Assembly: GCA_007128425.1 (NCBI GenBank)
Contig: SKXL01000077.1
Coordinates: 1-64,000, forward strand
Length of the DNA stretch: 64,000 nucleotides
From: Balneolales bacterium
GTDB lineage: Bacteria; Bacteroidota; Rhodothermia; Balneolales; Natronogracilivirgulaceae
Reading direction: 5' to 3'
Shown here: positions 1 to 64,000 of the stretch, piece after piece
Numbering within the stretch: the stretch's first letter is position 1
Layout of the letters: each line of letters opens with the position of its first letter
The notes under the pieces: model-generated
The model's database searches: none
Seen by the model: the letters and a program-made list of their open reading frames with translations, nothing else
What the model was told of the DNA's origin: nothing
Position numbers and translations under genes: made by a program

Positions 1-2
1 AT

Positions 3-161
3 CGTGCCATAAATCGTTTCAAGAAAATGATGACCCGTTCACGCATTCTGATGGAATACAAAGACCGTCAGCAGTTTCTCAAACCTTCTGAGCTTCGCCG
101 TGAAGCACACAAGAAGAGTGTTCGGGAAGAGCGCAAGCGTCGTCGCGACGAATGGAGATAG
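3..161 (+). CDS. rpsU: 30S ribosomal protein bS21 (3' part)
   Basis: Only the last 52 codons are in the window; the start lies off the left edge. The visible reading frame begins RAINRFKKMMTRSRILMEYK and ends with a very basic tail rich in Arg and Lys, the pattern of bS21. bS21 binds the platform of the 30S subunit near the anti-Shine-Dalgarno region and helps mRNA selection. A full bS21 is about 60-70 residues, so little is missing. It is convergent with radA, 12 bases away. No terminator hairpin is visible between them. Confidence 0.9.
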   Translation, partial: RAINRFKKMMTRSRILMEYKDRQQFLKPSELRREAHKKSVREERKRRRDEWR

Positions 162-173
162 TGCGAGGGCACT

Positions 174-1544
174 TCAAATTAATCCGCTTTTCTTGAGAGC
201 GTCGTCAATATTACGCACGGCGCTGATCTTCAGTATGTTTCCGTCCTCTGTGTAGCCCTGCGGAACTACGGCATGACGAAACCCCATCGCTTCGGCTTCT
301 TCCAGTCTTCTGATCAGCTGGGTTACCCGCCTCACTTCAGCACCCAGCCCTACCTCACCGATCATCACCACCGGCTCTGCGGCCGCCTTTCCAGAAAGGG
401 ATGATACCAGTGCCATCGCTACACCAAGATCACACGCCGTCTCGGTGAGTTTCATCCCCCCGGCCACATTCAAAAATACGTCATGCTGACTGAAGTGCCA
501 ACCGCAGCGCTTCTCAAGAACTGCGAGCAGCAGTGACAGACGCCGATGGTCAAATCCCGATGTGGTACGCTGAGGCATGCCGTATGACGTCGGCGTTACC
601 AGTGCCTGAATTTCAATAAGCAGAGGACGCGTGCCTTCCATTGAGCAAACCACGGCATTTCCACTTACAGTGGGGTCAAACTCGGATAAAAACAACTCGG
701 ATGGATTGGAAATTTCCCTGAGTCCGCCGTTGTCCATCTCAAACACTCCTACTTCCTGTGCCGGACCAAAGCGGTTTTTCAGTGTTCGCAATATACGGTG
801 ATGCGACTGCTTGTCTCCTTCAAACTGCAAAACGGTATCGACCATATGTTCCAGAATGCGCGGCCCTGCAAGGTCACCATCCTTGGTCACGTGTCCGATG
901 GCAATTACCGTGATTTTCTCCTGCTTTGCCAGCTGCATAAGCAACGCAGCGCACTCCCTGATTTGTGCCGTGGTGCCGGGCATGCTTTGCAGGGCATTGT
1001 GGTAAACAGTCTGGATGGAATCGATAAACAGAATGCCGGGCTTTTCACTGCGAACGGTTTCAACAATCTGCATTATCTCCGTTTCGGTGTACATTCTGAG
1101 GTTCTTCGAATGGATATCAAGTCGGTGCGCGCGCTGCCTGATCTGGGCCAGAGATTCCTCGCCCGATACATAGAGCGTCTTCTGCCCGGTGAGCATGGAT
1201 GCACATTGAAGCGCCAGCGTGCTCTTGCCGACCCCGGGGTCACCCCCCAGCAACACAAACGAACCGGGCATCAGTCCGCCTCCAAGCACGCGATCCAGCT
1301 CCCCCATCCCGATTTGCAACCGTTCAGCTTCGGAAACCGGTATTTCATCGAGTGAATAGGGCTTGACAACATCTGAATCCTGTATCTTAAGGCGTGATTT
1401 GTGCAATTTCTGCCCGGTTTCATCGGGAATGATCACTTCCTCAAGAGTATTCCACTTTGCACAGGAACCACAGTTTCCCAGCCATTGCGATGTCTCCCAA
1501 CCACAGTTGGAGCAGACAAATCGTGTACGTCTCTTTTTAGCCAT
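174..1544 (-). CDS. radA: DNA repair protein RadA (Sms)
   Basis: RadA is a RecA-like ATPase that helps process recombination intermediates by driving branch migration from D-loops. The 456-residue product starts with a C4 zinc ribbon (Cys 11, 14, 25, 28). It has a Walker A motif GGDPGVGKST near residue 100, the RadA signature KNRFG near residue 255, and a C-terminal Lon-protease-like domain ending SAVRNIDDALKKSGLI. The length is normal for the family. I take the ATG at 1544 (protein starts MAKKRR); a TTG two codons upstream at 1550 is also in frame but has no ribosome-binding site. The flippase-like gene ends just upstream (stop at 1551-1553), so the two are probably co-transcribed. Confidence 0.96.
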   Translation of the reverse strand: MAKKRRTRFVCSNCGWETSQWLGNCGSCAKWNTLEEVIIPDETGQKLHKSRLKIQDSDVVKPYSLDEIPVSEAERLQIGMGELDRVLGGGLMPGSFVLLGGDPGVGKSTLALQCASMLTGQKTLYVSGEESLAQIRQRAHRLDIHSKNLRMYTETEIMQIVETVRSEKPGILFIDSIQTVYHNALQSMPGTTAQIRECAALLMQLAKQEKITVIAIGHVTKDGDLAGPRILEHMVDTVLQFEGDKQSHHRILRTLKNRFGPAQEVGVFEMDNGGLREISNPSELFLSEFDPTVSGNAVVCSMEGTRPLLIEIQALVTPTSYGMPQRTTSGFDHRRLSLLLAVLEKRCGWHFSQHDVFLNVAGGMKLTETACDLGVAMALVSSLSGKAAAEPVVMIGEVGLGAEVRRVTQLIRRLEEAEAMGFRHAVVPQGYTEDGNILKISAVRNIDDALKKSGLI

Positions 1545-1550
1545 AAACAA

Positions 1551-2690
1551 TCAGGGTATCCCAGGATGTTTTCTATCTTTTTTTGCATTGTCCGGTTTCA
1601 TGCCATTATTCTTTTTGTCATTGATTGTCTCAACAACCTTGACGTTGAGATACCAGCTCATGGCCATCAAACCGGCGCCAACTACCAGATAGAAACTGAT
1701 GAGTCGCCACATGAAAACTGCAATGCCCAGAAATTCACGGCGGGTCATGAGAGGACCCTGAAACAAGGCGTACAACCCCTCCAGCCCTCCGCTCCCACCA
1801 GGTGTCGGCATAAACATTCCGGCTAGAGTCATTGCCATTCCCCTTAAAAACGAGAGCAGCACATCAGCCGGAACGAAACTCAGCACCACTATGGCCGGCA
1901 GCCAGACTTTCGCAAGCCAGGCCAGTGTGGACAGGGCAAATGCATTTATTACAAATGATCTCGGCTTTTTTCGAAGTTCATGGGAGTAGGATTCCAATAC
2001 TTCTGCTTCCCGTGCAACTTTGTAGCGGTGCTTGCGCAATAGCGGCATGCTGAATACAAAGTTGACCGTTCGCTTAAGAACATAGGGATTCCGGAATACA
2101 CCATAGGTCAAAAAAGTGGCATAGCCGAGCAACAGTATGTAAATGAGAAACATGGCCCCATATCCCACCCAGCCGGCATTTTCAGGCACAACCGGGAAGA
2201 AAAATTCTAAAATGACCAGCATCGGTATGACAAACACCAGGAGCAATTGATCCAGCATGATACCGTATATCACAATGGCGCTGGATTCACCAAGGGACAG
2301 CTTTTCTCGAGTCATCACATAGGTGGCCATCGGTCCGCCACCAATTGTTGATGGTGTTACAGATGATGTAAACTCCCAGCATAGCACCACCCGCAGCGAA
2401 GCGATCCAGCTCAGTCGCTGCTCAGAAAGATATCGGATTTTTGCACTCAGGAACCAGATCCTGAGTCCAACCACAATCAAGGCGATGAACAATCCGGGTG
2501 TACGATTCCAGTAGAGCCGGTCGAAAAGGCCGGGCGAATACGTCCAGTAAATCAGCAAGCCCATGCTCGTGAGGCTCAGCAATATGGATAGAAACAGGTA
2601 CTTGCCGGAAATCTGCGGCGATACCCTTCCATCATCTGGCTTGCAATCGGAAACCGTGCTTTCTGTTTTATGTTCGCTGAACGTTGACAA
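1551..2690 (-). CDS. Flippase-like integral membrane protein (lysylphosphatidylglycerol synthase TM / UPF0104 family)
   Basis: 379 residues with about eight hydrophobic segments, first near residues 30-50 (YLFLSILLSLTSMGLLIYW). The motif SSVTPSTIGGGPMATYVM near residue 115 and TPGGSGGLEGLYALF near residue 300 are typical of the AglD/UPF0104 family, which shares the membrane fold of the MprF flippase domain. The substrate is unknown; lipid or lipid-linked sugar movement is only a family-level inference. No soluble synthetase domain follows, so it is not a full MprF. The only start before the first membrane span is a TTG at 2690; an in-frame stop lies a few codons upstream and I see no Shine-Dalgarno sequence. 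It leads directly into radA. Confidence 0.8.
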   Translation of the reverse strand: MSTFSEHKTESTVSDCKPDDGRVSPQISGKYLFLSILLSLTSMGLLIYWTYSPGLFDRLYWNRTPGLFIALIVVGLRIWFLSAKIRYLSEQRLSWIASLRVVLCWEFTSSVTPSTIGGGPMATYVMTREKLSLGESSAIVIYGIMLDQLLLVFVIPMLVILEFFFPVVPENAGWVGYGAMFLIYILLLGYATFLTYGVFRNPYVLKRTVNFVFSMPLLRKHRYKVAREAEVLESYSHELRKKPRSFVINAFALSTLAWLAKVWLPAIVVLSFVPADVLLSFLRGMAMTLAGMFMPTPGGSGGLEGLYALFQGPLMTRREFLGIAVFMWRLISFYLVVGAGLMAMSWYLNVKVVETINDKKNNGMKPDNAKKDRKHPGIP

Positions 2691-2796
2691 AAAATGTTTT
2701 AAACCTGGGTTGATTTATCTGAAAATCGCTGCTCCACCTGGGTGAATTGCTGCACAAATACTTTAAAATCAAATAAAAACTAATGAAAACAAAAAA

Positions 2797-2838
2797 GGCC
2801 TTGTACCTGATACAAACTTCGAATCAGGATACAAGGCC
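2797..2838 (-). terminator. Intrinsic terminator of fba
   Basis: Read leftward, GGGCCTTGTATCCTGAT pairs with ATCAGGTACAAGGCC around an 11-base loop, with a small internal bulge, and is followed at once by a run of six T. It lies about 45 bases after the aldolase stop codon. The strong stem plus T-run on the minus strand is what an intrinsic terminator needs. It separates fba from the flippase-radA pair. Confidence 0.85.
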
Positions 2839-2883
2839 CAAATTTACAGCATTTTTATGATACTCTGATCAAAAAAAAAAGCA

Positions 2884-3960
2884 TCAGGCTATGGTGATGT
2901 CCTCATCAAGATAAACATCCTGAATCACATTAAGCAGCTCAACGCCTTCTTTCATGGGACGCTGGAATGCCTTTCGGCCGCTGATCAGTCCCATTCCACC
3001 CGCACGCTTGTTCACAACGGCAGTCTTTGCGGCATCAACAAAGTCATTTTTACCGGATGCACCACCAGAGTTGATCAGACCGGCGCGGCCCATGTAGCAG
3101 TTGGCTACCTGGTACCGGGTAAGGTCAATGGGATGGTCCGTCGCAAGTTCGGTGTACATGCGCTCGTCCAGCTTTCCATAGGAGGAGTCACCGACATTGA
3201 GCGCCTTGAAACCACCGTTGACTTCCGGCAGCTTCTGCTTGATAATATCGGCCTGGATAGTGACGCCCAGGTGGTTGGCCTGACCCGTAAGGTCGGCTGC
3301 AACGTGGTAGTCCGTTCCGTTGATTTTGAAAGCGTTGTTGCGGGTGTAGCACCACAGGATGGTCGCCATTCCCAACTCATGGGCATAGGCAAACGCCTCG
3401 GCTACTTCCACGATCTGACGGGAAGCATTGTCGGAACCGAAGTAGATGGTTGCACCGACGGCAGCAGCTCCCATGTTGTAGGCATCGTCAATGGTACCAA
3501 ACATGATCTGGTCAAACTTGTTCGGATAGGTGAGCAGTTCGTTGTGGTTGATTTTCACCACAAAGGGAATCTTGTGCGCATACTTGCGGGCGACGGCGCC
3601 AAGGACGCCATACGTGGAGGCCACGGCATTGCAACCGCCTTCGTAGGCAAGCTTGACAATGTTCTCCGGATCGAAATAGACGGGATTTTTGGCAAATGAA
3701 GCACCACCTGAGTGCTCAATGCCCTGATCCACCGGCAATATCGATAGATAACCTGTTCCACCAAGCCGGCCATTGTCAAACAGACGCTGCAGATTGGCAA
3801 GCACCCTGTTGTTGCGATTTGAGGAACTCCACACGGTGTCAACAAAATCACTCCCGGGGATGTGAAGTTGATCTTTCGAAATGGTTTTACACTCGTGATT
3901 CAGCAGGCTATCCGCCTCATCACCAAGCAATTCATAGATATTTTTTGTTGCTACTGACAT
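2884..3960 (-). CDS. fbaB: Class I fructose-bisphosphate aldolase (DhnA/FbaB type)
   Basis: Cleaves fructose 1,6-bisphosphate to glyceraldehyde 3-phosphate and dihydroxyacetone phosphate, or the reverse, by Schiff-base chemistry, in the cytosol. The 358-residue protein carries [36 protein letters not shown] and the [10 protein letters not shown] strand. By comparison with archaeal DhnA-family enzymes, the lysine in ADIIK is the likely Schiff-base residue; this assignment is from memory. The ATG at 3960 is chosen because GGAGG sits 6 bases upstream. An in-frame TTG at 3972 overlaps that ribosome-binding site and is unlikely to be used. It is monocistronic, with its own terminator. An inverted repeat lies about 70-85 bases upstream of the start. 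Confidence 0.92.
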
Positions 3961-4264
3961 AAAAACCTCCAAAAAGTGAATATGATTAAATGTATTCCAA
4001 ACAGATCGCAGTGGTATTCTGCATGCTTAAAACGTGTTTTTCACGTTGAATTCTACTAATTCCTATATCGTTACAATATAAAGAATATAGTGTGAAATCT
4101 CTATTAAGAAACACCCGTCAGCCGTCTTCAATCGTTAAGTTTTTACTGAAAAATTCGTAATTTACGGATAGAAAGATGAAGCCGGCTGCTTTTTTAAAAC
4201 TGAACCGATCGTTAATTTTACCGTTCCAGGCAAGCTCAGCCGGAAGTCGAACCCAACCGATATT
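3961..4264. promoter_or_regulatory. Divergent intergenic region between fbaB and dusB
   Basis: About 300 bases without a gene, AT-rich in the middle. It must hold the fbaB promoter and probably the dusB promoter. The aldolase ribosome-binding site is at its left end. An inverted repeat, AACGTG-TTTTT-CACGTT, lies at 4031-4047 and could be an operator. I could not place -35/-10 elements with confidence. Confidence 0.45.
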
Positions 4265-5314
4265 TTGAAATACGAATTACAGCATATCACCGGCAACATT
4301 AAATCTTCACAGGTCGGCAGACCATACACCCCCTCGGTGCTAAAACCAGGCAGCAACAGCATTGTTCTGGCTCCCATGGAGGATGTGAGTGATTCACCCT
4401 TCCGTCAGATGTGCCGAGAACAGGGTGCTGATGTGGTTTACACCGAATTCATCAGCTCTGAAGCCATCATTCGCGAATCTGACGCATCCCGACACAAAAT
4501 GTCATTTGAAGAGTCGGAGCGCCCGCTTGGCATCCAGATTTTTGGCGGCAGGGAAGAAGCCATGTATGGTGCTGCCAAAATTGCTGAAGCCAGTAACCCG
4601 GATCTTGTCGATATCAATTTTGGTTGTCCGGTCTATAAAGTCGTCAAAAAAAATGCGGGTTCGGCTTGCCTCAGGGATTTAGGCATGATGGAACGCATGG
4701 CCGGCACAGTCGTAGATGCCACCCGTCTGCCTGTTACCGTAAAAACCCGGCTGGGCTGGGATGATCAGACCATACGCATTCGGGAAGTGGCACTCATGCT
4801 GCAATCGGTCGGAGTCAAGGCACTGACCGTTCATGCACGGACCCGCAGCCAGGGGTACAAGGGCGAGGCCCGCTGGGACTATTTCAAGTTTCTGAAAGAC
4901 ACACCCGGACTCGAAATTCCGATCATAGCCAACGGTGATATCTCCAGTCCGGTACATGCCCGCCATCTGTTCGATGAGACCGGAGTTGACGGCATCATGA
5001 TCGGCCGGGCTGCTATCGGTAACCCCTGGATTTTCCGGGATATCAAACACTATCTGGACAGCGGCGAACTTCTTCCCGCACCCACTCTTGAAGAACGCAT
5101 GCAGATGTGTTCCCGCCAGCTTCGGGCATCAGTCGCCCACCACGGTGAGCGCTACGGTGTAATTATGATGAAAAAACATTACGGTAATTACATCAAGGGG
5201 ATCCGGAACGGCAAACATCTGCGAATGGCGATCATGGAAAAAGAGCGCATGGACGAAATCATCGAACTTCTCCTCAACTTCCGTGAAGAATCTGCCACCC
5301 GAATTGCTGTATGA
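4265..5314 (+). CDS. dusB: tRNA-dihydrouridine synthase
   Basis: Flavoenzyme that reduces uridines in the tRNA D-loop using FMN and NADPH. Visible signatures are IVLAPMEDVSDSPFRQMC near the N terminus, the catalytic-cysteine motif NFGCPVYKVVKKNAGSA, TVHARTRSQGYKGEA, IIANGDI and GIMIGRAAIGNPWIF, in the order expected for a DusB TIM barrel. The length of 349 is normal (320-350). The start is uncertain: a TTG at 4265 gives 349 residues and a GTG at 4337 gives 325; neither has a clear ribosome-binding site. The DusB core begins only after the GTG. Convergent with serS, 58 bases apart. Confidence 0.93.
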   Translation: MKYELQHITGNIKSSQVGRPYTPSVLKPGSNSIVLAPMEDVSDSPFRQMCREQGADVVYTEFISSEAIIRESDASRHKMSFEESERPLGIQIFGGREEAMYGAAKIAEASNPDLVDINFGCPVYKVVKKNAGSACLRDLGMMERMAGTVVDATRLPVTVKTRLGWDDQTIRIREVALMLQSVGVKALTVHARTRSQGYKGEARWDYFKFLKDTPGLEIPIIANGDISSPVHARHLFDETGVDGIMIGRAAIGNPWIFRDIKHYLDSGELLPAPTLEERMQMCSRQLRASVAHHGERYGVIMMKKHYGNYIKGIRNGKHLRMAIMEKERMDEIIELLLNFREESATRIAV

Positions 5315-5372
5315 ATGGTTTGAATCGCATGGTCAAGCCCCATTCTGTCCGTCTTTCTTCTGAACGACAATC

Positions 5373-6653
5373 CTATAGCACCAGACGATCTGTCCGTACC
5401 CACGACTGAAGCATCCCGGGAATGGTTACCGACCCGTCTTCCTGTTGATGAGTCTCAAGAAATGCCGCCAACACACGTGGTAAAGCAAGTCCGCTGCCGT
5501 TAAGTGTGTGAACCATCCCGGTTTTCCCATCCTGCATTTTATGACGAATCATCATTCGTCGGGCCTGGTAATCCTCGAAGTTTGAACATGAACTAACTTC
5601 CAGCCATTTTTTCTGACCGGGGCTCCATACTTCCAGATCATACTTCTTGCTTTGCGTAAATCCCATATCTGCCGTGCCCATAAGCAGTGTACGATATGGC
5701 AGCTCCAGGGCCTCCAGCAGCTCTTCGGCATCACGCCGGAGTGACTCCAGCTCATCATAGGAGGTGTCCGGTCTGACAAGCTTCACCAGTTCCACCTTGT
5801 CGAATTGATGTAAACGGTTCAATCCGCGTACATCACGGCCATGCGACCCGGCCTCCCTTCGCCAGCACGGAGTGCAACACACATAACGGATAGGCAACGC
5901 GTCTGTCTGCAGCACCTCATCACGATGAAAATTGGTAACAGGGACCTCAGCGGTTGGAATGGCCAGGTACCCATCCCTCGGCACCACATACATCATATCT
6001 TCTTTGTCCGGAATCTGTCCCGTACCGCGAGCGGAGTCCTCATTTACAAAATAGGGCGCTATCATCTCCAAATAACCCTTATCCACGGCTCTGTCGATAA
6101 AGAACTGGATGAGCGCACGCTGTAGTCGTGCCACCGGACCTACGTAAAATGGAAAACCTGCAGATGTTACTTTCGCGCCCCGCTCAAAGTCAATCCATCC
6201 ACCATCAGCCACAAGGTCCCAATGTGCCTTGTATGATTCGGATTTCTCGCCGGCCGGCGTGCCCCAGGTATGGACAATCCGGTTGCCTGATTCGTCTTCC
6301 GTGACCGGAACCGAGGGATGTGCAATATTGGGTATCTTGAGAAGCATCCCGTCACGTTTGCCGGCCAGCTCCCTGACCTGCTCCTCGAGCTGCTTGACTT
6401 TCTGTTTCATCTCCCCGGTTTCCCGAATCACTTTCCGGGCCTCATCTTTCCTGCCCTGTCCCATCAGATCGCCGATCTCCCTGGCACGGGTATTGCTTTC
6501 ATTTCTGAGTTGATCCAGCTGGTGAACGGCTTTACGCCACAGTTCATCGGTTTCAAGCACCTGGTCAACAAGTCCGGTATCCCTTTCACGTTTGGCTTGC
6601 ATGGCTTGTCTGACCAGATCCGGTTGTTGTCGGATTCTCTGAATATCGAGCAT
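5373..6653 (-). CDS. serS: Seryl-tRNA synthetase
   Basis: Charges tRNA-Ser with serine (class II synthetase). The protein begins with the usual MLDIQRIRQQPDLVRQAM, followed by the N-terminal coiled-coil arm (residues about 30-110) that grips the tRNA. Motif 2 is seen as CWRREAGSHGRDVRGLNRLH and motif 3 as GSGLALPRVLAAFLE. The ATG at 6653 gives 426 residues, the normal family length. The frame stays open 48 codons further upstream, but that extension does not resemble any SerRS. Divergent from the Lrp-family gene. Confidence 0.97.
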   Translation of the reverse strand: MLDIQRIRQQPDLVRQAMQAKRERDTGLVDQVLETDELWRKAVHQLDQLRNESNTRAREIGDLMGQGRKDEARKVIRETGEMKQKVKQLEEQVRELAGKRDGMLLKIPNIAHPSVPVTEDESGNRIVHTWGTPAGEKSESYKAHWDLVADGGWIDFERGAKVTSAGFPFYVGPVARLQRALIQFFIDRAVDKGYLEMIAPYFVNEDSARGTGQIPDKEDMMYVVPRDGYLAIPTAEVPVTNFHRDEVLQTDALPIRYVCCTPCWRREAGSHGRDVRGLNRLHQFDKVELVKLVRPDTSYDELESLRRDAEELLEALELPYRTLLMGTADMGFTQSKKYDLEVWSPGQKKWLEVSSCSNFEDYQARRMMIRHKMQDGKTGMVHTLNGSGLALPRVLAAFLETHQQEDGSVTIPGMLQSWVRTDRLVL

Positions 6654-6811
6654 ATCACAAAACTTTCGTAAAATAACGGCATTATATCGCTGCCAAAGAT
6701 ACGACATAACCGGTTCAAGAGGAACCGGCACATACAGGTTTGCACGAAGGCAATCCAACAGACGGACTGTTTTTTTATCCGTTACATTCCATCTCAAATG
6801 CTTTGATTTTC

Positions 6812-6840
6812 TTGATTACCTAATTTTTTTAGGTTATTTT
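6812..6840 (+). promoter_or_regulatory. Promoter with embedded palindrome upstream of the Lrp/AsnC gene
   Basis: TTGATT at 6812-6817 and TATTTT at 6835-6840 are separated by exactly 17 bases. Those 17 bases form an inverted repeat, ACCTAA-TTTTT-TTAGGT (6818-6834). The start codon follows 46 bases later. An AT-centred palindrome in this place fits an autoregulatory Lrp-type operator. The -10 match is only moderate. Confidence 0.55.
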
Positions 6841-6886
6841 CACTAGGCAACGAAACTGGTTTGGAAACTACTACTAAAAGCTCATT

Positions 6887-7360
6887 ATGCATCATCTGGA
6901 TGATATCGATATTGCTATCCTCAAGCACCTGCAAAAAAACGGCAGGGCGCAGCGCAATAAACTGGCTAAAATTGTAAACCTATCTGTTCCATCTGTTTCG
7001 GAACGGATGAGAAAGCTTGAGGAAAAAAAACTTATTGACGGGTATCACGCCATTCTGAATCCTGTTAAGTTTAACTTTGACATTGCAGCGTTCATATTTG
7101 TTGAAATAGACAACTCAAGTTATCACGCTTCCTTTGTGGACCAGGCTGTTCTGGAACCGGAGATACAGGAGTGCCATTCCATTACCGGAGATGGTTCTCA
7201 TATCCTTAAAATAACGACAAAAAACACGGCTTCACTGGAAAAACTTCTCTCGCGCATCCAGTCGTGGGAGGGGGTAAAGAAAACCCGATCCAATATTGTA
7301 TTATCATCATTCAAACAGACACGTGAGATTCCGCTGGAGCCCAGTAAAGTATCATACTGA
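6887..7360 (+). CDS. Lrp/AsnC family transcriptional regulator
   Basis: 157 residues. The N-terminal winged helix-turn-helix is clear: IDIAILKHLQKNGRAQRNKL, then SVPSVSERMRKLEEKKLIDG. The C-terminal part (residues about 65-150) is the RAM/AsnC ligand-binding domain, with the motif CHSITGDGSHILKITTKNTA. Such proteins form octamers and sense amino acids or related metabolites; the ligand cannot be told from sequence. Normal length. A palindrome sits in its own promoter, suggesting autoregulation. The 3' end overlaps the likely start of the next gene, an unknown membrane protein, so the two may be co-transcribed. Confidence 0.93.
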   Translation: MHHLDDIDIAILKHLQKNGRAQRNKLAKIVNLSVPSVSERMRKLEEKKLIDGYHAILNPVKFNFDIAAFIFVEIDNSSYHASFVDQAVLEPEIQECHSITGDGSHILKITTKNTASLEKLLSRIQSWEGVKKTRSNIVLSSFKQTREIPLEPSKVSY

Positions 7361-8897
7361 TCCCGGATTTTTAAAGTGCCGGCTGATTCGCACACTTCCG
7401 GGAATCATTTTTTCGGTTTTTCTTTTTCTGTCAGCAACTGTGGTTGCGCAGCCCCATCGCGCATTCGGGATTGTATATCAGGAATCTGAAACCGACCGAC
7501 TCACCCGCGACGAATTTATGCAGCTGGACCGTGCGGGAGTTCGCTGGCTCCTTATTCAAGAGCCGATGTCAGAAAACCAGCAACAGTTGGTGCACGAATC
7601 TGATTTCTCACTGCTTGTCATGGTACCGGAGTACTATCCCATCCCTTACAGACTGTCCCACAATTCATTTCGATATTTTGAGAGAAGCGATTCTCTTTTG
7701 CACATCTACCATCAGGATCCTGCAGTCAAAGGTTTGGGACTTTTTGCCTATGGCAATTGGCAGAACACAACTCTTCCGGACCGATTGCAACAACTGGCAA
7801 ATCCTTATCTGGGAGAGCAGTCGCTGTTTATACTTGATGTGAGACCGTTTTCAAGTGAAAATCTGCACCCCTTTGATCATATCGTGCTGATGACGCGTTC
7901 TGCACATCAGCTACGATCACAGCTTGATCAGAATCCACCGCTCGCAGGTGTGCTGTATGCACCGGAAGATCCCGTTCTTGATCTCAGGGATTTTCAGAAA
8001 GTACTCCAACTCCTGGGCGAACATCGTGAAGTGCCGGTTTTTTTTCATCGCAACTGGTTTATGGCCAATTCATCCGATGAAAGCCTGCCAACTGAAAACA
8101 ACCTGGCTCAAATCACCAGGTTTCATTTCCAGATCCCGGATGCTCATATCGCCAATCCGCCTCCCCGGCACTCGGTATACAAGATTAACGGGTCAATGTT
8201 CCTTCTTTTCTTGTTCTGGTTGATATATGCCTTGTATTTCAGAGTAAATCCTCTCTACCGCAGATCCATTGGCAGGTTTTTCTTTAATTATGATTTTTTT
8301 GTGAACGATGTTCTCATGCGAAGAATTCGTTTCACGAATGATGCTGCTGTCGTATTCCTGTTTTCATGTCTAATGGCCGGAATCATGGGGTTTTCCTCAG
8401 CTGATCTGTTTCTGGATCCGGTTTCTCGGCAAACCCTGCTTCACTATACACCATTGTTCTCTCACAGTCAGGCCTTTCCCGCAGTATTTTTCCTGATCTT
8501 CTCCGGAGTAATGGCCATACTGCTTGGTATTCAGATAATCTGGCTGCGCATTGCAAATAACAAGCATGCCAACACCTCTCAAATTGCCACTTTCATTGTT
8601 TGGCCCCAACATCTTAACTTCGTCGTGGCCGGTTTGGGCATCATTTTGCTGCACTCGTTTTCGGAAGCCTTTATTGTCATCGCCATGCTTATCATTTTTC
8701 TGGCCATCACATTCATCAGCTTTTTCGCCGCGGCATACAATATGAGGCGCATTCACCCGACTTCACCGCTTTACATTGCAACGACATACGCTCTTTTTGT
8801 ACTGGTTACCACGACCGTTATCTCCTGGCTTGTATTCGGACTGGATATTATTGAGGCCTGGAATCTGGCGGTATCGCTTTCATCGCTGCAGTTTTGA
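7323..8897 (+). CDS. Unknown membrane protein with N-terminal periplasmic domain
   Basis: I do not recognise the family. The product begins with a signal-like hydrophobic stretch (GIIFSVFLFLSATVVAQ), then about 250 residues of soluble sequence with alternating strands and helices (for example LDRAGVRWLLIQEP, SLFILDVRPF, AGVLYAPEDPVLDLRDF). About six membrane segments follow from residue 290 to the end (MFLLFLFWLIYALYF, AVVFLFSCLMAGIMGF, FFLIFSGVMAILLGIQIIWL and others). The alternating pattern hints at a barrel-like fold, but that is a guess. The GTG at 7323 (524 residues) puts the signal peptide close to the N terminus; a TTG at 7296 is the other choice. Either start overlaps the Lrp-family gene. 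Confidence 0.7.
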   Translation: MRFRWSPVKYHTDPGFLKCRLIRTLPGIIFSVFLFLSATVVAQPHRAFGIVYQESETDRLTRDEFMQLDRAGVRWLLIQEPMSENQQQLVHESDFSLLVMVPEYYPIPYRLSHNSFRYFERSDSLLHIYHQDPAVKGLGLFAYGNWQNTTLPDRLQQLANPYLGEQSLFILDVRPFSSENLHPFDHIVLMTRSAHQLRSQLDQNPPLAGVLYAPEDPVLDLRDFQKVLQLLGEHREVPVFFHRNWFMANSSDESLPTENNLAQITRFHFQIPDAHIANPPPRHSVYKINGSMFLLFLFWLIYALYFRVNPLYRRSIGRFFFNYDFFVNDVLMRRIRFTNDAAVVFLFSCLMAGIMGFSSADLFLDPVSRQTLLHYTPLFSHSQAFPAVFFLIFSGVMAILLGIQIIWLRIANNKHANTSQIATFIVWPQHLNFVVAGLGIILLHSFSEAFIVIAMLIIFLAITFISFFAAAYNMRRIHPTSPLYIATTYALFVLVTTTVISWLVFGLDIIEAWNLAVSLSSLQF

Positions 8898-8911
8898 CTC
8901 ATTGTAAATTT

Positions 8912-10498
8912 TCAGCCTATCTCTCTACGCATACGAGCCACAGGTATGTTGAGCTGCTCCCGGTATTTGGTGATCGTTCTTCGGGCGATGGGATACCCTT
9001 TCTTTGCGAAGATACCCGCCAATGCCTGGTCACTCAGTGGATTCATCTTGTCTTCCTTACCAAGCAGATCAAGCAATATATTTTTAATTTCCCTGCTTGA
9101 TATCGCCTCCCCGGTCTCGTTCTCCATACCCTCATTGAAAAAATACTTCAGTTCATGCACCCCAAAAGGAGTCTGTACATATTTTCCGTTTACAACCCGG
9201 GAAACGGTGGAAATATCCATCTCAATGCGGTCGGCAACATCCTTCAGAATCATAGGTCTTATTCCCTTGCCGGTCTTGAAGAATTCCTCCTGCAATGCAA
9301 CAATCGTTTTCATCACCGACATAAGTGTGTTTTTACGCTGTTGGATGCTCTCCATAAACCAGCGTGCCGATTCCATTTTATCCCGAATAAACCGGCGCGT
9401 CTCGTCATCACCGGTTTTCCTGCTCCCTTTTCCGATCGATTCCCACAGCTCCCGGTAGTGTTTTGAGATTCGGACAGAGGGGGTATTTCTGTGATGCAAC
9501 CGAATCACAAAATCTCCGGCAGCTTCACCAGAATCTTCCAGGGATTCTTCATAATAAACCTCAAAGTCGGGAACGACGAACTGTTCCGGATTGAGGTACT
9601 CATCAGATTCTCCTGGTTTCGGGTCCAGATTCATGATAATCTTGTTGGCCTCTTTGAGCTGTTCCTCTGTGATATTCAGTTTTTTGAGAATCTGGTCATA
9701 ATGCTTTTTTTTGAAATATGGCCAGGCTTTGTCAATAATTTCCAATGCCAGATCTCTTGCCGGACGACCCGACTCCATGAGTTCCAGCTGTACCATCAAA
9801 CACTCACGCAGGTTTCTGGCTGCAATACCCGGGGGGTCCAGTCGCTGAATCTGACGGAGTACATCTTCTGCCTCACTGTATGGAACAATCACCCCTTCAC
9901 TGAAAGCAACAGCATCGATGATAGAATCCAGATCGCGTCTCAGGTAACCATCGGGGTCAACGGATCCGATGATTTCTGCAGCTACCTTTTGAAGATCATC
10001 ATCCAGATCCAGAAGCTTGACCTGCTGCTCAAATTGTTCCATGAAACCGGATTTATACTGCCTGGGAGTATCTTTCCAATCATCTTCTCCACTTTTGTAC
10101 GCCGGAACATACTCCTGATCATCGTCCTGGAAATAGGTCTCCCAGTCAATTTCCCTGTTTTCATCCACAACGGCCTCCTCCTCGGATGCCTCCGCTGAAG
10201 AGTCCTTATGTTCCTGTGATTCCGGTTCTTCGGTTTCATGTGCAGAATCAAGTGTATCAGCAGAATCCGGCTCATGCTCTTCACCCGGATCATCGCTAAC
10301 TACTGAATCACTGTCTCCGGCTTCCAAACCAATGTCATCATCCAGCTCAAGTATCGGATTCTGTTCAATTTCCTGCTTTACCCGCTGTTCCAACATGAGT
10401 GTCGGCAGCTGCAGCAATTTGATGTATTGTATTTGCTGCGGAGACAGGCGCTGCTGGAGCGCCATTCTCTGCTGAGTGGATTGAGACTGTTTCATCAT
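8912..10498 (-). CDS. rpoN: RNA polymerase sigma-54 factor
   Basis: Sigma-54 directs RNA polymerase to -24/-12 promoters and needs an ATP-dependent activator. Region I is visible as QRLSPQQIQYIKLLQLPTLM followed by EIEQNPILEL. Region II (residues about 50-130) is strongly acidic (repeated Asp/Glu). The core-binding domain has LDPPGIAARNLRECLMVQL, the DNA-binding part has MDISTVSRVVNGKYVQTP, and the RpoN box is ARRTITKYREQLNIP near the C terminus. 528 residues is slightly long because of the acidic region. It is translationally coupled to the upstream DUF3109 gene by an ATGA overlap. No enhancer-binding activator gene is in the window. Confidence 0.97.
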   Translation of the reverse strand: MMKQSQSTQQRMALQQRLSPQQIQYIKLLQLPTLMLEQRVKQEIEQNPILELDDDIGLEAGDSDSVVSDDPGEEHEPDSADTLDSAHETEEPESQEHKDSSAEASEEEAVVDENREIDWETYFQDDDQEYVPAYKSGEDDWKDTPRQYKSGFMEQFEQQVKLLDLDDDLQKVAAEIIGSVDPDGYLRRDLDSIIDAVAFSEGVIVPYSEAEDVLRQIQRLDPPGIAARNLRECLMVQLELMESGRPARDLALEIIDKAWPYFKKKHYDQILKKLNITEEQLKEANKIIMNLDPKPGESDEYLNPEQFVVPDFEVYYEESLEDSGEAAGDFVIRLHHRNTPSVRISKHYRELWESIGKGSRKTGDDETRRFIRDKMESARWFMESIQQRKNTLMSVMKTIVALQEEFFKTGKGIRPMILKDVADRIEMDISTVSRVVNGKYVQTPFGVHELKYFFNEGMENETGEAISSREIKNILLDLLGKEDKMNPLSDQALAGIFAKKGYPIARRTITKYREQLNIPVARMRREIG

Positions 10499-11082
10499 AC
10501 TTGCACACCGTAATTCGTCCGCACTTCTTCACATGCGTGAACAAATTCAGAATACCATGCACTTCCATAGGCTCGTATCAGGGCATCTTTCAAAAAATCG
10601 GAGAGATACACACCATCCGTCTCACCACGTTCACACGCAGCACCACACAGGGATGGAACATATTCAAGATTCAGGTAGTCCAGTTTACCCACTTTCATGA
10701 CCCTTACGGGAAAAAGGTGACAACTTAGCGGCTTTATCCAGTCAAATCGCCCTTCCAACCATGCTTTATGAATTCCGCAAAAAGCAATATCATTTTCATC
10801 ATAGGTAACAAATACACACTCCTGTCCATCAGTACAGCTCAGTTCCGGAGCCTTGTATCCGTTCCTGATCAGACCTTCTGCCATGACAACTTCTCTGGCC
10901 CTGGGACGCAGTTCCGTTTGCAACGCTTTCCATGCCTTATTGATGACAGGTATCTCATTTTGTGTGACAGGAGCACCCGCATCACCTATAACACAGCATC
11001 CACCTTTGCATCGTAAGAGATCGCACGAAAAACGAAACGTTGCTATGTCATCGGAAATAATAGTGTGTTGAACCTGAAACAT
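10495..11082 (-). CDS. DUF3109 family cysteine-rich protein
   Basis: 195 residues. The conserved head FSCDLLRCKGGCCVIGDAGA and later cysteines (ELSCTDGQECVF, CGIHKAW, LSCHLFPVRV, LCGAACERGE) match the DUF3109 family found widely in Bacteroidota. The many paired cysteines suggest a bound metal or iron-sulfur cluster, in the manner of YkgJ-type proteins; the function is not known. No signal peptide, so cytosolic. It overlaps rpoN by 4 bases, so the two are co-translated. Confidence 0.88.
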   Translation of the reverse strand: MFQVQHTIISDDIATFRFSCDLLRCKGGCCVIGDAGAPVTQNEIPVINKAWKALQTELRPRAREVVMAEGLIRNGYKAPELSCTDGQECVFVTYDENDIAFCGIHKAWLEGRFDWIKPLSCHLFPVRVMKVGKLDYLNLEYVPSLCGAACERGETDGVYLSDFLKDALIRAYGSAWYSEFVHACEEVRTNYGVQV

Positions 11083-11189
11083 AAATAAACTATTCAGTTC
11101 TGCGCATTTAAGACTTCAGCCGGATGATATATACTTATTATTGATATCATTCCACTTCCCTAAAATATGCAAAAATGCGCTGTTTTCTA

Positions 11190-12392
11190 TCATTCTCTGA
11201 GTGCGAATTTCTTTCCGGGTCTTTGTTCAATTACTCCTTCCAGTTCGAGCTGAAGCAGCACGGGCAGAAGGTTGTGCGTGGCGGATCCAATCTGGCGCGA
11301 GAGTGCATCTATATGCAAAATCTTCACCTCAAGCAACGTAACAATTTTCTGCTGCAATGGATTGAGCACGCGTTTGTTGTTCTGGGCACGCCCGCGTTTG
11401 CGAGAGGCTTCCAAACCGTCAACAGAATGCGCCTCATAACATGCCGCCCGGATGGCAGCCGGAAGTTCTGCCGCAACATCTTCGGCATTGCAAATCAACT
11501 TGCCCCAACCCCGTTGAATAATGATGTTGCACCCTTCACCCCGTTCGTTTCTTATGTCGTGCGGCACAGCAAAAACCTCACGTCCCTGTTCAAGTGCCTG
11601 GCCAACCGTTATCATACTTCCCCCATTGATCCCTGTTTCCATGACAACTACCCCAAGTGACATGCCACTGACTACTCTGTTGCGAACCGGGAAATGATGC
11701 GCGTCAGGCTTGGTACCTGGTGGATATTCACTGATCAGCGCACCGCCGCTGTTCAGTATGTCGTGAGCCAATCTTCGGTTTCCTGCGGGATAGACACGAT
11801 CCAGACCGCATCCCAACACAGCTACGGTGCACCGGCACTGTTCCAGCGTAACTTTGTGAGCCAATGTATCGATGCCATGTGCCAATCCACTAACAATTCC
11901 GGCATGAACGGCTTCCGTAATAGCCCTTGTCAATGTAATGGTCAGTTCACGACCGGTGGCAGAAGGCCTGCGTGTTCCGACCACAGCTATAAATTCATTT
12001 TTCAGAGAATTTGGATCACCCTTTATCCATAATATGGCCGGCGGATCGTAAATATGCCGCAACCTGAAGGGATAGCATCTATCAGCCGGTGTGATCAATT
12101 TCATCCGGTGCTTGGCGGTCATCATGAGCACCCGGTCGACCTCATTCCATTTTCTGAAATGGTGTATGGATCGGGCCACTCCAACTCCAATAGATGGTAC
12201 TTCAGCGATCTCCTCCCACTTTTTTGAAAAAACTGCCATCGGATCCGAAAAATGTTCAAACAATTTCCTGATCCTGCCTGCACCTACAGATGGAATCATG
12301 GATAGCGCAAGGCTTGCCCGTATATAATCCTCTCTTGAATCCGATTTTTTTTTCTGGCCGGAGTCCTCTTCAGCCGTTTTTTTTATTTCCAT
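11190..12392 (-). CDS. dprA: DNA processing protein DprA
   Basis: DprA binds incoming single-stranded DNA during natural transformation and loads RecA on it. The 400-residue protein has an N-terminal helix-hairpin-helix region (SMIPSVGAGRIRKLFEHF), the extended Rossmann domain with IAVVGTRRPSATGRE, VSGLAHGIDTLAHKV and NGGSMITVGQALEQGREVFA, and a C-terminal winged helix (about residues 340-400). Length is normal for three-domain DprA. Its start lies 23 bases inside obgE, so translation is probably coupled. Presence of dprA alone does not prove competence; no com genes are in view. Confidence 0.94.
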   Translation of the reverse strand: MEIKKTAEEDSGQKKKSDSREDYIRASLALSMIPSVGAGRIRKLFEHFSDPMAVFSKKWEEIAEVPSIGVGVARSIHHFRKWNEVDRVLMMTAKHRMKLITPADRCYPFRLRHIYDPPAILWIKGDPNSLKNEFIAVVGTRRPSATGRELTITLTRAITEAVHAGIVSGLAHGIDTLAHKVTLEQCRCTVAVLGCGLDRVYPAGNRRLAHDILNSGGALISEYPPGTKPDAHHFPVRNRVVSGMSLGVVVMETGINGGSMITVGQALEQGREVFAVPHDIRNERGEGCNIIIQRGWGKLICNAEDVAAELPAAIRAACYEAHSVDGLEASRKRGRAQNNKRVLNPLQQKIVTLLEVKILHIDALSRQIGSATHNLLPVLLQLELEGVIEQRPGKKFALRE

Positions 12393-13356
12393 GAAGCATC
12401 TCCCAGATACGTTCTTTCAATGTATCCAATCCAAAGCCTGAAACAGCTGAAACCGGCACATAGTCAGCATCCAGATTCGGTGTTTGTTCCAGTATGTGTT
12501 CAGGAAACAGATCCAGATGTGTTACAGCTACAAGTCTGGGTTTGTCCAGCAGGTCTTTTCGGTAGGCGTAAAGCTCATTGCACAGTATGCGGTACTCCTC
12601 TGCTACATCACTCATACCGTTGATAACAAAAAGAAGCACTTTGTTTCTTTCAATATGGCGCAGAAACCGTAGTCCAAGTCCCTTCCCTTCATGGGCCTTT
12701 TCGATGATCCCCGGGATGTCGGCCATTACAAAGCTGCGATGATCCGGCATCTGAACCACACCCAGATTTGGTTCCAGAGTTGTGAATGGGTAGTCGGCGA
12801 TCTTTGGCCTGGCCGCCGAAAGAGAGGATAACAGAGTGCTCTTTCCTGCATTTGGAAATCCTACAAGCCCGACTTCGGCAATGAGCTTCAACTCAATTTC
12901 TACCACAACTTCCTCCCCCGGTTCGCCCGGTTGAGCGTAATCCGGTGTCTGATTCGTCGCAGTTTTGAAGTGGGTATTACCCAATCCCCCTTTTCCTCCC
13001 TTGGCCAACACCAAATGCTCGCCGGGCTTCACCACTTCACCGATGAAACGACGTGTCTCGCTTTCATAGGCAACGGTTCCCAAGGGTACCCGAAGAATTA
13101 TATCCTCCCCCTTTTTACCCGTTTTCTGTGATGTGCCACCGGGTTGTCCTTTTTTAGCCTTCAGAAATTTTCTGTAACGAAGATCCAGCAATGTATTCAT
13201 ATGGGCATCGCCTTCCAGCTTGATGCTGCCTCCATTGCCACCATCTCCACCATCAGGTCCGCCTCTTGGGACGTATTTCTCCCTTCGGAAGTGCGCCATT
13301 CCGGCTCCGCCGGCTCCGGCTTTCAGGTACAGTTTTGCATAATCGGCAAATCTCAT
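12370..13356 (-). CDS. obgE: GTPase Obg/CgtA
   Basis: Ribosome-associated GTPase needed for 50S assembly and stress control. The glycine-rich OBG fold (VPRGGPDGGDGGNGGSI) fills residues 1-158; the G domain follows with G1 GFPNAGKSTL, G3 DIPGIIEKAHEG and G5 SAVSGFG. The guanine-specificity motif, usually NKxD or TKxD, reads THLD (VAVTHLDLF), so the lysine is replaced by histidine. There is no extra C-terminal domain after residue 328, as in many FCB-group Obg proteins. The start ATG at 13356 gives the canonical MRFADYAKLYLKAG. Confidence 0.96.
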   Translation of the reverse strand: MRFADYAKLYLKAGAGGAGMAHFRREKYVPRGGPDGGDGGNGGSIKLEGDAHMNTLLDLRYRKFLKAKKGQPGGTSQKTGKKGEDIILRVPLGTVAYESETRRFIGEVVKPGEHLVLAKGGKGGLGNTHFKTATNQTPDYAQPGEPGEEVVVEIELKLIAEVGLVGFPNAGKSTLLSSLSAARPKIADYPFTTLEPNLGVVQMPDHRSFVMADIPGIIEKAHEGKGLGLRFLRHIERNKVLLFVINGMSDVAEEYRILCNELYAYRKDLLDKPRLVAVTHLDLFPEHILEQTPNLDADYVPVSAVSGFGLDTLKERIWEMLHGNKKNG

Positions 13357-13552
13357 GGGAAACAGATAGGTAGAAAATTTCAGTTTTGAATAATAAAAAA
13401 AAGCAAGCTGTCAGTCAGCCGGAATTTCTCTCTCATTTGTGCGAACAGTTACTCTTTTTGTGCTGTTACCGTCCAGCGAAAAAGGATAAACATTTACATG
13501 ATAATGACGGACCGGGAAGTCCGAATAAAAAAATCAGTAAGGATAACCGGAT

Positions 13553-14404
13553 TTATTCCTCAAATTTATGAAGAAGGATTTTCAGCAGTCTCGAAAGGCG
13601 GTTTTTCATTTTATTGCGGGAAACGATAAAATCCAGAAATCCATGCTCCAGCAGATATTCCGAAGTCTGGAAACCATCAGGCAAATCCCGGCCAATGGTT
13701 TGTCTAATGACACGCGGACCTGCAAATCCGATCAGCGCACCCGGTTCAGCGACATTGAAATCACCAAGCATGGCAAAACTGGCGGTCACTCCGCCGGTGG
13801 TCGGATTGGTCATCACAGAAACGTAGGGCACCTTCTCCTCATGAAGAAGCGCAAGTTTGGCCGAGGTCTTGGCCATTTGCATCAGGCTCAGAACACTCTC
13901 CATCATCCTGGCCCCGCCGGATTGTGATATGATGATCAGAGGGATCTTTTTTTCTCTTGCAAAATCAATGGCCAAACCGATTCGCTCACCGACAACAGAA
14001 CCCATACTTCCGCCAATGAACCGGAAATCCATACACGCAACAACAATCTCAAGATCCCGCATTTTACCCGTTGCTACTTTAACGGCATCGGTCAAACCGG
14101 TTTTTTTCTGAGTTTCCCTGATACGGCTCTCGTATGTTTTTCGATCCTTGAATGAAAGGGGGTCAACCGGCCGGATATGATCACCCATCTCCCGGAATAC
14201 CCCTTCATCGAAAAGCAGCTGGAAATAGTCTTCGCTACCAATCGGAAAATGATAACCACTAACCGGATCAACCCAGCTGTTTTCCTCCAGCTCCCGGCGA
14301 TGTACGGTTTCTCCGGTGGTCGGTACTTTCACCCAAATACCTTCCGGCATCTCCTTGGGTGATTTGGTCACAATATTTAAATCTTTTCGCTCGAACCAAC
14401 TCAT
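13553..14404 (-). CDS. accD: Acetyl-CoA carboxylase carboxyltransferase subunit beta
   Basis: Transfers the carboxyl group from carboxybiotin to acetyl-CoA, the first step of fatty-acid synthesis, in complex with AccA. The crotonase-like core shows FIGGSMGSVVGERIGLAIDF, IIISQSGGARMMESVLSLMQ, SVMTNPTTGGVTASFAMLGD and ALIGFAGPRVI. The N-terminal zinc ribbon found in E. coli AccD is present in outline but all four cysteines are gone (WVKVPTTGETVHRRE and WVDPVSGYHF). I choose the ATG at 14404 (MSWFERKD, 283 residues), as in related AccD proteins; a GTG at 14452 overlaps the tsaB stop and would add 16 residues. Confidence 0.95.
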   Translation of the reverse strand: MSWFERKDLNIVTKSPKEMPEGIWVKVPTTGETVHRRELEENSWVDPVSGYHFPIGSEDYFQLLFDEGVFREMGDHIRPVDPLSFKDRKTYESRIRETQKKTGLTDAVKVATGKMRDLEIVVACMDFRFIGGSMGSVVGERIGLAIDFAREKKIPLIIISQSGGARMMESVLSLMQMAKTSAKLALLHEEKVPYVSVMTNPTTGGVTASFAMLGDFNVAEPGALIGFAGPRVIRQTIGRDLPDGFQTSEYLLEHGFLDFIVSRNKMKNRLSRLLKILLHKFEE

Positions 14405-14448
14405 AACCGTATGTTTTTCCTGTTCAACCCATGCAGGTATTACTCCAT

Positions 14449-15225
14449 TCACAAACCGGAGTAATAATAAGGCTCAAAATGTTCCGGTGCGACTTTTTTT
14501 ATCAATTTTTCCAAATGATTCTGTGAAATTCGCCCCAAAGCGCATAAAATATGCCCTGCACCTACTACATCAGCTTCGGACAGCATCGGCAGTTTTTCTG
14601 TTGGCAGGGCTCTTGCTTCAGCAGCCCTCCTGATTCGATCCACACCTGTCCCCACCAGCAAACAGCCCGAATTCCATCGATCCAGCACTTCCGGAATTTC
14701 TCGTACGACCACTTCCGAAAGCGGAACGATGCCGTTCTCCACAAATCTCCACGTCTGGTGATACAGGTGGTTTCTTCGTGCGTCAATAACGCAATCGCAT
14801 CCGGCAAAATCGGTTAAATTATTTTCGTAATCCGTTTTCAACCCGTAATTCGAATCTTCCACTGCCATGCTACCCTTTGTGTTTTTCATCAATAGCTCTC
14901 TGGCACCCATGGCGAAAGAGCCTAATGTGTGACAGGCAAACAATGGAATTCCGGTTTCAAAAAGCAGGCCTTTTGCGGCGCTGCTTGCCACCCTGAGTCC
15001 GGTATAGGAGCCGGGACCTGCGCTGATGATCATCGCTCCCAATTCGCGGACTTCCAGCTTGTGCTCACGCAATAGCTCCTCAACAAATACGAAGGTGAGT
15101 TCGGAGTGCACCCCTTTCCCCTCTTTGCGTTTTTCATAAACCCGACCATCCGAAAGACGTAATGCAACCGAACAGACCGGTGTTGCCGTTTCTATCGATA
15201 ATATGGATTTGCGTGTTTCTATCAT
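14449..15225 (-). CDS. tsaB: tRNA threonylcarbamoyladenosine biosynthesis protein TsaB
   Basis: Partner of TsaD in making t6A37 on ANN-decoding tRNAs. ASKHA fold seen in ILSIETATPVCSVALRL, the histidine-containing GVHSELTFVFVEELL, and the motif AMIISAGPGSYTGLRVASSA. 258 residues; the family is usually 220-240. The extra length lies between about residues 115 and 150, around the stretch MAVEDSNYGLKTDYENN. It sits just upstream of accD and 41 bases after the PmoA-family gene on the same strand. Confidence 0.93.
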   Translation of the reverse strand: MIETRKSILSIETATPVCSVALRLSDGRVYEKRKEGKGVHSELTFVFVEELLREHKLEVRELGAMIISAGPGSYTGLRVASSAAKGLLFETGIPLFACHTLGSFAMGARELLMKNTKGSMAVEDSNYGLKTDYENNLTDFAGCDCVIDARRNHLYHQTWRFVENGIVPLSEVVVREIPEVLDRWNSGCLLVGTGVDRIRRAAEARALPTEKLPMLSEADVVGAGHILCALGRISQNHLEKLIKKVAPEHFEPYYYSGL

Positions 15226-15266
15226 GCCAAATGATATTGAGCAGTAATATCTTCAAAAAACTTTGC

Positions 15267-16259
15267 CTATCCGCCTCCTTCACCCCGGGCGTATAAATCA
15301 AACTGCTCCTGCAACTGTCTGTGTTCCATTTCACCATTGTAGATCAGATAGCGTACCCTGAGTGTCAATTCCTCTCCCTTACGCAATACATAGGTACCTT
15401 CCTCATCCTTTCCGGCAACATCTTTCATAGCAAAAAAATTGCATGCAGCAAGCCCGTAGTCTCTAACATGCCATGCGGGAAGCCGAAAATTATCAGGGTG
15501 CGAAAACAGCGCAATTCCATGCCTGCCTTCCCCTTCAACCGGACCCGAATAGTCCATCCAGGGAGCCGGAGTGCCATACACTTCGCGCTCACCGGACTTG
15601 CCGTAGGCGTTGGTAAGCATGCCTTTTCTGTTGCCCTGAATTTCGGTGCGAATGCGAAAAGCAAACAACCCCTCCTTGTCATCACCAAAGGTGACATCAC
15701 CATAGCTTGCCCTGAATGTAACCGACTGATCGAAATAGCGTACCGTGTCAGGGGTATCATAGAAGATGTATTCACGGATTTCATCAACCAGCGGGTTTAC
15801 CCGGTCGTCTACCCACAGATTTCTTGCCATAATGGTTCCACGGGACGCTCCGGAAACCGCATGAACGTCTTTGGTGATGACTGGTTCGTTATGCCAGTGA
15901 TCGTATCCATTGATGTCACCAAATGCCGTCCATAGAGACTGATGATGGGGATGATCGGTGATCTCCGGGTCATCTGTACCCATTGGCCAGTTTCTGGTCA
16001 CGGCAATTCCGCTTGCGGCATGGACCGGCCACAGAAATGGAATGCGCAGACTTTCATGAAATTGATAAGTCGTGAAGTGTTCGCCCCGCAAGTAAACAAC
16101 AGCTTCGCCATTCTCTTTGTCGAGCACGATATGCACATTCTTCACATGTGCATCAAAAGCGGCAGCAAGCGACTCTGATACACCCCGTGCCGGTAATTCC
16201 GATAGCATAATAACCGGCAGTATTATTACAAACATCACCAAACCTGTATAACGATACAT
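15267..16259 (-). CDS. PmoA family (DUF6807) secreted protein
   Basis: 330 residues with an N-terminal hydrophobic signal (LVMFVIILPVIMLSELPA). The key stretch ITDHPHHQSLWTAFGDINGY, with a His-rich DHPHH motif, and the later NLWVDDR, GTPAPWMDYSG and HPDNFRLPAWHVRDYGL identify the PmoA family (PF14100), a beta-sandwich group common in Bacteroidota and Planctomycetota. It was named after a supposed methane oxygenase link, but the real function is unknown; a carbohydrate-related role is often assumed from context elsewhere. No sugar-degradation genes adjoin it here. Confidence 0.85.
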   Translation of the reverse strand: MYRYTGLVMFVIILPVIMLSELPARGVSESLAAAFDAHVKNVHIVLDKENGEAVVYLRGEHFTTYQFHESLRIPFLWPVHAASGIAVTRNWPMGTDDPEITDHPHHQSLWTAFGDINGYDHWHNEPVITKDVHAVSGASRGTIMARNLWVDDRVNPLVDEIREYIFYDTPDTVRYFDQSVTFRASYGDVTFGDDKEGLFAFRIRTEIQGNRKGMLTNAYGKSGEREVYGTPAPWMDYSGPVEGEGRHGIALFSHPDNFRLPAWHVRDYGLAACNFFAMKDVAGKDEEGTYVLRKGEELTLRVRYLIYNGEMEHRQLQEQFDLYARGEGGG

Positions 16260-16389
16260 ATTCTGTCATTTTTTAATGAATAACGTAATTTACAGTTAAT
16301 ATATCGTTGCCGGATTACTTTAACAAAGGACAAAACCCTTTGAAATACTGTGGATTGCCAAAACCGACTGATAAAATGAACCTGCCCAA

Positions 16390-17631
16390 TTACTCATATC
16401 GCAAGGATTCAACGGGGTTCACCAGTGCCGCTCTGCGTGCAGGAAATATACCGGCCGCCAGTCCAATCATGGAAAGCACACCGCAGGTCATAATCATCGC
16501 ATCAGCAGACAGGACCGGGTTACCAAGAAAGTCAGCCACACCGCCCTCCAGATTCAGGCTCTGTACCCCGATTATCAATCCGGAAGAGAACAGGACTCCC
16601 GCGGTACCACCTAACATGCAAATAAAGATAGCCTCAAAAATAAATTGCGAGATGATGTGACGATTCTGAGCACCGATCGCTTTTTTGACTCCGATTTCGC
16701 GGGTTCGCTCTTTGACCACCACATACATGATGTTGGCCACACCCACTCCGGCTATCAGCAAGGTGAAGAAACCAACCGAAAAGAGAAATATTTTGACTCC
16801 CATGGCGACCTGCGACTGGATGCGTTCCGCCTCGATGAAATCCCACACGCCAATCGCCTGTTTGTCATCGGCATGAAAACGGTATTTACGTGACATGATT
16901 TCACGCACCCGGTATTCGACCCGCTCCTGGTACATCGGATCCGACGGCCGGATCAGAATACCTCCCAAACGCATGGGATTATAGGTTTGACGGTAGGTAG
17001 TATGCGGAATGATGGCCCGACGGGCATCCGGACCGTTATTCATGGCCATCTGCATTTTATCTTGCATAACACCGACGACCGTATAGGGGTTGTTGTCAAT
17101 AACCAGGCGATTTCCAATGGCATTGCCGTCGGGAAAGAGCTGGCCGGCCACTTCGTGTCCCAGAAAAACAACCCGCCGTTGTTCCGCCACATCACGTGCA
17201 TTGATAAACCGTCCGCCCGCAACCGGGTACATCGACCGCATTTCGTCAAAACCGGCGTCAACCCCTTCCATATAGGTGTTTGTTGTAGCATAATCAGATC
17301 GCAGGCTCACACTCCGGCCATACTGGGCAGAGATCAGCTCAATCTGCGGGATGGATTGGCGCAGGATGTCGATATCCTCCTCGGTAAAGCGAATCCTGCG
17401 GCCCACATCAAGGCCTTCATACGACCTGCTGGTTTGGCCGCCGTAAAACATCATTACCTGATTTCCGCCACCGCGCAGACCTTCCATCATTCGAATACCG
17501 AGCCCTTCGCCAAAGGCAAGCAGAGTGATCACAGCAATCGTACCCCAGCAGATAGCAATGATTGTGAGGCTTGTGCGGAGTTTCTGCTTCCGCAGATCCT
17601 GTAAAAATTCTCTGATCAGATTGGTCCACAT
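16390..17631 (-). CDS. MacB-type ABC transporter permease
   Basis: 413 residues with the MacB/FtsX layout: one membrane helix near residues 20-43 (TSLTIIAICWGTIAVITLL), a large periplasmic domain (about 50-270), then three helices (FSVGFFTLLIAGVGVANIMY, then two more before the C-terminal NPVESLRYE). The stretch VKERTREIGVKKAIGAQNRH is typical of these permeases. MacB-type systems use mechanotransmission to move cargo from the periplasm rather than across the inner membrane. This gene lacks a fused ATPase. It follows a second permease (28% to 35% alike by eye) and a MacA-like adaptor. Confidence 0.92.
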   Translation of the reverse strand: MWTNLIREFLQDLRKQKLRTSLTIIAICWGTIAVITLLAFGEGLGIRMMEGLRGGGNQVMMFYGGQTSRSYEGLDVGRRIRFTEEDIDILRQSIPQIELISAQYGRSVSLRSDYATTNTYMEGVDAGFDEMRSMYPVAGGRFINARDVAEQRRVVFLGHEVAGQLFPDGNAIGNRLVIDNNPYTVVGVMQDKMQMAMNNGPDARRAIIPHTTYRQTYNPMRLGGILIRPSDPMYQERVEYRVREIMSRKYRFHADDKQAIGVWDFIEAERIQSQVAMGVKIFLFSVGFFTLLIAGVGVANIMYVVVKERTREIGVKKAIGAQNRHIISQFIFEAIFICMLGGTAGVLFSSGLIIGVQSLNLEGGVADFLGNPVLSADAMIMTCGVLSMIGLAAGIFPARRAALVNPVESLRYE

Positions 17632-17720
17632 GGCTGGTTCCTGTATTTATCGTTAATTAGCTGTGGTTTCAATTATTTCACGATTTTACTTGCATTGCAC
17701 CGAAAATTACTGTTTGTGTA

Positions 17721-18941
17721 CTACTTCAGGCATTCGACGACATTAAGCCGCGAAGCCCGGAGCGCCGGCATCCAGCCGGCAGCAAGACCGATTATGGCAA
17801 GCACAAAAAAGGCAATCAGTCCCACCCCAGGAGTGAACTGGGGTGTTCCGACATATTCCTTGATCGGGATATACTGCATGGCGGCAACGATGCCCCACCC
17901 GATGAAGTAGCCCATGGCTGCGCCGAGACCTATCAGCAGAAAGGTCTCTCCGAAAAAATGGGACAAAATGGTACTGCGTCTGGCACCGACCGAGCGCCGG
18001 ATACCGATCTCCTTCATCCGCTCCTGGACGACCACGAACATGATGTTGGCCACTCCAATGCCGCCAACGGCGAGAGTAACGAAACCGATAATGCCAAGAA
18101 ACGAGTTGAATCCTATAAAAAACCACCTTATGAAGGACCAGAACTCGCTGGTATCCCAGATCAGCAGGGCATCGGTGTCGGCTGAATCGAATCGGTGGCG
18201 CTGCGAAATAATCGCCTGCACCTGGTCTTTAACGTGGCTTCCATCTCGGGGATCATCCAGCTGATAGAGAATGTTGCTGATGATTTCGGTCCCGAAAAGC
18301 GTTGAATAGGTGGTCATGGGAATAAAAGCCCGGTCCTGGTCACGCTGGCCGTAGGACGAATTCTGGCTTTTTGGTTGCATCACACCGATCACCATAAACG
18401 GGGTCTGATTCACAAAAACCTGCTTGCCAATCGCTTCCTCATCACCAAAAAGCAGCTCTTTGAGCTGGTCGCCGATAAAAATTACCCGGCGCTGTTCTCT
18501 CATATCGCGCTCATTTAGCCAGCGCCCGCCCTCCTGTTCAAAGATATTCCGCATCTCTGAGTAGATCACCGGTACGCCGGTCAGCTGTGGAGAATTTCGA
18601 CGGTCGCCATGGCGCAGCTCAGCATTCCAGGTCGTGTATTCGGGAGCAATTTTGCTGATCTGGGGGATGTTCTGCCTGAGTGCCCACGCATCACTTTCCC
18701 GAAAGCGGATTTGCCGCCCGATGCCATACCCCTCATATGGTTTGGTCGTCTGCGATCCGAAAACCAGCACGATCTCTTCACCCATACCCCGAAAATTCAA
18801 TCCCATCTGTTCGCGGAATCCCATGCCAAAAGCCAGCAGAATGATCAGCGTTGCGGTACCCCAGACAATACCGAAAAGGGTCAGGAAAGTGCGCAGGCGC
18901 TGCTTGTTTATGGATTGGAAAAAATCTCGAAGGAAATTCAT
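17721..18941 (-). CDS. MacB-type ABC transporter permease
   Basis: 406 residues, same plan as its downstream neighbour: a first helix at residues 18-40 (FLTLFGIVWGTATLIILLAF), a periplasmic MacB_PCD domain, then three helices from about residue 275, with VVQERMKEIGIRRSVGARRS in the loop and LNVVECLK at the end. The two permeases could form a heterodimer, as in other Bacteroidota MacB-type sets where two half-permeases sit side by side; that is an inference. No ATP-binding domain is fused or adjacent. 130 bases separate it from the adaptor gene upstream. Confidence 0.92.
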   Translation of the reverse strand: MNFLRDFFQSINKQRLRTFLTLFGIVWGTATLIILLAFGMGFREQMGLNFRGMGEEIVLVFGSQTTKPYEGYGIGRQIRFRESDAWALRQNIPQISKIAPEYTTWNAELRHGDRRNSPQLTGVPVIYSEMRNIFEQEGGRWLNERDMREQRRVIFIGDQLKELLFGDEEAIGKQVFVNQTPFMVIGVMQPKSQNSSYGQRDQDRAFIPMTTYSTLFGTEIISNILYQLDDPRDGSHVKDQVQAIISQRHRFDSADTDALLIWDTSEFWSFIRWFFIGFNSFLGIIGFVTLAVGGIGVANIMFVVVQERMKEIGIRRSVGARRSTILSHFFGETFLLIGLGAAMGYFIGWGIVAAMQYIPIKEYVGTPQFTPGVGLIAFFVLAIIGLAAGWMPALRASRLNVVECLK

Positions 18942-19071
18942 TTCTATTGGTTACAAATGATAACGTGTGGTGTTAAAGACAAGATTTCTGTTTTACATGA
19001 CTTCCGGTTGTTGTGATTCCTTGTTGATGTGATAACGGAAGTGGTTCCACACCCGGCGGTCATGGGGAGCA

Positions 19072-20172
19072 TCAATTGGATGCCAGTGTTCGAATGGGTT
19101 TTTCAAGTACGATATCGCCCTCTTCCAGGCCTTCTAAAACCTCGACATGGATGGCATCGCTGAGACCGACTTTAACTTCAATTGCAGTCCGGCCGTTTTC
19201 ACCATTGGATGGAATGTCGACCTGGCTTTTCTCATCCTTGTAAGTCACAAGGCGTTCCGGTATGATCAGCACATCTTCACGACGGTCGATCACGACATTG
19301 GCATTGGCTGAGTAGCCTGCTCTCAGTATATGTCCGTCATTGTCTGTGATGAGGATTTCCACCGGAAAAACAGTGCTGTTATCCCGTGTTGTAGCTTTCA
19401 GTGAAATCCTGGTGAGTTCGCCTGTGACATTTGCGCCAGGCAGTGCGCCAACACGGATTTCAGCCGGCATGCCTTCATGCAGCTTGCCCACATCGATTTC
19501 ATCTACCGTGCCTTTAAAAAGCAGATCATCCATCCGGGCCAGCGTCATAAGCGGTGTACCCGCCTGGTAGGATGTAAGCGGCACAATTGGATCACCTATA
19601 TCAATCATTTTTTCAAGTATATATCCGTCGGCCGGGGCCTTGACAACGCTTTCAATCAGGGTCTCGCCAATCATGATGCGACCTGATTCAAGCAGTTCCA
19701 ACCGCTCCCGGTTGAGTTGAAGATTGATTTCAGCATCACGCATATTTCGTTGCAATGCCTGGTAGTCGTGGTCCGACACCATATTGCGCTCACGAAGCTG
19801 TTCCATCCGGTACATCTCACGCTCAAGGTTGTCCAGTGCGATCTCGGTGCGTTCCAGATTGCGCTTTGCCTCGGCCAGCTCCAGTGGTGTGGGATCGGGA
19901 CGAATTTCCAGCAGTGGCTCGCCCTCTTTCACAAAATCTCCTGCTTCGGCAAACATCTTGCTGACGACTCCCGAGATCTTGGATTTCACCTCGATCTCGT
20001 TCCTGGGCTCAATCTGTCCGACTGCAAGAGCATATTCCACAAGATTTCCTCTCTCAACGGTAACGGTATCATTGCGTTGTGACTGCTTGCCGCCATTCCC
20101 GGATTTGAGTACCCATGCCGCTGCCGCTCCGGCCACAACTACGATTCCAATGGTTAATAAAATGCGTTTCAT
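19072..20172 (-). CDS. MacA-like periplasmic adaptor (HlyD family)
   Basis: 366 residues. N-terminal membrane anchor (ILLTIGIVVVAGAAAAWVL), then the first half of the lipoyl domain (ISGVVSKMFAEAGDFVKEGE), a long alpha-helical hairpin rich in Glu, Arg and Leu (about residues 110-190), the second half of the lipoyl domain (VKAPADGYILEKMIDIGDPI) and a beta-barrel/membrane-proximal region. Adaptors of this type link an inner-membrane permease to an outer-membrane channel. A ribosome-binding site AAGGA lies 8 bases before the ATG. It heads the adaptor-permease-permease set; neither an ATPase nor an outer-membrane TolC gene is next to it. Confidence 0.92.
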   Translation of the reverse strand: MKRILLTIGIVVVAGAAAAWVLKSGNGGKQSQRNDTVTVERGNLVEYALAVGQIEPRNEIEVKSKISGVVSKMFAEAGDFVKEGEPLLEIRPDPTPLELAEAKRNLERTEIALDNLEREMYRMEQLRERNMVSDHDYQALQRNMRDAEINLQLNRERLELLESGRIMIGETLIESVVKAPADGYILEKMIDIGDPIVPLTSYQAGTPLMTLARMDDLLFKGTVDEIDVGKLHEGMPAEIRVGALPGANVTGELTRISLKATTRDNSTVFPVEILITDNDGHILRAGYSANANVVIDRREDVLIIPERLVTYKDEKSQVDIPSNGENGRTAIEVKVGLSDAIHVEVLEGLEEGDIVLEKPIRTLASN

Positions 20173-20483
20173 ACCTGTTCCTTTTTGATTTTTTCGAATG
20201 ATTTGTTTTTTGTATCGGTTTCACGTCGATATACGCTGCCCGGCAATAAAAGGTTACCACCGATTTTATTTTTGACCGGACTCGTACGGTACACTTCAGG
20301 CGCTGAATCGCCATAATGCCCAAAAAATCAGCAATCAATTAAAAAAAACAGCCCTTTCTTTTTTTGCAGCACAATTTTTAATTTTTCAACTGTGTTAACT
20401 ATCCATCCAAACCGACCCTGAATTACTTTTTTTGAATCCCGAGCGGAGTAGTTACGTATAGCAGTAGATTCCCCCTTCACCAA
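20173..20483. promoter_or_regulatory. Divergent intergenic region
   Basis: About 310 bases between the MacA-like gene (leftward) and the M16 protease gene (rightward). It contains several T-rich tracts, notably near 20340-20390. It must carry promoters for both directions. I could not identify a convincing pair of promoter elements or an operator. Confidence 0.4.
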
Positions 20484-22085
20484 ATGCAAAATTACATGAC
20501 TCAGTCAACTGTTTCATCCCGGGTATTCCGGCTGTTGTCTAATCAGTATAATTATTTGTCTGCCAACACATTATATTTTAAAATATCTGCTGGATTTCTG
20601 GTCTGTCTGCTTCTCCTTTCAGCATCGACTACATTAACGGCGCAGCCTCTTGAAAACATAGAACAAAACGTGACCGAATTCACTCTTGACAACGGTCTTC
20701 ATGTTATCATTATAGAGCGCGACGTCGCACCGGTTGCCAGTTTTGTCACACATGTGAATGTGGGTTCCGTGAATGAGCAGCTTGGTCAGACCGGCATTAC
20801 ACACGTTTTTGAACACATGGCCTTTAAGGGTTCCACCACCATTGGTACAACGGACTGGAAAAGTGAAAAAATTGTAATCGAAAGAATGGATGAGGCCTAC
20901 AAAGCCTGGCTGCTTGAATCAAGAAAACCGGATCCCAACCATGAAAAGCTGGAAATTTTGTGGAATGAGTTCGCCGAACTTCAGGAAGAAGCGGGCCAGT
21001 ATGTCGTCAACAACGAATTCAGTCAGATTGTTGAACGTGAAGGCGCTACCGGGCTGAATGCATTTGTGTCTGCCGATGAGACCGCCTTTTTTTACAGCCT
21101 TCCCCAGCACAAAGCCGAACTTTGGTTTGCTCTCGAAGCCGACCGCTTCATCAACCCGGTTATGCGCGAATTCTATGTAGAAAAAGATGTGATTTTTGAA
21201 GAACGGCGTGACCGAATTGACAATTCGCCGTTTGGCAGGTTGATGGAGGAGTTTGTATCCACCGCTTTTTCTGCTTTTCCCTACAAGCATCTGCCCATTG
21301 GCTGGCCATCCGATATTGAATCCGTAACCATAAGCGATGCACTGGAATTCTACGAGCGTCATTACGTGCCCGGAAATATCACCATTTCCGTTGCCGGTGA
21401 TGTTGATCCCGAACAGATCCGGGGCTATGCAGAGAAACATTTCGGTCCAATGAGAGCCGGGCAACCCCCTCCCCGTGTAACGACTATTGAGCCCGAACAA
21501 AGAGGCGAGCGGCGTCTGGTAATCGAGGAAGAGAGCCAGCCCATTCTCATGATCGGATATCACAGTGTGGATGAAAACCATCCCGATGCCGTCGCCATGG
21601 ACATCTTGAGTGGCATCCTTTTTGACGGACGCACCTCACGGCTTTATCGCAGGCTGGTAACCGATGAACGCAAAGCACTTCAGATAGGCGGATTCAACGG
21701 GTTCCCGGGCAGCCGGTATCCCGGACTTTTTGTAATATACGCCATCCCGAACCAGGGTGTGGATCTTGCAGACATCGAGGAAGCCATTTATGAAGAACTG
21801 GACCGTATTCGTGAGGGAAATATTGAAGAGAGCGAAATTCAGCGTGTTCGCACCAATGCCCGGGCATCGGTCATTCGCGGTTTGTCATCCAACCAGGGAA
21901 TGGCCCTGAATTTTGCCCAGGCACACGCCAAAAGGGGTGACTGGAAGGCCATTTTTACCGATCTGGATGTTATGGACGAGATTACCGCAGATGATCTGCA
22001 GCGAGTTGCAGAAACCTATTTCAGGAAGCAGACCCGCACTGTAGCCTCCATTCGCACCCGAGACGACGCTACTGCATCAAACTAA
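20484..22085 (+). CDS. M16 family zinc metallopeptidase (active subunit)
   Basis: 533 residues. After a signal-anchor (ISAGFLVCLLLLSASTTLTAQ, residues about 33-53) comes the M16 domain with the inverted zinc motif HxxEH in ITHVFEHMAFKGS, and later GLNAFVSADETAFFYSLP. There is an insertion of roughly 60 residues between the zinc motif and that second segment, rich in Glu and Lys. The second half (from about residue 290) is the inactive M16 C domain. Predicted to be periplasmic or membrane-bound and to degrade peptides together with the next gene, 18 bases downstream, which lacks the zinc site. Start ATG at 20484; a second ATG is at codon 5. Confidence 0.92.
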   Translation: MQNYMTQSTVSSRVFRLLSNQYNYLSANTLYFKISAGFLVCLLLLSASTTLTAQPLENIEQNVTEFTLDNGLHVIIIERDVAPVASFVTHVNVGSVNEQLGQTGITHVFEHMAFKGSTTIGTTDWKSEKIVIERMDEAYKAWLLESRKPDPNHEKLEILWNEFAELQEEAGQYVVNNEFSQIVEREGATGLNAFVSADETAFFYSLPQHKAELWFALEADRFINPVMREFYVEKDVIFEERRDRIDNSPFGRLMEEFVSTAFSAFPYKHLPIGWPSDIESVTISDALEFYERHYVPGNITISVAGDVDPEQIRGYAEKHFGPMRAGQPPPRVTTIEPEQRGERRLVIEEESQPILMIGYHSVDENHPDAVAMDILSGILFDGRTSRLYRRLVTDERKALQIGGFNGFPGSRYPGLFVIYAIPNQGVDLADIEEAIYEELDRIREGNIEESEIQRVRTNARASVIRGLSSNQGMALNFAQAHAKRGDWKAIFTDLDVMDEITADDLQRVAETYFRKQTRTVASIRTRDDATASN

Positions 22086-22103
22086 CTTAAAATCAGAATT
22101 ACG

Positions 22104-24164
22104 ATGAGACAACTGTCTGTCATTTTACTATTGATCGTTTTGCTCGGCGGATGCGGCACTTCCGGGCAAACACTGCAAAGCCCTCTTGCGGGCCTGGAGT
22201 TTCCGGAACCTAAGCCATTTACATCACCAGAAGTTGAGCGATTCAATTACAACGGTATCGAATTTTTCCTGCTGCAGGACGATGAGCTGCCTCTGGTGAA
22301 CGTAAATGTCATCATTAACGGCGGTTCCTGGCTGGATCCGGCCGATAAAGTTGGACTTGCTTCCCTGACAGGTACGGTGCTTCGATCCGGTGGCTCACAA
22401 CAGTATCCTGAAGAAGATCTCAACGAACTGCTTGAAAACCGTGCTGCCGGCATGGAAACGGGGTTTGGACTGTCCAACGGTACGGCCCGCATGAATGTGC
22501 TGAAAGAAGATTTCGAGGAGCTGCTTCCGGTATTTACCGATTTGCTGAAAAATCCCCTGTTCCCCGATGACCGGATTGACCTGGCCAAAACACAGCAGAG
22601 AACCGCCATATCCCGGCGTAATGAAGAGGCATCCTCTGTCGCATCGCGTGAGTTTCGCAAACTGATCTACGGGCCGGAATCTGTCTACGCAAGGCATGTT
22701 GAATATGCCACACTTGAGAATATCAGCCGGCAGGACATGATTCGATTTCATCAGGAAATCATGCAGGGAAGCAACATGCTGGTGGGCGTTGTTGGTGATT
22801 TCGATCCGGTCACCATGCGCAGCCAGCTGGAACGGGCATTTGGTATAATTGATGAAGGCAACCCCGTGGAAATGAATATGCCGGATGTTGACTATGAATA
22901 TGAATCAGGTATTTATTTTGCACATAAAGGCGATATGAACCAGAGTCAGATTCGCATGGGTCATATTGGCGGATACCGGGACAATCCGGATTATGCTGCA
23001 CTCCAGGTGATGAATGAGATACTGAGCGGCGGTTTTTCCGGAAGACTCTTTCAGGAAGTGCGAACCGAGCAGGGATTGGCTTATGGTGTCTATGGATCAT
23101 ACACCAGCAATGTACGATACCCCGGTGTCTTTTTTGCTGGATTGAGCACAGGTGCAGAAAATACGCATGAGGCATTTGAAGCTACCATGCACCAGATCCG
23201 CCGGCTGCAGGACGAACGGGTCTCACAGCAGGAACTGGATGAGACAAAGGAGCGTATTTTCAATCGAATCATTTTCCGCTATGACAGCTATGCTCGAATC
23301 CTTGCTGAACAAATAAGTAATTACAACCTTGGGCTGCCGGAAGATGCATTCGAACAGTATATCAAGCAGGTTCGCCAGGTAACAGTTGATGATATCTTCC
23401 GCGTTGCAAATGAATACCTGCGTCCCGACAAAATGAAGGTACTCGTTGTCGGAAATCGTGATCTTATCGCCGATCAGCTCCGGCAAATGGGCGATTATCA
23501 GGAAATTGATATCACCATTCCCCGTCCGGGTGCAGAACGTGCCGCCCAAAAGGGTGATCCGGTCGCAGGAAGTGAGTGGATGTTGAAATTATCACGTGCA
23601 ATGATTGACAGCGACATCGATATCGGCACCCTCGTACTTCAAGGCACGCAGTATGTCCAGTCACCTCAAGGCGAAATGCCTTTGGAAGTGACATCACGTC
23701 TTCAATTCCCCGATGCTGTCAGCATGGAAATTGCAACGCCTATGGGAAAACAGATCCTTGAAGTTGCCGACGGCCGGGGTATTGTCAAAATGGGTGGACA
23801 GGAGCAACCGCTTCCGTCATCTTTTGTAGAATCACTCCAGGAGGATTTGAAGAAGAATCCCCTGCATCTGGCAATGCTGGCAGAAACTCTGGATGCGACA
23901 CTTATTGAAACGGAAGACCATATAAAAAAAATATACATTGGCGGTAATTTTGACATGACAATTCAAATTTCAGTTCGTGATGCGCTTCCTGTCGAGGTAT
24001 CCTACACACAATTTGATCCTGACCAGGGTAGGGATGTTGAGGTCACCATTATTCTGAAGGACTGGACCTGGAATGACGGAGTGCAGATCCCGTATGACCA
24101 GAGGCGATATTCAGAGGGAGAGTTGATCAGTCGCACAAAAGTAACCGGTCACAGCATTGAATAA
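22104..24164 (+). CDS. M16 family peptidase-like lipoprotein (no zinc site)
   Basis: 686 residues. The N terminus is a lipoprotein signal with lipobox LLGG-Cys (MRQLSVILLLIVLLGGCGTS), so it is likely anchored in the outer membrane. The M16 fold is clear (FFLLQDDELPLVNVNVIING, GGFSGRLFQEVRTEQGLAYG), but where HxxEH should be it reads KVGLASLTGTVLRSGG, so it cannot bind zinc. Such subunits pair with an active one, here the preceding gene, as in bacterial and mitochondrial processing peptidases. From about residue 490 an extra domain of roughly 190 residues follows (LQGTQYVQSPQGEMPLEV to DWTWNDGVQIPYDQRRYSEG), resembling a LolA-like beta half-barrel. Confidence 0.9.
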   Translation: MRQLSVILLLIVLLGGCGTSGQTLQSPLAGLEFPEPKPFTSPEVERFNYNGIEFFLLQDDELPLVNVNVIINGGSWLDPADKVGLASLTGTVLRSGGSQQYPEEDLNELLENRAAGMETGFGLSNGTARMNVLKEDFEELLPVFTDLLKNPLFPDDRIDLAKTQQRTAISRRNEEASSVASREFRKLIYGPESVYARHVEYATLENISRQDMIRFHQEIMQGSNMLVGVVGDFDPVTMRSQLERAFGIIDEGNPVEMNMPDVDYEYESGIYFAHKGDMNQSQIRMGHIGGYRDNPDYAALQVMNEILSGGFSGRLFQEVRTEQGLAYGVYGSYTSNVRYPGVFFAGLSTGAENTHEAFEATMHQIRRLQDERVSQQELDETKERIFNRIIFRYDSYARILAEQISNYNLGLPEDAFEQYIKQVRQVTVDDIFRVANEYLRPDKMKVLVVGNRDLIADQLRQMGDYQEIDITIPRPGAERAAQKGDPVAGSEWMLKLSRAMIDSDIDIGTLVLQGTQYVQSPQGEMPLEVTSRLQFPDAVSMEIATPMGKQILEVADGRGIVKMGGQEQPLPSSFVESLQEDLKKNPLHLAMLAETLDATLIETEDHIKKIYIGGNFDMTIQISVRDALPVEVSYTQFDPDQGRDVEVTIILKDWTWNDGVQIPYDQRRYSEGELISRTKVTGHSIE

Positions 24165-24566
24165 TAGATTTCTTCTTTGTATAATAGCTGCCCGCTGAAA
24201 TATTGTCGCGCATAACGTGCGCCGGCCGCTGTGAATCTATTCACAATATTTAATGGATTCTGCTGTTAGTAAGAAGCAGCTTGCATTTTACGAAAATAAT
24301 CTTAGTTTACGAATATAAATCGTTGCACATGTCATTTAAAATCAAACACATAACCACACGAATTTTCTGCAGGTTGCTGTGTTTGTTGATTGACTTGAAA
24401 GCAATACAAGTCTCGCATGATCTGACCAAAAACCGACTGTTCAGATCTGATAGCAACGATGATTGTTAGTTATTGATCCGGAACGATAACGGGTAGAATC
24501 CGATTCGTTGAAATTTGTCACAAACAGGGTACGGATCAGCTTCTAAACCTAAAAAAGGAGGTCGCA
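24165..24566. other. Intergenic region with a structured RNA candidate
   Basis: About 400 bases between the M16 lipoprotein gene and the KamA-family gene. At 24199-24250, AATATTGT and ACAATATT enclose two hairpins: GCGCA-TAACG-TGCGC and TGTGAAT-CT-ATTCACA. The second hairpin shares three bases with the outer stem, so the two forms compete in part. There is no T-run, so it is not a plain intrinsic terminator. The rest is AT-rich and ends in a strong ribosome-binding site. Short open frames here lack start signals and I do not call them. Confidence 0.4.
24557..24561 (+). promoter_or_regulatory. Strong ribosome-binding site for a TTG start
   Basis: GGAGG preceded by a run of A, 5 bases before the TTG at 24567. 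It is the best Shine-Dalgarno match I noticed in the window and fixes the non-ATG start of the KamA-family gene. Confidence 0.8.
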
Positions 24567-26063
24567 TTGTCTTACTTCGAATTCAAGCCAAATGAAGCTT
24601 TCTTTGTCAGTGGGAAGGCACCCAGATACAAATCGTATAATCTCAGAACCTTTGAAAAAATTCCTCAGGTAAAGAAACTGCCCGAGGAAATTCGATTTGC
24701 TATTCGGGTTGTTGGTAACGTGCTGCCTTTCAAGGTGAACAATTACGTAATAAAAGAACTTATTAATTGGGACAACATTCCGGATGACCCGATGTTCCAG
24801 CTTACATTTCCTCAAAAAACCATGCTGAAGCCGCATCACTTTGATAAAATGGCTGAGGTTTTAAAAAGAGATGCTTCAAAAGAGGAAATAAAAGCAACAG
24901 CAAATGAAATTCGAATGCAACTTAATCCGCACCCTGCCGGGCAACAGGAAGAAAACATGCCGCAACTCGGTTGCGAGACCCTGAAAGGAATGCAGCATAA
25001 ATATCAGGAAACTGCGCTTTTCTTTCCAAGTCAGGGTCAAACTTGTCACGCTTACTGCACCTTCTGCTTCCGATGGCCGCAATTTGTTGGTATGGATGAA
25101 CTCAAGTTTGCAATGAAAGAATCGGAACTTCTGGTCGATTACTTGAAACAGCACCCTGAAGTCACCGATGTACTATTTACCGGTGGAGATCCCATGATTA
25201 TGAAAGCCAGGGTGCTGGCTTCCTATATTGAACCGCTCCTTGATGCTGATTTGCCCAACCTGAGAAATATCCGAATCGGAACCAAGGGACTTGCATATTG
25301 GCCATACAAGTTTGTAACAGATTCCGATGGCGATGAAATGCTTGATCTTTTCAGAAAAGTGACAGATTCCGGTCTTCATCTCGCTATTATGGGGCACTAC
25401 TCAAATCCGATCGAGCTGGAAACCGATATACACAAGGAAGCCGTCCGACGTATCCGCTCCACAGGCGCTCAGATCAGAACACAATCACCATTGCTGAGGC
25501 ATATCAACGACAGCTCGGATGTATGGGCCGATATGTGGCGTGAGCAGGTGAAACAGGGCATGATCCCCTACTATATGTTCGTGGTTCGGGATACCGGCGC
25601 ACGACATCATTTCGACATACCACTTGAGCAGGCATGGAAAATATTCCGCGGAGCTTACAAACAGGTCAGCGGAATTGCCCGGACCGTACGCGGTCCCAGC
25701 ATGTCGGCAGGCCCCGGAAAAGTTCAGGTACTTGGAGTGAGTGATGTGGCAGGTGAAAAAGTATTTACGCTTCGATTTATCCAGGGAAGAAATCCGGACT
25801 GGACCGGACGCCCGTTCTTTGCCAAATACAACAAAAAAGCCGTTTGGCTGGATGATCTTGAACCGGCTTTCGGAGAAAAAGAGTTTTTCTTTGAAAAAGA
25901 GTCGGAACAACTGATAAGCGAAGATTCCGGCAAAGAATCCGGCAGGTCGAATACTCAAAAAAGAAATGGATACTCCAACGGAGCGACCAATGGCACCTCC
26001 AACGGAAAATCAAGCAGTAAAGAAAAGCTGGATCTGAAAAAAATCGTCGATGATGTGAACTGA
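24567..26063 (+). CDS. KamA-family radical SAM aminomutase-like protein
   Basis: 498 residues. The radical SAM cluster motif is TCHAYCTFCFRW (Cys-x3-Cys-x2-Cys), preceded by ALFFPSQGQ. Later motifs are DVLFTGGDPMIM and SAGPGKVQVLG, whose lysine should carry the PLP. This is the plan of lysine 2,3-aminomutase. But aligned without gaps (from memory) to the clostridial enzyme, the two aspartates that hold the lysine side-chain amine become Arg (in PYYMFVVRDTG) and Ser (in RGPSMSAGPGK), so lysine is an unlikely substrate. The last 45 or so residues are low-complexity (Gly, Ser, Asn, Lys). TTG start supported by a strong ribosome-binding site. Convergent with pyrC, 11 bases apart. Confidence 0.85.
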   Translation: MSYFEFKPNEAFFVSGKAPRYKSYNLRTFEKIPQVKKLPEEIRFAIRVVGNVLPFKVNNYVIKELINWDNIPDDPMFQLTFPQKTMLKPHHFDKMAEVLKRDASKEEIKATANEIRMQLNPHPAGQQEENMPQLGCETLKGMQHKYQETALFFPSQGQTCHAYCTFCFRWPQFVGMDELKFAMKESELLVDYLKQHPEVTDVLFTGGDPMIMKARVLASYIEPLLDADLPNLRNIRIGTKGLAYWPYKFVTDSDGDEMLDLFRKVTDSGLHLAIMGHYSNPIELETDIHKEAVRRIRSTGAQIRTQSPLLRHINDSSDVWADMWREQVKQGMIPYYMFVVRDTGARHHFDIPLEQAWKIFRGAYKQVSGIARTVRGPSMSAGPGKVQVLGVSDVAGEKVFTLRFIQGRNPDWTGRPFFAKYNKKAVWLDDLEPAFGEKEFFFEKESEQLISEDSGKESGRSNTQKRNGYSNGATNGTSNGKSSSKEKLDLKKIVDDVN

Positions 26064-26074
26064 AATCCGGGGTG

Positions 26075-27388
26075 TCAGTCAACCGACGCAACGAACCGAC
26101 CTTTGTTATAGATTGCACGTGCACGGCCTTTCATTTTTTGATCCAGCCAGGGAGTGTTGGAAGATCGCGATCGGATGCTGTCTTTGCTGCAAATCCACTC
26201 CGTTTCGGTGTCAAATAGGGTCAGATTCGCCGTTGCACCTTCGGCAAGTACCGGAACCGGAATGCGCAGTATCTTTCTGGGATTCACAGCCATCTTCGCA
26301 ATGGCATCCTGCAAGGAGAGTTTTCCCGGGTTGATTAATCGCATGCATACGATGCTCCAGGCCGTTTCCAGCCCGATTATGCCGTTCGGAGCGAATATAA
26401 ATTCAACCTCTTTCTCATCCACCGAATGCGGCGCATGATCGGTACAAATGACATCGATAGTGCCGTCCCGAAGACCCTCCACCATTGCCTCCACATCATC
26501 GGCAGTCCGAAGCGGGGGATGCATTTTGCAGTTGGTGTCAAATTGGCGCCGCGCGATCTCTTCATCTGTCAGATCAAAGTGGTGAGGACAAACTTCGGTA
26601 GTCACTTTCAGTCCTTTCTTTTTGGCTTCACGCACAAGCTCTACAGCTTTGCGTGTGCTGATATGCGCCACATGGATGTGACCACCGGTAAGTTCCGACA
26701 GCAGAATATCACGTGCAATCATCACCTCCTCTGCTATAGACGGTGTTCCCGCCAGTCCAAGTCGGGTTGACACGCGACCCTCATGCATATGACCCGGCCG
26801 GGAAAGTGCCAGGTCCTCTTCATGGTTGATAATCGGCACATCGAGCATGGCCGAATATTCCAGTGCGATGCGCATGAGACGGCTGTCCTGAACCGGGTCA
26901 CCGTCGTCACTAAAGGCAACCGCTCCGCCATCCTTCATATCACCCATCTCGGCTATCGATTTTCCCGCTCTGTCTTTGGAAACCGTGCCAATGGGACAAA
27001 CATCCACCGGCAAGCCGTTCGCCTGCTCCAGGATATAACTGACCACATCACGCGTATGAATGGGCGGATTGGTATTAGGCATGCAGGCCACGGCGGTAAA
27101 GCCCCCTGCAGCTGCGGCTGAACATCCGGTCTTGATGGTCTCCTTGTGCTCAAATCCCGGCTCCCGCAAATGAACATGCATATCCATCCACCCGGGTGAC
27201 ACATAAGCTCCCTTTCCGTCAAATATGTTTTTATCCGGACCAGAATCGCCACCTGATCCGCTTGACAGCCCATTGCCTATTTCAACAATTTTCCCGCCGC
27301 GAATACGGATATCCACGGATTCCGATCCGTCCCTCGTTTCATCAACCGGACGCACATTTTTAATCAGTAAATTCTTTTTATTGCTCAT
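26075..27388 (-). CDS. pyrC: Dihydroorotase
   Basis: Closes carbamoyl-aspartate to dihydroorotate in pyrimidine synthesis. 437 residues of the amidohydrolase superfamily, type I: metal ligands in DMHVHLREPGFEHKET, the second-metal histidine in IINHEEDLAL, HIHVAHISTRKAVELVR, and the catalytic Asp motif ICTDHAPHS. The C-terminal part PNGIIGLETAWSIV is also typical. Length matches class I enzymes (about 425-440). It is divergent from xseA with 68 bases between, so both promoters are in that short gap. No other pyr genes are near. Confidence 0.96.
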   Translation of the reverse strand: MSNKKNLLIKNVRPVDETRDGSESVDIRIRGGKIVEIGNGLSSGSGGDSGPDKNIFDGKGAYVSPGWMDMHVHLREPGFEHKETIKTGCSAAAAGGFTAVACMPNTNPPIHTRDVVSYILEQANGLPVDVCPIGTVSKDRAGKSIAEMGDMKDGGAVAFSDDGDPVQDSRLMRIALEYSAMLDVPIINHEEDLALSRPGHMHEGRVSTRLGLAGTPSIAEEVMIARDILLSELTGGHIHVAHISTRKAVELVREAKKKGLKVTTEVCPHHFDLTDEEIARRQFDTNCKMHPPLRTADDVEAMVEGLRDGTIDVICTDHAPHSVDEKEVEFIFAPNGIIGLETAWSIVCMRLINPGKLSLQDAIAKMAVNPRKILRIPVPVLAEGATANLTLFDTETEWICSKDSIRSRSSNTPWLDQKMKGRARAIYNKGRFVASVD

Positions 27389-27456
27389 CGCAAGTAATTA
27401 TTATAAAGGTTCGATGCAAATATAACCCATTCACAAGAAAATGCCTTGCTTTTGAC

Positions 27457-28716
27457 ATGCAATTTCCTGATCAGGAATTATCCGGGGTACTGAGTGTCAG
27501 TGATCTAACCGATGAGATCAAGCTGATGCTGGAAGAACAATTCGACTGGGTAAGTGTGCGCGGTGAAGTGAGCCGGCCCCAAACCAGCCGCAACGGGCAC
27601 CTCTACTTCACACTCAAGGATTCAGGTGCACAACTTTCATGTGTGACATGGAATGCTGTGCGGCAGCAGCTTGAGCACATTCCGAAGCACGGGGATGAAG
27701 TGATTGTTAGCGGATCCGTGCAGGTTTATCCGCCCCACGGCCAATATCAGCTCATTGCACGGTCGATCCGTGCGGCCGGACTCGGCGCGCTGCAGCTGGC
27801 CTTCGAGCAGCTGAAAAGGAAACTGCATGAGGAGGGACTCTTTGACGAAAGCCGCAAACGTGCGTTGCCCAGATACCCCGAGGTGATCGGCATTGTGACC
27901 TCCGCCACGGGTGCAGCCTTTCAGGATATGCGCAACACCCTGGAAAAACGGTATCCGGCCTGTGAAGTCCGGCTCTATCATGCATCCGTACAGGGGCAAC
28001 AGGCCGCTCCCGAGATAAGCGAGGGGATACATTATTTTTCGGAACGGGAGGATGTGGATGTCCTGATCGTTGGTCGGGGAGGCGGTTCACTCGAGGACCT
28101 TTGGGCATTCAATGAAGAAATCGTCGCCCGGGCAATTTCGGAGTGCCGAGTGCCCGTCATCAGTGCGGTCGGACACGAAACCGATTTCAGCATTTCCGAT
28201 TTTGTGGCTGATGCGCGTGCGGCCACACCCACACAGGCTATCGTGATTGCTGTCCCCGACCAGAACGATCTGCTAATGAAAATCAATGACTTTCAGCTCA
28301 CCATCGAAAAACGTCTGGTGGATATGCTTAACCGCCATAAGGACACCGTAATGCGTTTTCTGGATAATTATGCCCTCCACAAAGTCAAACAGCGGATTGC
28401 CCGTCAGACCGAAACCATATCATGGCAGAAAAAACAGATGGCCGGCTTACTGCAAGGGAGACTGCAGCAAATCAGGGATCGAACCCGGCATCATTCCGAT
28501 ACGCTACCCGGATTGGCAATCAGATATCTCGTACAAAGAAAATCGGATTGGAATGCATTACACCACCGGCTTATATCCACCGACCCCAATGCACCACTAA
28601 AAAAAGGGTACACCCGAATCTACCAGGAGGACAGTTGGGTGCGCTCATCTGATCAATTCAATCTCGAAAAACCATTTGATGTGGAATGGTCCGACCGAAA
28701 GATAAGGATCGGCTGA
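27457..28716 (+). CDS. xseA: Exodeoxyribonuclease VII large subunit
   Basis: Large subunit of the single-strand DNA exonuclease ExoVII. N-terminal OB fold (FDWVSVRGEVSRPQTSRNGH), catalytic core with PEVIGIVTSATGAAFQDM, DVLIVGRGGGSLEDLWAFNE and VISAVGHETDFSISDFVADA, then a helical region (about 280-370) and the C-terminal strand PLKKGYTRIYQE. 419 residues, normal. The small subunit gene xseB, often directly downstream, is not here: the next gene converges after 11 bases. Confidence 0.96.
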   Translation: MQFPDQELSGVLSVSDLTDEIKLMLEEQFDWVSVRGEVSRPQTSRNGHLYFTLKDSGAQLSCVTWNAVRQQLEHIPKHGDEVIVSGSVQVYPPHGQYQLIARSIRAAGLGALQLAFEQLKRKLHEEGLFDESRKRALPRYPEVIGIVTSATGAAFQDMRNTLEKRYPACEVRLYHASVQGQQAAPEISEGIHYFSEREDVDVLIVGRGGGSLEDLWAFNEEIVARAISECRVPVISAVGHETDFSISDFVADARAATPTQAIVIAVPDQNDLLMKINDFQLTIEKRLVDMLNRHKDTVMRFLDNYALHKVKQRIARQTETISWQKKQMAGLLQGRLQQIRDRTRHHSDTLPGLAIRYLVQRKSDWNALHHRLISTDPNAPLKKGYTRIYQEDSWVRSSDQFNLEKPFDVEWSDRKIRIG

Positions 28717-28727
28717 ATCCCTTCCGC

Positions 28728-29999
28728 TTACATTACGATCATTTTTACCATTTCAATCTTGGATTGTCTCGCCTTGCTGATGATGAATTTATGATTTCCA
28801 ATCAAAATCTCCTCGTTTACTCTGGGAATTCTTCCGGTTTCATGGATAATGTAGCCTGCCACCGTCTCAAAATATTGATTTCGCTCGGGAAGCCGGGTTG
28901 ATGGAAATTTTTCTGATAGCTCCTGCAGCGGCACATCACCACTCAGTATGAAGGTGTTTTGTGAGAGTTTTTTCATCACCATATCTTCCATATCGTACTC
29001 ATCCTGAATATCACCGACAACCTCCTCGAGCAGGTCCTCGATGGTAACCAGACCCGCCGTTCCTCCATACTCATCGATCACAATCGCAAGAGAGATATTG
29101 AGCTTTTGAAACTCCGAAAGCAGATCCTTGGACTTTTGGCTGGACGGGATGTGCTTGACGGGACGAATAATCTCATTGAGCTTTTTGGGTTTCTTGAATA
29201 GATCGTAGGCAAAAACCACACCGATCACATTGTCAATGGATTGCTCGTACACCGGTAATTTTGAAAAACCCGATGAGACAAATTTCTGCAACGCTTCCTG
29301 CAGGCCGGCATTTTTTTCTACCGCAACAATATCAGTGCGCGGAATCATTGATTCTCTGACCCTTTTGTTTGAAAGCTGAAGCACATTGGTCAAAATTTCC
29401 GAATCATCACGGTCAATATCCGATTCCTCACTGTCGCCAAGCTCCCGCAGCAGCATTTCAATATCCTGGCGACGATACACCTGCACCGACGATTCCGATT
29501 CGGGTATGATCATGCGGATCAGGTATCCGGCAACCCCGTTGGCAAAAAGGATGAACGGATAAAAAACGATATTAAGAATCCGGTGTATGGCAGCCAGATT
29601 AAAAGTCATCGCTTCGGAATTGATACGAAAGACTACCTTTGGAATGATCTCACCAAATATCATGATCACCAGGGATGCGATGATGGTCTGGATAAGCAGG
29701 ATGATCAGATCGGACGGGTACACCTCAAAAATGGAAAAATAGATGCTGGATACCGGCTGAACCAGAAACAGAGCCATCAGCGTGGCATAAAGCACATTGA
29801 CCACATTGTTCCCGATCAGCGTGGTGGACAGAAAGGCTTCCGGAAACTTGAGGAAATGGGTCAGCGCTCTTGAACGTATGGTGTTTTTTCTTGCACGGAT
29901 CTCAAGTTTGAGCCGGTTGGCAGAAACATATCCGATCTCCGAACCTGCAAAAAAAGCACTCAGCAGAATCACGAATGCAATTAGAAGCCACTCATTCAT
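28728..29999 (-). CDS. CNNM/CBS/CorC-domain membrane protein (GldE-like)
   Basis: 423 residues. Four hydrophobic segments in the DUF21/CNNM domain (residues 1-150, for example LLIAFVILLSAFFAGSEIGY), then a pair of CBS domains (MIPRTDIVAVEKNAGLQEAL and SLAIVIDEYGGTAGLVTIED), then a CorC/HlyC domain after DLLEEVVGDIQDEYD. Family members are linked to magnesium or other divalent-ion export, and the Bacteroidota homologue GldE to gliding lipoprotein function. No gld genes are nearby, so I keep the general name. About 240 bases separate it from the enoyl-CoA hydratase gene upstream on the same strand. Confidence 0.9.
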   Translation of the reverse strand: MNEWLLIAFVILLSAFFAGSEIGYVSANRLKLEIRARKNTIRSRALTHFLKFPEAFLSTTLIGNNVVNVLYATLMALFLVQPVSSIYFSIFEVYPSDLIILLIQTIIASLVIMIFGEIIPKVVFRINSEAMTFNLAAIHRILNIVFYPFILFANGVAGYLIRMIIPESESSVQVYRRQDIEMLLRELGDSEESDIDRDDSEILTNVLQLSNKRVRESMIPRTDIVAVEKNAGLQEALQKFVSSGFSKLPVYEQSIDNVIGVVFAYDLFKKPKKLNEIIRPVKHIPSSQKSKDLLSEFQKLNISLAIVIDEYGGTAGLVTIEDLLEEVVGDIQDEYDMEDMVMKKLSQNTFILSGDVPLQELSEKFPSTRLPERNQYFETVAGYIIHETGRIPRVNEEILIGNHKFIISKARQSKIEMVKMIVM

Positions 30000-30241
30000 A
30001 AAGCAGCTCCCGGGTCAGATTCCAGTTCCAATTCCTGTTCCGGTGTCGGCGAAGAGGTATCAAAAGTACGTCTGCTACCCTATTGTTTGTCTGCAGTTGC
30101 GGTCGGAATTGTGCGATCCCGCCGTTAATCATCGTATACGATGGTTTTGCCAATGATAATTAATCCGATGGTAAAAATGATTCTGAAATTTTACAACGAT
30201 CAGTCAGATAATACATCTTTATAATACAAAAAAATACAGCT

Positions 30242-31027
30242 TTATCTGTTGCGAAACCCGGGTTTTCGTTTTTCCAGAAAAGCGGCCGTACCTTCGTGCG
30301 CGTCATCTGTTCCACAAAGATGCCCGAAGAGCCGGGACTCATCATGAAAACCCTGAGCCCGATTGGGATATGCGGCATGAATTGCTCTGATTGCCATACT
30401 AATGGCAATAGGTGCTTTTTTGATAATGTGTTTTAACCATTTACGAGAAGCCTCCACTGTTTCACCTTCGCCCACCACTTTGTTCACAAGGCCTATTTCA
30501 TACGCCCTGGCGCCATCAATCGGGTTTCCATCCAGAATGAGTTCCAGCGCCCTGCCCTTGCCGATCAGTCTTGGAAGTCTCTGGGTTCCACCGTAACCGG
30601 GCATCAAGCCGAGTCCCAGCTCGGGCAAACCAAAGCTCGCTTTGGCTGAAGCTACGCGAAGATGGGCAGCCAAAGCAAGCTCACAGCCTCCACCCAGTGC
30701 GTATCCCTCCACAGCGGCGATCACCGGTTTACCGGATGATTCAATCCGTGAGAGTGCCGCCTGGCCTTTTTCGGATATACGTTCCCCGCTCCGGACCTTG
30801 AGATTGTGCAATTCTGAAATATCGGCACCGGCTGCGAAGGCTTTTTGGCCGACACCGGTGATAACCATTCCACCGATTTTCTCATCTTCATGCAGCGAAA
30901 CAAACAGTTCATGCAGTTCCCCAAGCATCTGCATGCTCAGGGCGTTGTATTTTTCCGGCCGGTTTATACTGACCGTTGCAATGCGATCTTCGACATCGAC
31001 CAATAGCGTATCCGCATGATAACTCAT
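30242..31027 (-). CDS. Enoyl-CoA hydratase/isomerase family protein
   Basis: 261 residues of the crotonase superfamily. The oxyanion-hole segment is KAFAAGADISELHNL; the central motif AAVEGYALGGGCELALA and FGLPELGLGLMPGYGGTQRL hold the two glutamates of a hydratase. It therefore likely hydrates 2-enoyl-CoA in fatty-acid or amino-acid breakdown, in the cytosol. The exact substrate cannot be told, and no beta-oxidation partners adjoin it. The C-terminal KRKPGFRNR is normal for the family. Confidence 0.92.
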   Translation of the reverse strand: MSYHADTLLVDVEDRIATVSINRPEKYNALSMQMLGELHELFVSLHEDEKIGGMVITGVGQKAFAAGADISELHNLKVRSGERISEKGQAALSRIESSGKPVIAAVEGYALGGGCELALAAHLRVASAKASFGLPELGLGLMPGYGGTQRLPRLIGKGRALELILDGNPIDGARAYEIGLVNKVVGEGETVEASRKWLKHIIKKAPIAISMAIRAIHAAYPNRAQGFHDESRLFGHLCGTDDAHEGTAAFLEKRKPGFRNR

Positions 31028-31081
31028 TACATTTCCGGTTTTCGACAGCGGCTCTTGCTGTATCGGCCCTGCCCATTTCAG

Positions 31082-31930
31082 TCAGCGGATGGCAAACGAC
31101 CCGTGTTCGTCATCCGGTTGACTTTCCAATTGACTCAGGACAGTATACGTCGGAGGAATGTCATCGTCAATATCCTGTATGATCGCAGAAGTCTCTTCCA
31201 GTTCGCTGATAAGCCGGTCCAGATGTCCGCCAAGCTCGCCCGGGTCAGACATGGTAATCGACTTTTCATACACATAATGGATGGCATCTTCCATGGTCTG
31301 CTGTTGCGAGCGGCAGATCTCAGCCTTCTCGGCAGCGATGTGGTGCCGGTTGAACCGTTTCTCCAGGATTTGAAGCCTGCGCTGCTTAACTTCGAGCAGA
31401 CGCTCGGATGTCACCGATGCCATCTCTTTCTTCAGGTTGCGTATCTCGATTGTTATAGATTCGGGTGAAGAATGGTCAAGATATTCGCGGTACCGTTCCT
31501 GAAGCATGAGATGCGCCAGATATTCACTTTTCATATGATCCAGTCGCCCGGTCAGCTGATCCGTAAGCGGCCGGGATGATTCCGGCAGCCGTTGGAAGTT
31601 GGTTCGGATCTTGTCGTAAATAGCTCTGAATGCCAGAAAACGCTTTTGACCGGCTCTCTGAAGCTGGGCGAACTGATTTTTTTCTGTCTGCCCGCTCCTT
31701 TTCAGCTCCTCATTTCTGCGGGAGACAATATGTCGCCTGAACCAGGGCTTGTGCGGAACCGTGCCAAGGTAAAGCAATTCCAGGCCCAATCCGATCGAGA
31801 AAAGAAGGGTGGGCATCCAGGGGGTTCCAGAGTTGAGAAGCGCCAGAAAACTGACAGTCAGCAGGAACCCCAGATTGACCGGATGCAGGAATGCCTCCCG
31901 CGAAAAGTTGATGGAGTGATGGTCAGACAT
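31082..31930 (-). CDS. Membrane-anchored coiled-coil protein, PspA partner (unknown)
   Basis: I do not recognise this family. 282 residues: two membrane helices near the N terminus (NLGFLLTVSFLALLNSG and TLLFSIGLGLELLYLG, residues about 18-55), then some 200 residues of charged, helical, coiled-coil-prone sequence, ending in an acidic tail. Both termini are probably cytoplasmic if the two helices form a hairpin. It overlaps the 3' end of the pspA-like gene by 8 bases, so it is made with it; a role as membrane anchor or regulator of the PspA polymer is an inference from this linkage. Confidence 0.75.
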   Translation of the reverse strand: MSDHHSINFSREAFLHPVNLGFLLTVSFLALLNSGTPWMPTLLFSIGLGLELLYLGTVPHKPWFRRHIVSRRNEELKRSGQTEKNQFAQLQRAGQKRFLAFRAIYDKIRTNFQRLPESSRPLTDQLTGRLDHMKSEYLAHLMLQERYREYLDHSSPESITIEIRNLKKEMASVTSERLLEVKQRRLQILEKRFNRHHIAAEKAEICRSQQQTMEDAIHYVYEKSITMSDPGELGGHLDRLISELEETSAIIQDIDDDIPPTYTVLSQLESQPDDEHGSFAIR

Positions 31931-32693
31931 GGTTGGATGTGTTCACATGAACGGTATTTTGGGAACGGATATTCGGTTCGTTTCGCTCGACGACGACTTC
32001 CGCCGAATCTTTTCCTTCGGGCAGCGCGGGGGTGCCTCTCATCTTTTTCTTGAACTGCTTGACAATCTCGGCCGCTTTCAGCTTCTCGGCATCGTATTCG
32101 AGCTCAAGGGATTTGCTATCGACACTGTCCAGCGCCAGCTCCATGCGGGCTTCATTGCGCGCGGTATCTTCCTTGATGCGTGCGATCATCTCCTCATGAG
32201 TGGCGTCCATACCGCCAACTTCAAACTGCTCAAGCGTATCGGCCACTTTGGCCTGCCAGGCCGAACGTTCGCTCTCACGCATCGCATCCCGGGCTTCCCG
32301 GATCTTTCGATCTTTCTCCCGCATAAACGTCTTTTTGACCTGCAATGCCTTGTCATAGGCCATTTGCGCCTGTTTCAGGTGTTGGCGCGCCACTTCCAGG
32401 TTTTCCCGGGCCCGCTGAAGCTGAAGCGCATAATTTTCAGCGATGTCGTCACGATCGGCATTTATGGCAGACTGGATGCGGGCCGACAGGTCCTGCACCT
32501 GCATCTCATATCGCCTTACCTCTTTCTGCAGTAACATCACATTGGCTTTTACCGTCGCGATGTTCTCGTTCATCCGCGGCACCTGATCGTTGAGTTCACG
32601 GATGTTCTGCTCAAGAATTCGTTTCGGGTCTTCCATTGAGCCGACCACCCCGCCAAAAAGGGATTTTATCGCGCGTACAAATCTTCTCCACAT
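31923..32693 (-). CDS. pspA: PspA/IM30 (Vipp1) family protein
   Basis: 256 residues. An amphipathic N-terminal helix (MWRRFVRAIKSLFGGVVG) leads into EDPKRILEQNIRELNDQVPR and a long coiled coil up to about residue 210, as in PspA/Vipp1 membrane-remodelling proteins of the ESCRT-III superfamily. The last 45 residues are charged and disordered-looking. It likely binds stressed inner membrane and limits proton leak. No pspF, pspB or pspC genes are near, so regulation differs from the E. coli phage-shock operon. It is followed by a membrane-anchored coiled-coil gene that overlaps it. Confidence 0.88.
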   Translation of the reverse strand: MWRRFVRAIKSLFGGVVGSMEDPKRILEQNIRELNDQVPRMNENIATVKANVMLLQKEVRRYEMQVQDLSARIQSAINADRDDIAENYALQLQRARENLEVARQHLKQAQMAYDKALQVKKTFMREKDRKIREARDAMRESERSAWQAKVADTLEQFEVGGMDATHEEMIARIKEDTARNEARMELALDSVDSKSLELEYDAEKLKAAEIVKQFKKKMRGTPALPEGKDSAEVVVERNEPNIRSQNTVHVNTSNHV

Positions 32694-32741
32694 AATTTCT
32701 CCGGTTTGTTGTTGGTAAAGTAACCGGACAAATCCGGGAGA

Positions 32742-34079
32742 TCAGCTCCAGGGTGTCACGCCGTCCCGTGTTACAGTATCGGTGATCAGGGCCGGAACAT
32801 CCGGCCGGGAAGAACCGACGGTAACGGCATCCTGCAGCATCTGCCGGACACTGTCCGTTTCTCTCTCCTTATTCGTGAAGCACCGTGCTATTGTTTCACC
32901 GCGTTGCACCTGATCTCCAATCTTTTTTTCCAGGATGATGCCGGCCACCGGATCTATGGCATCCTCCATCGATTTTCGACCGGCCCCCAGCTCCACACCG
33001 GCCATGCCGATGGCATAGGAATCCATTTCCATGATATAGCCGTCTGCTTCGGCAGTAACGTCAAAGTGATGCAAGGCTACGGGATAATCATCCGGTCGGT
33101 CAAAATATTCGGTGGAACCGTCCTGTTCTGTAGTGATATCCCTGAGCTTCTGCATGGCGCTGCCGTCGCGAACCGCTCTCTTGCTGCACGCTATTCCCTC
33201 CTGCACCGAACCGGCCTTGCCTCCCAGGTGAATCATTGTTCCGGCCAGAAGATGTGTAACCTCCAGCAGATCCTCCGGGCCGCCCCCGTTCAGGCACTCA
33301 ATACTTTCATACACCTCAAGCCAGTTGCCGATCCTGTTCCCCAGGGGCTGATCCATACTGGTCAGGTAGGCAATGGTGCGCTTGCCGAACGCTTCCCCGA
33401 TCGAAACCAGGCGCTGAGCCAGCTTGAGCGCATCCTCCCGGGTCTTCATGAAGGCGCCGCTGCCGAACTTAACGTCAAGTACCAGCGCGTCTATCCCCTC
33501 GGCCAGTTTCTTGCTCATAATGCTGCCGGCAATCAGGGGGATGGATTCTACCGTGGCCGTCACATCGCGAAGAGAATACATGCGTTTGTCGGCCGGTGCA
33601 ATCTCCTCGGTCTGACCAATCAGGACCAGTTTGTGCTTTTTCAGCACCTCAACATAGCGTTTGAGATCAAGATTCACATTGAAACCGGGTATGGATTCCA
33701 GTTTGTCGAGAGTACCGCCGGAGTGCCCGAGTCCGCGCCCGGAGATCATCGGAACCGGCACACCACACGCAGCAACGATCGGAGCAAGAATCAGCGACGT
33801 CTTGTCACCGACCCCGCCCGTCGAGTGCTTGTCTACCTTGATCCCCGGAACCTCCGAGAGATCCAAAACGGTACCGGAATGCAGCATTTCACGAGTTAAT
33901 GAGGCGGATTCGTGATCATCGAGTCCATTCAGGTATGCCGCCATCAAAAAGGCGCTCATCTGGTAATCGGGCATCTTGTCCCGGCTGTATTGACGAATCA
34001 GGTAGCGGATTTCATCAGATGAGAGGCGCTCCCCGTCCCTCTTCTTGCGGATCAGGGAGACAATATTGTGAGATTTCAT
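32742..34079 (-). CDS. deoA: Thymidine / pyrimidine-nucleoside phosphorylase
   Basis: Splits thymidine (and perhaps uridine) with phosphate into base and (deoxy)ribose 1-phosphate. 445 residues. The family signature is seen in MISGRGLGHSGGTLDKLESI; phosphate-binding residues lie in KVDKHSTGGVGDKTSLILAP, and VTATVESIPLIAGSIMSKK and LDVKFGSGAFMKTREDA follow. The C-terminal domain ends with QVQRGETIARCF. Sequence does not separate DeoA from the broader pyrimidine-nucleoside phosphorylase (Pdp), so the symbol is tentative. It is upstream of pspA on the same strand, 48 bases away, and divergent from the unknown gene at 34160. Confidence 0.93.
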   Translation of the reverse strand: MKSHNIVSLIRKKRDGERLSSDEIRYLIRQYSRDKMPDYQMSAFLMAAYLNGLDDHESASLTREMLHSGTVLDLSEVPGIKVDKHSTGGVGDKTSLILAPIVAACGVPVPMISGRGLGHSGGTLDKLESIPGFNVNLDLKRYVEVLKKHKLVLIGQTEEIAPADKRMYSLRDVTATVESIPLIAGSIMSKKLAEGIDALVLDVKFGSGAFMKTREDALKLAQRLVSIGEAFGKRTIAYLTSMDQPLGNRIGNWLEVYESIECLNGGGPEDLLEVTHLLAGTMIHLGGKAGSVQEGIACSKRAVRDGSAMQKLRDITTEQDGSTEYFDRPDDYPVALHHFDVTAEADGYIMEMDSYAIGMAGVELGAGRKSMEDAIDPVAGIILEKKIGDQVQRGETIARCFTNKERETDSVRQMLQDAVTVGSSRPDVPALITDTVTRDGVTPWS

Positions 34080-34159
34080 TGCTTGAATGTGATTTCTTCT
34101 GCAAAAAATTAATATCTTGCCGCATTATCCGATGGAATATACTTAATGGCAACCGACAG

Positions 34160-34885
34160 ATGGAAATCAATTTATTTCAGCTTCTGATTTTACTCTTCAT
34201 TTTTTACCCTCTGATCAAGAGGTTTCTGAATGGCATGAAGGCCCGAACAGAAGAACAGGAGCAACCGGAAACTGCTGATGATCCCTGGGCCGACAGGCAA
34301 AGCCGCAGGCAAGATACTTCTGCCAGGCCGGAACGGTCCCAACCGGAACAAACACGATCAGCTGCCTCAGAGCGGCAGGAGGCTCGCGGAGAGCAGACAT
34401 GGGAGGATTTCTTTGAAGGCCTGGAGCAGGTAATTTCCGGTGATGAACCGAAAAAGGAGCCCACCCGCTCCGACAGTACCCGGGACAGCTCGGCCTCAAG
34501 GCAGCCGCAAACCGCACAACAAGCTGCGCAATCCCGAACCGGGCGCAGACGGGGATCGGGATCGGACCCCGGTTACCGGCATCCCTCGCATGAACCCGTA
34601 TACAGTTCTTCGCACAAGGAACCTTCGAATCCCTTTTCCTATCAGCAAAAGTCGGATACCAAAATCGGGGCACAGGCAGACGAAGTGGATCGGGAGCTTA
34701 CCGAAGGTGAAAATCCTATCTATACGACACTGGATGATGCACCCGAAGTGGTGATTACCGACACCCATGGCAAAAAGAACGTCAAACGCATCCTGAACAA
34801 CCCCGAAAAACTCCGGGACGGCATCCTGCTCAAGGAGATTCTCGATCCGCCAAAATCACGCAGACCCCACCACCCTATGTTCTGA
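34160..34885 (+). CDS. Unknown membrane-anchored protein with conserved C-terminal motif
   Basis: 241 residues. One N-terminal membrane helix (INLFQLLILLFIFYPLIKRF), then about 150 residues of low-complexity, polar, disordered-looking sequence rich in Ser, Arg, Gln and Glu. The last 35 residues look structured and conserved: RRILNNPEKLRDGILLKE-type sequence followed by ILDPPKSRRP. I recall a similar short tail (ILxEILGPP-like) in uncharacterised proteins of many bacteria; its function is not known to me. The frame stays open upstream to 33899, but that part is antisense to deoA, so I use the ATG at 34160. pdxB starts 51 bases downstream. Confidence 0.75.
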   Translation: MEINLFQLLILLFIFYPLIKRFLNGMKARTEEQEQPETADDPWADRQSRRQDTSARPERSQPEQTRSAASERQEARGEQTWEDFFEGLEQVISGDEPKKEPTRSDSTRDSSASRQPQTAQQAAQSRTGRRRGSGSDPGYRHPSHEPVYSSSHKEPSNPFSYQQKSDTKIGAQADEVDRELTEGENPIYTTLDDAPEVVITDTHGKKNVKRILNNPEKLRDGILLKEILDPPKSRRPHHPMF

Positions 34886-34936
34886 TGCTCTTCCGGGAAT
34901 CCGGAAAACACCCAAATTATTTCTGACAGAATCACC

Positions 34937-36097
34937 GTGATAACCGTACTGGCCGACCAACACCATTTTCAACTCAAAGAGCATCTGCATCCATCCATAC
35001 GGCTTATCACCTACGACCCCATTCCCGGATGGAGCAGGGAGGAGATCATGCAGGCCGATGCGGTGCTTGTACGGACGACCAATCCTCTGAACGCCGATAC
35101 CCTTCCAGAGGGTAGCAACATACGTTTTGCAGGCACAGCTTCGGCCGGCAGAGATCATCTGGATGAGCCTTTTTTGGAAGAGCGCGGTGTCCGGGTTGCT
35201 GACGCCAAGGGATCCAATGCTCGCAGTGTCGCCGAATATGTTGCCGTTGCGGTATTGGCCTGCTGCGATGCGTTAGACATTGCACCCGGCAGCCTCAAAG
35301 CAGGCATCATTGGCGCCGGCTTCACTGGATCCGCCACAGCAGAAATGCTGGAGCGGACAGGCATCACCTGCCTGCTCCATGATCCCCCCAGAGAGGAGCG
35401 CGAGAAGCAGGACTCTGTAACAAAGACAGAAGATACAGGCGTATTCCGTTCTTCATCCCTGGAGGATGTGCTCGCCTGTGATATCATAAGCCATCATGTG
35501 CCGCTGGAGCTATCCGGTCCGCACGCCACCCGGCACTGGCTGGATGAAAGCAAAATCCGAGCTGCGCCAAAGCGGATTGTGGTAAATGCATCCCGTGGAG
35601 GCGTGGTTGATGAACAGGCCATTCGTGCGGCCCTGCATGACGAACATATCGGCCTTTTTGTCTGTGATGTCTGGGAGGGCGAGCCGGTTTTTGCCGATGC
35701 TACCGCAAAGCAGGCATTTCTTGCCACACCCCACATCGCCGGCTATTCCATTGAGGCCAAACAGAAAGCCACGGAGATGATGTGTGACCAATTGCATCGT
35801 TTTTTCGGCATCCGGAAACCTGAAACTCCTGATACGGAGCCGCGGTTCGAACCGGTTCCGGATGACGACCGTCCGGTGATTGACATCCTTCGCCGGCTTC
35901 ATCCAGCTTTTTCCTACGATGAGTCACTCCGAAAGCTGATCGGAACACCGGATGCCCAAAAAGGTCCCGATTTCCTGAGATTAAGGCAAAATACACCACT
36001 GAGAAATGAATTCCCGGATATCGGAATTCCGGCAACCGCTGCACGTCGCCATCCCCTCCTTGAACAACTTGGATTTCGCAAAATCGATGCCATGTAG
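34937..36097 (+). CDS. pdxB: Erythronate-4-phosphate dehydrogenase
   Basis: Oxidises 4-phospho-D-erythronate in the DXP-dependent pathway to pyridoxal phosphate. 386 residues. Starts ITVLADQHHF; the D-hydroxyacid dehydrogenase fold has AGTASAGRDHLDEPFLEERG, GIIGAGFTGSATAEML (NAD-binding loop), VNASRGGVVDEQAIRAAL and the PdxB-type TPHIAGYSIEAKQKATEMM. The C-terminal PdxB dimerisation region (about 300-386) is present, which separates it from SerA-type enzymes. Start is a GTG at 34937. Other vitamin B6 genes are not in the window. Confidence 0.93.
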   Translation: MITVLADQHHFQLKEHLHPSIRLITYDPIPGWSREEIMQADAVLVRTTNPLNADTLPEGSNIRFAGTASAGRDHLDEPFLEERGVRVADAKGSNARSVAEYVAVAVLACCDALDIAPGSLKAGIIGAGFTGSATAEMLERTGITCLLHDPPREEREKQDSVTKTEDTGVFRSSSLEDVLACDIISHHVPLELSGPHATRHWLDESKIRAAPKRIVVNASRGGVVDEQAIRAALHDEHIGLFVCDVWEGEPVFADATAKQAFLATPHIAGYSIEAKQKATEMMCDQLHRFFGIRKPETPDTEPRFEPVPDDDRPVIDILRRLHPAFSYDESLRKLIGTPDAQKGPDFLRLRQNTPLRNEFPDIGIPATAARRHPLLEQLGFRKIDAM

Positions 36098-36145
36098 TCG
36101 AAACACCTTCACACCGCGTCATCAAACCGGATTAACACGGTAACC

Positions 36146-37408
36146 ATGATCAGACCACTGACTTACCGCACCATTCCAGGACGCCACACCTCACTGGCGC
36201 GCAGGGTCACCGCCACAGTGCCCGGACTGGTGATGCTCCTGGCGCTGTTCTGGCTCTCTCATGACCTGCCTTTGGCGGACCGCACCGTTCTCTTCCGCTA
36301 TCTGGCCATGGCCTTCGCCGCTTGTATGGCATTCATCACCCCGCACCTGCTCTTTCCGGATAACGAAAAGACCCTCATCCTCCAGATCAACCCCTCACCG
36401 CGGCGGCTGTTTCTTCACCATCTGGTGAAGTTACGCGCACTCTGGCTGTTCGGAATAATGGCTGCAGCCGTTATCTCTTTTGGTGACAGTGTGGCGCCCA
36501 CGCAGGAGTTCCATGAAAAAACACACCTCTTCGCCTCGGGAATTCTGGCTCTTACAGCCATCATGCTCTACGCACTTTACCGGTTTGTGACCATCGGCGA
36601 ACACTCGCAACGCTGGAATGAAGGCAAGGCAGGTCGCCGGCTCTTTGAAACGCTTGATTCGCTCGGGAAGGGTACTCCGGTGGATGCCGGCATGTTCCCT
36701 ACATTCATGAGCACGATCATGGTTACTTTTATCGGGATGATGAGTGTGGTCGTTGCCGCCGCCATCCCGCAAGTGCAACTGGCGGTCCTCCCTTTTGTGC
36801 TGTTTCTGGTGTATGCGGGTTTTCGGCTTAGTCGTGAGATCGGCCGGTTCGATCGTCTGTACTACCAGAGCGATGCCTTTTATGACGAGCTGTTTACCAA
36901 TCCCGTCACCGGCACCGGGGAATCGCGAGCCCCCGCTACTTATGAGGCTATTTACTGGGTGCCATCACGGTGGCGCGCCGCCGTCTGGACCCAGATCATC
37001 CAGCTGGATCGCAAGCGTCCGATTGGACGCATCATTGCTCTGCTCAGTTTCACCTACTGGCTGCTGATCTGGCTCGGCACCCCTGAGTCATGGCATGCCG
37101 GCTGGCTGATTTTCTGGATCCTGGCGAAGAACATGCTGGCCTGGCCTGTGGCAGGATCATCCCTGTCGCCACCGGTTTTTCACTGGTGGATGATGCCGCC
37201 GGGTGACTGGGTCGTCGCGCGTTTTTTCCTTCAGACACGATGGACGCCGGCACTGGTTCTGACCATAGCGGCGGCCGCGCTGTTTTCGTCGGCGGTGAGC
37301 TTGCAATCGGCCCTCGTCTGGGCCGGAGCCGATGTGGTTGTCTCGATCATAACCGCATGGATTATAACCCGTAACAATGAATTCGCTTTCAATAAACAGT
37401 ATGTGTGA
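36146..37408 (+). CDS. ABC-2-like transporter membrane protein (unknown substrate)
   Basis: 420 residues, about ten hydrophobic segments (for example VPGLVMLLALFWL, FGIMAAAVISF, FMSTIMVTFIGMMSVVVAAA, LVLTIAAAALFSSAVSL). There is no strong family motif that I recognise. The arrangement, with an ABC ATPase 107 bases downstream on the same strand and a small membrane frame after that, suggests the membrane part of an ABC export or membrane-housekeeping complex; the cargo is unknown. The gene and its neighbours look GC-richer than the recA region. Confidence 0.7.
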   Translation: MIRPLTYRTIPGRHTSLARRVTATVPGLVMLLALFWLSHDLPLADRTVLFRYLAMAFAACMAFITPHLLFPDNEKTLILQINPSPRRLFLHHLVKLRALWLFGIMAAAVISFGDSVAPTQEFHEKTHLFASGILALTAIMLYALYRFVTIGEHSQRWNEGKAGRRLFETLDSLGKGTPVDAGMFPTFMSTIMVTFIGMMSVVVAAAIPQVQLAVLPFVLFLVYAGFRLSREIGRFDRLYYQSDAFYDELFTNPVTGTGESRAPATYEAIYWVPSRWRAAVWTQIIQLDRKRPIGRIIALLSFTYWLLIWLGTPESWHAGWLIFWILAKNMLAWPVAGSSLSPPVFHWWMMPPGDWVVARFFLQTRWTPALVLTIAAAALFSSAVSLQSALVWAGADVVVSIITAWIITRNNEFAFNKQYV

Positions 37409-37515
37409 AAGTAATTGTCTCATCATGATTATATACAAATCCTGAAAACCAGACATGTCCCGGCCGGAATGAACCGAATCAGAAATACCGATTTATATAT
37501 CCAAACGCAATCAAC

Positions 37516-38190
37516 ATGAGTGAGTTCTTGAATGTCGAGCAGTTGTCCAAGCGGTACGGAACCGGTCCCATGATCATATCAGGGATGAATCATCATTTCC
37601 CCAGGGGAGCGGCAACCGGTCTCATCGGGGCAAACGGTTCCGGCAAGACAACCTTTCTGCGGCTGGTCTCCATCACGGCCTTCCCCACAGAGGGGACCAT
37701 CACCTTTCTGAGCCGGCCGATCTACGATGCCCCACACAAGTTTCTTACGCATATCGGGATCGTGACCGACGCCACGGACCTGCCGGCCTATCTGAGCGCC
37801 AACGAACTGCTGGAATGGACCCTGCGAGCACGCAAGAAGTGGGACGACAGCGAATCACCCAGGCAGATGGATGAGCTCTTCAAACGGCTCCATTTCGATG
37901 AGCGGCGGATGAACCTGATCGGCACCTACTCAAGCGGCATGCTTCAGAAAACAATGCTGGCCTGCAGCCTGATCACCCGGCCGGAGATCATCCTGCTGGA
38001 CGAGCCGTTCCGCGCTCTTGACGAATCGAGCAAAAAGGCTTCGCTGGAGCTGCTCAACGAATACAAAAGCAACGGCGGTACCATTCTGGTCTCCAGCCAT
38101 CTTCGCCGCAGCCTGGCCAAACTCTGTGATGATTACATCACCTTTCCGGTGAGGGATGGTTCCTCCAGCCAATCCGGGGATGATAAATGA
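37516..38190 (+). CDS. ABC transporter ATP-binding protein
   Basis: 224 residues, one nucleotide-binding domain. Walker A is GANGSGKTTF, the signature is weakened (TYSSGMLQK in place of LSGGQ), Walker B is IILLDEPFRALDE, and the switch histidine is in ILVSSHLRRS. The shape is that of ABC-2 exporter ATPases. It ends with an ATGA overlap into a small frame that appears broken. Its partner is probably the membrane protein encoded just upstream. Confidence 0.9.
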   Translation: MSEFLNVEQLSKRYGTGPMIISGMNHHFPRGAATGLIGANGSGKTTFLRLVSITAFPTEGTITFLSRPIYDAPHKFLTHIGIVTDATDLPAYLSANELLEWTLRARKKWDDSESPRQMDELFKRLHFDERRMNLIGTYSSGMLQKTMLACSLITRPEIILLDEPFRALDESSKKASLELLNEYKSNGGTILVSSHLRRSLAKLCDDYITFPVRDGSSSQSGDDK

Positions 38191-38482
38191 GTGACAGTAT
38201 CCGGAGACCATTAACGCTATGGTGCCACATCCACAAAAAACAGCGATTACTGAAAACCGGATCTCATGGTGAGTCCTCAGATTCATTATGGGACTTGTCT
38301 GCTTGGGGGTTCTGACCTGGTCGTTCAGTGCCATGTTTTTTCAGCCGGATCATGCAAAACTGAATATTTTGATTATTTGGCTGATGGTCATTCCGGTTTT
38401 GGTGCCTGAAAAGATCCTGTATCAGGATGCCGATAGCCGCAAACTTCTCAAGCTGATGCAAGACAAGCAGCACTCACAGTGA
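38187..38482 (+). pseudogene. Broken small membrane protein gene after the ABC ATPase
   Basis: An ATG at 38187 overlaps the ATPase stop (ATGA) and opens a frame reading MSDSIRRPLTLWCHIHKKQR, which closes after about 40 codons. Another frame carries VLRFIMGLVCLGVLTWSFSA and further hydrophobic sequence to a stop at 38482. Joining them needs one added base, most simply in the AAAA tract at 38253-38256, and then passing a TGA at 38270-38272. Together they would give a protein of about 98 residues with two membrane helices. This looks like a decayed third subunit. The alternative is a separate 64-residue protein starting at the ATG at 38288. Confidence 0.45.
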
Positions 38483-38523
38483 AGGCGGGCATGGCATGAC
38501 GCTGGATGCGAATGCCGCTTAAT

Positions 38524-39285
38524 TCAGGTGACCCGGAAAAGCCGGCGGGCGTTTTCCGTGGTGATTCGGTCGGTCTCCTCCAGGGAGATGCCAAACAGTT
38601 CGGACAGTTTTTGCGCCGTGTATATCATGAAGGACGGCTCGTTGCGTTTGCCACGCTTCGGCACGGGTGCCAGGTAGGGGGCGTCCGTTTCCAGGACGAG
38701 CCGGTCCAGCGGCATTTCGGCGACCACACGGTCCACTCCGGCGTTTTTGAAAGTGACCACCCCTCCTATGCCCAGGTGAAGGCCGAGGTCGAGTGCACGC
38801 CGGCCCTGTTTCGGAGTGCCGTTGAAACAGTGCCAGATACCCCGCAGGTTGCCGTCCTGCTGCTCCCCGATGATATCCAGCAGGTCATCGGTGCTGTCGC
38901 GGTTGTGCAGTATGACGGGCTTGTCGAGCTGCCTGGCGGCCTCGCAATGCCGGCGCAGACTCTCCTGCTGGGCGGGTATATACTCTTTGGACCAGTAGTA
39001 GTCCAGACCGGTCTCGCCAATTGCAATGATATCGGTGGATCTGCCCATCTCAAGCAGCTGCTCCCCCAGCCCTTTGTGGCCGCCATCAACATCACACGGG
39101 TGGATGCCCGCCATCTTGTGGAACCGGATGGATGAGTGGGTGAGCGCATCCATCTCCTGAAGCGATCCAAAGTCGATAGCCGGCATCATGATATCTGTTA
39201 TGCCTGCTGATGCGGCACGATCCAGCACCTCCGGGAGATCCTTGCGGAAATGCGGAAGGTAGATATGACTGTGGGTATCGATCAT
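38524..39285 (-). CDS. tatD: TatD family metal-dependent hydrolase
   Basis: 253 residues of the TatD DNase family. Metal-binding motifs are MIDTHSHIYLPHFRKDL, AGIHPCDVDGG, IAIGETGLDYYW, VILHNRDSTDDLLDII, GIWHCFNGTPKQG and VLETDAPYLAPV. Such enzymes trim DNA or RNA ends or act on D-aminoacyl-tRNA; the substrate here is not known. The ATG at 39285 gives the usual MIDTHSH start; the frame is open 38 codons further upstream but that stretch is not conserved in the family. Divergent from recA. Confidence 0.93.
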   Translation of the reverse strand: MIDTHSHIYLPHFRKDLPEVLDRAASAGITDIMMPAIDFGSLQEMDALTHSSIRFHKMAGIHPCDVDGGHKGLGEQLLEMGRSTDIIAIGETGLDYYWSKEYIPAQQESLRRHCEAARQLDKPVILHNRDSTDDLLDIIGEQQDGNLRGIWHCFNGTPKQGRRALDLGLHLGIGGVVTFKNAGVDRVVAEMPLDRLVLETDAPYLAPVPKRGKRNEPSFMIYTAQKLSELFGISLEETDRITTENARRLFRVT

Positions 39286-39571
39286 GCTCCGCTTTTCTGT
39301 GAGTTCGAGGATTGAAGATAACGATTCTTTGCGGTGAAGTCGAAACCGACCCGCGGAGCAGCCGGTCGCAATGGACTCAGGCAGCACAAACCGATGCATA
39401 ATGACACATAAAAGCTATAATTGTAGTGGATTTATCACAAAATGGATTGTAAGTTTTTCCATGTTTTCTTGTCTTAAGAGGTAAAGATATTCGCAGGGAT
39501 TGTTGGTATTCTTGCGAAAAGGGAGTATATTCCTACATATTTCACACATATATCTAAAGGAGTGCTATTTC
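39286..39571. promoter_or_regulatory. Divergent region between tatD and recA
   Basis: Just under 300 bases. The recA ribosome-binding site AAAGGAG is at 39557-39563. An inverted repeat TTCGCA (39490-39495) and TGCGAA (39513-39518), 17 bases apart, lies about 55-80 bases before the recA start and could bind a DNA-damage regulator. I could not assign -35/-10 elements with confidence. Confidence 0.4.
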
Positions 39572-40681
39572 ATGCCTGATAACGAACGCAGAAAAGCCAT
39601 AGACCTGGCAGTTGGCCAGATTGAAAAACAATATGGCAAAGGAACCATTATGCGACTGGGTGACCAGCCCATTGAGAATATACCGTGTATATCTACCGGA
39701 TCAATGCTTGTGGACCATGTACTTGGGGTAGGTGGTATCCCGCGCGGCCGTGTAACCGAGATTTATGGACCGGAATCCAGTGGTAAAACCACACTCGCCC
39801 TTCATGTCATTGCGGAGGCGCAAAAAGCAGGTGGACATGCAGCACTCATCGATGCAGAACATGCATTTGATCCCAAATACGGTAAAGCACTGGGTATAAA
39901 AATTGATGAACTACTCATATCTCAGCCCGATAACGGTGAACAAGCTCTGGAGATCGCAGAAACCCTGATCCGATCGGCAGCACTTGATGTCGTTGTGATT
40001 GACTCTGTGGCTGCACTGGTTCCGCGAGCGGAGCTGGAGGGGGAAATGGGCGATTCACAGGTCGGACTTCAGGCACGGCTGATGTCACAGGCACTTCGCA
40101 AGCTTACGGGTGTGGTCAATCGCACTCACACAGCAGTTATTTTTATCAACCAGCTCCGGGAGAAAATCGGAGTGATGTTCGGAAATCCGGAAACTACAAC
40201 CGGTGGTAAGGCGCTCAAGTTCTACTCCTCAGTCAGAATAGATATCCGTCGTATTGGGGCAATCAAGCGGGGGGATGATGTAATCGGCAATCGTACCAAG
40301 GTTAAAGTGGTTAAAAACAAGGTAGCCCCGCCATTCAAGACCTGCGAATTCAACATCATGTATGGCCAGGGCATATCCCGCATTGCGGAGCTGTTGGACC
40401 TTGCCGTTCAATATGACATAGTACAAAAGAGAGGCAGCTGGTATCGTTACAATGACGAACCTATAGGGCAGGGAACCGATTCGGCCATGCAATTCCTTCA
40501 GGAGGACCCCAAGCTCAGCTCTGAAATCGAAAATATAGTCAGGCGGAAGCTAATGCCTGACCACTACCCGGAGGATGGCAAGGGTTCTGCAGCAGGCAGC
40601 AACAGCAGTTCCGAAAAGAAATCTGCAGGTAAAAGTACTCCGGCAGCCGTTGCATCGGCAAGTGATGCAGATAAGGACTAG
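39572..40681 (+). CDS. recA: Recombinase RecA
   Basis: Forms filaments on single-stranded DNA, drives strand exchange and triggers SOS cleavage of LexA. 369 residues from the ATG at 39572, which has AAAGGAG about 8 bases upstream; the frame is open further upstream but without family similarity. Visible motifs: [19 protein letters not shown], Walker [36 protein letters not shown], the L2 loop region [20 protein letters not shown] and the polymer-interface [19 protein letters not shown]. The C-terminal tail is Ser/Ala/Lys-rich and ends in Asp residues. Followed by recX, 82 bases downstream. Confidence 0.98.
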
Positions 40682-40763
40682 ATGTTTACAGTCATTGCTT
40701 TACATCGCTTTTTCCATCTTTCTTAATGCAATTTCAACTGATTTTCCATAATTCCTGAACTGC

Positions 40764-41438
40764 ATGGATGAATCTGCATTACCCCTCCCGGGGCGATGCA
40801 CCGGTATTGTCGCCCAAAAAAAGAAAAAAAACCGTGTGTCGTTATTTATTGAAGATACCTTTCTCGATGGTTTTTATCGTGATGTCATCGATAAATCCGG
40901 AATCAACACTGGCGATATAGTCACAGGGGAGCAATACAGGAAAATTGTCAGGGCGGAACGAATTTATCATATAAGCAATCAGATTTACCGCTGGCTTGCT
41001 GTCAGAAATCACAGTTCCAGTGAAATCATAAAAAAATGCCTGGCAAAAGGTTATACCAAAGAAGAGGCGCAGGATGCTCTGAATCCCATTATTGAAAAAG
41101 GATATCTCGATGATGCCCTTTTCGCAAAAAGCTATGCAAGTGACAAAAAGGAGCTGCATGGATGGGGCCCGGCGAAAATTCGCATGTCTTTAGCCCAAAA
41201 AGGATTAAAAAAACAGTATATTGATGATGCCCTGGAGGACCTGTTCACAGATCAGCAGCTCATCGAATCCATGGAAGCGGCCACCAGAAGTGTCGCCAAA
41301 CGGCTGTTGAGAACCGTACCGGGTTTAAAGCGCAAGAAAAAACTTGTGGATTTTCTCATTCGAAGGGGCTTTCCTGGCTATATTGTGATTGAGAAATGCG
41401 ATGCACTGTTAACTAAGTTGGAGAATGAAGAGCTTTAA
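40764..41438 (+). CDS. recX: Regulatory protein RecX
   Basis: Binds RecA filaments and limits their growth. 224 residues; three three-helix repeats are visible, with IYRWLAVRNHSSSEIIKKCL, KGYLDDALFAKSYASDKKEL and GPAKIRMSLAQKGLKKQYID. The N-terminal 60 residues (VSLFIEDTFLDGFYRDVIDK) match the beta-rich extension seen in Bacteroidota RecX proteins. It follows recA as in many bacteria, so recA-recX are probably co-regulated. The 3' end overlaps the next gene by 14 bases. Confidence 0.92.
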   Translation: MDESALPLPGRCTGIVAQKKKKNRVSLFIEDTFLDGFYRDVIDKSGINTGDIVTGEQYRKIVRAERIYHISNQIYRWLAVRNHSSSEIIKKCLAKGYTKEEAQDALNPIIEKGYLDDALFAKSYASDKKELHGWGPAKIRMSLAQKGLKKQYIDDALEDLFTDQQLIESMEAATRSVAKRLLRTVPGLKRKKKLVDFLIRRGFPGYIVIEKCDALLTKLENEEL

Positions 41439-42495
41439 TATAGAACGCTTAATTCGACTGGTCATTGGGCTGGTTGTTGTTTTACTGGTTCTGGCTGCTC
41501 TCTATCGCTTTTTCACACTTGTCCTGTACGCACTGATTGCTCTGGTCATATCTTATATTTTGGACCCCTTTGTTAACCGCATGCAATCTGTGGGAATGCA
41601 CCGAACACTCGCTATCAGCCTTGTTATATCTTCGCTTGTACTGCTACTGTTTTGGTTCTCCAGTACGATCCTTCCCGCAATCGCCAATCAGGTTATCATG
41701 CTCGGGCAGCAGTTGAATCTGGATGCTGTACTTGCTGTAACCACGGAAATTGAAGAGCAAATCCTGGAAAGGGCTCCTTTTTTGCCGGATGGATTTCTCC
41801 GTGATAATGTGCCTAATGCAATTGCTGTACTTTTCCATACGGATGATATTTCACAAACCATCAACAACATTCTGGGTATCTTTGCCAACATTTTCTGGGC
41901 ATTCATAGTCGTTCCTTTTGCAACTTTTTTCATTCTCAAAGACGGAGCCAAACTTCGTCGCAATGTACTCCAGATCATTCCCAACCGATACTTTGAGACC
42001 GTTCTCACCGGAATTGAAAAAGTTGAGAAACGACTGGTCACCTACTTTAAGAGTGTCGGTTTACAGAGTATCATCATTGCCACCACCGCGACTATCACCC
42101 TAAGTTTTGCAGGCCTTAATAATGCACTTTCAGTTGGGATTGCCGTAGGTGTAGCCAATATCATACCCTATTTCGGACCTGTAATCGGCTACATTCTCTC
42201 TATCATTGTCTCCATCCTGGAAACAGGAGATTTCTCAATGGTTATCTATGTTTTTTCTGCAATTCTCATTACCCAGATCATTGATGTCACTGTAGTCCAA
42301 CCAACACTTTTCTCACGATCAGCCAATCTTCATCCTCTGGTGATCCTGTTTGTTGTCATGATCGGTGCGGAATTGGCCGGAATATTCGGCATGCTGATCG
42401 CAGTGCCCATCACCGCCACTATCATGATTACGGCCAAACAAATTACCTGGACCCTCGAAAACTATAAAGTATTCAGACTTGTCGAGTCGAAGTAA
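41425..42495 (+). CDS. AI-2E family (TqsA/PerM-type) transporter
   Basis: 356 residues with about eight membrane segments (LVIGLVVVLLVLAALYRFF, LVLYALIALVISYILDPFV, and the later NIIPYFGPVIGYILSIIVS). The motif NIIPYFGPVIGY and the C-terminal HPLVILFVVMIGAELAGIFG are the hallmarks of the AI-2E/UPF0118 family. Members are thought to export small molecules, including autoinducer 2, or act as ion antiporters; the cargo here is unknown. It starts 14 bases before the end of recX, so it is coupled to it. Confidence 0.92.
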   Translation: MKSFNIERLIRLVIGLVVVLLVLAALYRFFTLVLYALIALVISYILDPFVNRMQSVGMHRTLAISLVISSLVLLLFWFSSTILPAIANQVIMLGQQLNLDAVLAVTTEIEEQILERAPFLPDGFLRDNVPNAIAVLFHTDDISQTINNILGIFANIFWAFIVVPFATFFILKDGAKLRRNVLQIIPNRYFETVLTGIEKVEKRLVTYFKSVGLQSIIIATTATITLSFAGLNNALSVGIAVGVANIIPYFGPVIGYILSIIVSILETGDFSMVIYVFSAILITQIIDVTVVQPTLFSRSANLHPLVILFVVMIGAELAGIFGMLIAVPITATIMITAKQITWTLENYKVFRLVESK

Positions 42496-42524
42496 AAAAG
42501 CGAATCGAAGTAGAAAAATTTATT

Positions 42525-43448
42525 ATGTTAAAACTCCGACCGTTGCCTGCAAATGGAACCATTGGCATGATGGCACCATCCTCCCCTATTGAACCTGAAA
42601 GATTGAAAAAAGGCATCGCATACTTTAAAAAACGAGGCTATCGTGTCATAGTGAAACCGAGTTGCCATGCCCGGGACAACTACCTGGCCGGAAGTGCTGA
42701 AAATCGCGCTTCAGAATTGATGGATCTTGTCAATGATTCCTCTGTGGATATCATCTTTTTTGCAAGAGGCGGTTTTGGCAGCAGTGCCATGCTTCCACTG
42801 CTCGATTACAATGCCATTAAATCAGCCCGCAAACTTATGATCGGATATAGCGACATAACCGCACTGGAATGGGGTATCTATGCAAAAACGGGCCTGCCGT
42901 CACTTTCTGCCGGGATGCCGGCAACCGATTTTTACATGCATCCCATTCATCCCGGTTTTGAGAAATCATTCTGGGACTTCATGCAAACGGGCAAAATCAA
43001 TTACGATATGAACGTTTCGGCAAATCGTGCCGGAGGAGAAGTTCATGGTATAACACTTCCAGGCACACTTTCAGTCGGCGCCAAACTGGCTGGATCTCCC
43101 TATTTCCCGGAAATGAGGGCCAGTATCCCCATACTAGAAGACGTAGGTGAACCACGGCATAAAACCGAAGGGTATCTGTGGCAGGCCAAGCTGGCCGGTT
43201 GGTTTGAGGAGGCCAATGCTGTCATCTTCGGTTCTTTTTCACCTGCCGAGGAAGAAACCTTTGACGACGTCCCGTCCATGGAAAAGATTCTGGTTCGATT
43301 GCTGAAAGATACAGAACTTCCGGTGATCACGGGTGTTCCTTATGGTCATATTGACCACAAGATTCCTTTCCCGCTTGGCGTGGAAGTGTCCATTGCATTT
43401 GGCAACACGGTAAAAATCACCAGTAAAGACAGCATTTTTGACCATTGA
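42525..43448 (+). CDS. ldcA: LD-carboxypeptidase (MEROPS S66)
   Basis: Removes the terminal D-alanine from cell-wall tetrapeptides during recycling. 307 residues. The N-terminal ANTIGMMAPSS-like start reads GTIGMMAPSSPIEPERLKKG; the nucleophile Ser is in MIGYSDITALEWG; the Glu and His of the triad lie in the C-terminal domain, the His in PYGHIDHKIPFPLGVE. FFARGGFGSSAMLPLLDY is also a family feature. Cytosolic, no signal peptide. The stop overlaps the TTG start of purN. Confidence 0.92.
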   Translation: MLKLRPLPANGTIGMMAPSSPIEPERLKKGIAYFKKRGYRVIVKPSCHARDNYLAGSAENRASELMDLVNDSSVDIIFFARGGFGSSAMLPLLDYNAIKSARKLMIGYSDITALEWGIYAKTGLPSLSAGMPATDFYMHPIHPGFEKSFWDFMQTGKINYDMNVSANRAGGEVHGITLPGTLSVGAKLAGSPYFPEMRASIPILEDVGEPRHKTEGYLWQAKLAGWFEEANAVIFGSFSPAEEETFDDVPSMEKILVRLLKDTELPVITGVPYGHIDHKIPFPLGVEVSIAFGNTVKITSKDSIFDH

Positions 43449-44035
43449 ATAAAAAAAGAATCGTCGTCTTCGCCTCCGGCTCAGGCTCCAACTTCAGGGC
43501 CTTGCACCAGTCTGTTCTGAAAAAGGACATTCCTGCAAGGATTACGGCCCTGATTTGTGACAACCCGGACGCGGGCGTCCTTGATTATGCAAGGGAACAC
43601 GATATCCGATCGGTATTAATATCGCCAAAGAATTTTAACAATCTGGCTGACTACACAAAAAAACTCGCTGATATACTGGAGCGTGAAGCACCACATCTAA
43701 TCGTTCTTGCCGGGTATCTGAAAAAGATACCTGATCACATTATCGAGTGCTATCCAAGGAAAATCATCAATATCCATCCTGCCCTGCTCCCCAAATACGG
43801 GGGCAAAGGATGGTATGGGATGCGGGTTCATCGGGCTGTCATCGAAAACCGGGAGAAAGAGTCTGGTTGCACAGTTCACTATGTCACTGGTAACTATGAT
43901 GAAGGACCTGTGATCGCACAGATCAAGGTTCCTGTATCCACAGATGACACTGCAGAAACACTTGCGGAAAAAGTGCTCAAACAGGAGCATTTGCTTTATC
44001 CGAAAGTTGTGCGTTTCCTGCTCTCCAACTTCTGA
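43445..44035 (+). CDS. purN: Phosphoribosylglycinamide formyltransferase
   Basis: Formylates GAR with 10-formyl-tetrahydrofolate in purine synthesis. 196 residues, normal. Starts RIVVFASGSGSNFRALHQSV; contains LIVLAGYLKKIP, the catalytic IINIHPALLPKYGGKGWYG, and the Asp-containing YDEGPVIAQIKVPV. The start codon is TTG, in the overlap TTGA with the ldcA stop, so it depends on translation of ldcA. purH follows after 123 bases on the same strand. Confidence 0.95.
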   Translation: MNKKRIVVFASGSGSNFRALHQSVLKKDIPARITALICDNPDAGVLDYAREHDIRSVLISPKNFNNLADYTKKLADILEREAPHLIVLAGYLKKIPDHIIECYPRKIINIHPALLPKYGGKGWYGMRVHRAVIENREKESGCTVHYVTGNYDEGPVIAQIKVPVSTDDTAETLAEKVLKQEHLLYPKVVRFLLSNF

Positions 44036-44158
44036 GATCTATGTTGTTACCCATTAGGAACATGATCTACGAATGCAACAACAAGCATAAAACTACCATA
44101 TCCATCAAAAACCTGCCTGGTTGATTCATAAATCCGGCATTGCTATCCACAATATTTT

Positions 44159-45763
44159 ATGGCTTCCAATCATATAAAAAAACTGCAAAACGTGTCTGTA
44201 AAGCGAGCCTTGATTTCCGTGTCAGATAAAACCGGAATTCTCGAATTTGCCTCCGGCCTGCACAAACATCGGATTGAGATTATTTCTACGGGAGGAACAG
44301 CCCGGCTGCTGCGGGAGTCCGGGATCCCTGTAACCGATGTATCGGATATCACCGGATTTCCGGAGTGTCTGGATGGGCGGGTTAAGACGCTGCATCCAAA
44401 AATTCACGGTGGCCTGCTTGCCCGACCAGGAAACAGGGAACACGCAGAAACGCTGAAGGAAATGGAGATAAAGCCCATACAGCTCGTGGTTGTAAATCTT
44501 TATCCGTTTGAAGAAGCGATTGCAACGCGACCCGATGACACCGAACACGCAATTGAGAACATAGATATTGGCGGACCGGCCATGGTTCGCGCTTCGGCAA
44601 AAAACCTTGAGAACGTCTGCATAGTTACCCATCCGGATCAATATGTGAAAATACTTGGAGAAATCGACCGGAACAATGGGAGCATCAGCGCAGCAATCCG
44701 GGCTTCTTTTGCAGTACGTGCTTTTTTGCTGACGGCATCCTATGACCTGGCCATTTCAACTTACATGTCGGATGAAATCGAAAAAGCGTTTGAGGATGCG
44801 AGGGATCTTGCGCTTGAGCCGGAAATCAGCCAGTCTTTATATTTGAAAGCCCCGCTTTTCAAGAAACTGCGTTACGGTGAAAACCCACATCAGCCCGGGG
44901 CTGTCTATGGTGACCCGGGATCATACATTGATAGTTTTCACGGTAAAGAGCTGAGCTATAATAATTATCTTGATATGGACGCTGCCCTGCAGCTTGGAGC
45001 CGATTTCAGCGACTCAACACAGGCACTCTGTGGCATTTTCAAGCACAGCCTTCCCTGTGGTGCGGCCCTGGCTGACAGCCCTTTGGAAGCATGGGAAAAA
45101 GCTTTCTCAACCGACACTATCTCTCCGTTTGGTGGCATCATTCTGTTCAACCGTCCGGTCGATATAGAGACGGCGGAAAGTGTTGATAAAATTTTCAGTG
45201 AAATTATCCTGGCCCCGGACTATTCTGCCGATGCCCTGGAGCTGCTTAGCCGTAAATCGAACAGGAGGCTGATCCGCATTCGAAAGTGGCCGGACGGATC
45301 GGTACCGCAGATTCGATCGACGGTCGGCGGGTACCTTTGGCAACATAGCGACACGGGCTTCAGGAGAGAGTCGCACAAGGTAGTTACACAAGTAAAACCT
45401 GATCGTAAGCAACAGGCAACTCTCGAATTCGCATGGATTGTAGCCAAGCATGTAAAATCCAACGCCATCGTTTATGCCAAAGATTTGCAAACCGCAGGTG
45501 TTGGCACAGGTCAGCCAAATCGTGTTGATTCTTCCCGAATAGCGGCACAGAAAGCAGAGCAGTTCGGGCACAACTTGAGGGGTTCTGTTGTCGCTTCCGA
45601 CGCCTTTTTCCCTTTTGCTGACGGCGTGGAAGAAGCGGCCAGAGCCGGAGCCACTGCCGTTATTCAACCTGGTGGCAGTATACGCGACGACGAGGTAATC
45701 AAAAAAGCTGATGAACTTGGAATTGCGATGATATTTACCGGAGTCCGGCATTTTCGGCACTAA
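44159..45763 (+). CDS. purH: Bifunctional AICAR transformylase / IMP cyclohydrolase
   Basis: Last two steps of IMP synthesis. 534 residues. The N-terminal MGS-like cyclohydrolase domain has RALISVSDKTGILEFASGLH, IISTGGTARLLRESGIPVTD and GRVKTLHPKIHGGLLAR; the C-terminal transformylase has KLRYGENPHQPGAVYG, the folate-domain GIFKHSLPCGAAL (the usual VKH becomes FKH), VKSNAIVYAKD and SDAFFPFADGVEEAARAG. It forms a purine pair with purN and ends just before an intrinsic terminator. Confidence 0.97.
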   Translation: MASNHIKKLQNVSVKRALISVSDKTGILEFASGLHKHRIEIISTGGTARLLRESGIPVTDVSDITGFPECLDGRVKTLHPKIHGGLLARPGNREHAETLKEMEIKPIQLVVVNLYPFEEAIATRPDDTEHAIENIDIGGPAMVRASAKNLENVCIVTHPDQYVKILGEIDRNNGSISAAIRASFAVRAFLLTASYDLAISTYMSDEIEKAFEDARDLALEPEISQSLYLKAPLFKKLRYGENPHQPGAVYGDPGSYIDSFHGKELSYNNYLDMDAALQLGADFSDSTQALCGIFKHSLPCGAALADSPLEAWEKAFSTDTISPFGGIILFNRPVDIETAESVDKIFSEIILAPDYSADALELLSRKSNRRLIRIRKWPDGSVPQIRSTVGGYLWQHSDTGFRRESHKVVTQVKPDRKQQATLEFAWIVAKHVKSNAIVYAKDLQTAGVGTGQPNRVDSSRIAAQKAEQFGHNLRGSVVASDAFFPFADGVEEAARAGATAVIQPGGSIRDDEVIKKADELGIAMIFTGVRHFRH

Positions 45764-45780
45764 GCGTATCGAACCGGCGA

Positions 45781-45810
45781 CATATGGAAAGGCCATATGT
45801 TTTTTTTATT
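45781..45810 (+). terminator. Intrinsic terminator after purH
   Basis: CATATGG and CCATATG form a 7-bp stem around AAAGG or so, followed by eight T. It lies about 18 bases after the purH stop and separates purine synthesis from the mre cluster. Confidence 0.85.
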
Positions 45811-45900
45811 ATTTCGCGAAAGTTATTCGCAAAATGCCACTTATTGTCGTAAATTTATCAGTTATATAAATATCCCTCCCCCACAGCACATTAACTCAAT

Positions 45901-46968
45901 ATGCAGGCGTCAGAAGTACACGAAAAGAGAACAACCACAGGCCAGAACAATTCAAAAGGTGGATTATTTGATTGGTTATACACGGATATAGCTATTGATC
46001 TGGGCACCGCCAATACCCTCATACACGCACGTAACCACGGCATTGTCCTCAATGAGCCTTCCATCGTTGCCCTTAATATGGAAAATCAGGCTGTCGCGAT
46101 CGGACATGAAGCCAGGCTCATGCACGAAAAAACCCACAAGAAAATCCGTACGGTGCGTCCTCTTCGGGATGGTGTGATTGCTGACTTTGAGGTGGCTGAG
46201 CATATGATCAGGGGTATGATTAAGAAAGTGAAAATGCGCTGGTATTCCACCACACGCAAAATGGTGGTCTGTGTACCCAGTGGCATTACCGAAGTGGAAA
46301 AACGGGCAGTCCGTGACAGTGCCGAACATGCCGGCGCCAAAGAGGTGTACCTTGTTGATGAACCGATGGCTGCTGCCATTGGCATCGGACTGGATGTTCA
46401 TGAGCCGGTTGGCAACATGATCGTAGATATTGGGGGCGGTACAACGGAAATCGCCGTGATCGCTTTATCAGGTATAGTTTATTCCCAATCAGTACGGCTT
46501 GGGGGTGATGAACTCAATGAGGATATCATAAATTATTTTCGTCGCAACCACAATTTGTTGATTGGCGAACGTACTGCAGAGCAGGTCAAATGCGTGATTG
46601 GGTCGGCTGCCCCGCTTGATGAAGAGCTTGAGCTGACGGTCAAGGGACGTGACCTTGTCAACGGAGTACCCAGAACGAGAATCGTGACCTCAAAGGATAT
46701 CCGCGAAGCGATCTCCGAGTCGGTCAACACCATTGTTGAATCAGTCACCAAATCACTCGAGCAGACTCCGCCTGAGCTGTCGGCTGATATTCTTGACAGA
46801 GGTATCTTCCTTACAGGCGGAGGAGCATTGCTTCTGAACCTCGACAAGCTGATCATGGAAACTACCGACTTGCCTGTTCATATTGCTGAAGACCCACTGA
46901 CCGCTGTAGTCCGCGGCACTGGTAAAGTTCTTGAAGATTTGGAATATTACCGGGCCATTCTAACCTGA
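45901..46968 (+). CDS. mreB: Rod shape-determining protein MreB
   Basis: Bacterial actin that guides side-wall peptidoglycan synthesis. 355 residues. Phosphate 1 loop IDLGTANTLIHARNHGIVLN, phosphate 2 region NMIVDIGGGTTEIAVIALSG, PLRDGVIADFEVAEHMIRGM and the C-terminal GIFLTGGGALLLNLDKLI are all in place. The first 24 residues before YTDIAIDLG are polar and a little longer than usual. First gene of mreB-mreC-mreD-mrdA-rodA; a promoter should lie between the purH terminator and 45900, in an AT-rich stretch, but I cannot fix it. Confidence 0.97.
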   Translation: MQASEVHEKRTTTGQNNSKGGLFDWLYTDIAIDLGTANTLIHARNHGIVLNEPSIVALNMENQAVAIGHEARLMHEKTHKKIRTVRPLRDGVIADFEVAEHMIRGMIKKVKMRWYSTTRKMVVCVPSGITEVEKRAVRDSAEHAGAKEVYLVDEPMAAAIGIGLDVHEPVGNMIVDIGGGTTEIAVIALSGIVYSQSVRLGGDELNEDIINYFRRNHNLLIGERTAEQVKCVIGSAAPLDEELELTVKGRDLVNGVPRTRIVTSKDIREAISESVNTIVESVTKSLEQTPPELSADILDRGIFLTGGGALLLNLDKLIMETTDLPVHIAEDPLTAVVRGTGKVLEDLEYYRAILT

Positions 46969-46983
46969 CAGAATGACACGTGA

Positions 46984-47826
46984 ATGCAGTTCACCCTCCG
47001 AAAGACGGAAGATATACGGGACCATGTCCTTACTGTACTTTTTATTCTGATCGCCTTTCTACTCATGGTGTTTCGCCATGAGGGCGGCCTTCAGTCAGTA
47101 CGCAAGGCATCCATTCTTGTCATGAGCTATATCGAAGAGCCTCTGTCGCAGGTCAGGGTATACCGTAGTGCACTTCGGACCAACGAGCAGCTTGGACAGC
47201 AGAATATTCTTCTTCAGGACGAACTCAGTCGGCTTCGTTCGGCACGGGAGGAAAATCTCGCACTCAGAAGGATGATTGGTCTTCAAGACACTTTGGATCT
47301 CGATCTTGTTCCGGTGCGAATCGTTGCCAAAAACCTGACGGGCATCAACAATTCGGTAACCATTAACAAGGGAAGCCGGGATGGCATAGAACAAGGCATG
47401 CCGCTGATTACCCCTGAGGGACTTATAGGTCAAACCATTTTGACTACGCCCGGCCATGCACAAATCATGCCGTTTTATAATCCGCTGTTCAGGGTCAGCT
47501 CCCGCATTCAGGGCAATCGTGCTTACGGTATTGTTTCTTGGAATACGGATCAAGCCAATGAACTCGTAATGAGCTACGTTCCTCAAACGATACACGTGCC
47601 GATAGAGTCGGTCGTGGAAACCTCGGGATTCAGCAATCAGTTTCCAGCCGGTATTCCCATTGGAAGGGTCATTCGCACCGAACCGCAAGAGGGTCGGGAT
47701 ACCCAGCAAATATATATCCGCCCGTTTGTATCGCTTCATCAGGCAGCCGAGGCATTCATCGTCCGTTTTCATCCCGAACCGGAAATTGAAGAGTTGCTTT
47801 TGCAATATGAGGGGCTGTTTCAATGA
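46984..47826 (+). CDS. mreC: Rod shape-determining protein MreC
   Basis: 280 residues. One N-terminal membrane helix (HVLTVLFILIAFLLMVFRH), a coiled coil (about 60-100, EQLGQQNILLQDELSRLRSA) and the periplasmic double beta-barrel (VRIVAKNLTGINNSVTINKG, GIEQGMPLITPEGLIGQ). MreC links MreB to PBP2 and activates it. It overlaps mreD by 4 bases (ATGA), so the two are co-translated. Confidence 0.95.
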   Translation: MQFTLRKTEDIRDHVLTVLFILIAFLLMVFRHEGGLQSVRKASILVMSYIEEPLSQVRVYRSALRTNEQLGQQNILLQDELSRLRSAREENLALRRMIGLQDTLDLDLVPVRIVAKNLTGINNSVTINKGSRDGIEQGMPLITPEGLIGQTILTTPGHAQIMPFYNPLFRVSSRIQGNRAYGIVSWNTDQANELVMSYVPQTIHVPIESVVETSGFSNQFPAGIPIGRVIRTEPQEGRDTQQIYIRPFVSLHQAAEAFIVRFHPEPEIEELLLQYEGLFQ

Positions 47827-48293
47827 AATCTGAATTGCTTAAATTTGGTCTCCTCGGACTCGCAGCTACTCTTCTGCAGCTGCTCATTTTCAACCACCTG
47901 AGCTACGGACCCATCCAGGCTGATATCACCCTGATCCTGCTCATCTGGGTGATTGCCACACAAAACCGAACCATGGCAATATTTTTCGCAGCGTATGTAG
48001 GTCTGCTTTCCGATATATTTCTGGATTACTGGGGACTCCATTTACTCTCGAAGACTCTGACCACCCTTATTGTTTACTCATTTGTTCCCAGAATTGAAGA
48101 GAGCAGGCTTTTTTTTACACAAGTTTTTCTGATATTAATGGGGATATCAATTGTACATAACTTCTTTTTTCTTCTATCTGCTTTCTTTGCCCAAATATAT
48201 CATGCGGAACTCGTTTTTTTTCAGATATTACTCGGAAGCAGCCTCATGACGGCCGTAACAGGCAGCATCATCTACATATTGCGGGATAATTAA
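47823..48293 (+). CDS. mreD: Rod shape-determining protein MreD
   Basis: 156 residues, five or so membrane helices (FGLLGLAATLLQLLIFNHLS, ADITLILLIWVIATQ, MAIFFAAYVGLLSDIFLDYW, VFLILMGISIVHNFFFLLSA). The motif GLLSDIFLDYWGLHLLSKTL is typical of the MreD family. Small size and position between mreC and mrdA support the call. Inner membrane, part of the elongasome. Confidence 0.92.
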   Translation: MKSELLKFGLLGLAATLLQLLIFNHLSYGPIQADITLILLIWVIATQNRTMAIFFAAYVGLLSDIFLDYWGLHLLSKTLTTLIVYSFVPRIEESRLFFTQVFLILMGISIVHNFFFLLSAFFAQIYHAELVFFQILLGSSLMTAVTGSIIYILRDN

Positions 48294-48301
48294 CAACTTT
48301 T

Positions 48302-50152
48302 ATGCTTCACAACAAGCAAGATAAGCGAAACGAAATAGCCATTCGTGTTCTGCAAGTGACTATAGTCACCATTATGCTGGTCATAACCGGCCGGTTGATC
48401 CAGCTGCAGATCATAGAATATGAAACATACGGTCCACTCAGCCTTGCAAACAGCATACGCCAGGAGACTGTGAGTCCGGCCCGCGGACTTATATTCGATC
48501 GTGCCGGCCGGATGCTCGTGGATAACCAACCGATTTATACCATTACTGTTACTCCGGCCAACTTCGATCCGAACACTATTCCTCTGCTCTCCGAATATCT
48601 TGATCTGGATCCTGCTGTCATTGAAGAACGCATCATGGCAGCCAGAAGATATTCCTGGCATCGGCCCTCCCGCCTTTTTGCCGACATCAGTTTTCAACGT
48701 TATTCCCAGATACAGGAGAATATCTGGAAATTGCCTGGTATCGGATATCATGTGGAGTCCAAACGGCATTATCCAACCGATATTAACGGGTCCCATATTT
48801 TTGGCTATCTGAGCGAGGTGACGCAGCAGGAATATCATCGCTCCAGTCGATACAACTTGGGCGACAAGGCCGGGCGTAGTGGCATTGAATTTGTCTATGA
48901 GGAAGACCTTCGCGGTGAGTTGGGAGCCAGGTACATAAGAGTTAACGCACTTGGACAGGCTCTCGGTCCTTTTGAAGGTGATCAAATAGGTCACAGCCCT
49001 GTTCAGGGAGCAGACATATACACACATATCGATTATGAGCTTCAGCTTCTGGCCGAAGATCTGATGAAGGGAAAAACAGGTGGCGTTGTAGCGCTTGATC
49101 CGAACACCGGTGCTGTTCTGGCTCTGGTCAGCTCTCCAGACTTTGACGTCGACAGACTGTCGGGCCGAGTTGACATGGACTACTGGCTCACCCTGAATTC
49201 AGATACGACCAATCCGCTTTTCAATCGAGCCATCTCCACCATGCAGCCTCCGGGTTCTACGATCAAACCACTCCTTGGACTGATGGCCCTTGACTTCGGC
49301 ATCATCGATCCCGGAACAACCATCACTTGCCGTGGTGGATTTACACTTGGCCGGTTTTACCGCTGTACACGTGAGCATGGCCGCCAGAATCTGGTTGAAG
49401 CCATTCAGAATTCCTGCAACACCTATTTCTTTTCACTGATGAACCAGACCATGAACCGGGTGGGGTTGAATGCATGGCATCGGCATGCCGGTTCCTTTGG
49501 TCTTGGTCAGCTTACCCAAATCGACCTTCCACATGAGCGTCGTGGCATCCTTCCGGACAGTGCCTATTACTATACTCATTTCGGAGATTCACGCAACTGG
49601 GGTATCGGTGACCTGATCAGCGTGGGAGTTGGCCAGGGAACCTTCTCCAGTTCTCCTGTACAAATGGCTATGCTTTCAGCTCATCTTGCCAATGGTGGAT
49701 ATCGAATCCGGCCTCATATCGTAGACCGGGTAGTCTACCCTGACGGATCAACCAAAACTTTTCAATACGAAAAAGAGCGCATACCATGGGTAAATCAACA
49801 GCACATGAAAGTGGTTCAGGAAGGGATGAGGATAGCAGTATCAGAAGGATCCGGTCGATTTTATGCAGACATATCCGGTGTAGAGGTGGCAGGTAAAACC
49901 GGTACAGCCCAGAACCCCCACGGTAACGACCACGGGTGGTTCATATCCTACGCACCGTATGAAAACCCGGAAATAGCTATCGCAGTACTTGTAGAAAATG
50001 CCGGCTTTGGCTCCATTTCCGCAGCACCGATCGCCGGGCTGATGATGGAGCAGTATTTTCACGGACGAATTCTCCGAAACTGGGTGTACAATTATGTGAA
50101 GACTTTTACACCGAGAGATAGCAGCGGGAATAACAATGAGGAAGCTGAATAA
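48302..50152 (+). CDS. mrdA: Penicillin-binding protein 2 (elongasome transpeptidase)
   Basis: Crosslinks peptidoglycan in the side wall. 616 residues. N-terminal membrane helix (VTIVTIMLVITGRLIQLQI), a pedestal/dimerisation domain (PARGLIFDRAGRMLVDNQPI, GDKAGRSGIEFVYEEDLRGE), then the transpeptidase: SxxK as MQPPGSTIKPLLGLM, SxN as QNSCNTYFFSLM, and KTG as VAGKTGTAQNPHG. Length is normal for PBP2. It overlaps rodA by one base. Confidence 0.96.
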   Translation: MLHNKQDKRNEIAIRVLQVTIVTIMLVITGRLIQLQIIEYETYGPLSLANSIRQETVSPARGLIFDRAGRMLVDNQPIYTITVTPANFDPNTIPLLSEYLDLDPAVIEERIMAARRYSWHRPSRLFADISFQRYSQIQENIWKLPGIGYHVESKRHYPTDINGSHIFGYLSEVTQQEYHRSSRYNLGDKAGRSGIEFVYEEDLRGELGARYIRVNALGQALGPFEGDQIGHSPVQGADIYTHIDYELQLLAEDLMKGKTGGVVALDPNTGAVLALVSSPDFDVDRLSGRVDMDYWLTLNSDTTNPLFNRAISTMQPPGSTIKPLLGLMALDFGIIDPGTTITCRGGFTLGRFYRCTREHGRQNLVEAIQNSCNTYFFSLMNQTMNRVGLNAWHRHAGSFGLGQLTQIDLPHERRGILPDSAYYYTHFGDSRNWGIGDLISVGVGQGTFSSSPVQMAMLSAHLANGGYRIRPHIVDRVVYPDGSTKTFQYEKERIPWVNQQHMKVVQEGMRIAVSEGSGRFYADISGVEVAGKTGTAQNPHGNDHGWFISYAPYENPEIAIAVLVENAGFGSISAAPIAGLMMEQYFHGRILRNWVYNYVKTFTPRDSSGNNNEEAE

Positions 50153-51402
50153 TGGCCTGGTATCGACAATTTGACTGGGTAATTGTGACTTGCTGGATAC
50201 TGCTCTTCACAGCAGGTCTGATTGCCATCTACAGTGCAACACTTGGACCCGTGTCCCAATTTCTACCCGCATACATTCAGAATAACTTTCTGAACCAGGT
50301 GGTTTGGATCGGTATTTCTATTGGAGCTCTTATTTCCATACAGTTTACCAGCCCACGTACATTTCAGCAAATATCTTATGTGCTTTACGTGATCTGTATC
50401 ATACTGGCCATTGTCACAGTTATATGGGGCACAGAGGCCGGTGGTGCAAAACGCTGGCTGGTTATCGGTGGGCTGCGGTTTCAAATTAGTGAAATATTGA
50501 AACTGGCTACAATTCTTGCCGTTGCCAATTATCTTACCAGCAGAAGGGATATCTCTGCCGAACATATCGGATCTGCTCTCGTTGCCGTTATTTTAATGGT
50601 AATTCCCAGTATTATAATTATTCTACAGAACGATACGGGAACGGCACTTGTCCTCTTGGCCATCATTCCGGTTATGCTCTTCTGGTCCGGCTTGCCTTAC
50701 GGTATTTCACTGTTCCTAATCTCACCTGCCATCATTGCCTATTTCACTGTCATAAACTGGAAGCTCGGGGTTTTGGTAACAGTTATTCTGACCATTGCCA
50801 TCTTCTTTATTCAAAAAAGACCATGGCTGACCAGTGCTGCTTTTATTGCTGGTATACTCGTGGTCATCGGCATGCAATTTGCACTCAACCAAGTGCTTCA
50901 ACCTTATCAACAAGCACGAATTGAGGCTTTTGTCAACCCGGCGATGGATCCCCAGGGTGCCGGGTGGAATGTACTTCAGGCAAAAACAGCGATCGGATCC
51001 GGCGGAATGTGGGGCAAGGGATTTCTTGAGGGAACACAGACGCAGCTTCGATTTCTTCCGGAACAATGGACTGATTTCATCTTTCCTGTAATTGCTGAAG
51101 AGTTTGGATTTATCGGGGCCGGATTTCTGCTGCTTGTCTTTGCCATCCTGTTTCTCAGACTGCTCAATATAGCCGGCGAGCATCGACACCCATTTGCACA
51201 GCTTGTAATCGTGGGCGTGACCATGACCTTCTTCACCCACCTGGTCATCAATTTAGGCAGCGCCATGGGACTGTTTCCTGTCATTGGTCTGCCGCTTCCT
51301 TTTGTCAGCTATGGTGGGTCAGCCTTTCTTTCGTATTCCATAATGCTTGCCATATGTCTGAATTTTGACTTTTATAAACGGGAATTCAGCATTTACAGTT
51401 AA
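50152..51402 (+). CDS. rodA: Peptidoglycan glycosyltransferase RodA
   Basis: SEDS-family polymerase that extends glycan strands with PBP2 as partner. 416 residues, ten membrane helices. Signatures: GGAKRWLVIGGLRFQISEIL, ILQNDTGTALVLLAIIPVML, the catalytic-Asp region LPEQWTDFIFPVIAEEFGFI, and GLPLPFVSYGGSAFLSYSIM. Last gene of the rod cluster. After it, a bulged hairpin (51410-51438) without a T-run may mark the end of the transcript. Confidence 0.96.
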   Translation: MAWYRQFDWVIVTCWILLFTAGLIAIYSATLGPVSQFLPAYIQNNFLNQVVWIGISIGALISIQFTSPRTFQQISYVLYVICIILAIVTVIWGTEAGGAKRWLVIGGLRFQISEILKLATILAVANYLTSRRDISAEHIGSALVAVILMVIPSIIIILQNDTGTALVLLAIIPVMLFWSGLPYGISLFLISPAIIAYFTVINWKLGVLVTVILTIAIFFIQKRPWLTSAAFIAGILVVIGMQFALNQVLQPYQQARIEAFVNPAMDPQGAGWNVLQAKTAIGSGGMWGKGFLEGTQTQLRFLPEQWTDFIFPVIAEEFGFIGAGFLLLVFAILFLRLLNIAGEHRHPFAQLVIVGVTMTFFTHLVINLGSAMGLFPVIGLPLPFVSYGGSAFLSYSIMLAICLNFDFYKREFSIYS

Positions 51403-51518
51403 AGTTTCAATCGGCTTGTTACATATCAGCCAACCGATGTGCCGTATCCGTCCGGCCTTATGGTCCCGGTAAATAACCAGAAAACTGATTAATCTGATTG
51501 ATTCTGGCGGTGTGTCAA

Positions 51519-52148
51519 CTATTGGTGGTACAGCCTGGTTGTCCCAAGCCGGAAAGATGTCCGATGGTGGGGTGTAATACCGTACTTATCCAATGCTTCA
51601 AAATGGTATGCTGTCGGATAACCAGCGTTTTTGTCCCATCCAAATTCCGGAAACTGCTGATGCAGATCTGCCATATACCCATCCCTGTACACTTTTGCCA
51701 ATATGGAAGCAGCACCTACACTGGCGCTTAGATGATCTCCCTTGATGATTGTTTGCGATGGTATTAACGTGGATGTAATGCTCCGGTTGCCGTCGATAAG
51801 AAGATAATCCGGACCTGGTTTGGTGTGCAGCACACACTTCTCCATCGCTCGAAGAGAGGCACCAAGGATATTATATATCTCGATTTCTCCAATATCACAG
51901 CTGGCTACAGTCCACCAAAGGCAGTTTTTTTTTATCTTTTCCGCAATTACAACCCGCTGTTTGGCATTGACTTTCTTGCTGTCAGATATGCCAGGGATTG
52001 CACTGTTCGGTCTCAGAATAACACCTGCTGCTACAACGGGTCCGGCAAGGCAACCTCTGCCAACCTCATCAAGTCCCATGATTCTGCCAAAGCCTTCATC
52101 CCAGAGTCTTTTTTCCAGAATATAGGGATTGTGATTTCCAGCAGACAT
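51519..52148 (-). CDS. rnhB: Ribonuclease HII
   Basis: Cuts RNA in RNA-DNA hybrids, including single ribonucleotides in DNA. 209 residues. Catalytic acidic residues sit in MGLDEVGRGCLAGPVVAAGV and in LLIDGNRSITST; KGDHLSASVGAASILAKVYR is the third motif. Length is normal. It is at the distal end of the leftward envelope cluster, 23 bases after the third OmpH gene, and converges with rodA. Confidence 0.96.
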   Translation of the reverse strand: MSAGNHNPYILEKRLWDEGFGRIMGLDEVGRGCLAGPVVAAGVILRPNSAIPGISDSKKVNAKQRVVIAEKIKKNCLWWTVASCDIGEIEIYNILGASLRAMEKCVLHTKPGPDYLLIDGNRSITSTLIPSQTIIKGDHLSASVGAASILAKVYRDGYMADLHQQFPEFGWDKNAGYPTAYHFEALDKYGITPHHRTSFRLGTTRLYHQ

Positions 52149-52171
52149 CTGCTCTACCGTCTACATTTCAC

Positions 52172-52726
52172 CTACATGAGATCCAGTCGCTGCATCACTT
52201 CATCGGTGATATCGTAGTCACGATGTGCTCTTTCTGAAGCGTAAAGGATAATAAAATCACCGTTGTTGGTCATGGTATTGAGAACATATGTAAAATCGCG
52301 TTCTCTGGCAACGGTTTCGATCGCTCCCTGTATTTTATTAAGCAGTGGTTCAATAAGTTCAAATTGCCGTTCCTGTATTTCCTGTTGGAAATTTTGCTGG
52401 AATTCCTGAAGCTCGAGATTGAGCTCGGCAAGACGCTCCTCTTCTCTTCTTCTGGCTTCATCTGATATAACCGACATCTTCTGCTGGTATTCTTCCACTT
52501 CCCTTCGGAATGTAGCTTCCTTTTCAGCAAATTCCTGACGCTTGCGGTCTATGAAGTTTTGAAGACGGCGCTCAATCGCAGCCATTTCGGGCATGCTTCT
52601 CATGATGGTTTGGGGATCGACAAAACCAATTTTCAGTTCTTCCTGAGGCTGTGCCTGCACAATATTGGCAGAAGCGGCGATTCCCGTAAAAAGGATACAT
52701 GCGATAATAATCCAGGTTTTTTTCAT
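52172..52726 (-). CDS. OmpH/Skp family periplasmic chaperone (third copy)
   Basis: 184 residues. Signal peptide (KKTWIIIACILFTGIAASANIVQA), then the Skp core start LKIGFVDPQTIMRSMPEMAA, a long charged coiled coil (Glu, Arg, Gln) and a closing strand region FTYVLNTMTNNGDFIILYAS. Skp trimers hold unfolded outer-membrane proteins on the way to BamA. It is closest by eye to the middle copy (shared VDPQT/MDPQT start and AxERDFTYVLN-like end). Lies before rnhB on the same strand. Confidence 0.9.
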   Translation of the reverse strand: MKKTWIIIACILFTGIAASANIVQAQPQEELKIGFVDPQTIMRSMPEMAAIERRLQNFIDRKRQEFAEKEATFRREVEEYQQKMSVISDEARRREEERLAELNLELQEFQQNFQQEIQERQFELIEPLLNKIQGAIETVARERDFTYVLNTMTNNGDFIILYASERAHRDYDITDEVMQRLDLM

Positions 52727-52751
52727 TGTCTGTTATATCTGTACTTAATGG

Positions 52752-53276
52752 TTAATTTAACATTCGTGCAATCACTCTGTCGGTCAGGTCATAATGTTCT
52801 TTGCCGCCGTCCGACACAAAAAGCAGGAACATTTCACCTTCGCTGGTGGCTTCATTCAGCACATAGTCAAGATCCATGTCCCGGGCAAGAGTCTCGATAA
52901 CGGTATTCATTTCCTGAAGGATGGGTCCGAGCAATTCAGCCTGGCGCTGCTCCAGTTCACGCTGAACTCTCATCTGAAACTGTTCAAGTTCCTGATCCAT
53001 TTGTTGCAGTTCCTGTTGCCTTCGGCGTGTCTCCTCTTCTGAAAGGTTGGGAGCTTCCTGCTGAAACCGGGCAAGTTGGTTCTGAAATTCAATTGATTGC
53101 TCTTCGAATTCCGCCTCTCTTCCATCGAGAAATCGATTAAGTTGCCGCTCAATTGCCTCCTTTTCCGGCAGATTATCAAGAACAGTTTGTGGATCCATGT
53201 ACCCAACGCGCATCTGTGCATTTGCAGATAGCGTAAGACCTGTCAAGAGTATAATAATTGTTGAAAAATACTTCAT
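52752..53276 (-). CDS. OmpH/Skp family periplasmic chaperone (second copy)
   Basis: 174 residues. Signal peptide ending TGLTLSANAQ, core start MRVGYMDPQTVLDNLPEKEA, a long Gln- and Glu-rich coiled coil and the tail LDYVLNEATSEGEMFLLFVS. Strongly like the copy that follows 25 bases downstream, so these two are the more recent duplicates. 116 bases separate it from the first copy, enough for an internal promoter. Confidence 0.9.
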   Translation of the reverse strand: MKYFSTIIILLTGLTLSANAQMRVGYMDPQTVLDNLPEKEAIERQLNRFLDGREAEFEEQSIEFQNQLARFQQEAPNLSEEETRRRQQELQQMDQELEQFQMRVQRELEQRQAELLGPILQEMNTVIETLARDMDLDYVLNEATSEGEMFLLFVSDGGKEHYDLTDRVIARMLN

Positions 53277-53392
53277 ATTGGTAATTTTGATATTTATTTC
53301 AAAAGTTTGATAAGATACAATGTTTAGGCAAGCTTTTCCAAAATGTCATTATACAATACGTTCAACCCTCATCAATAATTGTGTGCTGTATA

Positions 53393-53938
53393 TCATAATG
53401 CATCATCATCGACAAAAATACCCAGTTCCTCAAGTACATTTCGACTGATGTCCCAGCGTGTCCTGGAATAGAGAAACAAATAGTCTCCAGCTCTGTCAAA
53501 AACGTGATCAAACCCATCCCTTTCCGCTACCTTGACGACAGCCTCAAGAATCCTTTGTTGCAACGGCTCCAGCAATTCCTCTTGTTGCCGAAAATAGTCA
53601 CCATCCGGACCAAACCTGCGATTGATATACTGCTCCCGTTCACGTACTTTCTGGTCGATTTCCTGCTGGCGCTGCCTTCTTATATCCGGTGTAAAGAGAA
53701 TCTCTCTGGCTTCGAAGTCCTGCTTCAAACGTTCGATTTCGACCTGCATTTCATCAATCTCCTCTTTCCAGTTTTGAGCAATGGTTTCAAGCCTCTGTCG
53801 GATACCGGTGTATTCAGGGATCTCACGCATAATCACATCGGAATCTATGTAACCGATTTTTTGCTGCGCTGTAACCTGCTGTTCCGGTAATAACAACAAC
53901 AAAACCGGTAGTAACAAAACTGAAATCAGTTTTTTCAT
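53393..53938 (-). CDS. OmpH/Skp family periplasmic chaperone (first copy)
   Basis: 181 residues. Signal peptide (LISVLLLPVLLLLLPEQQVTA), core start KIGYIDSDVIMREIPEYTGI, a coiled coil with long Glu/Arg runs and the end FDHVFDRAGDYLFLYSRTRW. It begins 2 bases after the bamA stop and so is coupled to it, the usual skp position. It differs more from the other two copies than they do from each other, which suggests a separate role or an older split. Confidence 0.9.
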   Translation of the reverse strand: MKKLISVLLLPVLLLLLPEQQVTAQQKIGYIDSDVIMREIPEYTGIRQRLETIAQNWKEEIDEMQVEIERLKQDFEAREILFTPDIRRQRQQEIDQKVREREQYINRRFGPDGDYFRQQEELLEPLQQRILEAVVKVAERDGFDHVFDRAGDYLFLYSRTRWDISRNVLEELGIFVDDDAL

Positions 53939-53940
53939 GA

Positions 53941-56439
53941 TCAGAAGGGTGCACCAATATTAAACAGAAACTGCCATTCGTTGGCATCGACGCCAGGAGC
54001 CTCTATGCCATCGAAGCGATAACCGTAACTTAGATCAATGAGTCCAAGAATCGGCATAAAAATTCGGGCTCCGAAGCCGGCGGCCCGTTTCACATTAAAC
54101 GGATCAAATTCCTTGTAACCTAAAAAGGAATTTCCCGCTTCAACGAATGCATACGGAATGAGCTGAACCTGTTCCGTACTTATAAGTGGATAACGTATCT
54201 CCGTTAAGTATTTGTTATAAACGGTACCACCAATTTCTTCCCCGTCCAGATAGGGTGAAATTGACCCTTCAAAGCCACCGGGGTATCCTCGCATATCGAT
54301 ATTGTCCCGGGTAAACACCTGCTGCTGCTGGAGAGGTGTACCACCCAGATAGAAACGCTGGAACTGGCTTCTGTTTGATTTGCCAAACCAACTCATGTAC
54401 CCGAATTCTGCACCGTATGTGGCAACCAGCTTGCCAACAATCGGGATGTGATACTGGTAATCCATACCCAGCTTGAAATACTGGGAGAAGCCTGGAATGT
54501 TGGGTGCAAACTCACCGCTTATGGAGAATTTGGATCCGGTATTGGGAGAAATCGGGTTATCGGTTGAGTTACGCTGCAGCTCCTGTTCCAGGGAAAGGAT
54601 GCTCGCCTGCCCTCCCAGAAGACTCACAAAACCAGCTACATCAAAATACTGATAGCGCAGTCTGGTGATATGTCGAAAGTAGTCATCCGGCCAGTTCAGG
54701 CGCCTGCCATAAGCAACGGATCCTGAAAACATTTCCTGACGAGTTGTCGAGGTACCGAAAAATGTCCCACGGCCGCCGGAGAAGAGGCTATAAGAGAGAT
54801 TGATGCCAAATGAGTTTGGCCGCCCCAGAAACCAGGGCTCCTGGAATCCAAAGCTGAAATTTTGGTATCCGCGTCCGGTGAGCTGTACCCCCAGGGTAAG
54901 TCGCTGGCCGTCACCGCTGGGCAGTGGACGCCATGCCTCGCCATTGAAGAGATTCCGAGCCGAGAAGTTGTTGAAATTGACTCGTGCAGCGAGAATTAGT
55001 CCAAACTGCCGGCCTCCGTAACCACCCGAAAACTCAAAATTGTCAGTACTCATGGATTCATCCAGGTAGTAGATGATATCCACTTTCTTTTCTTCATAAT
55101 CCACATCCAGATCAGGCTGTATCGCTTCGGGATTGAAATAGCCAAGTTGAGAAAGTTCCCTGATAGACCGCATAATTGCCGAGCGGCTGTAGCGCGATCC
55201 GGGCAAATTTCTAAGTGAACGACGAACCACATCATCATGGGTCTTGGTATTGCCCAGAAACTCAACCATTCTGACGGTTGCAATGTCATCTTCAATGACA
55301 AAAAGTGTGATATCCAGTGAATCACCATCCACACGCTCAAACTCCGGCTGCACATTAAAAAACAGATAACCAATATTCTGATACATGCTTGTGACATCTG
55401 TCTCGTGCCGGTTCTGTCTGAGATTCATTTCAAATTTTGTCTCATTGAACACATCGCCGGTTACCATATCAAGAGCATCTGTAAGCTGCTCATCCGTATA
55501 GACCGTATTCCCTTCCCAAGTGATATTCCGGAGGCGGTATTGCGGTCCTTCCTCTATTTTCAGGAAGACACCAATAGACTCTTTGTCCCTCCGCCTGCTG
55601 TAAACATAAACAGAATCTTCTATGATGCGGGCATCCATAAACCCGTTCTCTCTGTAAAAAGCAAGCAACTCATCCTTCCCTTCTGCAAATTCGTCCCGGA
55701 TGAATGTCTGGCGTGTGAATATTCGCCACCAGCGGTTGCGTTTTACATCGCCAAAATTTCTGCGCAGTCTCCGATCTGAAAAACTCTCATTACCTTCAAA
55801 TTCAATACGGCGGATCTGAACGCGTTCACCACGATCCACATGAAAAACAAGTGAAACTCTGTTGCGAAGTGTGTCGGGATCAGTGACCTCAACATCCACG
55901 GTTGCATCCCGATACCCGCGACTTTCATAGTAGCGCAGAATCGTATTTACCGACTGTGTTTTGGCCGATTCGGTCACGGCAAATCCACGTGACAGAGCAA
56001 TTTTTTTCTCCAGATCGCGGCGATGCGATCTACGGGTACCTTCAATCGTATATCTTTCAAGTCTTGGCTGTTCCGTTACTTCGATATCCAGAATCACACC
56101 ATCACGACCCACCTCTCGTTTATAGATCTTGACATCGGAGAACAGACCGGTGTTATAAAGTCGCTTGATCGCCTGTGGTATCTCCTCGCCGGGAATCCTG
56201 ATATTGGTTCCCACACTCAGGTTTGATGCACTGACGATAAATGTTTCACTATAAAACTTGCTTCCGGTTGCAGTTACATCAATGAGCTCGTACAGCCTGG
56301 GCTGGTTCTGCATCGGATTTACCGGTTGAAATGCCACCTCTCCGTCAGGTAAGCCAGGTGAACTTTGTGCACGAAGCACTTCGGGTGCAAGGAAACAGAC
56401 AGCGACAAATAATGTCGCAAATAATATGTTGCTTTTCAT
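53941..56439 (-). CDS. bamA: Outer-membrane protein assembly factor BamA
   Basis: Central beta-barrel of the BAM complex. 832 residues from the ATG at 56439, which starts a normal signal peptide (NILFATLFVAVCFLAPEVLRA). POTRA repeats fill about residues 60-450 (for example IRIPGEEIPQAIKRLYNTGL, IRRIEFEGNESFSDRRLRRN, RNITWEGNTVYTDEQLTDAL); the barrel follows, with QQQQVFTRDNIDMRGYPGG as the conserved L6-type segment and YGYRFDGIEAP, ending in an aromatic residue after NIGAP. An upstream ATG at 56505 overlaps the uppS stop and adds 22 residues; coupling favours it, the signal peptide favours 56439. Confidence 0.95.
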   Translation of the reverse strand: MKSNILFATLFVAVCFLAPEVLRAQSSPGLPDGEVAFQPVNPMQNQPRLYELIDVTATGSKFYSETFIVSASNLSVGTNIRIPGEEIPQAIKRLYNTGLFSDVKIYKREVGRDGVILDIEVTEQPRLERYTIEGTRRSHRRDLEKKIALSRGFAVTESAKTQSVNTILRYYESRGYRDATVDVEVTDPDTLRNRVSLVFHVDRGERVQIRRIEFEGNESFSDRRLRRNFGDVKRNRWWRIFTRQTFIRDEFAEGKDELLAFYRENGFMDARIIEDSVYVYSRRRDKESIGVFLKIEEGPQYRLRNITWEGNTVYTDEQLTDALDMVTGDVFNETKFEMNLRQNRHETDVTSMYQNIGYLFFNVQPEFERVDGDSLDITLFVIEDDIATVRMVEFLGNTKTHDDVVRRSLRNLPGSRYSRSAIMRSIRELSQLGYFNPEAIQPDLDVDYEEKKVDIIYYLDESMSTDNFEFSGGYGGRQFGLILAARVNFNNFSARNLFNGEAWRPLPSGDGQRLTLGVQLTGRGYQNFSFGFQEPWFLGRPNSFGINLSYSLFSGGRGTFFGTSTTRQEMFSGSVAYGRRLNWPDDYFRHITRLRYQYFDVAGFVSLLGGQASILSLEQELQRNSTDNPISPNTGSKFSISGEFAPNIPGFSQYFKLGMDYQYHIPIVGKLVATYGAEFGYMSWFGKSNRSQFQRFYLGGTPLQQQQVFTRDNIDMRGYPGGFEGSISPYLDGEEIGGTVYNKYLTEIRYPLISTEQVQLIPYAFVEAGNSFLGYKEFDPFNVKRAAGFGARIFMPILGLIDLSYGYRFDGIEAPGVDANEWQFLFNIGAPF

Positions 56440-56501
56440 CGAAAACACGGTGGAAAAACGTCTTTTGAAAATCTTTATTTCCGGAGTTATTATTTTTTTT
56501 A

Positions 56502-57317
56502 TCATCTTATGGCTACACTTGGCTCCTCCAACTCAAAATGAGACAGAACCTTGCCAAATCGACGTTCTCTACTCTGATAGGCTTTTATCGCCTCGTAGAG
56601 TTCATCACGCCTGAAATCCGGCCAGTACGTATCTGTGATATAGATCTCAGAGTAGGCTGACTGCCAGAGCAGGAAGTTGCTCAACCGAAATTCCCCGCTT
56701 GTCCGCACAATTAAATCAGGATCAGGGATATGAGCAGTTGAAAGGTGCTTTTTGATGGTTTCATCATCGATGTCATCCGGACAGATTACACCGTCCCGGA
56801 CTTTCTTTGAAATGCGGTTAACTGCCTGGCAGATATCCCATCTTCCTGAATAGCTGAGAGCCAGGCAAAGCTCCATGCGTTTATTATCCGCAGTAAGAGC
56901 AATGGCATCTTCCAACTCACGTCGGCATGTCGGTGGCAGGCGGTCAATTTCACCAATGGATGACAGTTTTATGTCATTTTCATTAAGTTTTCGCGTTTCA
57001 TTGCGCAGAGACTGCACGAGCAATTTCATGAGAGCGCTTATTTCCCCTTTGGGGCGGCCCCAGTTTTCTGTGGAAAAAGCGTAGAGTGTCAGATAACCGA
57101 CACCAAGTTGTCCACAGGCTTCCGTGATATCCTTAACTGAGTCCACTCCGGCTTTATGCCCGGCAATTCGCACGCTTCCCCTGCTTTTTGCCCATCTGCC
57201 ATTACCGTCCATGATGACAGCAATGTGACGAGGAATTTCACCTCTCTTCTGCAATAGCTCCTGCTTCTCCTGATCTTCAGGGGATTGCTGATTTGATGTT
57301 AATTCTTCTGTATTCAA
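56502..57317 (-). CDS. uppS: Isoprenyl transferase (undecaprenyl diphosphate synthase)
   Basis: Makes the C55 lipid carrier for cell-wall sugars. 271 residues. Catalytic Asp and P-loop in RHIAVIMDGNGRWAKSRG, then HKAGVDSVKDITEACGQLGV, LYAFSTENWGRPKGE, and the C-terminal PDPDLIVRTSGEFRLSNFLL and AYSEIYITDTYWPDFRRDEL. The family is usually about 240-255 residues; the first 25 or so residues before EIPRHIAV are extra and polar. The furthest start is TTG at 57317; another TTG at 57254 has GGAG close upstream and is a real alternative. Overlaps the longest bamA frame by 4 bases. Confidence 0.95.
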   Translation of the reverse strand: MNTEELTSNQQSPEDQEKQELLQKRGEIPRHIAVIMDGNGRWAKSRGSVRIAGHKAGVDSVKDITEACGQLGVGYLTLYAFSTENWGRPKGEISALMKLLVQSLRNETRKLNENDIKLSSIGEIDRLPPTCRRELEDAIALTADNKRMELCLALSYSGRWDICQAVNRISKKVRDGVICPDDIDDETIKKHLSTAHIPDPDLIVRTSGEFRLSNFLLWQSAYSEIYITDTYWPDFRRDELYEAIKAYQSRERRFGKVLSHFELEEPSVAIR

Positions 57318-57365
57318 TGATAAAAAGATTAAAAAGCGTTTTAATTTTAACTTGACCGTCCGAGG

Positions 57366-57842
57366 CTAAAGCGAGTCAATCTGACCTGCGAGAGAAATCA
57401 TTTCAAGTACTGTCATTGCAGCCTCTCCTCCTTTGTTTCCTGCCTTGGTACCTGCCCGCTCAACGGCCTGTTCTATGGTATCCGTCGTCAGAACACCAAA
57501 GCCCACCGGGATCTGATATTTCAGCATGACATCGGAAATGCCTCTGCTTGTTGCCCCCGCTACGAAATCAAAATGGGGTGTTGCACCCCGAATAACCACA
57601 CCAAGGCATATAATCGCATTATGTTTGCCTTTTTCAGCGAGTCTGGACGTAACCAGGGGAATTTCAAAGGAACCAGGGCAATATACGACATCTATCTGCG
57701 ATTCATCAACTCCGTGCCGTTTCAGCATGTCTACGGCACCCTCAAGAAGTCTTTCGGTTATAAAGCTGTTCCATCGGGATACGATTATTCCAATTCTGGC
57801 ATCTGTAACGTTAAACGTGCCTTCTATCTTGTTCACTGGCAT
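57366..57842 (-). CDS. ribH: 6,7-dimethyl-8-ribityllumazine synthase
   Basis: Next-to-last step of riboflavin synthesis. 158 residues, normal. Substrate-binding motifs: IGIIVSRWNSFITERLLEGA, YCPGSFEIPLVTSRLAEKG, ICLGVVIRGATPHFDFVAGA (His of the active site in TPHFDFV) and VGFGVLTTDTIEQAVERAGT. No other rib genes are in the window and there is no FMN-riboswitch-like leader, so it is probably constitutive within the envelope cluster. Confidence 0.96.
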   Translation of the reverse strand: MPVNKIEGTFNVTDARIGIIVSRWNSFITERLLEGAVDMLKRHGVDESQIDVVYCPGSFEIPLVTSRLAEKGKHNAIICLGVVIRGATPHFDFVAGATSRGISDVMLKYQIPVGFGVLTTDTIEQAVERAGTKAGNKGGEAAMTVLEMISLAGQIDSL

Positions 57843-57850
57843 AGCTTATA

Positions 57851-58699
57851 TTAATTTTGTGTTTCTGTTACACCGTTTTCCACTTTTTCGACAGATCGCA
57901 GAAGTGGAGAATCCGTTTGAAGTTCCATGTGCAACACTCCTAAATTAAAGTAATCCTGGACCGTGCCATGAAAGTCTGAGCCCCCGGTGGCAATAAGATC
58001 GTAATTATTACAATACGTGAGATAACGACGCCGGTGCACCGAATTGTGGGAGGGATGCCAACATTCAATGCCATCAATACCGGCATCCTTGAGTTGTTTG
58101 ATTTCGATAAAGTTATATGTACTTCCCGGGTGAGCGAGAACGGCAAATCCATCAGCTTGATGAATCTTATCAATCACGGTCATGACATCGGGATAGTCTA
58201 TTTTGTGATAGGCACTGGATCCGTTGCCGAGGTATCGGAAAAAAACTTCATGGGTGTCGGACGCATATCCTTTCTTAATCATGACTCTGGCAATGTGAGG
58301 CCTCCCGATGGATGCGCGTCCGGCCTCACCCCGGACCTCATCATACGTAATTTCAAAACCAAGTTTGTTCAAATTTGATATAATGGATCGGGCACGCTGA
58401 ATCCGCCTGTTCTTCTGGTTGCTGAGCAAATCGAGAATAAGTTCGGCATCCCTGAATGCATAGGCAAGCAAGTGGCACTCCCTGCCTTCAAAAAGGGTGC
58501 TAATTTCAACTCCCCGGATCACACGAAGACGTGTTCCATTTGCAGCTTCCTGTGCCTCCTCAAAACCAGCGATGGTATCATGATCTGTGATGGCTATAAC
58601 ATCAAGATCGGTTTTCAAGGCACGAATGACAACTTCGGACGGGGTATGTTTGCCGTCAGATGCCGTAGTATGAATATGCAGATCAGATTTCAAGAACAT
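57851..58699 (-). CDS. PHP domain phosphoesterase
   Basis: 282 residues. Metal ligands of the PHP fold are visible: KSDLHIHTTASDGKHTPSEV, IAITDHDTIAGFEEA, RGVEISTLFEGRECHLLAY, AVLAHPGSTYNF and ATGGSDFHGT. This is the plan of YciV/TrpH (RNase AM) proteins, which trim 5' ends of RNAs and act on 3',5'-bisphosphates; that function is only a family inference. Overlaps the end of the CtpA-type protease gene by one base, so it is coupled to it, and precedes ribH by 8 bases. Confidence 0.88.
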   Translation of the reverse strand: MFLKSDLHIHTTASDGKHTPSEVVIRALKTDLDVIAITDHDTIAGFEEAQEAANGTRLRVIRGVEISTLFEGRECHLLAYAFRDAELILDLLSNQKNRRIQRARSIISNLNKLGFEITYDEVRGEAGRASIGRPHIARVMIKKGYASDTHEVFFRYLGNGSSAYHKIDYPDVMTVIDKIHQADGFAVLAHPGSTYNFIEIKQLKDAGIDGIECWHPSHNSVHRRRYLTYCNNYDLIATGGSDFHGTVQDYFNLGVLHMELQTDSPLLRSVEKVENGVTETQN

Positions 58700-60345
58700 T
58701 AAGGCTCAAGAATTGAAAAGTAACGATCCCTGCTTTCAATCAAAGCAACACCTCTCAAAGCTGTTTCATCTGTTTTGAGATGCTCTTTCATCCGGGCACG
58801 GGTACCATTGAAACGGGAAATGAGCTCCAGATAGAGCTCTCTTTTTATATGCTCCTTGTAACGTTCCTCATCACGTTCTTTTTCCATTTCAATCAGCTTT
58901 TTCATATCCTCGATGCGACCTTCCGCCTCTTCAAGTAAAACGGAATTCAGCGATTCTTTAAACCGGCCGAGATGGCGCTCCGCATGTGTGGTATATTCGA
59001 AATTCTGTTCAACGAGGTATTCCTGGAACTTGGCATAAAAGTCATCCGGATTCATCTCAGGGTCAAGTTCCTCTTTTCCGGCAGTGTATTCGTTGGCAAA
59101 AAAGAAGTAATGGCTTTTCTGAAGCAGAGCGATCTCCAGCATGCTGTGTGACCGCTGTTTGACCACCAGGTCCGGTTCGATGCCTATGCCCTCATAAACA
59201 ACCCTTCCTGCCCGGGTTTTATGGCGGGTTCTGAGGGAGTCCGGCACTTGTTCCATTGCAGCTACCTCTTCGTCCGTTAGAAAAGGCGTGGACTGGATAG
59301 ACCTGCCACTCGGCACATAATATTTGGATGTTGTGATTTTGAGGGATGTATTATAGGATAATGGTTGAACAATCTGCACCAACCCCTTCCCGAAACTGCG
59401 CTCACCAATGACAACTGCCCGATCCAGGTCCTGAAGAGCTCCGCTAACAATTTCAGAGGCACTGGCGCTACCGCTGTTTTGGAGTATGATCAGCGGTTTT
59501 TCAGCATAGACGGGCTGTTCAGATGTTTCGTACTGCTGATTGGCCCGTGACATTCGTCCCTCTGTCCAAACCACCTTCTCACCCGCAGGCACAAACTTGT
59601 CAATAATTTTAACAGCTTCGTCCAGCAATCCACCGGGATTGTTTCGTAAATCCAGGATCAATCCATCCAGCGGCTCTTCCTCCTGCATCTCCAAAATGGC
59701 TTTTCTCACCTCTTCGGCGGCGTTTTGAGCAAATCTCCTGAGCAGTATGTAACCAATACGGGATTCTGATTCAAGCGATCCGTAATATGTGACGTTCTTG
59801 ACCTCAATGGTTTCTCTGGTGAGCTCAAAGTCAAGCAGTTCTTCAATACCGTATCGCTGTATAGAAATAAGAACGGTGGTTCCGGGATCCCCCCGAAGCA
59901 GACTCTGCAGGTCTTCTGTGCTCATTTGCGTGACATTGATGTTATCCACTCTCTTGATAACATCACCCGCACGAACACCACGCCGTTCTGCCGAATAGCC
60001 CTCAATAGGAGCAATGACAACAAGCTGACCTCCACGGGCGCCCACTTCCAGACCCACACCCGCGTACTGACCCGTAGTTACTATATCCATCTGGCGGCTT
60101 CCGGCTTCATCAATAAGAACGGTGTAGGGATCGAGCTCGTTAAGCATGGCATCGATCCCGCTGCGTATCAGTCTTTCCGGATCAACTTCTTCAATGTAGG
60201 AGCTGGAGACGTTTTCATATACTTCACTGAAGATCCTGAAGTTTTTTTGCATCAGGAAGTAGGGATCGGGCCGCAGTATAAAACCGGCACCGGCCATACC
60301 TGCCAGTAAAATGATAACGAGCAAAAAGCGGGAAGAAAAACGCAT
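58699..60345 (-). CDS. S41 family carboxy-terminal processing protease (CtpA-like)
   Basis: 548 residues. Membrane anchor or signal at the N terminus (FLLVIILLAGMAGAGFIL), a PDZ domain (about 80-165, with GVRAGDVIKRVDNINVTQM), and the S41 catalytic core: GLILDLRNNPGGLLDEAVKI, the nucleophile Ser in NSGSASASEIVSGALQD and the Lys in ERSFGKGLVQIVQPL. The last 150 residues are long, charged and helical, more than most CtpA proteins carry. It acts in the periplasm; targets are probably envelope proteins or wall hydrolases. First of the tightly packed run that leads to bamA. Confidence 0.94.
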   Translation of the reverse strand: MRFSSRFLLVIILLAGMAGAGFILRPDPYFLMQKNFRIFSEVYENVSSSYIEEVDPERLIRSGIDAMLNELDPYTVLIDEAGSRQMDIVTTGQYAGVGLEVGARGGQLVVIAPIEGYSAERRGVRAGDVIKRVDNINVTQMSTEDLQSLLRGDPGTTVLISIQRYGIEELLDFELTRETIEVKNVTYYGSLESESRIGYILLRRFAQNAAEEVRKAILEMQEEEPLDGLILDLRNNPGGLLDEAVKIIDKFVPAGEKVVWTEGRMSRANQQYETSEQPVYAEKPLIILQNSGSASASEIVSGALQDLDRAVVIGERSFGKGLVQIVQPLSYNTSLKITTSKYYVPSGRSIQSTPFLTDEEVAAMEQVPDSLRTRHKTRAGRVVYEGIGIEPDLVVKQRSHSMLEIALLQKSHYFFFANEYTAGKEELDPEMNPDDFYAKFQEYLVEQNFEYTTHAERHLGRFKESLNSVLLEEAEGRIEDMKKLIEMEKERDEERYKEHIKRELYLELISRFNGTRARMKEHLKTDETALRGVALIESRDRYFSILEP

Positions 60346-60390
60346 AGGTGATAACTTGCGTGACGTCAGATAATTGCAGAGTTACGAATA

Positions 60391-62406
60391 TCAGTTAGGA
60401 ATACGTAACGTTTGCCCGACATAGATTCGTGTAGATTGAAGGTTGTTTAAACGCTGAATGGCCTGAACACTTGTATTGAAGCTTCGTGCAATGACGGAAA
60501 GATTGTCATTGGTCTGGACGGTGTAGGTCCGGTAGTCTCCATCTCCACTAATGGCAACCCGTGTGGATGAGGCTGATACGGAAAAACGGTTCCGTTCCGT
60601 TCTGCTCATTTGATTGATCTGAGCATACTGATCACGCAAATGGGCCGGAACATAGATCGTGAGACGCTGCCCGGGGCGAATCAGGTTTCCTACATTATTC
60701 CATGACCTGATCCGCCAGGCCTGGGTATCAAACCACTCGGCAATATGACCAACCGTGTCGCCAGATTTAACCACATATGTCACTGCGGCTGAGTTGGCAG
60801 GCCGATTGGCTGCAGGAGCCTGGGATGTTGCCTGAAGCCGGGCTGTCTGAGCCCTTGAAGGCTCATCGGAACGGATAGCTATGTTGCTGCCGCCGGGTAT
60901 GGGAATAACCAGATCCTGACCCGGATGGATGATGCTGCTGAGACCTTCGTTTGCCTGGTACAAAGAACGAACCGAGGTCCCGTACCGATTGGCAATGAGC
61001 CCGAGTGTTTCACCGCGTTTCACCGTATGGATGACCAGATCGTTTGTCCGCTTCTCTTCGGGGATTTCATTATAAGCAAGCATAAAGGCTTCTTTAGAAC
61101 CTTTTGGAATTTTTAAAGGATACGGCTCCTCTCCCGGAGGTGTCGCCCAGCGAAGCAGCTCCGGATTCAGATACTGCAACTCCTGAGTGGAGATACCGGC
61201 ACATTCAGCAAGTACACTAAGCTCCACCGAACCATGTACTTCCGCTATATCGTATTCATAGGGCTCGGCATCGTAATGTCGTTCAAATCCAAAATCTTCG
61301 GGATTCATGGCTACCAGAGTCGCGGCTATAAAGCCGGGAACGTAACCCCGCGTCTCCCTGGGCAGAAACGGATATATCTCCCAGTAGTTGCGCACACCGC
61401 CTGCACTGCGAACCGATCTGAGCATGCGGCGAGTACTGACATTGTAATTCGCAAGTGCAAGGTGCCAGTCTCCGTTCCAGTATTCGTGCAGATCCCTCAA
61501 ATGCCTTGCCGCTGCACGGGTTGCCTTGACCGGATCACGACGCTCATCTATCCACCAGTTCACCTCCAGCCCATACACAGAACCGGTGGCGTATATAAAC
61601 TGCCACATCCCCACAGCACGTGCATGCGAGCGTGCCGTGGGCACCAGTCCGCTCTCAATCATCGCAAGATGCACCAACTCTTCGGGAACATTTTCCTCGC
61701 GAAAAATCTCGCGCATCATGGGAAAATAGCGAGCGGAACGTTGCAGCCAGCGTTCCATGATTTCAGGCCTACGGACGGTCAGGTAGGCGATATGATTGTT
61801 CACCTGCCTGTTCCGAATAAGTGGAACCTGTGTTTTACCGATTTCAAGATCTTCCGGCAAAACGAACATCTGTTTATCAAACCAGTCACCCTCTTCTGCC
61901 ATCATCAGTTCCTGGTGCACCTGGAAAATTTCACCCTGGACATCGACAAGAGAATCAGTAATGCCATAAAACTCCTGATATTCGGTCATAATCGTGCGGT
62001 AGAGCTCCGCAAACTGACGTCTGTTTCGAATTTCCGGATGATCATCCATTAATGACTGGATCGCGTAGAGTCCCTCAGTAATATATTCTTCGGCAGATAC
62101 CAAATCATCGTTTATTTGGGCTTCGAGCGCCAGTAGATGCCCTCTGTAAATGTAAGCAAGCCGCTGCAGCATCTCTGACGAGAGGCGGTTGGTTTCGCCT
62201 TCAGCGGCATCAATTGATATATCCTTGCCAAATACCGAAGGATCAGGCCGCTCATACCCGGGATACCTCATCAAGTCAGCGCGGTTCACATGAAACAATA
62301 GCGGTTCCACTGTTCGATAGTCGATGCCTGCATCCCGATCCTGGGCAAAAAGGCTGCCTGTCAAAAAAAATACCGCGCATGCTGCCGGCATCACTCTGTT
62401 TATCAT
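60391..62406 (-). CDS. mltD: Lytic transglycosylase with three LysM domains (MltD-like)
   Basis: 671 residues. Signal peptide (MINRVMPAACAVFFLTGSLFA). The SLT domain (about residues 225-400) has the catalytic Glu in LVHLAMIESGLVPTARSHA and the usual GMWQFIYATGSVYGLEV and ALANYNVSTRRM. Three LysM repeats follow: VKRGETLGLIANRYGTSVRS (about 475), VVKSGDTVGHIAEWFDTQAW (about 560) and VQTNDNLSVIARSFNTSVQA (about 635). It trims peptidoglycan in the periplasm. I take the ATG at 62406; a TTG three codons upstream is also in frame. 45 bases separate it from ctpA. Confidence 0.92.
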   Translation of the reverse strand: MINRVMPAACAVFFLTGSLFAQDRDAGIDYRTVEPLLFHVNRADLMRYPGYERPDPSVFGKDISIDAAEGETNRLSSEMLQRLAYIYRGHLLALEAQINDDLVSAEEYITEGLYAIQSLMDDHPEIRNRRQFAELYRTIMTEYQEFYGITDSLVDVQGEIFQVHQELMMAEEGDWFDKQMFVLPEDLEIGKTQVPLIRNRQVNNHIAYLTVRRPEIMERWLQRSARYFPMMREIFREENVPEELVHLAMIESGLVPTARSHARAVGMWQFIYATGSVYGLEVNWWIDERRDPVKATRAAARHLRDLHEYWNGDWHLALANYNVSTRRMLRSVRSAGGVRNYWEIYPFLPRETRGYVPGFIAATLVAMNPEDFGFERHYDAEPYEYDIAEVHGSVELSVLAECAGISTQELQYLNPELLRWATPPGEEPYPLKIPKGSKEAFMLAYNEIPEEKRTNDLVIHTVKRGETLGLIANRYGTSVRSLYQANEGLSSIIHPGQDLVIPIPGGSNIAIRSDEPSRAQTARLQATSQAPAANRPANSAAVTYVVKSGDTVGHIAEWFDTQAWRIRSWNNVGNLIRPGQRLTIYVPAHLRDQYAQINQMSRTERNRFSVSASSTRVAISGDGDYRTYTVQTNDNLSVIARSFNTSVQAIQRLNNLQSTRIYVGQTLRIPN

Positions 62407-62535
62407 AATATTCAACGTTTAAACCCGGATGAATGACAGTTAATTATTAAAAAGCGACAGCATCTTCTATGCTATCGGACATATCCGCTTAATTTACGGT
62501 AAATGTGTGAGAATCGAAAAAAATTGTAGTGTCTG

Positions 62536-64000
62536 TCACATCTCGGTCCAGCGCTGCACTATGGGCAACCGCCGGCCGGATCCAAAGGCCTTTGAACTGA
62601 CCCTGAGTCCGGGAGCCGATTGCCTGCGCTTATACTCGTTGCGGTCGACCATCCGAATTACATCACGCACCTGATCAATATCAAATCCCAGTTCAGAAAT
62701 CATTCCTGCAGGCAGCTGATCCTCGATATAGGCTTTGAGAATGCCGTCAAGTATATCGTACTCCGGCAGGGAATCGGTATCTTTTTGATCGGGCCGAAGT
62801 TCGGCACTCGGCGGCTTTTCAATGGTGTTCCAGGGGATGATCTCTTTTCCATAATAGGAGTCATTGACCCAGCGAGAAATTGCAAACACCTCTGTCTTGT
62901 AGACATCTGAGAGGATAGACAAGCCCCCTGCCATATCCCCGTATAGTGTGCAATAGCCGACGGCAAGTTCCGATTTGTTGCCGGTGTTTAACAGCATATG
63001 ACCGAGTTTGTTTGATATGGCCATGAGAATTGCGCCTCTGCTGCGACTTTGCAGGTTCTCCTCGGTTGCGTCGAATTCCGTCTCACCAAAAACCGGTGCA
63101 AGCACATCCAGAAATGATTCGTAAATCGTATTTATGGGTAATTCGTACATCTGAATACCCAAGCTTCGGGAGAGCTTTTTTGAATCGGAAATACTTCCTT
63201 CGGATGAAAAACGGGATGGCATGGTGACCCCCAGCACATTATCCGATCCTACTGCTTCGCGGGCAATAACAGCGGTGAGGGCCGAATCGACTCCCCCACT
63301 CAGTCCCATGACCACCTTGCCGGTCATCCCGCTCTTTTCAACGTAATCGCGCAGGCCATGTACCAGTGCCCGGAAAATACGCTCCTCCACGCCCGGAATG
63401 GGTTTGATACACTCTCCGGAAACCTGGGGCTTCGGTTCGCCAGATTCAGGCCATTCAAAATCGGCAACGTCCTCTTCAAATGTGGCCAGTCTGACAAGCA
63501 CCTCGCCTTCCGATGAAATCACCGAGCTTATACCGTCAAAAATCAACTCCGTATTGGCACCGACCTGGTTTGCGTAAAAAAGCGGAATACCGAGCTGTCT
63601 GGCATGGCGCTTAAGCATATCCTCACGCATTTCCGGTTTTCGCTTTGTAAAAGGCGATGCCGATATATTAACAATCACCTCGGCCCCCAGATCCCTCAAT
63701 TCATATGCCGGGTCCAAATTGTAGGTATGGTAGTTGTACTCATTCTGGTTATTCCAGATATCCTCGCATATGGTAACACCCCACTTTCTACCGGCCCACT
63801 CCATCAGACGCATCTCCCGGTTCGGTTCGAAGTACCGGAACTCATCAAACACATCGTAGGTTGGAAGTAACGTCTTGTTCACGGTATCCACAATGCTTCC
63901 GTTTTGTGCGAGTATGGCAGCGTTAAACAGCGGCCTGCCCGTTGATCCATCATTTTTTCGAATGGTGCCAAAAAGCAGTGCCGTCCGGCCGGTCGCGCGC
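62536..64000 (-). CDS. nadE: Glutamine-dependent NAD+ synthetase (5' end off window)
   Basis: Makes NAD from nicotinic acid adenine dinucleotide with ammonia from glutamine. 488 residues are visible; the frame runs to the right edge (it reads ALLFGTIRKNDGSTGRPLFN before the GTG at 63889-63891), so the true start, with the glutaminase Glu, is missing. The glutaminase Lys is in VNKTLLPTYDVFDEFRYF and the Cys nucleophile in GVTICEDIWNNQ. The synthetase P-loop is VVMGLSGGVDSALTAVIARE. NTGNKSELAVGYCTLYGDMA and RPDQKDTDSLPEYDILD are also typical. Last gene in the window. Confidence 0.95.
   Translation of the reverse strand, partial: RATGRTALLFGTIRKNDGSTGRPLFNAAILAQNGSIVDTVNKTLLPTYDVFDEFRYFEPNREMRLMEWAGRKWGVTICEDIWNNQNEYNYHTYNLDPAYELRDLGAEVIVNISASPFTKRKPEMREDMLKRHARQLGIPLFYANQVGANTELIFDGISSVISSEGEVLVRLATFEEDVADFEWPESGEPKPQVSGECIKPIPGVEERIFRALVHGLRDYVEKSGMTGKVVMGLSGGVDSALTAVIAREAVGSDNVLGVTMPSRFSSEGSISDSKKLSRSLGIQMYELPINTIYESFLDVLAPVFGETEFDATEENLQSRSRGAILMAISNKLGHMLLNTGNKSELAVGYCTLYGDMAGGLSILSDVYKTEVFAISRWVNDSYYGKEIIPWNTIEKPPSAELRPDQKDTDSLPEYDILDGILKAYIEDQLPAGMISELGFDIDQVRDVIRMVDRNEYKRRQSAPGLRVSSKAFGSGRRLPIVQRWTEM

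Follow-up and report, generated by a model that had tools for sequence, protein, structure and literature searches.

A clade of lysine 2,3-aminomutase-like radical SAM enzymes with two arginines at the substrate pocket, predicted to act on glutamate

The lysine 2,3-aminomutase (KAM, or AblA; model TIGR03820) of C. subterminale belongs to the KamA family. In its structure (2A5H), Arg134 is a ligand of the substrate α-carboxylate, and two aspartates, Asp293 and Asp330, bind the substrate lysine. In the classical glutamate 2,3-aminomutase (EAM) of Clostridioides and Desulfitobacterium (model TIGR04368), the pocket residues are Lys and Asn (PMC3965090). EpmB, another relative, acts on the protein EF-P. 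IdnL4 of the incednine pathway is a presumed glutamate 2,3-aminomutase; no activity was seen in vitro, and incorporation studies showed that the incednine starter has a β-glutamate intermediate (PMC11284099).

Among the identified metabolites of Nitrosopumilus maritimus SCM1, β-glutamate ranks first in abundance, with an intracellular concentration of about 730 mM; in ocean profiles it is higher at depth than at the surface, and the metabolomics paper makes no mention of an aminomutase (PMC8269262). In the open-access literature, to which our search was confined, we found no paper that names a gene for this pool or connects it with an aminomutase. In methanogens, NMR work ruled out the glutamate aminomutase route, so other routes to β-glutamate are possible; in Methanohalophilus, β-glutamine is made from β-glutamate by glutamine synthetase (GS) (PMC1224877).

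The window, the whole stretch of 64,000 nucleotides of Balneolales DNA that was analysed, lies on contig C78 of a 2.93 Mb genome in 263 contigs. It contains a KamA-like open reading frame of 498 residues, which starts with TTG at position 24567 behind a strong, textbook Shine-Dalgarno sequence and encodes the only KamA-family protein of its genome. The features of the gene are given below:

24555..24562, + strand: Shine-Dalgarno sequence AAGGAGGT, 4 bases 5' of the TTG start
24567..26063, + strand: KamA-like radical SAM/PLP enzyme of 498 aa, predicted glutamate 2,3-aminomutase of the two-Arg clade
25044..25067, + strand: CX3CX2C cluster motif, C160/C164/C167, invariant in 139 rows
25071..25073, + strand: Arg169, equivalent to KAM Arg134 in the 2A5H alignment and the orthologue rows
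25587..25589, + strand: Arg341 at the KAM Asp293 site, predicted ligand of the side-chain carboxylate; Arg in 139 of 139 rows
25689..25691, + strand: Arg375 at the KAM Phe327 site; Arg in each of the 137 rows that have a residue at this position
25698..25700, + strand: Ser378 at the KAM Asp330 site; Ser, Val or Ile across the clade
25719..25721, + strand: Lys385, equivalent to KAM Lys337, the PLP Schiff-base lysine
25929..26060, + strand: Asn/Gly/Ser-rich linker (about residues 455–484) and short C-terminal helix-like motif

A phmmer search of the PDB with the protein found 2A5H (E 7.6e-20), and both pocket positions were aligned without gaps. As read in this alignment and again in a 70-row superfamily alignment, KAM residues D293, D330, R134, K337 and C125/C129/C132 correspond to R341, S378, R169, K385 and C160/C164/C167 of the window protein, respectively. 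Like KAM, the protein contains the CX3CX2C motif, a PLP lysine within a G-K motif and the carboxylate-binding Arg, and it is predicted to adopt the KAM fold; it is thus a member of the KamA/radical SAM PLP aminomutase superfamily. A first-pass annotation of this DNA had proposed a KamA-like enzyme with the cluster and PLP-lysine motifs kept and both lysine-binding aspartates replaced, by Arg and Ser, and our alignments bear out both statements. Acidic residues at both pocket positions, which that annotation had named as counting against its reading, were not seen in the window protein in either alignment. In the superfamily alignment, D293 and D330 are both kept in control KAMs from Chloroflexota, Bacteroidota and Thermoproteota.

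The two pocket changes differ in weight. Among 139 orthologous rows, position 378 is Ser in 125, Val in 8 and Ile in 4; because Val and Ile also occur, Ser378 is incidental and was dropped as a specificity argument. Judged from the same rows, Arg341 is the diagnostic change. The proposed Arg is therefore general to the clade, and the proposed Ser is real but not an essential trait. Arg375, which the first-pass annotation had not named, is a better candidate than Ser378 for part of the pocket; both R341 and R375 are predicted to contact the substrate, given the places of D293 and F327 in KAM. The clade signature, in 2A5H numbering, is K112, Y113, T116, R134, R at 293, R at 327, S/V/I at 330 and K337. 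Different from KAM, the window protein has Asp293 replaced by Arg, Asp330 by Ser, Arg112 by Lys, Arg116 by Thr and Phe327 by Arg, and it shares about 20% identity with KAM in the structural alignment. The clade resembles EAM in that the Asp pair is replaced, with a positive residue among the replacements, and in its predicted substrate, glutamate; however, the Lys and Asn of EAM stand against Arg and Ser/Val/Ile in the clade, which also carries Arg375.

The structure of the protein was modelled with AlphaFold2 from a 45-row alignment (pLDDT 89.1, pTM 0.85). The model has the KAM fold, and its top PDB match is 2A5H (E 2.2e-17, probability 1.00). The first-pass annotation had also described the N-terminus and the tail as different from classical enzymes. 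The first 130 residues fold with confidence in the model and in part match the KamA model TIGR00238, which aligns from residue 26, so they are a family trait and no peculiarity of the window protein. The low-complexity tail is the Asn/Gly/Ser-rich linker, which ends in the short helix-like motif EKLDLKKIVDDVN; it is conserved only in close Balneolales relatives, most of which carry the motif. A docking or targeting function is conceivable for this tail.

Curated family models place the protein outside the described enzymes. It scores 103 bits with the AblA/lysine 2,3-aminomutase model TIGR03820 (cut-off 525.4), 83 bits with the EAM model TIGR04368 (cut-off 650) and 100 bits with the EpmB model TIGR03821 (cut-off 369); at the pocket it has neither the Asp293/Asp330 pair of lysine 2,3-aminomutases nor the Lys and Asn of classical EAM. 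In a maximum-likelihood tree of 70 rows, one branch (99/94) separates the clade and a few R-type homologues from the Asp/Asp KAMs, the Q/D proteins, EpmB, which forms its own clade, and the long K-type proteins. The window protein falls into a seven-row group (96/91), whose other rows are the Balneolales proteins L010 and L084 and the tree's four clade members from archaea. We sought a classical EAM for the tree, and no Chloroflexota genome scored above the TIGR04368 cut-off. With this model, Asp/Asp KAMs reach up to 474 bits, compared to 83 bits for the window protein; classical EAM therefore lies nearer to KAM than the two-Arg clade does. This suggests that glutamate specificity may have arisen twice, EAM being placed here by model score. 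The clade is widespread and distinct from the curated KAM and EAM equivalogs, and it is predicted to work like EAM.

These results also bear on the reading of the protein as a true lysine 2,3-aminomutase that makes β-lysine or N-acetyl-β-lysine as an osmolyte. KamA-family membership speaks for it, as do the public records, in which homologues are annotated as 'lysine 2,3-aminomutase'. However, every clade member lacks both lysine-binding aspartates, the AblA score is far below its cut-off, and several carriers own a second, classical-looking KamA-family gene (Asp/Asp pockets were read in G070 and G188). We regard a lysine enzyme as scarcely credible.

Several other KamA relatives were seen in the course of the comparison. 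Like the clade, the R-type homologues (L107, L178 and L186–L189) carry Arg at the Asp293 site, together with Arg or Lys at 327 and an IMSH-type motif (M-S or M-T) before the PLP lysine; unlike the clade, they are mostly shorter (372–409 aa) and mostly on separate branches, that of L178 being long and uncertain. Some occur twice per archaeal genome (G434, G383, G581). A Bacteroidota KamA clade (L181–L183) keeps Asp330 but has Gln in place of Asp293 and Asn in place of Arg112, and possibly acts on another substrate. L184, L185 and L193 are long KamA-related radical SAM proteins (open frames of about 620–750 aa) in which Lys takes the place of Asp293 and the Asp330 site lacks an Asp. Within one Bacteroidota family (G020, G052 and G106), split or partial gene copies were found, as if gene loss were ongoing.

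Among archaea, the KamA-like gene was present in 38 of 300 Thermoproteota genomes. At 30 of these loci, which are mutually related so that the counts are not independent, a GS gene adjoins it on the same strand in 23 and a divergent MscS-like channel gene of about 580 aa flanks it in 29. The channel was assigned from Pfam MS_channel_3rd and from NCBIfam MscK/MscS matches below cut-off; in L207 and L209–L212 it is kept with no GS adjacent. A second layout, in which KamA, DUF432, small MscS and GS genes all run in one direction, occurs in the deeper archaeal lineages L218 and L222, and L219 and L221 have KamA, DUF432 and MscS genes without an adjacent GS. The small MscS of these operons matches MS_channel domains. 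The locus L029, labelled 'Nitrososphaeraceae', was rejected as a case of deep divergence, its gene being 89% identical to that of Nitrosarchaeum. In L218, L219, L221 and L222, a DUF432-type protein is encoded between the KamA-like gene and the small MscS gene (the assignment was tested with Pfam in L218 and L221); a channel- or osmolyte-related role is suggested for it.

The linked GS of both layouts belong to one clade; the remaining GS copies in these genomes lie outside it (∼45% identity), and 59 fixed differences separate ten linked from eleven other copies. The substrate loop is DNASAMH in every readable linked GS, compared to D[AS]GSGMH in distal copies and NGSGMH in a canonical copy; the catalytic Arg motifs NSYKRLVP and RxEYRxPDP are kept. 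G412, which we take to be N. maritimus SCM1 (CP000866), has one KamA-family gene, a two-Arg clade member with GS ∼80 bases downstream. Likewise, Nitrosopumilus sp. b1 (L080) has one KamA-family match, a clade member followed by GS. Due to its position beside a special GS and an MscS channel in marine ammonia-oxidising archaea, the KamA-like gene is the best candidate for the β-glutamate of Nitrosopumilus.

In bacteria, the gene is mostly solitary, and a Pfam tally of 100 bacterial neighbours gave no dominant conserved partner. In Thiobacillaceae L046, a Na+:dicarboxylate (GltP-like) symporter gene ends directly 5' of it. OtsA (L032) and TrkH (L040) neighbours were discarded as evidence, each being a single case. 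In six Bacteroidales loci (L051, L053, L057, L063, L066 and L086), the gene lies back to back with an arginine-biosynthesis cluster that is led by an acetyltransferase gene and runs divergently; this recurrent arrangement may be plain synteny.

Action on an amino acid that is part of a protein or attached to a tRNA, as EpmB acts on EF-P, instead of on a free one would suit a gene that is solitary and the sole KamA-family member of its genome. Against this, the EpmB-like proteins of Gammaproteobacteria form a separate clade and co-occur with the two-Arg protein as a second family member, and the GS, MscS and symporter linkages favour a small solute; a bound substrate is very unlikely.

Some actinobacterial loci have a natural-product setting. 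On Streptomyces plasmid L102, the orthologue is part of a type I PKS cluster. It is flanked by the genes of a hydrolase and an AspAT-like protein, and an AMP ligase is encoded next to these. The hydrolase has its best PDB match in 3WMR (480.8 bits), which we take to be VinJ, and the ligase in 5JJQ (618.7 bits), presumably the 3-aminobutyrate ligase IdnL1. With the orthologue in the place of IdnL4, the cassette looks incednine-like, for a β-amino-acid starter; cassette position alone was compared with IdnL4, and its natural-product setting differs from the stand-alone or osmotic setting of the clade elsewhere. On Rhodococcus plasmid pDK3 (L103), a clade member occurs with a cupin, a SidA-type N-monooxygenase, a tRNA-ligase-like protein and saccharopine dehydrogenase, in what looks like a cluster for N–N bond biosynthesis.

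We also considered a 2,3-aminomutase whose substrate is non-basic but other than glutamate: glutamine, 2-aminoadipate, or a larger amino acid that is anionic or carrier-bound. Archaeal β-glutamate would then be made by another route. By itself, Arg341 means only that the substrate is not lysine; L103 and the Amycolatopsis CoA-lyase/MaoC cluster L101 have no obvious β-glutamate product; and position 378 varies, so specificity may differ between subclades. The linkage to a GS paralogue, the N. maritimus β-glutamate pool and the incednine-like cassette all favour glutamate, however, and another substrate seems rather unlikely. Aspartate was rejected, since a 2,3-shift of aspartate returns aspartate.

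Taken together, we consider that the gene encodes a radical SAM/PLP enzyme, a glutamate 2,3-aminomutase with two pocket arginines, which supplies β-glutamate as an osmolyte, with a probability of about 0.78. The first-pass annotation had suggested the same function, and it gains strong, though indirect, support from the invariant Arg, the archaeal GS/MscS linkage, the roughly 730 mM β-glutamate of SCM1 beside the lone KamA-family gene of G412, and the incednine-like Streptomyces cassette. We know of no described activity for any member of the two-Arg clade. By the established chemistry of KAM, cleavage of SAM would give a 5'-deoxyadenosyl radical, the C3 hydrogen would be taken from PLP-bound L-glutamate, and the amino group would move from C2 to C3 via an azacyclopropylcarbinyl radical, while the side-chain carboxylate is held by R341, perhaps with R375. 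The β-glutamate formed, which is achiral and metabolically inert, would be retained as a compatible solute. Where archaea have the linked GS, part of it is probably amidated to β-glutamine, and the linked MscS channel would release solute on dilution; genomic context is the basis for the osmolyte role, the amidation and the release. Certain actinobacteria would use an enzyme of this type to feed the β-amino-acid starter units of macrolactams.

For the Balneolales organism of the window, we infer the osmolyte role by analogy only. The GS/MscS linkage is archaeal, whereas in the window the gene follows two M16 peptidase genes of its own strand, and a dihydroorotase gene converges on it from the other side (names from the sequences; M16 also by Pfam on the L009 copy). 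As close Balneolales share this neighbourhood, the gene is resident and solitary. The closest relatives of the protein in public genomes are from Balneolales MAGs with CSSed isolate names, which we take to be of soda-lake sediment origin; many other carriers, however, are non-halophilic, such as digester Bacteroidales and soil Streptomyces. No riboswitch, for Na+ or otherwise, was found by Rfam near the gene in the window and 11 related loci, and a search of the window's genome, run without a positive control, gave no match for ectoine synthase.

More broadly, we lean slightly towards the view that glutamate 2,3-aminomutase arose a second time, independently, in the two-Arg clade, and that this enzyme is the unrecognised β-glutamate synthase of marine ammonia-oxidising archaea. 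With a β-glutamate-specific GS and a mechanosensitive channel, it would there complete a module that makes, amidates and releases the osmolyte, and the aminomutase would have spread across archaeal and bacterial phyla, including the Balneolales of the window. As the candidate is one gene, with a GS and a channel as partners, this β-glutamate route can be tested directly. If the view is right, a large number of annotations as 'lysine 2,3-aminomutase' would be corrected, and an enzyme type that is usually oxygen-sensitive would be central to osmotic balance in aerobes.
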